A DNA stretch of 37,702 nucleotides from Propionicimonas sp. (GTDB lineage Bacteria > Actinomycetota > Actinomycetes > Propionibacteriales > Propionibacteriaceae). Positions 1-37,702 of this stretch are shown here, piece by piece. The stretch is from the NCBI RefSeq assembly GCF_029975155.1, contig NZ_JARKPQ010000156.1, forward strand, positions 1 to 37,702, written 5' to 3'. A program made the position numbers and the translations under genes. Numbering within the stretch: the first letter of the stretch is position 1; each line of letters opens with the position of its first letter. The notes beneath the pieces are model-generated. The model made no database searches, had not been told where the DNA came from, and saw nothing but the letters and a program-made list of their open reading frames with translations.

Positions 1-741
1 CGTGCCCGCGACGAGGGCGAGGTCGTCCGACACCCGATGACGCAGGCCCTGCAGGAGCCACCAGGCTCCGGCCCACACCAGCGCCGTCCAGCCCAGCATG
101 CTCAGGCCGAGTCCGATCAGGGGTCGCCGGGCTCCCGGCCAGACCCAGAGCGCGGCGATCGTCAGCGCCACTGTCGCCCAGGGCAGCCAGGCGGCGGCCG
201 CGGTCAGCGCCCGGAAGCCACCCTGCAGCAGGGGCAGTAACTGTGGGTCGACCCGGAACAGGGTGACGCCGCCGGTCACCTCGGGCAACCGGTCGATGAA
301 CGGGACGCCGGCGTCGGTCAGTCGCTGTGTGATCGCCGCGACGAAGGGCGCGAACCGCAGCTGCACCTCGCCCTCGGTCACCTGCAGCCGGCCCGGCTCG
401 CCGGTGAGCAGGGCCACCATCTCGCCGTGGGCGATCCGCAGACTCGCCGTCGCGGCGGCGTCGAAGGTGTCCCCGGTGACGAACTCGCCCACGACCCGGG
501 TCACCAGGGCTCCGACCAGCCGGTTGTCGGCCATGCCGAGCTGCTCGGTGACCGCCGAGCTGAGCTGCGTGGTCAGCACCTGGTGGACGGCCTCGCTGCG
601 CACGACCGGGCCGTAGGTCGCGACGAAGGCGTCGGTGTCCGCCACGAGGGTCTGCGCTCGTGCCGCCACCACGGACAGCGGCGCCGCCAGTCCGGCCAGC
701 ACAGCGAGCAGGATGCCGACGACCGTCCGCACGGCCTTCAC
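1..741 (-). CDS. Predicted membrane protein, 3' end beyond window
   Basis: I do not recognise the family. The 247 codons read here start at a GTG whose bases overlap the TGA stop of the ABC-F gene (GTGA, 738-741), implying translational coupling. Residues about 5-27 form a hydrophobic signal anchor. About 155 mainly polar residues follow, probably extracytoplasmic. Two strongly hydrophobic, Trp-rich helices lie at about 185-205 and 208-232. The frame is still open at base 1, so the C-terminus is missing. This layout (N-terminal anchor, external domain, C-terminal helices) fits an actinobacterial integral membrane protein of unknown function. The gene is real by overlap, codon usage and open frame; its function is unknown. 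Confidence 0.72.
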   Translation of the reverse strand, partial: MKAVRTVVGILLAVLAGLAAPLSVVAARAQTLVADTDAFVATYGPVVRSEAVHQVLTTQLSSAVTEQLGMADNRLVGALVTRVVGEFVTGDTFDAAATASLRIAHGEMVALLTGEPGRLQVTEGEVQLRFAPFVAAITQRLTDAGVPFIDRLPEVTGGVTLFRVDPQLLPLLQGGFRALTAAAAWLPWATVALTIAALWVWPGARRPLIGLGLSMLGWTALVWAGAWWLLQGLRHRVSDDLALVAGT

Positions 742-2621
742 TCCTCGCCCACCTCTTCGGCCAGCTCCAGCCACTGTCCCTCCAACTCGTTCTGCCGGGC
801 CAGCACCTCGTCGAGTTCCGCGCCCAGCGTGACCAGTCTCTCGTAGTCGGCGGCATGCGTGGCCATCTGGGAGTGCAACTCGCTGATCCTGGTGCCGAGC
901 TTCGCCAGCTGGGACTCCACGCGGGCGAGGTCCTTGCGCGCCTGGCGCTGGCGGGCCGCGTCGCCGGCGCTGGACCGGAGAGGTTGTTCGGCCGCCGGCG
1001 ATCCCGGCGTCCGCCGGGATGACGGTGGGGTGGCCGGTTGCCCACGCCGCCGGTCCAGGTACTCCTCGACGCCGCCGGGCAGCAGGACGCAGCTGCCGTC
1101 GCCCAGCAGCGCGTACTGCACATCGCACGTGCGCTCCAGGAACCACCGGTCGTGCGAGACCACCACCAGCGTGCCCGGCCAGTCGTCCAGGTAGTCCTCG
1201 ATCACCGTGAGCGTGTCGATGTCGAGGTCGTTCGTCGGCTCGTCCAGCAGCAGCACGTTCGGCTCGTCGAGCAGCAGTCGCAGGAACTGCAGCCGCCGGC
1301 GCTCGCCGCCGGACAGCTCGCCGATCCGGGTGACCAGTCGCTGGCCCGAGAAGCCGAAGTCCTCCAGCAGGCTGGACGCGGACGACTCCCTGCCCGTCGT
1401 CAGCCGCACCTGCCGCTGCAGCCGCTGCACGGACTCCAGCACCCGCTCGGACTCGTCCGGAACGTCCACGGTGGCCGCGTCCTGGGTGAGGTGGCCGATC
1501 CGCAGGGTGCGTCCGCGCTTGACCCGGCCGTGCTGCGGTGCCACCTCGCCGGCGAGCAGCCGCAGCAGAGTGGTCTTGCCCGAGCCGTTCACCCCGACGA
1601 TGCCGATCCTCATCCCGGGGCCGATCGACCAGTCGAGGTGGTCGAACAGCACGCGAGCGTCCCGGCCCGGTTCGGAGATCCCGGCGTTCGCCGGGATGAC
1701 GGTGGAGGTCGCCGGGATGACGGTGGAGGGAGAGGGCACGGCGTAGGTGACATCGTGCAGGTCGAACACGTCCTTGCCGAGGCGGGACGTGGCGAACTCA
1801 CGCAGCTTCAGGGTGTCCCGGGGCTCGGGGACGTCGCGGATCAGGACATTCGCCGCCTCGATCCGGAACTTTGGCTTGGACGTGCGCGCGGGCGGTCCGC
1901 GGCGCAGCCAGGCGAGCTCCTTGCGCAGCAGGTTCTGCCGCCGCGCCTCGTTCGCCGCGGCCTGCCGGACGCGCTCTGCCCTGGCCAGCACGTAGGCCGC
2001 GTAGCCGCCGTCGTAGGCGTCCACCCGCGCGTCGTGCACCTCCCAGACGCGGTTGCAGACCGCGTCGAGGAACCAGCGGTCGTGGCTGACCACCAGCATC
2101 GCCGTCCCCGCGGTCTGCAGGGTGTTCAGGTGGCCGGCCAGCCACGCCACGGCCTCCACGTCGAGGTGGTTGGTGGGCTCGTCCAGCACCAGCAGCTCAT
2201 GTCCCGCCAGCAGGACGGCGGCGAGGCTCACCCTGCGCCGCTCGCCGCCGCTCAGCTCCGCGACCGGACGGGCGAGGTCGACGTGGCCGAGCAGGTGGGT
2301 GACCACCGCGCGCTTGCCGGCGTCCGCTGCCCAGACGTGGTCGGGACGTCCCTCGACCACGACGTCGCGGACGGTCGCGGCGGGGGCGAAGTCCTCGACC
2401 TGGCCCAGGTGGCCGATGGACGCCGAGCGGTTCCGCACCACCTGGCCGGAGTCGGGCTCACGCTCGCCGACCAGGATTTCCAGCAGGGTGGTCTTGCCGT
2501 CCCCGTTGCGGCCCACGACGCCGACGACGTCACCGGAGTCGAGACCGAGGCTGACCTCGTCCAGCAGGATCCGGGTGCCGAACGCCAGCGAGATCCGCTC
2601 GGCGTTGACCAGATTGGCCAA
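738..2621 (-). CDS. ABC-F family ATPase (two ABC domains, no membrane domain)
   Basis: A 627-residue soluble ATPase of the ABC-F class, whose members act on ribosomes (translation factors or antibiotic-resistance proteins). Domain 1 has Walker A GRNGDGKT (37-44), signature LSGGE (123-127) and Walker B LVLDEPTNHLD (144-154). Domain 2 has Walker A GVNGSGKT (343-350), LSGGE (436-440) and LLLDEPTNDLD (457-467). The two are joined by a charged helical linker (about 210-285) in the position of the tRNA-interaction motif. A C-terminal coiled coil spans about 554-625, as in Uup-type members. The start is TTG at 2621, 10 bases after the DUF4191 stop; no upstream ATG/GTG fits. Two palindromic repeats are read in frame: residues about 299-316 lie inside domain 2 before its Walker A, and about 533-541 between domain 2 and the coiled coil. 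Which ABC-F subtype it is cannot be decided by eye. Confidence 0.93.
   Translation of the reverse strand: MANLVNAERISLAFGTRILLDEVSLGLDSGDVVGVVGRNGDGKTTLLEILVGEREPDSGQVVRNRSASIGHLGQVEDFAPAATVRDVVVEGRPDHVWAADAGKRAVVTHLLGHVDLARPVAELSGGERRRVSLAAVLLAGHELLVLDEPTNHLDVEAVAWLAGHLNTLQTAGTAMLVVSHDRWFLDAVCNRVWEVHDARVDAYDGGYAAYVLARAERVRQAAANEARRQNLLRKELAWLRRGPPARTSKPKFRIEAANVLIRDVPEPRDTLKLREFATSRLGKDVFDLHDVTYAVPSPSTVIPATSTVIPANAGISEPGRDARVLFDHLDWSIGPGMRIGIVGVNGSGKTTLLRLLAGEVAPQHGRVKRGRTLRIGHLTQDAATVDVPDESERVLESVQRLQRQVRLTTGRESSASSLLEDFGFSGQRLVTRIGELSGGERRRLQFLRLLLDEPNVLLLDEPTNDLDIDTLTVIEDYLDDWPGTLVVVSHDRWFLERTCDVQYALLGDGSCVLLPGGVEEYLDRRRGQPATPPSSRRTPGSPAAEQPLRSSAGDAARQRQARKDLARVESQLAKLGTRISELHSQMATHAADYERLVTLGAELDEVLARQNELEGQWLELAEEVGEE
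1000..1024. repeat. Family A palindromic repeat inside the ABC-F gene
   Basis: A single unit with inverted arms ATCCCGGCG / CGCCGGGAT. It is read in frame as part of the ABC-F linker before the C-terminal coiled coil, giving residues such as SSRRTPGS. The same unit recurs at 1677-1726, 7567-7645, 10879-10959, 14271-14460 and 19641-19704. Confidence 0.85.
1677..1726. repeat. Family A palindromic repeat with partial tandem copy, inside the ABC-F gene
   Basis: A full unit (GATCCCGGCG-TT-CGCCGGGATGAC) is followed at once by a truncated second copy (GTCGCCGGGATGACGGTGG). Both are read in frame within ABC domain 2 (residues about 299-316, including [11 protein letters not shown]), between its first strands and the Walker A motif. 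An unmodified ABC-F would not be expected to have this segment. Confidence 0.85.
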
Positions 2622-2631
2622 GGTCCGCCGC

Positions 2632-3393
2632 TCAGCGTCCCCGCATCGCCCGGTTGACGCCCTTCATGGACGGCATCGGGCCACGCGGCATCGGCACCTT
2701 CGGCCGGACGGCGTCCAGCGCCCGCAACCGGACCTTGACGTCGGTGACCTGACTCGCCTCGAGTTTCTTCGGCAGCTTCTTGATGGTGTCGGCCAGCTTG
2801 GCCAACGGCACCTGTCCCTCGCCGTCGCCCATCACGATCGTGGTCACGACGACGCCGTACGCGACCTGCTCGTGCTTGCGGGTCTCGGACGCGAGCAGGT
2901 TCTTCACCCGGCCGACGGAGCCCTCGCCGACCAGCACGATGCCACCCGGACCGACCGCGCGGTGCACGACGTCCAGCTGCTTGGTGGCGGCGATCGCCGG
3001 TTCGTAGAACCACTTCTTCTTGTCGAGCATGCTCAGCGCGACCTCCGCGGAGCCCGGCTGTCCTGCGTAGCGGATGAAGGTGGCCTTCTTGGCGCGGTCG
3101 AGCAGCACCCACAGGGCTGCGGTCAGGCCGCCGACGACCCCGAGGATGAGCCACATCCACCATGGCTGTGCGAACACCCCGACGACCACCGACAGCACCA
3201 GCACGCCGACGAACGACGCGGCGAGCAGCAGGTTCAGCCGCTTGTCGACCTCGGCAGTGACCTTGTAGGTCTGCCAGATCTGCTTGTACCAGGGCCAGTC
3301 GCGGGGGTCGGTGGAGTTCTTCTTCGCCAGCTTGGCAGCCTTGGCCTCTGCCTTCTGCTTCGCGGCCAGTTCCTTGGCCTTGTCGCTCGCCAT
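2632..3393 (-). CDS. DUF4191 family two-helix membrane protein
   Basis: A 253-residue protein with a Lys/Ala-rich cytoplasmic N-terminus (about 1-45), two adjacent transmembrane helices (about 55-75 and 80-100, with the motif QPWWMW between them) and a cytoplasmic C-terminal domain ending in a basic tail. This matches actinobacterial DUF4191, whose member in M. tuberculosis (Rv2219, from memory) sits directly after lipA, as here. The ATG at 3393 follows the lipA TAG stop with no intervening base, so the pair is co-translated. Function is unknown; the constant link to lipA suggests a role near lipoate metabolism or the membrane, but that is inference. Confidence 0.9.
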   Translation of the reverse strand: MASDKAKELAAKQKAEAKAAKLAKKNSTDPRDWPWYKQIWQTYKVTAEVDKRLNLLLAASFVGVLVLSVVVGVFAQPWWMWLILGVVGGLTAALWVLLDRAKKATFIRYAGQPGSAEVALSMLDKKKWFYEPAIAATKQLDVVHRAVGPGGIVLVGEGSVGRVKNLLASETRKHEQVAYGVVVTTIVMGDGEGQVPLAKLADTIKKLPKKLEASQVTDVKVRLRALDAVRPKVPMPRGPMPSMKGVNRAMRGR

Positions 3394-4344
3394 CTATGCG
3401 CTCCGTGTCTGCTCACTGGCCCGCTGCTCGCGGGCCGTCATCGCCTGCCGGTACAGTCGGCCGGCGCGGTAGGAAGAACGTACCAAGGGTCCGCTCAGTA
3501 CGCCGACAAAGCCGATGGCGGTGGCCTCGGCGGCCAGCTCGTCGAACTCGGCGGGCGTCACCCAGCGATCGATCGGGTGGTGCCGGACGGACGGGCGCAG
3601 GTACTGCGTGATCGTCAGCAGCTCCGCACCGGCGGCGTACAGGTCGCGCATCGCCTGCGAGATCTCCTCACGGGTCTCGCCCATGCCGAGGATCAGGTTC
3701 GACTTGGTGACCAGCCCGTCCTCACGCGCCCAGGTGAGCACCTGCAGCGACTTCTCGTAGCGGAACCCGGGCCGGATCTGCTTGAAGATCCGCGGCACGG
3801 TCTCCACGTTGTGGGCGAACACCTCCGGACGGGTGTCGAACACCTGCTGGAGCAGCTCCCGCCGTCCGGAGAAGTCGGGGGCGAGCATCTCGACGCCCAC
3901 CCCGGGGTTGTGCGCGTGGATCTGCCGGATCGTCTCGGCGTACAGCCAGGCGCCCTCGTCCTCCAGGTCGTCGCGGCAGACGCCGGTGACGGTCGCGTAG
4001 CGCAGGCCCATGGTCTTCACCGACTCGGCGACCCGCAGGGGCTCGGCGGTGTCATAGCCGGACGGCTTGCGCGACTCGATCTGGCAGAAGTCGCAGCGGC
4101 GCGTGCACGAGTCGCCGCCGATCAGGAAGGTGGCCTCGCGGTCCTGCCAGCACTCGAAGATGTTCGGGCAGCCGGCCTCCTGGCAGACCGTGTGCAGCCC
4201 CTCGTCCTTCACCAGTTGCTGCAACTCCCGGTAGTCGGGACCCATCGTCGCGGTGGTCTTGATCCACGACGGCTTGCGCTCGATCGGGGTCTGGGCGTTG
4301 CGCACCTCGAGGCGGAGCAGTCGTCGCGGCTGGGTGTCGGTCAC
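3394..4344 (-). CDS. lipA: Lipoyl synthase
   Basis: A radical SAM enzyme that inserts two sulfurs into octanoyl groups on lipoyl domains, completing lipoate made in situ. It is 316 residues long, the normal size. The auxiliary cluster motif CX4CX5C is complete (C54, C59, C65, in [13 protein letters not shown]), as is the radical SAM motif CX3CX2C (C80, C84, C87, in CTRRCDFC). The C-terminal RSSYRAG segment supplies the conserved Ser that ligates the auxiliary cluster. The start is GTG at 4344, 10 bases after the lipB stop. Its substrates are probably the two lipoyl domains of the E2 protein encoded upstream in the same transcript. Nothing is missing. Confidence 0.97.
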
Positions 4345-4354
4345 CCGCGCAAGC

Positions 4355-5338
4355 CTACCCTGACAAGCCGGTCAGCCCGTAGGTCACCGCCTGCCGGGGG
4401 ACGCTCGCCAGGTCCGGCGACAGGGCGAACGGCTCAAAGGCGAGCAGCTCGGTCAGGTGCGGCTCCAGCGCCCGGCCCACCTCGACCAGGGACGGGGCGG
4501 CACCGCCCAGTTCGGCGGCCAGCGAGGTGACTCCGGCGTCGGAGATGCCACACGGCACGATCCGGCCGAAGTCGGCGAGGTCGGAGGTGATGTTCAGGGC
4601 GAAGCCGTGCATGGTGGTCTGCCGCGCCACCCGGATGCCGATCGCGGCGATCTTGCGTTCCGGACGCCCGGCGTCCGCGGCCAGCCAGACGCCGGTGCGC
4701 CCGGGCACCCGTCCGGTGGCCACGCCATAGCCGGTCAGCAGCCGGATCAGCGCCTCCTCCACGCGGCGGACGTAGTCGACGACCCCTACGCCGCGCGGCA
4801 GGAACACGATCGGGTAGCCGACCAGCTGTCCGGGCCCGTGGTAGGTGATCTTGCCGCCGCGGTCCACGTCCACCACCGGGGTGCCGTCGAAGGGACGCTC
4901 GTGCGGCTCGGTGCGCCGTCCGGCCGTGTAGACCGGCGGGTGCTCGACGTACAGCACCTGCGGGCCCAGCTCGCCGGAGGACACCTGCGCGTGCACCTCG
5001 CGCTGCAGCGCCCACGCCTCGTGGTAGTCGGTCAGCCGCCCCTCGGCAAATCCGAGGTAGCGGAAGCTGGCCAGCCGCGGGTCGGGCAGTTGCTCCCTGC
5101 CCCCAGATCCACCCATCGTCGAGCCTGTCGAGACGTGTGCCGGAGTGGCGTCGTCCTCGCGGTCGCTGCCCCCTGCCTTACCGCTCGTCGAGCTTGTCGA
5201 GACGTGTGCCGTAGCGCCCTCTTCCTCTCGCTCCGTGAGCCCGGATCCACCGATCGAGCGCGTCTCGACAGGCTCGACGAACGGTGGATCAGGGCTGAGG
5301 AGCCGCGACGAAGGAGCGGCGTCACGAAGGGCGCTCAC
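4355..5338 (-). CDS. lipB: Octanoyltransferase LipB with repeat-encoded N-terminal extension
   Basis: Transfers octanoate from acyl carrier protein to lipoyl domains, the step before LipA. The catalytic core starts at about FRYLGF and has the family motifs [14 protein letters not shown], the [10 protein letters not shown] lysine segment and the catalytic Cys in IVPCGI. Starting at GTG 5338 gives 327 residues, against about 210-250 in the family. That GTG overlaps the sucB stop (GTGA, 5335-5338) and has a GGAGGAGG sequence about 11 bases upstream, so it is the better supported start. The extra N-terminus of about 80 residues is read through three copies of a palindromic repeat and is rich in Ser, Thr and Gly. 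An internal ATG at 5116 would give 253 residues but has no ribosome-binding site and lies inside a repeat. Product assignment is sure; the start is not. Confidence 0.93.
5106..5290. repeat. Family B palindromic repeat cluster (three copies) at the lipB 5' end
   Basis: The core CGTCGAGCCTGTCGAGACG occurs at 5117-5135, again with one change (GCTTGTC) at 5186-5204, and inverted at 5261-5279. The third copy is bounded by long complementary arms, GATCCACCG (5244-5252) and CGGTGGATC (5282-5290). A fourth copy lies at 23113-23149. All three here fall within the open lipB N-terminal frame. Confidence 0.85.
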
Positions 5339-7113
5339 AGCTCGAAGTCGCCCTCCTCCAGCCGGGCCTTCACGACGCTGAGGAACCGCGCGGCGTCCGC
5401 CCCGTCCACCAGCCGGTGGTCGTAGCTCATCGACAGGTACATCATGTCGCGCACCGCGATGATCTCGCCGAGGTTCGGGTCCTTGACGACCATCGGACGC
5501 TTCACCAGCGCGCCGGTGCCGAGGATGGCCACCTGCGGCTGGTTGATGATCGGGGTGTCGAACAGCGTGCCGGCAGACCCGTAGTTGGTGATGGTGAAGG
5601 TGCCGCCGGAGAGTTCGTCCGGGGTGACCTTGTTGCTGCGGCTGCGGGCGGCCAGGTCGCCGATCTTCTTGGCCAGGCCGCTGACGCTGAGGTCGCCGGC
5701 GTCCTTGATCACCGGGACCATCAGGCCCTTCTCGGTGTCGACAGCGACGCCCAGGTGCTCGGCGTCGGCGTAGGTGATCGTGCCGGCCTCGGTGTCGATG
5801 GTGGCGTTGACCTTCGGGAACTGCTTGAGCGCCTCGATCGCTGCCTTCGCGATGAACGGCAGGTACGACAACCCGACGCCTTCGCGGGCCCTGAACGCGT
5901 CCTTCTCCTTCGCGCGGAGCTTGGAGACGGCGGTCAGGTCGACCTCGACCGTCGCGGTCAGCTGTGCGGAGATCTGCAGCGACTCCACCATGCGCTTGGC
6001 GATCGTGGCCCGGATCCGGGTCATCTTCTCGGTGGTGCCGCGCTTGCCGTCGTCCGTGCCGGCTGCGGGGGCTGCGGCCGGAGCCGGCGCCGCGGCGGGC
6101 GTGGGTGCCGGGGCAGCCGCGGCCCGTGCGGCCTCTTCCGCAGCCTTGCGCGCGGCCTCCTTGGCCGCTTCGGCCGCGGCCACGACGTCCTGCTTGCGGA
6201 TGCGTCCGCCGACACCGGTGCCGGTGATGCCTGCCAGGTCGATGCCAGCGGCTTCGGCCATCTTGCGGACCAGCGGCGTCACGTAGCCGGCGTCCGGGGT
6301 CTCCTCGGCGGCTCGCCGCGCCGGGCTCGGAGCAGCGGCCGGCGTGGGTGCGGGGCTGGGTGCCGGAGCAGGGGTCGGCGCCGGAGCCTGGGTCTGCACG
6401 GGTGCTGGCGTGGGAGCGGGTGCCGGTTCTGGTGCGGGGGCCGGCGTGGGCGCGGGTGCCGCGGCCTGAGCTGCCTGGGCCGAGCCGATCACGGCGAGCA
6501 CGGAGCCGACCGCTGCGACGCCGTCCTCCTGGACGCGGATCTCCAGCAGGGTGCCGGAGGCCGGGGCGGGGATCTCGGTGTCGACCTTGTCCGTGGACAC
6601 CTCGACCAGTGGCTCGTCCGCCTCGACCTGGTCGCCGACGCTCTTCAGCCACCGGGAGATCGTGCCCTCGGTCACGGACTCGCCCAGCTGAGGGAGCACC
6701 ACCTCTGTACCGGACGCGGCACCGGATGCGGCCGGGGGCTGCGGGGCTTCGGCCGGCGTGGACTCGGCTGCCGCGGCCTGCTCCTCCTCGACGTCCGGCT
6801 GAGCGGACTCGGCCGGGGCGGACTCCGCGGTCGGTTCGGGCTGCGGGGCGGCCGGAGCCTCGCCGTCGGCCTCGTCCGGTTCGCCGATCGTGGCCAGCAC
6901 TGCGCCCACCGGAGCGACGCCGTCCTCCTCCACGAGGATCTCGAGCACGACGCCGGCAACGGGGGAGGGGATCTCGGTGTCGACCTTGTCGGTCGAGACC
7001 TCCACCAGAGGCTCGTCGACCTCCACCCGGTCACCCACGCGCTTGAGCCAGCGGGAAATGGTGCCCTCGGTGACGCTTTCCCCGAGTGCCGGCAACGGGA
7101 CGGGAGTGGACAT
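5335..7113 (-). CDS. sucB: Dihydrolipoamide acyltransferase (2-oxoacid dehydrogenase E2, SucB type)
   Basis: Core E2 subunit that moves acyl groups from lipoyl-lysine to CoA. Order of domains in 592 residues: lipoyl domain 1 (about 1-78, lipoyl Lys43 in [11 protein letters not shown]); Ala/Pro/Glu linker; lipoyl domain 2 (about 135-212, Lys176 in the identical motif); a long Ala/Pro linker; peripheral subunit-binding domain ([17 protein letters not shown]...GGRIRKQDV); and the catalytic domain ending in SYDHRLVDG, with catalytic His566 and Asp570. ATG at 7113 has AAGGAG upstream. Although usually annotated sucB, the actinobacterial homologue next to lipB/lipA serves as pyruvate dehydrogenase E2 in M. 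tuberculosis (DlaT), so the substrate (pyruvate or 2-oxoglutarate) is open. It leads the sucB-lipB-lipA-DUF4191 operon. Confidence 0.95.
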
Positions 7114-7178
7114 GTCGGGTGCTCCTTCGCTGTCTTGTCAGTGCTGGGTTCACATTAGCCCGGAAACCGGGCGCCATA

Positions 7179-7515
7179 ATGGGCGCCGTGGGCTGGTTCT
7201 CCAGAAAGCGGGACAGAGCGGCGACCGCCACGGGCCGGGACGCGGCCGTGGAGGCGGCGACCGTCGCGCACCTGGAGGACTTCATCACCACCCCGTCGTG
7301 GCGTGGAGGCCTTCATCGAGCAGCCCACCACGATGACGAGGGCAACGCTGCTGCTGATCGCCTCCGACGGGGAGTGGACGCGGCGCAGCGTCGGCAGCGT
7401 CGAGTGGGCCCGGAAGTTCGCCTCCGGCCACCGCCTGCCCGCCTACGACGCCGGCGTGGTCGGCTACCCCCAACGCATGCGCGACTACAACGCCCGCCGC
7501 CGTTCCCGCGGCTGA
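7179..7515 (+). pseudogene. Small conserved protein, broken by a 1-base frameshift
   Basis: The first part (ATG 7179, MGAVGWFSRKRDRA...HLEDFITT) and the last part (...VEAFIEQPTTMTRATLLLIASDG...YPQRMRDYN) lie in adjacent frames. Removing one C from the run CCCC at 7291-7294 joins them through TTRRGVEAFIE into a 111-residue protein with a natural N-terminus and stop. From memory this matches a small actinobacterial family of about 110 residues, sometimes labelled oxidoreductase; its function is unknown. It diverges from sucB, with 65 bases between the starts. Either the gene is recently inactivated or the extra C is a sequencing error. Confidence 0.75.
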
Positions 7516-7566
7516 GCAGCCGTCGGTTTCGTGGGACGGCTGGTCGCGGCATCCCGGCCGCGTCGT

Positions 7567-7645
7567 GTCATCCCGGGCTCGACCCGGGATCCCGTGGTGG
7601 AGTTGCCGGGCCGGTGCAGGGATCCCGGCGTTCGCCGGGATGACG
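7567..7645. repeat. Family A doublet between convergent genes
   Basis: Two palindromes face each other: GTCATCCCGGG...CCCGGGATCCC (7567-7593) and GGATCCCGGCG...CGCCGGGATGACG (7619-7645), separated by about 25 bases. The spacer contains GAGTTGCC, as does the doublet at 14379-14460. It sits between the stops of the broken small gene (7515) and the FAD oxidoreductase (7691), and may also act as a bidirectional terminator. A degenerate further piece follows at 7655-7670. Confidence 0.88.
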
Positions 7646-7690
7646 TGGGGTGCAGGCGCCGGGACGACGTGTGGGTGCCGTGGGGCAGGT

Positions 7691-9247
7691 TCAGCCGTCC
7701 GCGGGACGGTCCGTCGCGGCGAGGAAGGCCTCGACCAGGGCTGCGCCCAGCGCCGCGCCGGGGCCGGGGGAGGCGCCCTTGAAGAGGGAGGCGGCCGCAC
7801 CGCCGCAGGCGTAGAGGCCGGGCAACGGCGTCCCGTCCGCGCGCAGCACCCGGGAGCGGGCGTCGATGAGCAGGCCGCCCTTCGTGCCCGCGTCCCCGGG
7901 GTAGACCTTCACCGCCCAGAAGGGCTGCTTGTCCACCTTGCCGAGGCTGGAGTTGCGCCGGCCGGCATGCTCACCGGAGGCGACGCTCCAGGCCGACTCG
8001 CCGCGGGAGAAGTCCAGGTCCTTGCCCTTGCCGGCGAACCCGTTGAACCGCACCACCGAGCCCAACAGGCCGGCGCGGTCGACGCCGAGCGCCTGCGCGA
8101 GGTCATTGAGGGTGCGGGCCCGCACCACCTCGCCGGCTTCCAGCGCCTTCTTCGGTGTGGTGCCGGCCGGCCACGGACCGAGGGGGACGGACTGGCGGTG
8201 CCGGTTGTCCAGCACCAGGAAGGACGGGACGGCGCGCATGCCGCGGCTGCGTTCGTACAGGGCACGGCCCGCGGTGTTCGCCGGCAGCGACTCGTCGAAG
8301 AACCGGTCACCGGCGGCGTCGACGATCAGGCAGTGCGGCTTGCCGCGGGCCTCGTCCAGCGACCAGGCGCGACCGTCGGCGAGCATGACCGGTGTCCACC
8401 AGGCCTCGTCGAGCCCGGCCGTCGCCGCTCCGCGCGCCATGGCGAGACCGAGCAGATCCCCGGTGTTCGCAGCGGCCGAGGTGGACCAGTCCGCATCGGT
8501 CGGCAGCGGCAGGTACTCCTCGCGGAGCTCCTGGCTCTGCTCGAACCCGCCGCTGGCCAGCAGCACCCGCGACGCCGTCACCGGCGTGTCCGTGCCGTCG
8601 CGGCGGACGACCACGCCGCCGATCCCGTCCTCGCCGGCGATGAGGTCGACAACCGGGGCGCTCAGCCACACCTCGACGCCGTTGGCCGTGGCGCGGTGCA
8701 GCAGGTGCCCGGCGAGCGCCTCGCCGGCAGTCTGCGTGGGCCGCCGGCCCGGCAGGAGTCTGCGCAGCCCGCCGCGGCCGCCGTCCCCGTCGCCACGGAG
8801 GCGGTCGGTCCACTCGCCCAGCACGCGCCGGTCGAGCGGCTGCGTGACGATGACCCGGCCCTGTGCCTTGCCGCCGGGCAGGTCAGGCTGGTGGTCGGGG
8901 ACGCCCCGCGCCACGGCGAGGGGCACGTTCGAGGACGTCAGCCAGCGCGCGAGCTTGCCGGCCGTGCGGGTGTAGGCGCTGCGCCGCTGTGCCGACGACG
9001 CCGGTGTGACCGGGCCGAGCAGAGCCTCGAGGTAGGCGTCCGCGTCGTCCGTGGAGTCGGCGGACGGCTTCGCCGTCAGGTGGTTGGCGGGCAGCCACAG
9101 CCGTCCGTCCGTCAGCGCGGTGCTACCGCCGGCGACCTCGTCGGCCTCGACGACCAGCACCCGGTCGCCCAGCCGCCGGGACGCGACCGCGGCGAGCAGG
9201 CCGGCGGCCCCCGCGCCGACGACGATCAGGTCGAAGTCCGTTGTCAT
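7691..9247 (-). CDS. FAD-dependent oxidoreductase (FAD_binding_2, fumarate reductase/ketosteroid dehydrogenase-like)
   Basis: A 518-residue flavoprotein. The dinucleotide-binding motif VVGAGAAG (9-16), then EADEVAGGSTALTDGRLW, is typical of the fumarate reductase flavoprotein/3-ketosteroid dehydrogenase fold. A middle cap domain and a C-terminal FAD segment follow (LYACGGAA...SPGPGAALGAALVEA). ATG at 9247 is 2 bases after the pepA stop, so the two are co-transcribed. In 3-ketosteroid-1-dehydrogenases the segment before PGPG normally carries a catalytic Tyr (YPGPG); here it is Ser (S493), arguing against that activity. No heme, Fe-S or membrane segments are visible. The substrate is unknown. 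Confidence 0.88.
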   Translation of the reverse strand: MTTDFDLIVVGAGAAGLLAAVASRRLGDRVLVVEADEVAGGSTALTDGRLWLPANHLTAKPSADSTDDADAYLEALLGPVTPASSAQRRSAYTRTAGKLARWLTSSNVPLAVARGVPDHQPDLPGGKAQGRVIVTQPLDRRVLGEWTDRLRGDGDGGRGGLRRLLPGRRPTQTAGEALAGHLLHRATANGVEVWLSAPVVDLIAGEDGIGGVVVRRDGTDTPVTASRVLLASGGFEQSQELREEYLPLPTDADWSTSAAANTGDLLGLAMARGAATAGLDEAWWTPVMLADGRAWSLDEARGKPHCLIVDAAGDRFFDESLPANTAGRALYERSRGMRAVPSFLVLDNRHRQSVPLGPWPAGTTPKKALEAGEVVRARTLNDLAQALGVDRAGLLGSVVRFNGFAGKGKDLDFSRGESAWSVASGEHAGRRNSSLGKVDKQPFWAVKVYPGDAGTKGGLLIDARSRVLRADGTPLPGLYACGGAAASLFKGASPGPGAALGAALVEAFLAATDRPADG

Positions 9248-9249
9248 CG

Positions 9250-10746
9250 TCAGTTCGCCAGCGCGTGCGCCAGTGCGATCAGGGTGCGCACGCCCATTCC
9301 GGTGCCGCCGGCGGGGGTGTAGTCGTACGGGCTGCCGGAGTTGAACGCCGGACCGGCGATGTCGAGGTGCGCCCAGGGAATCTCCGCCGGCACGAACTCG
9401 GAGAGGAACGCCGCTGCGGTGAGGGCGCCGCCGGCCCTGTCCCCGGTCGACTTCAGGTCGGCGACCTTGGAGTCGAGCTTCGGCCGGGCGTCTTCCGGGA
9501 TCGGCAGCTGCCAGAACTGCTCGCCGGCCGCCTCCGCCGCGTCCAGGACCAGGTCGGCGGTGGCGTCGTCCCGGGCCATCAAGCCGGCGACCCGCTCGCC
9601 GAGGGCGACCACGCAGGCGCCGGTCAGGGTCGCCACATCGAGGACGAGGTCGGGCTTCTCCTCGGAGCCCTTCACCAGCGCGTCGGCCATCACGAGGCGG
9701 CCCTCCGCGTCGGAGTTGCCGTTCTCGACGGTCTTGCCGCCGTACATCGTGAGCACGTCGGACGGCCGGTACGAACCGCCGGACGGCATGTTCTCCGCCA
9801 TCGACGCCCAGGCCGTGACCCGGATCCGCAGACCCAGCTCGGCGATCGCGACGGTCGCGGCGAGCACGGCGGCCGCGCCGGCCATGTCGCACTTCATGGT
9901 GTACATGCCGTCCGCCGGCTTGAGGTTCAGGCCACCGGTGTCGAAGGTGATGCCCTTGCCGACCAGGACGAGGTGGAACCGCGCGCCGCGCGGGGCGTAG
10001 GAGAGCTTCACGAGGCGCGGCTTGCGCTCGGAGCCGCCGCCGACGGCGAGGATGCCGCCGAAGCCCTCCTTCTCCAGCGCCTTGTCGTCCCATACGTCGA
10101 CGGCGAGCTTCTGGCCGCGCGACGCAGCCCGCACCGCGTCGGCGAAGGACTCGGGGTAGAGCAGGTTCGCGGGGGTGTTCACCCAGTCGCGCGCGGCGAT
10201 CACGGCCTTCGCCGTCGTGGTCGCGAGATCGAGCGCCTGCCGCGCCTCCGGCCGGCGATTCGTGGAGACGAGCACGATGTCGGTCACGCCGGCCGCGTCC
10301 GAGCTGACCGGACGGTAGCTGTACGCGCCGAGCAGGGCGCCCTCGGCAGCGCCCTTGATCACCTGGGGCTCCGTGGTCTCGAGGCTGATCGTGACGGTCT
10401 GGGGGACGGGGGCGCGCAGCCCCGCGACCAGCCGGACGGCCGAGCCCACGGCTCGCCGCACCTGTTCCGGAGTGACGTCGATCGGTCCGAGCCCGGTCAC
10501 GACCACGCGCAGCCCGCCCGGCCCGGCGACCAGCACGGACGTGCCCGGCTTGGCCGAGGCGCCCAGCTGGCGGGCGATTCCGGCGAGGTCGGTGCCGAAG
10601 GTCTTGGTGAACGACTTGGCCAGGTCATCCGGGAAGCCCATCAGGACCTCGCCCTCCGACGCCTCGGCGAAGCCGACCACGAGGATGCCCGGGTCCTTGC
10701 CGACGCTGGTCGAGAGGGTGATGGTGGGGACGGTGGGAGTCGGCAC
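9250..10746 (-). CDS. pepA: Leucyl aminopeptidase (M17)
   Basis: Cytosolic di-metal aminopeptidase that removes N-terminal residues from peptides. The 498 residues give normal length. The N-terminal macro-like domain (about 1-160) is less conserved. The catalytic domain has VGKGITFDTGG (metal-binding Lys and Asp), MYTMKCDMAGAAAV, and NSDAEGR in place of the usual NTDAEGR, followed by DVATLTGAC. GTG at 10746 is preceded by AGAGAGGA at good distance. The open frame runs on upstream but loses coding character and enters the repeat region, so the GTG is preferred. The position next to a divergent gcvT region and upstream of sucB parallels other actinobacteria. Confidence 0.95.
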   Translation of the reverse strand: MPTPTVPTITLSTSVGKDPGILVVGFAEASEGEVLMGFPDDLAKSFTKTFGTDLAGIARQLGASAKPGTSVLVAGPGGLRVVVTGLGPIDVTPEQVRRAVGSAVRLVAGLRAPVPQTVTISLETTEPQVIKGAAEGALLGAYSYRPVSSDAAGVTDIVLVSTNRRPEARQALDLATTTAKAVIAARDWVNTPANLLYPESFADAVRAASRGQKLAVDVWDDKALEKEGFGGILAVGGGSERKPRLVKLSYAPRGARFHLVLVGKGITFDTGGLNLKPADGMYTMKCDMAGAAAVLAATVAIAELGLRIRVTAWASMAENMPSGGSYRPSDVLTMYGGKTVENGNSDAEGRLVMADALVKGSEEKPDLVLDVATLTGACVVALGERVAGLMARDDATADLVLDAAEAAGEQFWQLPIPEDARPKLDSKVADLKSTGDRAGGALTAAAFLSEFVPAEIPWAHLDIAGPAFNSGSPYDYTPAGGTGMGVRTLIALAHALAN

Positions 10747-11010
10747 GGCGGGTCCTCTCTGATGGCGCGGCCGTTGGGCGGCTGCGACTCCTAAGGCTAG
10801 TCCCGAGTTGTCCACAGATGTCTCGAACCCCTCGATGCGGGCGCGCGGTGCTCTGGCTGTCGTCCCGGCCCCCTGTCCGTCGTCCCGGCGAACGCCGGGA
10901 TCCCCTGCGCCGGTCTGGCAAGCCCACTGCAGGGATCCCGGATCGAGTCCGGGATGACGTGGAGTCCGGGATGCGGCGACAAGAACGCCCGAAACGGCCA
11001 GACTGCTGCT
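10747..11010. other. Divergent intergenic region, pepA / iron-type dehydrogenase
   Basis: The 264 bases between two divergent starts must hold both promoters, but I see no convincing -35/-10 pair. It contains the family A doublet (10879-10959) and otherwise no coding signal. Confidence 0.6.
10879..10959. repeat. Family A doublet in a divergent promoter region
   Basis: CGTCCCGGCGAACGCCGGGATCCC (10881-10904) and GGATCCCGG-ATCGAGT-CCGGGATGACG (10933-10959) form two hairpins with a spacer of about 28 bases. This is the reverse orientation of the doublet at 7567-7645. A further degenerate piece (AGTCCGGGATG) follows at 10963-10973. Confidence 0.85.
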
Positions 11011-12135
11011 GTGACCTCCTTCACCTTCGCCACCGCCGGCCGGATCTCGTTCGGGGCCGGGTCCCGCCGCGAGTTGGCCGCCGCCGTCGCGGGACTGGGC
11101 TCCCGTCCCCTGGTCTGCACGGGGTCGGACCCCACCCGGCACGCCGAGCTGCTCGCCGGGCTGCCGGACGCCGCCACCTTCGCGATCAGCGGCGAGCCCA
11201 CCATGGACGTCGTCCGCACCGGGGCGCAGGCCGCCCGCGAGCACGGCGCGGACGTGGTGGTGGGCCTCGGCGGCGGTGCGGTGCTGGACGCCGCGAAGAT
11301 CATCGCCGCCCTCGTCACCAACGGCGGCGACCCGCTCGACTACGCGGAGGTGATCGGGGCAGGCAAGCCGCTGGGGGTCCCGTGCCTGCCGTTCGTCGCC
11401 GTGCCCACCACGTCCGGCACCGGCTCGGAGGTGACCGCCAACGGCGTGGTCACCTCGACCGAGCACCGGGTGAAGGTCAGCCTGCGGTCGGCGTCCATGC
11501 TGGCCCGGGTCGCGCTCGTCGATCCGGAACTGACTCTCGGCTGCCCGCCCGCCGTGACCGCGCACGCCGGCCTGGACGCGCTGGTGCAGTGCATCGAGCC
11601 GTTCGTCTCCCCGTTCGCCAATCCGCTCGTCGACGGGTTCTGCCGCGAGGGCATCCGGCGGGCCGCCTCCGGGTTGCGCCGGGCGTACGACGACGGCTCC
11701 GATCTGGCAGCGCGCACCGACGTGAGCCTGTGCTCCCTCCTGTCGGGACTCGCCCTCGCCAACGGCAAGCTCGGTGCCGCCCACGGCATCGCCGGGCCGC
11801 TCGGTGGGTACATCGGCGCTCCCCACGGCGCGATCACCGCGTCCGTGATGACCGCGGTCTGCGAGTTCAACCTCGCCCACGGCGACGAACGCACCCGCGA
11901 GCGGTACGCCGAGGTCGGCGAACTGCTCACCGGCAATCGGGACGCGAACGCCCTGCTCGACTGGTGGAACGAGACCGTCGCGGAACTCGGCGTGGAGGGG
12001 CTCGCGGCCGTCGGTCTCACCGAGGACGGCATCGGCCCGGTCGCCGAGGCCGCGGCGAAGGCGTCCAGCACGAAGGGCAACCCGGTGCCGGTCAGCCCCG
12101 CCGACTTCGCCGCCATCCTGCGCCGCTCCCTGTAG
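11011..12135 (+). CDS. Iron-containing alcohol dehydrogenase family protein
   Basis: A 374-residue group III (iron-dependent) dehydrogenase/maleylacetate reductase-type protein. It has an NAD(P)-binding N-terminal half with GLGGGAVLDAAK (the family GGGS-type loop), the signature TTSGTGSEVTANGVV, and metal-site His residues in HAGLDALVQCIE and in the segment ending GAPHGA. GTG at 11011 (VTSFTFATAGRISFGAG) matches the usual N-terminus; the open frame upstream runs into the repeat and is not used. The substrate cannot be told (alcohol, aldehyde or maleylacetate). The gcvT-like gene follows after 55 bases. Confidence 0.9.
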   Translation: MTSFTFATAGRISFGAGSRRELAAAVAGLGSRPLVCTGSDPTRHAELLAGLPDAATFAISGEPTMDVVRTGAQAAREHGADVVVGLGGGAVLDAAKIIAALVTNGGDPLDYAEVIGAGKPLGVPCLPFVAVPTTSGTGSEVTANGVVTSTEHRVKVSLRSASMLARVALVDPELTLGCPPAVTAHAGLDALVQCIEPFVSPFANPLVDGFCREGIRRAASGLRRAYDDGSDLAARTDVSLCSLLSGLALANGKLGAAHGIAGPLGGYIGAPHGAITASVMTAVCEFNLAHGDERTRERYAEVGELLTGNRDANALLDWWNETVAELGVEGLAAVGLTEDGIGPVAEAAAKASSTKGNPVPVSPADFAAILRRSL

Positions 12136-12160
12136 CCGGGGGCGGCCCGCGCGGGTGGCC

Positions 12161-12166
12161 TAGGGT
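12161..12166 (+). promoter_or_regulatory. Candidate -10 box for the gcvT-like gene
   Basis: TAGGGT lies 24 bases upstream of the ATG at 12191, with AGGAAGG as ribosome-binding site between. The hexamer fits the actinobacterial TANNNT consensus and recurs before ctaC. No clear -35 is seen. Confidence 0.45.
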
Positions 12167-12190
12167 GTGTCTCGAACAGGAAGGGCACCG

Positions 12191-13288
12191 ATGACCGAAC
12201 CGCTCCACTCGCCGCTGCACGACCGCCACGTCGCCCTCGGCGCGAAGTTCTCCGAGTTCGGCGGCTGGCTGATGCCGCTGCAGTACTCCGGGGTGGTCGC
12301 GGAGCACCGGGCGGTGCGGACGGCGGTGGGGATCTTCGACGTCAGCCACCTCGGCAAGCTGCGGATCTCGGGCGAGGGTGCCGCCGACTTCGTGAACCGG
12401 TGCATCACCAACGACCTCGGCCGGATCACCCCCGGGCACGCGCAGTACACGCTGCTCTGCAACGAGGTCGGTGGGGTCGTGGACGACCTGATCAGCTACC
12501 TGGTCTCCCCGGAGGAGGTCTTCCTGATCCCCAACGCGGCCAACACGACCACGGTCGGGGAGCTGCTGGCCGCGGCGGCCCCGTCCAGAGTGACGGTGGC
12601 CAACGAGCACCGCGATCACGCCGTCCTCGCCGTGCAGGGGACCAGCTCGGACGAGACCCTCGCCGCGCTCGGCCTGCCGGTCGACCTCGACTACCTGAGC
12701 TTCGCCGAGGCCACCTGGAACGGGGTCGAGCTGGTCGTCTGCCGCACCGGCTACACCGGCGAGCGCGGCTACGAGTTGGTCGTGCCGGCCGCGGCGGCCG
12801 GCCGGGTCTGGGACCAAGTGCTCGCCGCCGGCGCGGAGTACGACATCCTGCCCTGTGGCCTCGGTGCACGGGACACGCTGCGCACCGAGATGGGCTATCC
12901 GCTGCACGGCCACGACCTCAGTCCCGAGATCTCCCCGGTGATGGCCAACCTCGGCTGGGCCGTCGGCTGGGACAAGACCGACTTCTGGGGCGCGGCTGCC
13001 CTCCGGGAACAGCGGGCGGCGAAGTCCGGGCCGCTGTCGCGCGGCCTGAAGTCGCTCGGCCGGGGCATCCCGCGTCCCGGCATGGTCGTGCGCAGGGACG
13101 GGACGGACGTCGGCGAGGTCACGTCCGGCACGTTCTCCCCGACGCTCGGGACGGGCATCGCGCTGGCGCTGCTGGACCGCTCGGTCAGCCTCGGTGACCA
13201 GGTGGACGTGGTCGTCCGCGACCGGCTCGAGCCGTTCGAGGTGGTCAAGCCGCCGTTCGTGGAACCCGGGGTCAGGGAGGCCGCCTGA
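12191..13288 (+). CDS. gcvT: Aminomethyltransferase / GcvT family protein
   Basis: A 365-residue folate-dependent aminomethyltransferase (T protein of the glycine cleavage system). Visible motifs: [21 protein letters not shown] at the N-terminus, [13 protein letters not shown], and [14 protein letters not shown] with the catalytic Asp region. Next come [35 protein letters not shown] and the C-terminal barrel with [13 protein letters not shown]. All GcvT landmarks are present. ATG at 12191 with AGGAAGG is preferred over the in-frame GTG at 12167. No gcvP or gcvH is nearby, so its partners must be encoded elsewhere; a folate-binding repair role is a less likely alternative. The stop overlaps the next start (TGATG). 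Confidence 0.93.
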
Positions 13289-14250
13289 TGCGCTACGCGC
13301 CACTGGGCGACAGCGGACTGGTGGTGTCCGTCGTCGGCGTCGGCTGCAATGCCTTCGGCGCGCGGATCGACGCCGGCCAGACGAAGGGCGTCGTCGATGC
13401 GGCGATCGACGACGGCATCACGCTGTTCGACACCGCCGACGCCTACGCCGACGGGGCGAGTGAGGAGTTGCTCGGCCGGGCCCTGGGGCCGCGGCGGGAG
13501 GACGTGATCGTCGCCACCAAGTTCGGCATGGGCGACCACGACGCGGAGCACTTCGGCGCGCACGGCGGACGGCGCTACGTGCGGCGGGCGGTCGAGGCCA
13601 GCCTGCGCCGGCTCGGCACCGACTACATCGACCTGTACCAGTTGCACCGGCCCGACCCGATCACCCCGATCGAGGAGACCCTGCAGGCGATGGGCGAGCT
13701 GGTCGCCGAGGGGAAGGTGCGCTACCTCGGGTCGTCCAACCTCTCGGCCTGGCAGGTGGTGGACGCCGACTGGACGGCGCGCACGCCCGGGCTGCACCGC
13801 TTCATCTCGGCCCAGAACGAGTACTCGCTGTACAACCGGCTGGCCGAGCGCGAGCTGGTCCCGGCGTGCGAGCGGGTCGGCGTGGGCGTCCTGCCGTACT
13901 TTCCGCTGGCGTACGGCCTGCTCACCGGCAAGTACCACCGCGGTGAGGCGGCGCCGGAGGGCACGCGGCTGGCCCGCACCGACCAGGCGAAGCGACTCGC
14001 CGGCGCGGACTGGGACCGGATCGAGGCCCTCCAGGCGTTCGCGGACGCTCGCGGCATCTCCCTGCTCACCCTCGCGATCGGCGGCCTGGCCGCCCAGCCG
14101 GCGGTCGGCAGCGTGATCTGCGGCGCGACCCGGCCCGAACAGATCGCGGCGAACGTCGCCGCCGGCGAGTGGGAGCCGACCGCGTCCGACCTGGCCGCCC
14201 TGGACGACCTGCGGGAGACCCCGGCGTTCTCCTACACCACGTTCGCGTGA
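13288..14250 (+). CDS. Aldo/keto reductase
   Basis: A 320-residue NADPH-dependent oxidoreductase with a TIM barrel. The catalytic tetrad can be placed: Asp and Tyr in FDTADAYADGASEELLG, Lys in ATKFGMG, His in LYQLHRPDP. The NADP-binding end is marked by GSVICGATRPEQIAANVAA. ATG at 13288 overlaps the gcvT-like stop by one base (TGATG), so the two are translated together. The substrate is unknown; the fused context with a GcvT protein does not suggest one. Confidence 0.93.
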   Translation: MRYAPLGDSGLVVSVVGVGCNAFGARIDAGQTKGVVDAAIDDGITLFDTADAYADGASEELLGRALGPRREDVIVATKFGMGDHDAEHFGAHGGRRYVRRAVEASLRRLGTDYIDLYQLHRPDPITPIEETLQAMGELVAEGKVRYLGSSNLSAWQVVDADWTARTPGLHRFISAQNEYSLYNRLAERELVPACERVGVGVLPYFPLAYGLLTGKYHRGEAAPEGTRLARTDQAKRLAGADWDRIEALQAFADARGISLLTLAIGGLAAQPAVGSVICGATRPEQIAANVAAGEWEPTASDLAALDDLRETPAFSYTTFA

Positions 14251-14270
14251 ACCGCTGACGATTCGCAGAG

Positions 14271-14460
14271 GTCATCCCCGGGCCTTAACCGAGATGACGT
14301 TCGCCGAGTGGCGATGCTGGTGCGGGGATCCCGGCGTTCGCCGGGATGACGCGTTCGCCGGGATGACGTGGAGGGAGATGTCATCCCGGGCTTGACCCGG
14401 GATCCCGTTTGTCGAGTTGCCACGTCGGTGCGGGGATGACGCGTTCGCCGGGATGACGGG
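14271..14460. repeat. Family A cluster: two doublets plus extra half-units
   Basis: Fills most of the 251-base gap between convergent aldo/keto reductase and hutI. First doublet: a decayed GTCATCCCCGGG... unit (14271-14299) and GGATCCCGGCGTTCGCCGGG (14336-14355 region), followed by a tandem half-unit (CGTTCGCCGGGATGACG, 14352-14368). Second doublet: GTCATCCCGGG...CCCGGGATCCC (14380-14406) and a shortened GGGGATGACGCGTTCGCCGGG unit ending at 14458. The remaining bases (14461-14501) show nothing. Confidence 0.88.
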
Positions 14461-14501
14461 GTGGGCCGCCGGGGGACGAGGCATGGCGGCCACAGGCCCC
14501 G

Positions 14502-15647
14502 CTACGTGCTGAGCACCCCGCTACTGAGCACACGCTTGACCAGCGGCACGCCCGGGCGGTAGGCGAGATGGACGTGGCTGGGCGCGTCCAGCAGCACGAG
14601 GTCGGCGCGGGCGCCGACGCCGAGCTGGCCGACGTCGTCGCGGCGCAGCGATTCGGCGCCGCCGCGAGTGGCGGCCCGCAGCGCCTCCTCCGGCGTGAGG
14701 CCCATCTCCCGGACCGCCAGTGCGATGCAGAACGGCATCGACGACGTGTAGCTGGTGCCGGGGTTGCAGTCGGTGGCGAGCGCGATCCGCACGCCCGCGT
14801 CCCGCAGGCGGCGGGCGTCCGGATAGGGGTGCTTCGTGGAGAACTCGACCCCCGGAAGCAGACCGGCCACGACTCCCGAGTCGGCGAGCGCGGACACGTC
14901 GGCGTCGGTCAGGTACGTGCAGTGGTCGGCCGCCGCGGCACCGAGTTCGCAGGCCAGCTGGACGCCGGGTCCGTGGCCCAGTTGATTGGCGTGGACGCGC
15001 GGCTGCAGCCCGGCCGCCATGCCCGCCTCGAGAACCGTCCGCGCCTGGTCGGCGTCGAAGGCGCCGGTCTCGCAGAACACGTCCACCCACCTGGCCAGCG
15101 GCGCGCACCGGGTGAGCATCTCGCCGGTGACCAGGTCGACGTAGGCGTCGGCGGTCCAGCCGTCGGGCACGACGTGCGCGCCCAGGTAGGTGGTCTCGGC
15201 GGTCAGCCCGGAAGCCACCCGCAGCAGTGTCTCCTCGGTGGCGACGTCCAGGCCGTAGCCGCTCTTGATCTCCACGGTCGTGGTGCCCTGGGCGTGCAGC
15301 TCGGCCAGCCGGTGCCGGGCCAGCTTCCGCAACTCCGCCTCGCCGGCCTCCCGGGTGGCGACGACGGTCGTCCGGATGCCGCCGGCCTCGTAGCGTTGCC
15401 CGGCCATCCGGGCCGCGAACTCCGCGGCCCGGTCGCCGGCGAACACCAGGTGCGTGTGGGAGTCGACGAAGCCGGGGACGACGGCACCACCGCCTGCGTC
15501 GATCCGCTCGTCGGCGGCCGGGGTGGCGCTCGACGGTCCCAGCCAGGCCACCCGCCCGTCCTCGACGACCAGACCCGCGCCGTGGCGGATCGGCTGGTCG
15601 GGTTCCCAGGTGACCAGCTCGCCGATGTTGGCGATGGCGACGCTCAT
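14502..15647 (-). CDS. hutI: Imidazolonepropionase
   Basis: Third enzyme of histidine degradation: hydrolyses 4-imidazolone-5-propionate to N-formimino-L-glutamate. An amidohydrolase-superfamily protein of 381 residues. Visible metal and substrate motifs: [46 protein letters not shown] and [19 protein letters not shown] at 15647 overlaps the hutF stop (ATGA). It is the last gene of the hut operon; the family A cluster lies just downstream. Confidence 0.96.
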
Positions 15648-16768
15648 GACCGGCTCCAGACCTCGGTGACGACGGCTTCCAGTTCAGCCTGCACCCAGGC
15701 GGGGTCGAGGTCAGCGGGCGGCACAACGTCCGCGGCGGTGGCGGCCCAGAGCGGCTCGGCCACTCCCGCGGTGCGTGCCGACCCGGTCAGTTCGAAGCCC
15801 CCGAGACCCTCGAAGCCGAGCGACGCGGCGCCGTCGGTCGTCGCCGCACGCCACAACTGCTCGGCCGTCCAGCCCTCCCGCTCTCCGGACGCCAGCCGTT
15901 CGTGCATGGCGAGTCCTCTGGCTTCGGCGAACATGTCGATGACCGTGTGGGAGTCCGATCCGAGGGTGATCCGCGCGCCGGCCTCCCGCAGGGCCACGGA
16001 CGGCCCGATCCCGTCGGCGAGCTCCGCCTCCGTGGTCGGGCAGAAGCAGGCGAACCCCCCGGACCGCCCCAGGGTCGCGATGTCGCCCGCGCTCAGGTGG
16101 GTGGCGTGGACGGCGGTCGTCCGCGGGCTCCAGACCCCGGCGTCGGCCAGCAGCCGGACGGGCGTGCGTCCGGTCGCGGCGAGACAGGCGGCGTTCTCTG
16201 CCGGCTGCTCGGAGACGTGGACGTGCAGTGGCGCGTCCGGCAATGCGGCGGCGACGACCGGCAGCGATGCCTCGTCGACGGCCCGCACCGAGTGGATGGC
16301 GGCCCCGATCACCACGGCCGGGTTGCCGGCGTACCTGGCGGCGAGCGCGGCGGCGTGAGTGGCCCACGTGTCGGCGTCCGGGTAGGTGAACCGGCGCTGC
16401 GCGGGTGCGGGCTCGGCACCGTCGAAGCCGGCCCGCAGGTAGCAGGTGTCCAGCAGGCAGATCCGGATGCCGACCTCCCAGGCGGCCGCGATCACCGCGT
16501 CCGCCATGGCGTGCGGATCGGCGTAGGGCATCCCGCCCGGGCTGTGGTGCAGGTAGTGGAACTCGCCGACCGCGCCGATCCCGGCCAGCGCCATCTCGGC
16601 GTAGGTGGCCCGGGCGAGCCGGTGGTAGAGGTCGGGGTCGAGCACCTGGGCGACCGCGTACATGCCGTCCCGCCAGCCCCAGAAGTCGGCGCCGCCGACC
16701 GCGCGACCGCGCAGCGCCCGGTGGAACGCATGGGAGTGGCAGTTCGCGAACGCGGGATAGGTGGTCAC
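15644..16768 (-). CDS. hutF: Formimidoylglutamate deiminase, lacking the N-terminal subdomain
   Basis: Converts N-formimino-L-glutamate to N-formyl-L-glutamate and ammonia. Motifs of the amidohydrolase barrel are present: [13 protein letters not shown] (HxH metal site), [21 protein letters not shown] and [11 protein letters not shown]. The GTG at 16768 overlaps the stop of the preceding M20 gene (GTGA). From it the protein has 374 residues and the HxH begins at about residue 10. HutF proteins are normally about 440-460 residues, with a 50-70 residue beta-sandwich segment before HxH. The frame upstream inside the neighbour does not encode that segment. So the N-terminal part is absent; whether activity is kept is uncertain. 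Confidence 0.9.
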
Positions 16769-17969
16769 CCGAGCTCCTTCACCACCCGCACCAGCGCGTC
16801 CACGCCGGTGTCGATGTCGTCCGGCGTCGCCGACTCCTCGGGGGCGTGCGAGACGCCGGTCGGGTTGCGGACGAACAGCATCGCGGTGGGCAGCGTCGCG
16901 GCGAGGATGCCGGCGTCGTGGCCGGCTCCGGTCGGCAGGACGGGCGCGTCCAGCAGCGCGGCGAGCCGATGCCGCAGCGCGTGGTCGAACTCCACCGCGC
17001 CGGTGGTCGACTCCGCTCTCGTCGCGACCGTGGTGCCATCGGCCAGGGCGGCAGCCTCGGCCCGGCCGATGATCGCGCCGACGAGGGCTTCGAGTTCGGC
17101 CTCGGAAGCGGCCCGCGCGTCCAGCCACGCGGTCACGGTCGACGGGATGGAGTTCGTGCTGCCCGGGTTCACCCGCACCCGTCCGAACGTCGCCCGAGCC
17201 TGAGGTGAACGGGAATGGGACCTGTCCCCGATTGTTGCCAACTCGCGAGCGGCGAGGACCGTCGCGGCATAGGCGAGCATCGGGTCGTGCCGGTCGGCCA
17301 TCGCGGTCGCGCCGGCGTGATTGCCCTGGCCGCAGAAGTCGAACCGGTAGCGGCCGTGCGGCCAGATGGCGGACGCGACCCCGACCGCCGATCCATGGGG
17401 TTCCAGCCAGCGGCCCTGCTCCACGTGTAGTTCAACGTACGACGAAACGTTGTCGAGCCAGTCGGCCCGGCCGACGGCTCGGGGGTCACGTCCTTGCGCG
17501 CTCATCACCTCGGCCAGCGAGTCGCCGGCATCGTCGCGCAGGGCCAGCGCGGCGTCCGGGGTGATCGCGCCGGTGGCCAACCGTGAGCCGAGGCACGCCA
17601 CGCCGAAACGGCCGCCCTCCTCGTCGGTGAAGTTCACCACCGCGATCGGACGGGACGGTTGCCAGCCCTCCGCCTTCAGCCGGGCCACGGCCGCCAGTGC
17701 CGACGACACCCCCAGCGGCCCGTCCAGCGGGCCTCCCTCGGGCACCGAGTCCAGATGCGAGCCGACCAGCAGCGCGTCCGGGCCGTGTCCCCACCACGCG
17801 AGCTGGTTGCCGTTGCCGTCCTCGGTCACTTCGAGACCGAGCGCGGCGGCGCTGCCCGCGAACCACTCCCGCAGCTGCATGGTGGCGTCGTCCCAGGCCA
17901 GGCGGGTGTAGCCGCCGCCGGGGTTGCGTCCGATGGCCTCGATCCCGGCCAGCAGGTCGTTGGCGTCCA

Positions 17970-17970
<1 letters not shown>
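16765..17970 (-). CDS. M20 amidohydrolase (allantoate/N-carbamoyl amino acid hydrolase type) in the hut operon
   Basis: A di-metal M20 peptidase-family amidohydrolase of 401 residues. It has GSHLDSVPEGGPLDGPLGV, the TDEEGGRFG Glu pair, ELHVEQG, the dimerisation-domain GQGNHAGATAM, STNSIPS and TGAGHDAGILA. Homology alone suggests allantoate or N-carbamoyl amino acid hydrolysis. Its place between hutU and hutF, with no hutG in the window, suggests it releases glutamate from N-formylglutamate (or formiminoglutamate) instead. ATG 17970 overlaps the hutU stop by one base; a GTG at 17973 is possible. Residues about 244-256 (ATIGDRSHSRSPQ) are encoded by a family C repeat and look like an insertion between ARELA and ARATFGRV. 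Confidence 0.88.
17203..17240. repeat. Family C repeat inside the M20 amidohydrolase gene
   Basis: The core GGGACCTGTCCCC, with partly complementary flanks (GGGAAT / GATTGTT), is read in frame. The same core type occurs at 23155-23190 (GGGGACAGACCCC) and 33581-33648 (GGGACCCGTCCCC). Confidence 0.72.
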
Positions 17971-19612
<1,642 letters not shown>

Positions 19613-19616
<4 letters not shown>

Positions 19617-21226
19617 GAGTTCTCCTTGGGTGCGGACTCCAGATCCCGGGTCGAGCCCGGGATGACAGGCAGGGGGACGTCATCCCGGCGAACGCCGGGA
19701 TCCCCGTCGGTGGCCTGGACGGCTGCCGCGAGCACCGATCCGTCGGCGACCAACCTGTACGCAGCCTCGATCTCCGGCGCGAGGAACCGGTCGGGCCCTG
19801 GCCCGGGGACGGTCTCCCGCAGCACGGCGATCGCCGCCCCGGTCGCGGCGCCGGGACGCAGCGGTGCGCGCAGTTCGATGCCGCGGGCGGCGGTGAGCAC
19901 CTCGATGGCCAGCACGCGGGCCAGCCCGTCCACGGCCGTGCGCAGCTTGCGGGCGGCGGCCCAGCCCATCGAGACGTGGTCCTCCTGCAGGGCGCTGGTC
20001 GGGATCGAGTCGACGCTCGCCGGCACGGCCAGTCGCTTCAGTGTGGAGACGATGCCGGCCTGCGTGTACTGCGCGATCATCAGGCCCGAGTCGATGCCGG
20101 GGTCGTCGGCGAGGAACGGCGGCAGGCCCCGGTTGCGGGCCACGTCCAGGAAGCGGTCGGTGCGGCGCTCGCTGATGCTCGCCACGTCCGCCACCCCGAT
20201 TGCGAGGAAGTCCAGGACGTGCGCGATCGGCGCTCCGTGGAAGTTGCCGTGGGACTCGACCCGGCCGTCGTCCAGCACGGACGGGTTGTCGATCGCGGAC
20301 GCCAGTTCGCGCTCGGCGAGCGTGGCGGCATAGCCGAGCGCATCGCGCAGCGAGCCGTGCACCTGCGGGGTGCAGCGCAACGAGTACGCGTCCTGCACGA
20401 CCCCGTCGCCCACCCGGTGGCTGGCCACGATCGGCGAGCCGGCGAGGAACCGCCGCAGGTTGGCCGCGGACGTCGCCTGGCCCACCTGCGGCCGCAGCGC
20501 CATCAGGTCCTCGGCGAACACCCGGTCGGTGCTGAGCTGGCCCTCCACGCTCATCGCCGCCGCCAGGTCCGCGAGGTCGGCCAGCGCTCCGAGATCGGAG
20601 AGCGCCAGCACGAGCATGCCCAGCATGCCGTCCGTGCCGTTGATCAGCGCGAGGCCCTCCTTCTCGGCGAGGGTCACCGGCGCCAGACCGTGTGCGGCGA
20701 GTGCGTCGGCGGCCGGCCGGACGACACCGCCGTCCCGCACCTCGCCCTCGCCGATCAGGGTCAGCGCGCAGTGGGCGAGGGGCGCGAGATCGCCCGAGCA
20801 GCCCAGGCTGCCGTACTCGTGCACGAGCGGCACCAACCCCGAGTTGAGCAGGTCGGCGTACGCCCGCGCGGTCGACAACCGGACGCCGGAATGCCCGCTG
20901 GCAAGGGTTCTCAGCCGCAGCAGCAGCATCGCGCGGACGACCTCGTCCTCGACGAGCGGCCCGTTGCCGGCGGCATGCGAGCGGATCAGGCTGTGCTGCA
21001 GCCGGCTGCGCTCCTCGCGGGGGATGCTCCGGGTCGACAGCGCCCCGAAGCCCGTCGCCACCCCGTAGGGGCCCTCGCCGGCCGCCGCGAGCGCATCGAT
21101 GTGCGCCCGGGACGCCGCGATCGCCGCTTCCGCCCCCGCGGTCAGTCGAACACGGGCTCCGTCCCGCGCCACGGCGACCACGTCCGCGAGCGCCAGCGGG
21201 CCGGTGCCCACCTCGATCTCCACCAT
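19613..21226 (-). CDS. hutH: Histidine ammonia-lyase with Cys-Ser-Gly cofactor tripeptide
   Basis: First step of histidine degradation: eliminates ammonia to give urocanate, using the self-made MIO cofactor. From ATG 21226 it has 537 residues. The active-site Tyr is in YGVATGFG (about 54-61). The MIO segment reads [14 protein letters not shown] (Cys143-Ser144-Gly145), where Ala-Ser-Gly is the textbook sequence. The rest of the family core follows ([37 protein letters not shown]). Residues about 508-529 are encoded by two family A palindromes, giving a C-terminal extension of about 25 residues beyond the usual end. A GTG at 21256 would add 10 residues; neither start has a good ribosome-binding site. 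It leads the hut operon. Confidence 0.95.
19641..19704. repeat. Family A doublet read in frame at the 3' end of hutH
   Basis: GATCCCGGG-TCGAG-CCCGGGATGAC (19642-19666) and GTCATCCCGG...CCGGGATCCCC (19679-19705). They point away from each other, the opposite arrangement to 7567-7645. Together they encode about 22 residues before the hutH stop, leaving the hutU ribosome-binding site and the ATGA overlap intact. Confidence 0.85.
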
Positions 21227-21280
21227 GGTCACATTCAAGTCCGGCCGGAGCGGCACCGAAACGGAGCGGGCGGCGAACCT

Positions 21281-21296
21281 GTCTCGGATGCGAGAC
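21281..21296. promoter_or_regulatory. Palindromic candidate operator between hutH and the IclR regulator
   Basis: GTCTCGGATGCGAGAC is a perfect inverted repeat (GTCTCG, 4-base spacer, CGAGAC) in the 77-base divergent gap, 7 bases before the regulator start and 55 before hutH. Its size and symmetry fit an IclR-type site, and binding there could control both directions. The assignment is inference. Confidence 0.6.
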
Positions 21297-21303
21297 TGGA
21301 TGG

Positions 21304-22047
21304 GTGACTCGTCCCGTCCCCGCGGCCACCGCCGCGCTCCGCGTGCTGCGATACCTGTCCGCGCGGGCGACGCCGGCGCCGGCCGCGCGAATCGCCGGCG
21401 ACCTCGGCCTGCCGCGCTCGTCGGCCTATCACCTGCTGCGCGCGATGGCCGCGGAGGGCTTTGTCGTGCACTACCCGGAGGAGGGCACGTGGGGGATCGG
21501 CGTGGCGGCGTGGGAGGTCGGCCAGGGCTTCCCTCGGCAGGAGCCGCTCGCCCGGCTGGCCCGGGTGCCCCTGGCTCGGCTGGTGGACGCGGTCGGCCTC
21601 TCGGGCCACCTGGCCGTGCTGCACGGCACGGATGTCCTCTACCTGATCGAGGAGCGGGCGCGCGGCCGGGACCGCCTGGTCAGTGACGTCGGCGTCCGGC
21701 TGCCGGCGCACCTCACCGCCTCGGGCCGGGCGATCCTGGCCGGCCTGACGCCGGCGCAGGTGCGGGCGCTGTACCCGTCCCCGGCTGGTCTGGTGCAGCG
21801 GACCGGCCGCGGCCCGACCACGCTCGGCGAGCTCCGGACGGTACTGGCCGCGACGCGCCGGCTCGGCCACGCGGAGGAGGACTCCGAAGTGACCGAAGGC
21901 TTCGCATCACTCGCCGTCCGCGTCGCCGCGGAGCCCACGCCGGCGGCAGTGGCCCTGACCTGGCGTTCCGCCCTCGACGTCAATCCCGACGCGCTGCTGT
22001 CCCGGCTGAACGCCACCGCGGCCGAGATCGAGGCGCGCCTGCACTGA
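21304..22047 (+). CDS. IclR-type transcriptional regulator, likely controls hut genes
   Basis: A 247-residue regulator. The N-terminal winged helix-turn-helix (about 1-60) includes AARIAGDLGLPRSSAYHLLRAMAAEGFV. The C-terminal IclR effector domain (about 75-245) includes GLSGHLAVLHGTDVLYLIE, RLPAHLTASGRAILAGL and a late segment (EVTEGFASLAVRV) where the usual substrate-binding Cys is not visible. GTG 21304 is the only sensible start; no ribosome-binding site is seen, so the mRNA may be leaderless. Divergent placement next to hutH makes it the probable hut regulator, with urocanate or histidine as candidate effector (inference). Confidence 0.92.
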   Translation: MTRPVPAATAALRVLRYLSARATPAPAARIAGDLGLPRSSAYHLLRAMAAEGFVVHYPEEGTWGIGVAAWEVGQGFPRQEPLARLARVPLARLVDAVGLSGHLAVLHGTDVLYLIEERARGRDRLVSDVGVRLPAHLTASGRAILAGLTPAQVRALYPSPAGLVQRTGRGPTTLGELRTVLAATRRLGHAEEDSEVTEGFASLAVRVAAEPTPAAVALTWRSALDVNPDALLSRLNATAAEIEARLH

Positions 22048-22080
22048 ACCAGCCCCGCGGACGCTGAACCAGCCCTGCGG
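22043..22080. repeat. Short tandem direct repeat over the IclR gene stop
   Basis: CTGAACCAGCCCCGCGGA (22043-22060) is repeated as CTGAACCAGCCCTGCGGA (22063-22080), one mismatch, 20-base period. The first copy contains the regulator's stop codon. Confidence 0.8.
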
Positions 22081-22146
22081 AATTGCGCTGTCGATGCCCC
22101 GAAGAAGGCGAATTCGGGCCTTTCGGGGCATCGACAGTGCAATTCC
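22079..22146. repeat. Long inverted repeat (family E), candidate terminator or mobile palindrome
   Basis: Two 25-base arms (22079-22103 and 22122-22146) match at 24 positions; the inner part is TGTCGATGCCCCGAA / TTCGGGGCATCGACA. The 18-base loop contains GAATTC. There is no T-run, so it is not a classic terminator, but it could end IclR transcription. It lies 30 bases before the next gene. Size and symmetry also fit a short palindromic mobile element. Confidence 0.85.
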
Positions 22147-22175
22147 TCCCGGCGTGCGACGGTTAGGCTGCGCTG

Positions 22176-23108
22176 GTGAAGACCTTCCAGCTCACCGGTA
22201 CCGACATCACCGTTCCCGCCGTGGTCACCGGCGTCATGCGCATCCAGGAGAAGACGGACGCGGAGGTGCGCGCCCTGTTCGACGCCTCGCTGGCCGCCGG
22301 CATCGACTTCTTCGACCACGCGGACATCTACGGCTCCAGCGTCCACAGTTGTGAGCGCCGGTTCGCGGAGGCGCTGCGGCTCAGCCCGTCCCAGCGGGCG
22401 GAGCTCACCCTGCAGACCAAGGCCGGGATCGTCCCGGACGGACCGTACTTCGACTTCTCCTACGCTCACTTGATCGAGGCCGTGGACGGCTCACTGAAAG
22501 CCCTCGACACCGACTACATCGACATCCTGTTGCTGCACCGTCCGGACGCGCTGGTCGAGCCCGAGGAGGTCGCGAAGGCGTTCGACGAGCTGCAGGCGGC
22601 GGGCAAGGTGCGGGCGTTCGGCGTCTCCAACCACACCCCGGGGCAGATCGAGTTGCTGAAGAAGTACGTCCGCCAGCCGCTGGTGGCCAACCAGGTGCAG
22701 CTGTCGATCACGCACGCGCCGATCATCGCCCAGGGCGTGGCGATGAACATGGCCGGGCTCGAGCAGTCGATCAGCCGCGATCTCGGCGTGCTGGACTACT
22801 GCCGGCTGCACGACATCGCCGTCCAGGCGTGGTCGCCGTTCCAGGCGGGGTTCTTCACCGGCGTCTTCCTCGGCAACCCCGACTTCCCCGAGCTCAACGC
22901 CGTGATCGACCGGCTGGCCGCCACCTACGACGTGCCCGCCGAGGCGATCGCGGTGGCGTGGATCACGCGGCACCCCGCGCACACGCAGGTGGTGCTCGGC
23001 ACGACCACCCCAGAGCGGGTCACCGCAGCCGCCAAAGGCGCGGACGTGGAGCTCACCCGTCCCGAGTGGTACGAGCTGTACCGCGCGGCCGGCTACCTCG
23101 TGCCCTGA
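22176..23108 (+). CDS. Aldo/keto reductase (YdhF-like)
   Basis: A 310-residue NADPH-dependent barrel enzyme. The catalytic residues are in FDHADIYGSS (Asp, Tyr), LQTKAGI (Lys) and ILLLHRPD (His). The KVRAFGVSNHTPGQIELLKK segment and the C-terminal TQVVLGTTTPERV complete the family. The overall sequence resembles the YdhF group of general carbonyl reductases. GTG at 22176 gives MKTFQLTGTDITVP. It stands alone between the family E inverted repeat and a convergent ABC transporter operon; no pathway link is visible. Confidence 0.93.
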   Translation: MKTFQLTGTDITVPAVVTGVMRIQEKTDAEVRALFDASLAAGIDFFDHADIYGSSVHSCERRFAEALRLSPSQRAELTLQTKAGIVPDGPYFDFSYAHLIEAVDGSLKALDTDYIDILLLHRPDALVEPEEVAKAFDELQAAGKVRAFGVSNHTPGQIELLKKYVRQPLVANQVQLSITHAPIIAQGVAMNMAGLEQSISRDLGVLDYCRLHDIAVQAWSPFQAGFFTGVFLGNPDFPELNAVIDRLAATYDVPAEAIAVAWITRHPAHTQVVLGTTTPERVTAAAKGADVELTRPEWYELYRAAGYLVP

Positions 23109-23112
23109 CCAC

Positions 23113-23149
23113 CCGGGGCTCGCTCGTCGAGCCTGTCGAGACGCCCCGG
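23113..23149. repeat. Family B palindromic repeat
   Basis: The core CGTCGAGCCTGTCGAGACG (23125-23143) sits within outer arms CCGGGG (23113-23118) and CCCCGG (23144-23149). It shares its core with the three copies at the lipB start. Confidence 0.85.
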
Positions 23150-23154
23150 ACGAG

Positions 23155-23190
23155 TGGTGGAAAACGGGGACAGACCCCTTTTCCACCACG
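23155..23190. terminator. Family C hairpin between convergent genes
   Basis: The perfect outer arms GTGGTGGAAAA / TTTTCCACCAC enclose GGGGACAGACCCC. Placed 3 bases after the permease stop and 46 after the reductase stop, it can form a strong stem from either strand and may end both transcripts. It shares its core with the other family C repeats. Confidence 0.65.
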
Positions 23191-23193
23191 GAG

Positions 23194-25920
23194 TCAGGTT
23201 GTCCGTCTGGTCAGCACCGGACGCGCCGGCGTGCTGATCGCGGCGACGGTCGCCGCCACCAGCGGCACCACCACCGTGACGGCCGCGAGCACCGGCCAGG
23301 GCAGCGCGAGGACCGGATCGGGGTGGCGCTCGTCCGCCGTGTTGAGGAGGGCGAGCGGCGCCGCAAGGGCGACGCCGAGGCCGAGGCCGAGCAGCGTCCC
23401 GAGCAGCGCGGTCAGACCCGACTGGGTGGCGGCCAGGCGCCGGCTCAGCCGGGGGTCCGCGCCGACGGCGGCGAACGTGGCGAGGAACGGACGCAACTCC
23501 GCGGAACCGAGGATGGTGGCCATGGCCGCCGCCACGACCGCCAGCAGGGCCAGGGTGCTGGTGAGCACCCACATCGAGTCGCTCGGTGCGGGCTCGAAGC
23601 CGCGCTCGACCCGGAGGTCGGCGTCGTGGTCGGCCAGCGCGGCGTTGAGCCGGTCCGCCGCCTCTGCGCCGATCGGGCCGGCGGGGTCGACCACCCGCAG
23701 CGACCACTCCTGCAGGAGCCAGCCCCGCTCGGCCGCCGCCTCGGCGCTGACCAGCGCTCCCGCCCGCCGGACGGACGTCCCGCGGGTGATCAGCTCGCCG
23801 GTCACGCCGAGAGCCGGCACGCGGACGATGCGCGCAGGTCCCTCCTGGGCGTAGTCGAGGTAGGCCAGCTCCAGGTTCCCGTCCACGATCTCGTTGACCG
23901 GGTCACCGGCGACGCCGGACCGGTCGGTGTTCACCAGCAGGTGGCCCTTCGCGAGGGCGTCCCGCTGGGTGGCGTCGAGACCGAACAGCCAGGCGAGGTC
24001 GTCGACCGATCCCGCGAGCATCCCGGATGAGGTGCCCCCGAGGGAGAGACAGCGGTCCTCGGTGCCGGTCTCGGCGTCCTCGGGGGTGCAGCCGGGACGC
24101 AGCGCGCCGATGGGCAGCGCGTTGTCGGCCGACCCGTCGGGCGACCAGCTGTCCACCCCGGCCAGCGGGGCCGTGCGCAGGGACGGGTCCACGCCGTGCA
24201 CCACGGCGGCCGCCGCCTGGATGCTCGCCAGGGAGCCCCTCTCGGTGTTCACCTCCGCCTGCCCGTACGGCCGGGCGGCGACCCATTCCCTGGCCTGGTC
24301 GGCCTCGATGCTCGTCACCAGCGTCCAGGTGACGCCGATCAGCAGGGTGCCGCCGACGATCGCCGCGACGGTCGCGGTGGCCCGGCCGCGCTGCCGGGAG
24401 AGCTCCCGGACCGCCATCCGGAACGCCGCCGGGGTCCGTCCGACGAGGCGGCCGATGCCCGCCAGCAGCGCCGGGACGCACAGCAGCAGGCCCGCCACCG
24501 CGACGACCGCCGCCGCCAGCCATACGAGGAAGACGAGCTGGCTCTTCACCGCGTCCAGCGGTGTGGCCGCCCACGCGCCGGCCACGCCCGCGACGAGCAG
24601 CACCAGGCCGACCGCGAGGGGAGTGCGCCGGACGGAACGCGAGCGCGTGCTGCCCCGCAGTACCCCGACGAGGTCCAGCCGGCCCAGCCCGCGCGCGGGC
24701 AGCAGCGCGGCCACCACAGCCACGAGCACGCCGACGCAGAGCATCACCGCGAGGTAGGCCCAGGGGATCTCGAACGGGCCGTGGAACTCGGTCGGCGAGG
24801 ACGAGAACTGCGGCCAGGCCACCGCGCCGACCGCGATACCCAGGGCGACGCCGACGGGAGATGCACTGAGTCCGAGCAGCCAGGCCTGGCCGAGCGCCAC
24901 GCGACGCAGTTGGGCTGCGGTGGCGCCGTTGGTGGCCGCGAGCGCGAGGCTGCGACGCTGCCGGGCGGCGCCGATCGCGAATGCCGGGCCGATCATCAAC
25001 GCGACCTCCAGCAGCGCTCCGCCGCCGATCAGCGTGCCGAGTGCCACGGACTGGCTGCCCACGTCGCTGTCGGACGGCGGCGCGGCGGCGATACCCCGGC
25101 TGGTGGTCTCGAGGCCGTACCGGGCAAGGCCGCGGGCATCCTCCCAGGTGATCGGCCGACTGCCGGTGATCAGGAAGCCGAGTTCGGCGGCGTCCGGGTC
25201 GGGCAGGCCGACGAGTTCGACCATGCTGTCGGTGCGGACGGTCGCCGTGCCGACCACCGTCCGGTGCAGCGTGCTGCCGTCGGCGGTCAGCACGAGACTG
25301 CCACTGACCGGCATGCCGGCGGCCACGCCGGCGGGGGTGACCAGCACCTCCGCGGACGTGGCCGGCTGGCGGCCGCCGGTCAGCTGTACGATCCCGGCGT
25401 TGTGCTGGCCGGGGTCGATGCCGAGGGTGCTCACCGAGTCGGCGTCCGGGCCGAAAGCGGCTTCGGCGACGGTGATCGCCGTGGCCGGCTGTCCGACCAA
25501 CCGGGCCACGGCCGCCTGCCGGGTCGCGATGCTGTCGCCCCAGCTGGGGATCGGCTGCGCGGGATCGTTGGCGTCGTCGGAGCAGGTGGCGTGCCGGTAG
25601 GTGTCGAAGCCGGGTTCGCACGCCGTGCCGTGCCACGTGAGCCGGGCCTGGGCGGTGCCGAGGCGGAGGTCGAGCCACTCCGCGGGGGAGATGTCCTGCG
25701 AGGTGAGCAGGACGTTCGCCGCGGCGATCAGCAGCAGCGGGACGGCGATCATCAGCCAGACGAACAGGCTGCGGCCCCAGTCGCGGCGGAGCTCGCGCCG
25801 ACCCATCCGCAGTGCGAGTCGCCAGCCGGCCCACCAGCCGTGCGACCGGTGGGGTCGGTCCGCGGACGTCGCCCGGCGTCCGGCCGGTGCCGCGCGCCGG
25901 GCGGGAGCCGGGGCGCTCAT
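23194..25920 (-). CDS. ABC transporter permease, FtsX/MacB type, large
   Basis: A 908-residue membrane protein. The N-terminal cytoplasmic segment is rich in Ala, Pro and Arg. It is followed by a transmembrane helix (RSLFVWLMIAVPLLLIAAAN, about 50-70) and a large external domain (about 75-300). A block of three to four helices forms the first FtsX domain, then come further helices at mid-protein, a second external domain, and a C-terminal FtsX domain. There the motif is FLATFAAVGADPRLSRR, with helices to the end. The duplicated external-domain and FtsX plan fits exporters or mechanotransmission systems for lipoproteins, peptides or antibiotics. ATG 25920 overlaps the ATPase stop (ATGA). The substrate is unknown; PadR control suggests an inducible response to a toxic or signalling compound. 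Confidence 0.9.
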   Translation of the reverse strand: MSAPAPARRAAPAGRRATSADRPHRSHGWWAGWRLALRMGRRELRRDWGRSLFVWLMIAVPLLLIAAANVLLTSQDISPAEWLDLRLGTAQARLTWHGTACEPGFDTYRHATCSDDANDPAQPIPSWGDSIATRQAAVARLVGQPATAITVAEAAFGPDADSVSTLGIDPGQHNAGIVQLTGGRQPATSAEVLVTPAGVAAGMPVSGSLVLTADGSTLHRTVVGTATVRTDSMVELVGLPDPDAAELGFLITGSRPITWEDARGLARYGLETTSRGIAAAPPSDSDVGSQSVALGTLIGGGALLEVALMIGPAFAIGAARQRRSLALAATNGATAAQLRRVALGQAWLLGLSASPVGVALGIAVGAVAWPQFSSSPTEFHGPFEIPWAYLAVMLCVGVLVAVVAALLPARGLGRLDLVGVLRGSTRSRSVRRTPLAVGLVLLVAGVAGAWAATPLDAVKSQLVFLVWLAAAVVAVAGLLLCVPALLAGIGRLVGRTPAAFRMAVRELSRQRGRATATVAAIVGGTLLIGVTWTLVTSIEADQAREWVAARPYGQAEVNTERGSLASIQAAAAVVHGVDPSLRTAPLAGVDSWSPDGSADNALPIGALRPGCTPEDAETGTEDRCLSLGGTSSGMLAGSVDDLAWLFGLDATQRDALAKGHLLVNTDRSGVAGDPVNEIVDGNLELAYLDYAQEGPARIVRVPALGVTGELITRGTSVRRAGALVSAEAAAERGWLLQEWSLRVVDPAGPIGAEAADRLNAALADHDADLRVERGFEPAPSDSMWVLTSTLALLAVVAAAMATILGSAELRPFLATFAAVGADPRLSRRLAATQSGLTALLGTLLGLGLGVALAAPLALLNTADERHPDPVLALPWPVLAAVTVVVPLVAATVAAISTPARPVLTRRTT

Positions 25921-26627
25921 GCCCACGCCCGGGCCGGCTGGCCGGCCACCGAACCGTCCACCATCACGCCGTCGCGCAGGTAGACCACGCGGTCGGCCCA
26001 CGCGGCGTGCCGCGGTTCGTGGGTGACCAGCAGCCCGGCGGCTCCGCCGTCGCAGCGGGCGCGCAGCACGCCGAGCACCTCCTCGCCGGTGACCGAGTCG
26101 AGCGCGCCGGTCGGCTCGTCGGCGAGCACGAGCCTGCGTTCACCGATGAGCGCGCGGGCGATCGCCACCCGCTGCTGCTGGCCGCCGGAGAGCTGGTCGG
26201 GGAAACGGTCGGCGAGCCCGCCGAGACCGAGGTCCTTCAGGGTGGCCCGTGCCTCCTGCCGGGCGACGAGGGCGTGCTCGCCGTCCAGTTCGAGGGGGAG
26301 GGCGATGTTCTCCGCGGCGGTCAGCGAGGGAACCAGGTTGTAGTCCTGGAAGACCACGCCGACGCGACGGCGGCGCAGCCGGGCGAGGTCGACGGGCTTC
26401 AGTCCGCCGAGCGCCACCCCGGCGATCTCGACCTCACCGCTGGTGGGACGGTCGAGTGCCCCGGCGAGGTTCAGCAGCGTGGACTTGCCACTGCCGGACG
26501 GCCCCATCACCGCGACCAGTTCGCCGGGGTGGACCTCGATCGAGATCCCTCGCAGCGCATGCACGGCGGTCTCACCGCTGCCGTGGACGCGGGTGACCTC
26601 GAGGAGCCGCAGCATCGGCGTGCTCAT
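25917..26627 (-). CDS. ABC transporter ATPase, MacB/LolD type
   Basis: A 236-residue ATPase that powers the adjacent FtsX-type permease. Walker A is GPSGSGKST (about 42-50), the Q-loop is VVFQDYNLVPSLTAAEN, the signature is LSGGQQQRVAIARAL, Walker B is LVLADEPTGALD, and the H-loop is LLVTHEPRHAAWADR. The sequence FQDYNL-x-P is typical of the MacB/LolD/FtsE class. The ATG at 26627 overlaps the PadR stop (ATGA), so regulator, ATPase and permease form one tightly coupled operon. Confidence 0.95.
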   Translation of the reverse strand: MSTPMLRLLEVTRVHGSGETAVHALRGISIEVHPGELVAVMGPSGSGKSTLLNLAGALDRPTSGEVEIAGVALGGLKPVDLARLRRRRVGVVFQDYNLVPSLTAAENIALPLELDGEHALVARQEARATLKDLGLGGLADRFPDQLSGGQQQRVAIARALIGERRLVLADEPTGALDSVTGEEVLGVLRARCDGGAAGLLVTHEPRHAAWADRVVYLRDGVMVDGSVAGQPARAWA

Positions 26628-27205
26628 CGCTGCGCGCCCGAGGTCGACGGTTCGTCCGCGGCGTCGGGAACCGGTGTGACGGGCGCCGGGCGGCCGTGCC
26701 GGGCGATGCTCGCCTCGACCTGGTCGAGCCAGCGGATCTCGGCCTCGGCGGCGAACAGCTGGTGCTCCACCACCAGCAGCCAGGCGAGGTCGGTGCGCGG
26801 GTCGATCGACTGCTTGACGCGGGTGAGCTGCTGCAGCCGGTGCATCGTGGCGGACCGCTGGGCCTGGGCGACCGCCGTGGGGTCCGCGGTGTCGCTGGTG
26901 ATCGCCAGGGCCAGCTTGATCACCAGCTCCTCCCGCGGGGTCACCTCCCGGTCTACCGGGGTCCGCCACCAGCTGTCCACGGCGTGCTGGCCCGCAGGGG
27001 TGAGCCGGTACTCGATCCGTCCGTCGGCATCGGGGGAGGCGGCACTGACCAGTCCGTCCCGTTCCAGCCGGTCGAGGGTGGTGTACACCTGCCCGACGTT
27101 CACCGGCCAGGTGCCGCCGGTGCGCTGTTCGAACGCGGCCTTGAGCTGGGCCCCGTAGGCGGGCGCTTCGGACAGGATGGCCAGCAGGCCCAGCTTCACG
27201 GACAT
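26624..27205 (-). CDS. PadR family transcriptional regulator
   Basis: A 193-residue PadR regulator, first gene of the transporter operon. The N-terminal winged helix (about 1-85) includes LGLLAILSEAPAYGAQLKAAF and VYTTLDRLERDGLV, then DGRIEYRLTPAG. The C-terminal helical dimerisation domain (about 90-165) includes LAWLLVVEHQLFAAEAEIRWLDQVEA. A Pro/Ala-rich tail follows. The ATG at 27205 has GGGGAGAA upstream. A large inverted repeat lies immediately upstream, so autorepression with release by a transported or sensed ligand is the simplest model. Confidence 0.94.
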   Translation of the reverse strand: MSVKLGLLAILSEAPAYGAQLKAAFEQRTGGTWPVNVGQVYTTLDRLERDGLVSAASPDADGRIEYRLTPAGQHAVDSWWRTPVDREVTPREELVIKLALAITSDTADPTAVAQAQRSATMHRLQQLTRVKQSIDPRTDLAWLLVVEHQLFAAEAEIRWLDQVEASIARHGRPAPVTPVPDAADEPSTSGAQR

Positions 27206-27217
27206 GACTTCTCCCCG

Positions 27218-27259
27218 ATACTCGGTATAGGTGGCTGTCAGCGACTATATACCGAGTAT
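27218..27259. promoter_or_regulatory. Inverted-repeat operator/promoter of the PadR-ABC operon
   Basis: ATACTCGGTATA (27218-27229) and its exact complement TATACCGAGTAT (27248-27259) are separated by 18 bases, 12 bases upstream of the padR start. This is one of the most AT-rich spots in the window, and TATATA inside the distal arm could serve as the -10. Position and symmetry make it the likely PadR binding site. Confidence 0.78.
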
Positions 27260-27310
27260 GTCGAGGACGTGCACGACTCACCGCGAACTGCAGGCGGCCG
27301 GTAGGTTTCG

Positions 27311-27342
27311 CGTGCCGGGAGGGCAGGTCGAACTCCGGCACG
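27311..27342 (-). terminator. Possible hairpin terminator after the small membrane protein gene
   Basis: CGTGCCGG (27311-27318) and CCGGCACG (27335-27342) can pair, 14 bases beyond the stop at 27356. There is no T-run. Confidence 0.35.
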
Positions 27343-27355
27343 GCGAGGCGTCGGG

Positions 27356-27637
27356 TCAGGGCAGCCCGGCGACGCCGCCCATGATGACCATCGCGGTCAG
27401 AGCCACCACCGCGAACACGAGCAACGCCGCTCGCCGTGCCCGCCAGGGGCCGAGAGGCTCGCCGGATGCGACCGTTCCGTCCAGCTCTCGCGGCAGCCGT
27501 CCGACCAGCGTCACCGGCTCGCTGTGTCCCGGATCGACCGCATTCCGTTCGGGATCAGGGACGGGGCCACCCGGCACCAGCCACCGCGCCGTGATCGGCT
27601 CGAACCGCTCTGGCGGCGGATGCAGCACCTGCGCCAT
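27356..27637 (-). CDS. Small single-helix membrane protein, unknown function
   Basis: I do not recognise it. From ATG 27637 it has 93 residues: a Pro-rich soluble part (MAQVLHPPPERFEPITARWL...), then one transmembrane helix at the C-terminus (ALLVFAVVALTAMVIMGGVA) with RARR before it, so the N-terminus is probably cytoplasmic. GAGG lies about 10 bases before the ATG. An upstream ATG at 27694 in the same frame would add 19 residues and runs into the repeat region. Coding is supported by the clean helix and positive-inside residues rather than by homology. Confidence 0.6.
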   Translation of the reverse strand: MAQVLHPPPERFEPITARWLVPGGPVPDPERNAVDPGHSEPVTLVGRLPRELDGTVASGEPLGPWRARRAALLVFAVVALTAMVIMGGVAGLP

Positions 27638-27679
27638 GCTCAAAGCCTCGCACGTCGCCCCGACCGACGCACGAGTTTC

Positions 27680-27873
27680 GGGACGGTTCTTCACTCAGTC
27701 CGCCCCGACTGCCAGCTTCCCCGGCCTTCCGGGAGACGTCCGAACCGTCGGACGACCTGACTGCCAGCTTGCCCGGCATACCAAGCCTGTTTTCGCCCGC
27801 ATAAGCCCGTGAACGTGGCAGTCAGCCGCGGCCACGATCAGAACCGTGCGAACAACCCGGGAAACCTGGCAGA
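27680..27873. repeat. Family D repeat cluster (four copies, both orientations)
   Basis: The motif GACTGCCAG-CTT-CCCCGG occurs at about 27707-27724. It occurs again as TGACTGCCAGCTTGCCCGG at 27758-27776, and inverted at 27813-27823 (ACGTGGCAGTC...) and 27854-27873 (ACCCGGGAAACCTGGCAGAC). Each copy is near a GAACCGT or its complement (27684, 27741, 27841). The 260-base gap up to 27955 holds no convincing gene; 27874-27954 shows nothing beyond another GGAACCGTCCCC at 27938. Confidence 0.7.
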
Positions 27874-27954
27874 CACGGCCACCCAGCCGGTCGGTCCCCG
27901 GAGGAGGGTCGACCAGGAATGCGGGTGGACCGAGTAAGGAACCGTCCCCAGTAG

Positions 27955-28158
27955 TCAGGCGTCGAGGCTCATCGGGCCGTAGACGAGGCGGCCGGCCTCG
28001 TACAGCGAGACATCGTGGACGCCGGCCTCGGCGAGGTCGGCGTAGGCGGACGTGAGCCACGCCTCGGCCTGGGCCTGGTCGTCGAACTCCACCTCGAGGC
28101 CGAGCGCTGCCGCCACGTCCTCGGGGAGCGCGGGAGTCGCCGTCCAGTAGTAACCCAT
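27955..28158 (-). CDS. Small conserved acidic protein, unknown function
   Basis: A 67-residue protein starting MGYYWTATPALPEDVA, with an acidic centre and ending GRLVYGPMSLDA. Its ATG at 28158 overlaps the DUF3043 stop (ATGA), so it is co-translated with DUF3043. I recall small proteins of this kind next to DUF3043 in other actinobacteria, but no function. No membrane segment or metal motif is visible. Confidence 0.75.
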   Translation of the reverse strand: MGYYWTATPALPEDVAAALGLEVEFDDQAQAEAWLTSAYADLAEAGVHDVSLYEAGRLVYGPMSLDA

Positions 28159-28739
28159 CAGATCTGGTCGCCCGGCTTCACCCGCGGCGCCGGCATCCGC
28201 AGCCGGCGCAGGTTGATCGCCCGGTTGATCATGTAGCCGAGCAGGCCTTTCAGGGGCACCTTCGGCAGTCGCTCCGCGTGCAGGCGCTTGTACTTGCGCC
28301 ACATCAGGAACAGGTCGATGCCGACCAGCAGGAAGATCCCGTAGGTGAGGGCGGTCACCAGCACGGCGGTGTCGGTGCTGAACGAGCTCACCACCAGCGA
28401 GAACGCCAGCGTGATCATCAGGATCGGCATCGACCACTGCGCCGCGCCCTTGTGCGAGTCGACGAAGTCCCGGACGAGCAGCTTGCCCGGCGTCGACTCC
28501 GCCTTCGCCACCCGCTCGTCGCGCAGCGCGGCCCGGGCCGCCCGCTCGCGGGCCTTGACCTCCTTGGGTGACAGGGACGGGTTCATCCGCTCCCTGCGCG
28601 CCGCCTCCGCCTCCCGGCGGGACGGGGTCGGCGTCTCCTTCCGCGCCGGCTGCCTGGCAGCGGTCGCGGGCTCGGCCGGATTGGACTCCGGCTCGCTGGA
28701 TTCAGCCTCCGGACGCTCGTAGGGGCGGAACAGTCCCAC
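28158..28739 (-). CDS. DUF3043 family membrane protein
   Basis: A 193-residue actinobacterial protein. It begins VGLFRPYERPEAE, followed by a highly charged segment with the DUF3043 hallmark PSRREAEAARRERMNPSLSPKEVKARER (about 40-68). Two transmembrane helices come next (about 110-128, ILMITLAFSLVVSSF, and 133-150, VLVTALTYGIFLLVGIDLFL), then a basic C-terminal tail. In mycobacteria the homologue sits near the cytochrome oxidase and bc1 genes, as here near ctaC-ctaD-ctaF. Function is unknown. The start GTG 28739 has GAGG upstream. Confidence 0.9.
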   Translation of the reverse strand: MGLFRPYERPEAESSEPESNPAEPATAARQPARKETPTPSRREAEAARRERMNPSLSPKEVKARERAARAALRDERVAKAESTPGKLLVRDFVDSHKGAAQWSMPILMITLAFSLVVSSFSTDTAVLVTALTYGIFLLVGIDLFLMWRKYKRLHAERLPKVPLKGLLGYMINRAINLRRLRMPAPRVKPGDQI

Positions 28740-28817
28740 TTCGGATCCTCGATCGATGCGAATATGACTGCAACATCGTAGGTCACCCGGCATCCGCCGA
28801 CGTCGACAGGAGGCGCA
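28740..28817. promoter_or_regulatory. Divergent promoter region, DUF3043 / coiled-coil gene
   Basis: A 78-base divergent gap containing the relatively AT-rich stretch GAATATGACTGCAACATCG (28759-28777), the likely site of both promoters. I cannot assign exact boxes. AGGAGG at 28808-28813 is the ribosome-binding site of the rightward gene. Confidence 0.4.
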
Positions 28818-29159
28818 GTGGTCGCTCCCGACCCGCAGATCGCGGCAGAGCTGGCCTACCAACGCGCCCTCGCCCTCCTGCACGAGGCGCGCGCCGACCT
28901 CGCGAACGTGGCCGCCGCCCGCCGCCGGCTGGCCTACGACCGGACGCGGCTGACCCCGGAGGAGGCGGACGCCGCAGCGCGCGACCTCGACACCCGGTTC
29001 GCGGAACTCTCCGCCCGCGCCGATCGGCTGCGGGACGAGGCCGTCGCCCTGCGGGAGCACCTGCGGCGGCACGGTGAGATGACCGCGGAGCCCGAGGACC
29101 TGCCGGAGGACACCGGCGCCGAGGGCTTCGAGCAGCCGCCCTACCTGGAGGCGCCGTGA
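28818..29159 (+). CDS. Small coiled-coil protein, unknown function
   Basis: A 113-residue protein, mostly one long Ala/Arg/Glu/Leu-rich helix (about 8-88) with heptad-like Leu/Ala spacing, then an acidic tail (EPEDLPEDTGAEGFEQPP). There is no membrane segment. GTG 28818 has a perfect AGGAGG 4 bases upstream. Its stop overlaps the next start (GTGA), so it is co-translated with the glycerate-kinase-like gene. The family is not recognised. Confidence 0.8.
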   Translation: MVAPDPQIAAELAYQRALALLHEARADLANVAAARRRLAYDRTRLTPEEADAAARDLDTRFAELSARADRLRDEAVALREHLRRHGEMTAEPEDLPEDTGAEGFEQPPYLEAP

Positions 29160-30124
29160 GCCCGCTGAGGGCGGCCGTGGTCACCGGAAGGATCGGCGAC
29201 CTCGACCCGGTCGACGCGGGAGCGGCCCTCGGCCGCGGTCTCGCCGCTCACGCCCAGGTCGCGGTGGTTCCCGTCGCGGCGGGTGGGCCCGACCTGGCCA
29301 TCGCCGTCGGCGCCCTGTGGGGGGTCGAGCCCGCGTTGTCTGCGGACGGCTGGGTCGTCCGCGGGCCCGGTGTCGTCCTGCTGGGGCTGCAGCAGCCGTC
29401 CGTCCCCGACTGGGCGCCGGACGCCACCACGGCCGACCTGGGGGAGTGGGTGGCCGCCGCCCTGCGTCCGGACGATGCCCGGGTCGTGCTCGACCTCACC
29501 GGGGTGACCGCCCACGACGGCGGCGCCGGCCTGCTCGACCGGGCCGGTGCGGCCCTCGCCGGACGCGAACTGCTCGGCCTGGTCGACGGCGCAGAGCTCG
29601 ACCTGCCTGCCACCGGCATCGGCGGCGGCCTCGCCCGTCGCGCGTTCGCCGCGCGGCTGGACATCGCCGAGCTGCTCAGCGCGGACGCGGCCCTCGCCAC
29701 GCGGGCCCGCGCTCTCGGCGACGGTCTCGACCTGGCCCCGGGCGGCGGCGCCGCGGGAGGCAGTGGGCTCGCCGTGCTCGCGTCCGGGGGCCGGTTGCTC
29801 ACCGGTACGCAGTTCTGCCACCGGGAAGCCGGCCTCCAGCGGACGCTGGCCGCGGCCGACGTGGTGGTGACCGGCTGTACCGAGCTGTCCGCGCTCGACC
29901 GTGGCGGGCCGGTCGTGACCGCCGTCGCGGAGTGGGCGGAGGCCGCGCAACGACCCTGCCTGCTGGTGACCGGCGGCGCGGGCCTCGCCCGCCGCGAACT
30001 GCGCACGATGGGCATCGAGGCGGCCCACCTGCTGCCTCCGGGTGCACCCACCGCCGCAGGGCTCACCGCGGTCGCGGGTCGGATCGCGGCCGGCTGGGTA
30101 TCCGGTGGCAGAGCCCTCACGTAG
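29156..30124 (+). CDS. Degenerate glycerate-kinase-like protein
   Basis: 322 residues with the overall plan of the glycerate kinase family (PF02595). An N-terminal DPVDAGAALGRGLAAHAQVAVVPVAAGG matches the family's "xxA..i..G........v.p.aDGG" pattern. GIGGGLA and AADVVVTGCTELSALDRGGPVVTAVAEWA match the "D.vitGEG..D.qs..GK....va..a" block. But the hallmark SFKGS start is gone, and in the last block GEG...GK is replaced (GCTELSALDRGG). It is probably not a working glycerate kinase. A homologue (Rv2205c, from memory) also neighbours the ErpA-type gene in M. tuberculosis, so its position is conserved. GTG start by overlap. Confidence 0.8.
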   Translation: MSPLRAAVVTGRIGDLDPVDAGAALGRGLAAHAQVAVVPVAAGGPDLAIAVGALWGVEPALSADGWVVRGPGVVLLGLQQPSVPDWAPDATTADLGEWVAAALRPDDARVVLDLTGVTAHDGGAGLLDRAGAALAGRELLGLVDGAELDLPATGIGGGLARRAFAARLDIAELLSADAALATRARALGDGLDLAPGGGAAGGSGLAVLASGGRLLTGTQFCHREAGLQRTLAAADVVVTGCTELSALDRGGPVVTAVAEWAEAAQRPCLLVTGGAGLARRELRTMGIEAAHLLPPGAPTAAGLTAVAGRIAAGWVSGGRALT

Positions 30125-30206
30125 ACTGGCCGGAAGGCGGAATACCCGTCCCACAGGGCTGGTTGCAGCTGACGGCCAGTTCAGTCCGGAAGGAACTTGA
30201 GTAGAT

Positions 30207-30557
30207 ATGACGGTTGACGCACCAGTAACGGCCGACGGCATCGTCCTCACCGAGGTCGCCGCGACCAAGGTCAAGGACCTCATCACCAACGAGGACGTCG
30301 ACAACCTGTCGCTGCGCATCTCGGTGGCTCCGGGCGGGTGCTCGGGCCTGCGTTACCAGCTGCAGCTCGACGACCGCCAGCTCGACGGCGACGTCGTCAA
30401 GGACTGGTACGGCGTCTCCGTGGTCACCGACCGGATGAGCGCCCCCTATCTCAGCGGCGCGACGATCGACTTCGTCGACACCATCGAGCAGCAGGGGTTC
30501 ACCATCGACAACCCCAACGCGACCGGTTCCTGCGCGTGTGGAGACTCCTTCCACTGA
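30207..30557 (+). CDS. erpA: A-type iron-sulfur cluster carrier (ErpA/HesB-like)
   Basis: A 116-residue A-type carrier that delivers Fe-S clusters to apoproteins. All three Cys are present: APGGCSGLRY (about residue 45) and SCACGDSF near the C-terminus. Length is typical. A long AAT-KVKDLI helix and the acidic beta region are as expected. GGAAGG lies about 13 bases before the ATG, which is somewhat far. The likely client set includes LipA and respiratory enzymes, but that is inference. The 82-base gap before it contains TAGACT (30122-30127), a possible -10. Confidence 0.94.
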   Translation: MTVDAPVTADGIVLTEVAATKVKDLITNEDVDNLSLRISVAPGGCSGLRYQLQLDDRQLDGDVVKDWYGVSVVTDRMSAPYLSGATIDFVDTIEQQGFTIDNPNATGSCACGDSFH

Positions 30558-30571
30558 GCAGGGGTGATCGC

Positions 30572-30577
30572 TAGGGT
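30572..30577 (+). promoter_or_regulatory. Candidate -10 box of the ctaC-ctaD-ctaF operon
   Basis: TAGGGT lies 42 bases before the ctaC GTG; a weak -35 candidate TTCCAC (30549-30554) is 17 bases upstream. The same hexamer precedes the gcvT-like gene. GGAAGG at 30607-30612 is the ribosome-binding site. Confidence 0.45.
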
Positions 30578-30619
30578 TTCGCGCATCTCAGGCAGGTAGG
30601 AACAGCGGAAGGGCGCCTC

Positions 30620-31477
30620 GTGGGTCGACAGCTACGTGCGGGGACGTTGGTGAAAGCCGGCTCGGCAGCCCTGGGGGCCGCTGTCCTGAGCGGCTGCAGC
30701 GCCGACACCCTCGCCCAGTGGGGCCGCTTCGGCCTGCCGGAGGCGGCGACCGACCGCGCACCGCTGATCGGCAACCTCTGGGTCGGCTCGTGGATCGCCG
30801 CGCTCGTCGTCGGCGTGTTCGTCTGGGGGCTGATCTTCTGGGTGATGATCCGCTACCGCAAGAAGTCGGACGATCACCTGCCGCAGCAGAAGCACTACAA
30901 CCTGCCGATGGAACTGCTCTACACGCTGGTGCCGTTCCTGATCATCGCGGTGCTGTTCTTCTACACCGTCCAGACCCAGAACGGCGTACTGGCGAAGGCG
31001 CCCCAGCAGGACGTCCACACCGTGAAGGTGATCGGCCAGAAGTGGTCGTGGACGTTCAACTACATGGAGGCGGACAACCCGGCCGTGGGCGCCGTGGTGC
31101 ACAAGAAGGGCACCATCGACAAGATCCCCGACCTGTACCTGCCGGTGAACAAGCCGGTGCGCTTCCACCTCACGTCCGCGGACGTCATCCACTCCTTCTG
31201 GGTGCCGGCCTTCTACTTCAAGCTGGACGTGCTCCCCGGCCGGGAGAACACCTTCGACGTCACCCCGGAGAAACTCGGCACGTACTCCGGCAAGTGCGCG
31301 GAGCTGTGCGGCACCTACCACGCGGCCATGCTGTTCACCGTGCACGTGGTCACCGAGGAGGAGTACATCGCCTACCTCAACGAGCTGAAGGCTGCGGGTG
31401 ACACCGGCGAGATCGTCGCGCCGGCCTACCCGAACACGGTGCAGAGCGTGCCGGCGAGCCCGGAGGAGGAGAAGTGA
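30620..31477 (+). CDS. ctaC: Cytochrome c oxidase subunit II (lipoprotein)
   Basis: Carries the CuA centre that receives electrons for aa3-type oxidase. In 285 residues: a signal peptide with lipobox LSGC (Cys26), two transmembrane helices (about 52-76 and 100-118), and the CuA domain. CuA ligands are all present: His191 (HSFWVPAF), Cys226, Glu228, Cys230, His234 and Met237 ([12 protein letters not shown]). The electron-entry Trp region is [11 protein letters not shown] 30620 is the start. The stop overlaps the ctaD GTG (GTGA). Confidence 0.97.
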
Positions 31478-33186
31478 CCGCCACGGCTGCCCGGGTCGGG
31501 CTGGAAGAGGTCGAGGCACGCCCGCTGGTCGAGCGCAGGCGCTGGGGCGCGCTGGCGATGAAGCTGCTCACCACCACCGATCACAAGGTGATCGGCAACA
31601 TGTACTTCGTCACCGCGCTGATCTACTTCGGCATCGCCGGGCTGCTGGCGCTCGCGATCCGGGCGGAACTGGCCTACCCCGGTCTGCAGTTCCTGCACTA
31701 CGAGACGTTCAACCAGTTCTTCACCATGCACGGCACGTTGATGCTGCTGATGTTCGCCACCCCGATGTTCGTGGCGTTCGCCAACGCGATCATGCCGCTG
31801 CAGATCGGCGCGCCGGACGTTGCGTTCCCGCGGCTCAACGCCTTCAGCTACTGGCTGTACCTGTTCGGTTCGGTGACGGCGTGCCTGGGCTTCCTCACCC
31901 CCGGTGGCGCGGCGTCCTTCGGCTGGTTCGCCTACGTGCCCCTGTCGGACGCGGTGAACTCGCCCAGCATCGGCGGCGACCTGTGGATCATGGGCCTGTA
32001 TGTGATGGGCCTGTCCACCATCCTCGGCGCGGTGAACTTCACGGCGACGATCATCACGCTGCGCGCGCCCGGCATGACGATGTTCCGGATGCCCATCTTC
32101 ACCTGGAACATCCTGGTCACGTCGATCATGATCCTGATCTGCTTCCCGGTGCTGGCCGCGGGCCTGCTGGTGCTGGAGTCGGACCGGCGCCTCGGTACCC
32201 ACATCCTCGATCCGGCCACGGACGGGGCGATCCTGTGGCAGCACCTGTTCTGGTTCTTCGGGCACCCCGAGGTCTACATCATCGCGCTGCCGTTCTTCGG
32301 CATCATCACCGAGATCCTGCCGGTGTTCAGCCGCAAGCCGATCTTCGGCTACATCGGCCTGGTGGCCGCCACGCTGGCCATCGGCGCGCTGTCGATGTCG
32401 GTGTGGGCGCACCACATGTTCGTGACCGGCGCGGTGAACCTGCCGTTCTTCTCGTTCATGACGTTCATGATCGCGGTGCCCACCGGGGTGAAGTTCTTCA
32501 ACTGGATCGGCACGATGTGGGGCGGAGCCCTGAGTTTCGACACACCGATGATCTGGGCGATCGGCTTCCTCACGACGTTCCTGTTCGGTGGGCTCACCGG
32601 CATCATGCTCGCGTCCCCACCGCTGGACTTCCCGGTCTCCGACACGTACTTCGTCGTCGCGCACTTCCACTACGTGCTGTTCGGCACGGTGGTGTTCGCG
32701 ATGTTCGGCGGCTTCTACTACTGGTGGCCGAAGCTCACCGGACGGATGCTGGACGAGCGCCTCGGCAAGCTGCACTTCTGGCTGCTGTTCATCGGCTTCC
32801 ACACCACGTTCCTCGTCCAGCACTGGCTGGGTGTCGAGGGCATGCAGCGCCGGATCGCCGACTACCTGCCCGGGGAGGGCTTCACGTTCCTCAACCAGGT
32901 CTCCACCGTCGGTGCGTTCCTGCTGGGCGTGTCGATGGTGCCGTTCCTGTGGAACGTGTGGATCAGCCGCAAGTCTCCGCTGGTGGAGACGAACGACCCG
33001 TGGGGCTGGGGCCGCGCGCTGGAGTGGGCGACGAGCAGCCCGCCGCCGCGGTTCAACTTCGACAAGGTCCCGCGGATCCGGTCGTTCTCGCCGGCCTTCG
33101 ATCTCGCCCACCCGGCGATCGAGCAGCCGCCGAACCCGGCCCAGGAGGCCATCGACTCCGCGACCAGCCGGGAGGTGACCGAATGA
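31474..33186 (+). CDS. ctaD: Cytochrome c oxidase subunit I
   Basis: The catalytic heme a/a3-CuB subunit, 570 residues, with about 12 transmembrane helices. Visible ligands: His86 for low-spin heme ([11 protein letters not shown]), the CuB His with crosslinked Tyr ([10 protein letters not shown]), the two further CuB His (VWAHHMF), and the heme ligands (AHFHYVLFG). The Glu of GHPEV marks an A-type oxidase; the D-channel region GAVNFTATI is normal. The C-terminal tail after the last helix is Pro-rich. The start GTG and the stop both overlap their neighbours (GTGA, ATGA). Confidence 0.98.
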
Positions 33187-33578
33187 AGGCCGAACGGCTG
33201 ATCTTCGGACTGATCGCCGTCTTCTTCCTGGTGGTCGCGCCCGCCTACTGGATCGTCAGCCGCGAGATCATCGGGACGGTGGCCCTGCTGCTCACCCTGG
33301 CGTTCTGCGGCATGCTGGCGGTGTTCTTCACCATCCAGTCGCGCAAGATCGACCCGCGTCCGGAGGACCGCAAGGACGCCGAGATGATCGACGGCGTCGG
33401 TGAGGTCGGTTTCTTCCCGTCCCGCAGCATCTGGCCGTTCTGGTGCGCTGCGACCGTGATGCTGATGGCGCTCGGTCCGGTGTTCGGCTGGTGGATCACC
33501 CTGCTCGGCGTGGGCCTGGGCATCTGGGCGGTCACCGGCTGGACCTACCAGTCCTACCGGGACGAGTACCAGCACTGA
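33183..33578 (+). CDS. ctaF: Cytochrome c oxidase subunit 4, actinobacterial type
   Basis: A 131-residue membrane subunit found only with actinobacterial aa3 oxidases. Four transmembrane helices are visible (about 5-25, 30-50, 80-100, 102-120), separated by a polar loop ([20 protein letters not shown]) that is characteristic of CtaF. ATG 33183 overlaps the ctaD stop (ATGA). It ends in [12 protein letters not shown] family C inverted repeat starts 3 bases after the stop. Confidence 0.95.
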
Positions 33579-33580
33579 CC

Positions 33581-33648
33581 TGAACGGAACGGGACCCGTC
33601 CCCTGTTCGTTCAGCTGAACGAAAAGGGGACGGGTCCCTTTCCGTTCA
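33581..33648. repeat. Near-perfect 68-base inverted repeat (family C), probable ctaF terminator
   Basis: Two 34-base arms (33581-33614, 33615-33648) with no loop differ at two positions. Each arm contains GGGACCCGTCCCC or its complement and begins or ends TGAACGGAA. The structure could form a cruciform or, as RNA, a very stable stem directly after ctaF. It is the most complete family C copy. Confidence 0.9.
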
Positions 33649-33744
33649 TCCCCCGCCAGGACTGGCGCGGACCGGCCCGACCGGAGAACACTGGGTGTGT
33701 TGCTTCCCCTCCGGCCGGACCGGCCGATCGCGAGAGCCGGATCA

Positions 33745-33774
33745 GTGCGCTCCTCGTAGCCGCGAGGAGCGCAC
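33745..33774. terminator. Hairpin in the ctaF / membrane protein intergenic region
   Basis: Perfect arms GTGCGCTCCTCG (33745-33756) and CGAGGAGCGCAC (33763-33774) with a 6-base loop. It sits between two convergent genes and has no T-run. The flanking bases 33649-33744 and 33775-33814 show nothing recognisable. Confidence 0.5.
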
Positions 33775-33814
33775 ATCCATGCCGGCCGGCCGACGCGGCA
33801 TGGCTCCGGACCCG

Positions 33815-33849
33815 CGTCCCGACGTCCCAGCCCACGGGACGCCGGGACG
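33815..33849 (-). terminator. Hairpin after the membrane protein gene
   Basis: Arms CGTCCCGACGTCCC (33815-33828) and GGGACGCCGGGACG (33836-33849) pair with one mismatch around a 7-base loop, 22 bases beyond the stop at 33872. Probable transcription end for the minus-strand cassette; no T-run. Confidence 0.5.
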
Positions 33850-33871
33850 TCAGGCGTCTGTTGGACGCGCC

Positions 33872-34856
33872 TCAGGCCGCCTGGAACAGCAGCAGGCAGA
33901 CGGCGACCAGGGTGTTGCAGACCCAGATGGCGAACGCCGGCGGGTCGATGTGGGTGTTGCCCCTGGCGAGGAAGAGCCTCGCGGACAGTTCGCCGGCGAA
34001 GGCCGCGATGACGCCGAACACCATCCCGATGACCAGGGCGGCGATGGCGGCGCCGGGGTTCCAGCCGGCCTCGGTGATCGTCTTCGCGCCCGCCACGACC
34101 GGGTAGAACGCAACCGCGGCCAGGCCGCCGATATTGGTCATGTGGTGGGTGACCGGGGTTGCCCAGCCCATGTTCAGGAACGCGATCGTGATCGCGGAGA
34201 TGCCGAACGCGAGCGTGTTCGCCGAGCCACCGATGGACGGCAGGTGCGTGGCCAGCATGATCGACACGCCGGCCGCGAACACGCCGGCCAGGCTGCCGAG
34301 CGCGAGCAGCTGTCCCGGCTTCTCCTGGTAGCGCACCCAGCAGTTGTCGTCGCTGGGTGCGAGCTTGCCGCCGCTGGTGGCGTACTTTGCCCGGGTTGAG
34401 CAGCGAGCGGTCGCCGAACGCGTACCGGGCGACCACGGCCGACAGCACGACGGCCAGGGCGACCGAGTCGGTGTGCGCGCCGAGCCACGGGACGGCCGCG
34501 ACGCCCTGCTGGAGCAGGTAGCCGACCGCCCCGAAGAGCGCGCCGACGACCATCACGTCCGGCTTGCCCAGCTTGGCCAGCGGGGTGCCGATGTCACGTC
34601 CGGTCGGCAGGTAGCCCTTCTTCGCGGCGTACGCCGCTGCGGCCACGCCGCCGCCGAAGGCGACGTGCGGGCCGAGGAACGGGCCGAAGGCGACGTAGCT
34701 GAACATCATCGTGCTCATCGAGGGATCGCCGGCGACGGCCGCGCCGATCGCGGCGAGCAGCCCGAGGCCGACCAGCGCGAAGGCGAAGTTCGCGCCCAGC
34801 ACGGCGTCGATGAACCCGCCGCCGAGAGACGCGATGAGCATGAACAGGAACTCCAT
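33872..34856 (-). pseudogene. Polytopic membrane protein, broken by a 1-base frameshift
   Basis: The N-terminal part (MEFLFMLIASLGGGFIDAVLG... to SLLNPGK) and the C-terminal part (from VRYQEKPGQLL to LLLFQAA) lie in adjacent frames. Dropping one T of TTT at 34386-34388 joins them through GKYATSGGKLAPSDDNCWVRYQEK, giving 327 residues with a clean stop. The product would have about eight to ten Gly/Ala-rich hydrophobic helices and one polar central loop. I do not recognise the family; it looks permease-like. ATG 34856 has GGAAGAGG upstream. It lies downstream of a DeoR-type regulator and a leader ORF. The break may be true decay or a sequence error. Confidence 0.72.
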
Positions 34857-34870
34857 GGGGTCCTCTTCCT

Positions 34871-34963
34871 TCAGTGTTGAGCGGGGTTGCGCCGGCGGGG
34901 TGTGCCAGGTGCCGGGAGGTCTGTGGCGCGCATGGTCTCCCGGGTGCGATCAACGAGCCGCAT
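34871..34963 (-). CDS. Putative 30-residue leader peptide
   Basis: An ATG at 34963 with an excellent ribosome-binding site (GGGAGGAA, 5 bases upstream) opens a 30-codon frame beginning MRLVDRTRETMRATD and ending in RRRNPAQH. It stops 14 bases before the membrane protein start, whose own ribosome-binding site lies in that gap. It is rich in Arg, Pro and Thr. It could be a regulatory leader peptide or a remnant of an older gene's N-terminus. Coding is supported only by the signal strength and position. Confidence 0.45.
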   Translation of the reverse strand: MRLVDRTRETMRATDLPAPGTPRRRNPAQH

Positions 34964-34980
34964 GTGCTTCCTCCCAGACA

Positions 34981-35004
34981 GGGCCACGCCACGATGCGTG
35001 GCCC
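34981..35004 (-). promoter_or_regulatory. 5'-leader hairpin upstream of the leader ORF
   Basis: Perfect 9-base arms GGGCCACGC (34981-34989) and GCGTGGCCC (34996-35004) with a 6-base loop. In the minus-strand transcript it lies 5 bases before the ribosome-binding site of the 30-codon ORF, suiting control of translation. Confidence 0.5.
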
Positions 35005-35029
35005 CGCAACTGCGAGGAACGCTACACGA

Positions 35030-35051
35030 TTAGTGAAGCTAAGTTAGCGAA
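35030..35051. promoter_or_regulatory. Direct repeats in an AT-rich promoter-like stretch
   Basis: TTAGTGAA (35030-35037) and TTAGCGAA (35044-35051) are spaced 14 bases apart, within the AT-rich 35020-35075 stretch upstream of the membrane protein leader. This is a likely promoter and a candidate site for the adjacent DeoR-type regulator. Exact -35/-10 boxes cannot be fixed. The rest of the 35052-35152 gap shows nothing else. Confidence 0.45.
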
Positions 35052-35152
35052 TGAGAGAATATGCACGGATATGTGAAGGAAACGCGCACATGCCAACCAC
35101 CAGCGCCGTGCGGCGGCGGTGGGTGTGGGCGAGGCGGGGGACGGCGGGCGGG

Positions 35153-36127
35153 TCAGCCCATGCCGAAGCCGTGGACGATGTTGTCGCAGTGCGGGCAGGA
35201 CTGGCCACCCTTCATCTGCATCTCGATGCCCTTGGTGGGGACGAGTTCCCTGCGCGGGTGGCCGGGGACGTCGTAGACAACTCGCCAGCCACCGTCCGGT
35301 CCGAGCCCGGCGGCCATGCGCTCGCAATGCGGGCAGACCGGCTGCTCGGCCATCGTCACCGACGAACCGGCCTCGGTGATCGCGTCGAGGTACATGGTGT
35401 CGGTGCGCGGGTCGACGACGACCTCGGCGAAGTCCGACAGCGCGGCGAACCGGTGTAGCGCGGTCAGCCGCCACTTCGTGTGGTCGACCAGCAGCATGGG
35501 ACGGTTCGAGGAGGCGATCATTGCCTGCTTGACCTGGGCGACGGCGTCGTCGGGGTGGAAGCACTCGTTCCGGCTGATCCCCGCGGCCTCGATCACGCAG
35601 TGGTCGGCCCGCAGCGCAGAGATCATGTCGAGCGCCGCCCGTCCGACGAGGCACTCATCCGTCGCCTGGTACTCTCCGCCGGTCAGCAGGAGCCGCAGCT
35701 GCGGCTTCCGCTTCAGCTCGGCGGCCACCAGCAGCGAGTGGGTGATCACGGTCAGCGGCGCATCCGGCAGTGCCCGTGCGGCCATCACCGAGGTGCTGGA
35801 GCCGTCGAGGAACACGGTGCTGCCTGGCTGGAGCAGCTTCACGGCGGCCTCGGCGATCGCAGCCTTCTCCGCCGGGTGGTCCTGCGCGCCGGCCTTCGCA
35901 CTGTCCGGCGGGGTCCCGGCGGGGGACACGAGCCCGCGCTGGGAGCGGTTCACCAGCCCGGCCTCTTCGAGTGCGCCGATGTCGCGGTAGATGGTGACGC
36001 TGGAGACGCCGGTCTCGTCGGCGATCTCCTCGACGCTCACCGGGCCGCGCTCGGCCACCAACTCGGCGACCCGGCGCCGACGATTGCGAACGGTTCGCGC
36101 TGACGAACGGCCCACTCCGCCTGCCAT
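35153..36127 (-). CDS. DeoR-type transcriptional regulator with a two-CPHC C-terminal tail
   Basis: 324 residues. An Arg-rich start precedes a DeoR winged helix-turn-helix (about 18-65: RVAELVAERGPVSVEEIADETGVSSVTIYRDIGALEEAGLV). The sugar-phosphate-isomerase-like sensor domain (about 85-250) has VFLDGSSTSVMAARAL, TVITHSLLVAAEL, LLLTGGEY and MLLVDHTKW. After the normal end comes a tail of about 65 residues with CPHC at 265-268 and 311-314, a spacing that could bind one Zn2+ or similar metal. I know no DeoR protein with this tail. ATG 36127 has AAGGAG. It lies 39 bases after guaB1 and upstream of the leader/membrane protein unit. Confidence 0.9.
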   Translation of the reverse strand: MAGGVGRSSARTVRNRRRRVAELVAERGPVSVEEIADETGVSSVTIYRDIGALEEAGLVNRSQRGLVSPAGTPPDSAKAGAQDHPAEKAAIAEAAVKLLQPGSTVFLDGSSTSVMAARALPDAPLTVITHSLLVAAELKRKPQLRLLLTGGEYQATDECLVGRAALDMISALRADHCVIEAAGISRNECFHPDDAVAQVKQAMIASSNRPMLLVDHTKWRLTALHRFAALSDFAEVVVDPRTDTMYLDAITEAGSSVTMAEQPVCPHCERMAAGLGPDGGWRVVYDVPGHPRRELVPTKGIEMQMKGGQSCPHCDNIVHGFGMG

Positions 36128-36166
36128 GGCCTCACTCCTTCGTCGGCGATTCTAGTCCGGCGCGCC

Positions 36167-37702
<1,536 letters not shown>

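Follow-up and report, generated by a model that had tools for sequence, protein, structure and literature searches.

The DeoR/GlpR family of bacterial repressors has DeoR and GlpR of E. coli among its known members. The glycerol uptake facilitator GlpF is encoded in glp operons, and pathways for the use of threitol and erythritol are known in other bacteria. The locus described here shares its type of repressor with the first of these systems, and its membrane protein gene has relatives that stand among glycerol and tetritol-type genes.

The window, by which we mean the whole 37,702-nucleotide stretch of Propionicimonas sp. DNA that was analysed, carries the repressor gene and the membrane protein gene one after the other on its minus strand (Table 1). 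Our findings suggest, with a confidence somewhat better than even, that these genes form a two-gene unit composed of a DeoR/GlpR-type repressor and a membrane protein under its control. The repressor would bind the repeated TTCAC...GTGTA elements, whose position overlaps the probable promoter of the membrane gene, and keep that gene from being transcribed until a small polyol or sugar in phosphorylated form occupies the DeoRC domain. No Pfam or NCBIfam model describes the family of the membrane protein, which takes the place of a transporter in glycerol and tetritol-type operons and would most likely act as a small-polyol permease. The regulator itself is a selected, lineage-specific DeoR variant with a likely local target.

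Table 1. Features of the repressor and membrane protein unit, in window coordinates.
Feature	Position	Strand	Basis
DeoR-family repressor gene, 324 aa	35153..36127	-	translation; Pfam HTH_DeoR E 1.3e-8, DeoRC E 5.4e-44
C-terminal tail, residues 255-324, with C265-P-H-C and C311-P-H-C	35156..35365	-	conservation, profile matches
Second TTCAC element, TTCACATATCCGTGCAT	35061..35077	-	more TTCAC copies upstream in the three relatives too
Operator/promoter-like element, TTCACTAATCGTGTA	35023..35037	-	same place in 3/3 relatives
Leader hairpin, 9-base arms, 6-base loop	34981..35004	-	perfect arms; conserved block
30-codon ORF, judged spurious	34871..34963	-	start codon absent in 3/3 relatives
Membrane protein gene, first part, profile positions 1-161	34374..34856	-	profile match
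Membrane protein gene, second part, other frame, profile positions 155-326 (at 33875-34390)	33872..34390	-	profile match

The domain content of the regulator is clear. Pfam places a DeoR-type helix-turn-helix (HTH_DeoR, PF08220) at residues 16-68, with 34.9 bits against a cut-off of 21, and the DeoRC sensor (PF00455) at residues 84-239, with 150.4 bits against a cut-off of 31.8; the latter match covers profile positions 2-159 of 160 and hence a complete sensor domain. The description given in an earlier note on this DNA, that of a DeoR regulator carrying two CPHC motifs behind a complete sensor, is borne out by the translation for the motifs and by Pfam for the domains. In the PDB, the sole match to the regulator at E<=0.01 is 7l6l, an E. 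coli-type deoxyribose operon repressor, aligned to residues 87-243. Within the sensor, residues 129-130 read TN in five of the six tail-less proteins that were compared whole (TT in the protein from locus L025), TH in the window's regulator and TD in its three tail-bearing orthologues, and the DHTK in the region of residues 215-219 is replaced by DHTD in the three tail-bearing relatives. These changes, from TN to TH or TD and from DHTK to DHTD, could perhaps indicate that the ligand has changed.

Relatives of the regulator were sought at several taxonomic levels. A first search of genome contigs gave no match, and a second gave three loci from metagenome assemblies (HGW-Actinobacteria-5, Propionibacteriaceae SJ317 and PROP3), which were taken as the same records as genomes G008, G017 and G014 and therefore not as additional cases. 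Among 30 genomes of the genus, four have a match at E<=1e-60, the window's own included, and each of these matches extends to residue 322 or 324. In the family, a homologue is present at E<=1e-45 in 44 of 197 genomes; 31 of the 46 listed matches were examined, of which 4 carry the tail and 27 end without it. At the same threshold, 2 of 394 genomes of the class match, both from the same family (Propionibacteriaceae), and the regulator was accordingly rejected as a widespread gene.

The C-terminal tail is rarer still, as its profile matches in 4 of the 197 family genomes. Across 396 genomes of the phylum, the same profile gives the strong match of the window itself and 12 partial ones (E 0.002-0.01); with so few family genomes and otherwise partial, weak matches in the phylum, the tail was discarded as a mobile domain. 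In a tree of 31 proteins, the four tail-bearing ones form one side of a fully supported branch, a result that is consistent with a single gain of the tail and does not prove it, since the tree is unrooted.

In these four orthologues, from the window and three relatives, the tail alignment has 25 invariant columns, and all four cysteines are invariant. The first motif reads CPHC in two of the proteins and CPYC in the other two, and the second is CPHC in all four. Over the six possible pairs, dN/dS ranges from 0.27 to 0.61 in the tail and from 0.17 to 0.40 in the core, staying below 1 in 6/6 pairs, with the tail above the core in every pair. Judged by these comparisons, the tail is conserved and constrained, though faster-evolving than the core, and its invariant cysteines and dN/dS values disfavour a chance sequence. 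A partial second copy of the tail was also observed in G017 (L040, 1244-1363), directly after the stop codon of the repressor gene; it spans profile positions 29-65 (E 1.2e-7) and has one TGA within.

Part of this evidence bears on an alternative that we regard as a tentative possibility, short of even, namely that the tail, acquired once in this lineage, is an extension with a structural role or hardly any, and that the protein is an ordinary one-input DeoR repressor. Such a history would fit a tail that evolves faster than the core in all pairs, that is confined to four family genomes on one side of a single branch and that has left a partial copy behind a stop codon, and the 27 of 27 tail-less relatives examined manage without it; nevertheless, an idle extension sits poorly with four invariant cysteines, 25 invariant columns and a dN/dS below 1.

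With regard to its possible structure, the tail has two CPxC knuckles, separated by about 46 residues, that account for its four cysteines, a feature shared with zinc-ribbon domains such as Zn_ribbon_3 and Zn_ribbon_IS1595 of Pfam. It differs from these domains in that the Pfam zinc-ribbon models produce three matches of 8-11 residues each, corresponding to single knuckles, all under cut-off. A PDB profile search with the tail returned no significant zinc ribbon (the best match, at E 0.021, is another kind of protein); among its weak matches are glutaredoxins (E 0.12-0.7), aligned in the region of the CPYC motif of these proteins. Structure models were of low confidence, one built from the four sequences having a mean pLDDT of 57 (approximately 32-55 over residues 261-324) and a second one a mean of 38. 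Because Pfam and PDB gave no significant match and the model is of low confidence, the suggestion of a zinc ribbon comes from the CPxC...CPHC pattern itself, with which such a fold would be compatible.

We consider the tail to be a lineage-specific addition. It probably folds like a zinc ribbon, lending stability to the repressor or its contacts, and it may possibly have a sensing role. It is rather improbable, in our estimation, that the protein is a two-input repressor that would read a polyol phosphate through DeoRC and the zinc or thiol state through a new ribbon, with one target, a member of an undescribed family of small-polyol permeases that, in the glycerol and erythritol-type operons of Actinomycetota, takes the place of the facilitators already known. 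A literature search that covered few subscription journals found no described DeoR regulator with a zinc ribbon, a CXXC motif or a cysteine-bearing C-terminal extension.

The link between the regulator and the membrane gene is seen across the family. Of the 197 family genomes searched, 40 contain both genes, and in 34 of these they lie within 5 kb of each other; the tail-bearing regulators adjoin the membrane gene in 4/4 genomes. The earlier note had named two observations that would speak against its proposal: homologues that lack the cysteine pairs, and a tail that is rare and not linked to the membrane protein. The former is true of the distant homologues, of which all 27 examined are tail-less, and not of the four closest, which all retain the cysteines; as for the latter, the tail is indeed rare and it is nonetheless linked. 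That the downstream membrane gene is the regulator's target, as had been proposed, is likely in view of this linkage and of the operator-like element shared by the tail-bearing four.

Upstream of the membrane gene, the four tail-bearing genomes have in common CTTCACTnnTnGTGTA and a conserved leader. The AT-rich direct repeats initially singled out at 35030-35051, TTAGTGAA and TTAGCGAA, are both present in the window; what the relatives share is instead the element at 35023-35037, accompanied by a second TTCAC element at 35061-35077, and not the TTAGCGAA copy at 35044-35051. An operator pattern with 12 fixed bases, TTCACTNNTNGTGTA, was written from the four sites themselves, so it matches before the membrane gene in 4/4 genomes by construction; no further exact match occurs in those genomes. 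Allowing one mismatch yields five extra sites (one in G008 and four in G017), compared with 2-4 per genome for a reversed control pattern. Given that 12 fixed bases are expected to produce few chance matches, the uniqueness of the pattern weighs little, and the single match fits a dedicated target without proving one.

The TTCAC motif has 13 copies when the intergenic regions of the four genomes are taken together, whereas 1000 shuffles averaged 1.7 and never exceeded 7; for the window alone, its two copies are equalled in 22 of 500 shuffles. Among tail-less relatives, 6 of the 19 regions analysed contain a related TTCACA...TGTTA element, compared with a mean of 0.03 and a maximum of 2 after shuffling, this being a pattern picked after inspecting the regions, 8 of the 27 having been dropped where no start codon was recognised. 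A scan for sigma-70 promoters of -35/-10 consensus and a terminator scan found nothing.

The leader between the two genes was the basis for a more elaborate proposal, in which the membrane protein would come under joint transcriptional and translational control through a repressor that responds to metal or redox state, together with a hairpin and a leader peptide that is translated. The present results make this very improbable, even though some of its components are found. The cysteine pairs are kept in 4/4 orthologues, the perfect hairpin exists as described and its block is conserved, and the 30-codon ORF is preceded in the window by GGGAGGAAGCAC, a good ribosome-binding site. However, the ATG of that ORF uses bases absent from 3/3 relatives, none of which starts at that place, so that the ORF is taken as spurious, probably a chance one, and control through this leader peptide is rejected.

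Against joint control there is also the hairpin, whose covariation is equalled by 146 of 500 shuffles. Across the four sequences, 7 of its 8 pairs are invariant, and the eighth varies and is paired in two of the four. Perfect hairpins with 9-base arms give 7 overlapping matches at four sites of the window versus 3-5 in each of five shuffled windows; the hairpin alone is therefore unremarkable, and its weight derives from sequence conservation in the three relatives. Rfam offers no match in the window at gathering scores, nor in L039 and L040 at E<=1, and a known RNA element was set aside on these grounds. On this alignment, the hairpin is a leader element conserved in sequence, without convincing covariation.

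In a larger consensus fold of the leader, both partners change in 3 of the 43 pairs. When the leaders of L039, L040, L041 and the window are folded together, CCTTCA near the leader's 5' end pairs with TGAAGG, which lies at the membrane gene's ribosome-binding site. Of these six pairs, two hold in 4/4 sequences, and the outer four are complete in a three-relative majority or fewer. This pairing could possibly mask the ribosome-binding site.

A different extension of the two-gene unit, which we judge unlikely, is a wider regulon in which the membrane protein is one of several targets. Candidates are the HAD-FGGY-G1PDH genes on another contig of the window's genome (G000; L126, 8098-11891, minus strand), 75-84% identical to the G173 operon. 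They have TTCACCACGATGCTACGGT upstream, and in tail-less relatives the repressor and the pathway genes are part of one operon. Nevertheless, the site at the HAD genes shares little past TTCAC, and G000 contains no second match to the operator pattern, even at one mismatch. Furthermore, a search at E<=1e-20 found no G1PDH match in three of the four tail-bearing genomes (identity in their best RpiB matches is 43-46%), and the contig may be a contaminant, contamination of the assembly being estimated at 8.31%.

The condition of the membrane gene in the window raises a further alternative. The gene starts at 34856 on the minus strand, downstream of the regulator as the earlier note had stated, but it is divided between two frames, with the change located within 34374-34390, whereas it forms one frame of 327 codons in 3/3 relatives. 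The frame change, which itself counts against the two-gene reading, may be a sequence error or decay. It is somewhat unlikely, in our view, that the unit is decaying in the window's strain, with a broken membrane gene and a working unit in the relatives only: the contrast with the single frame of the relatives points that way, but one frame change in an assembly of 404 contigs may be a sequence error, both parts of the gene keep high scores (303 and 281 bits) and the repressor gene has an unbroken frame.

For intact versions of the membrane protein, taken from L039 and L042, searches of Pfam and NCBIfam gave no family at E<=0.01, and the window's first part alone gives weak matches to FUN14 (E 0.7) and CrgA (E 0.12). 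In L042 (5727-13001) and L043, the gene order is DeoR, RpiB-like isomerase (TIGR02133), membrane protein, HAD phosphatase, FGGY kinase, a gene for an enzyme like glycerol-1-phosphate dehydrogenase (G1PDH) and transketolase, and in shorter loci of the family the order DeoR-RpiB-membrane protein-HAD recurs. Based on its gene content, we regard the arrangement of L042 and L043 as a candidate tetritol (erythritol) operon. Likewise, at 24-6966 of L143 (G008), glpK and glpA are followed by a paralogue of the membrane protein (4692-5624) and then by glpC, a glp locus that suggests the unnamed membrane family may be a glycerol permease.

Similar associations extend to plasmids. On a Microbacterium plasmid (L141, 1850-6780), a hypothetical protein from this membrane family is found with glpK, an epoxide hydrolase and a haloalcohol dehalogenase between transposases, and a Rubrobacter plasmid (L142) combines DeoR, a relative of the membrane gene, transketolase, HAD and FGGY kinase. 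Out of 18 distant membrane-gene loci, 6 have GlpK, 3 have tetritol-type genes and 9 are without any queried gene over a distance of ~1.5 kb; one of the three tetritol-type loci, L110, matches L142 in its values and is probably the same record, to be counted once. At the tail-bearing loci of the four genomes, no polyol genes were found, which, like the 9 distant loci without a queried gene, counts against the permease model. Because relatives of the protein sit in glycerol (glpK-glpA-glpC) and tetritol-type operons, we infer by association that it is most likely a small-polyol permease. The literature search mentioned above, with its coverage of few subscription journals, found no glycerol permease of this kind.

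A section of a 2015 study of P. freudenreichii states that erythritol pathway genes were not found and that the pathway was not reconstructable (PMC4437456). The operon of the tail-less relatives represents a candidate for erythritol use in Propionibacteriaceae.

Compared with the known systems, the unit presents both shared and distinct features. As with D-erythrulose-4-phosphate/tetritol operons (DerI, NF051858), the tail-less relatives have an RpiB-like isomerase, an FGGY kinase and a dehydrogenase beside the membrane protein; such genes are absent from the window's locus, and the RpiB-like isomerase scores 140 with NF051858, under the cut-off of 240, its best model being TIGR02133. As with GlpF in glp operons, the membrane-protein paralogue of G008 stands among glpK, glpA and glpC, but none of the intact membrane proteins examined has a counterpart among the Pfam and NCBIfam models, those of GlpF and the aquaporins included. 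Judged by its gene neighbours, the membrane protein is a candidate glycerol or tetritol permease without a named family, the more useful by-product of this analysis and the part most worth testing. Finally, the regulator has HTH_DeoR and the complete DeoRC sensor in common with E. coli DeoR and GlpR and differs from them by about 65 added residues with two CPxC motifs, which would make it a natural case of a sugar repressor acquiring a possible metal or thiol input.
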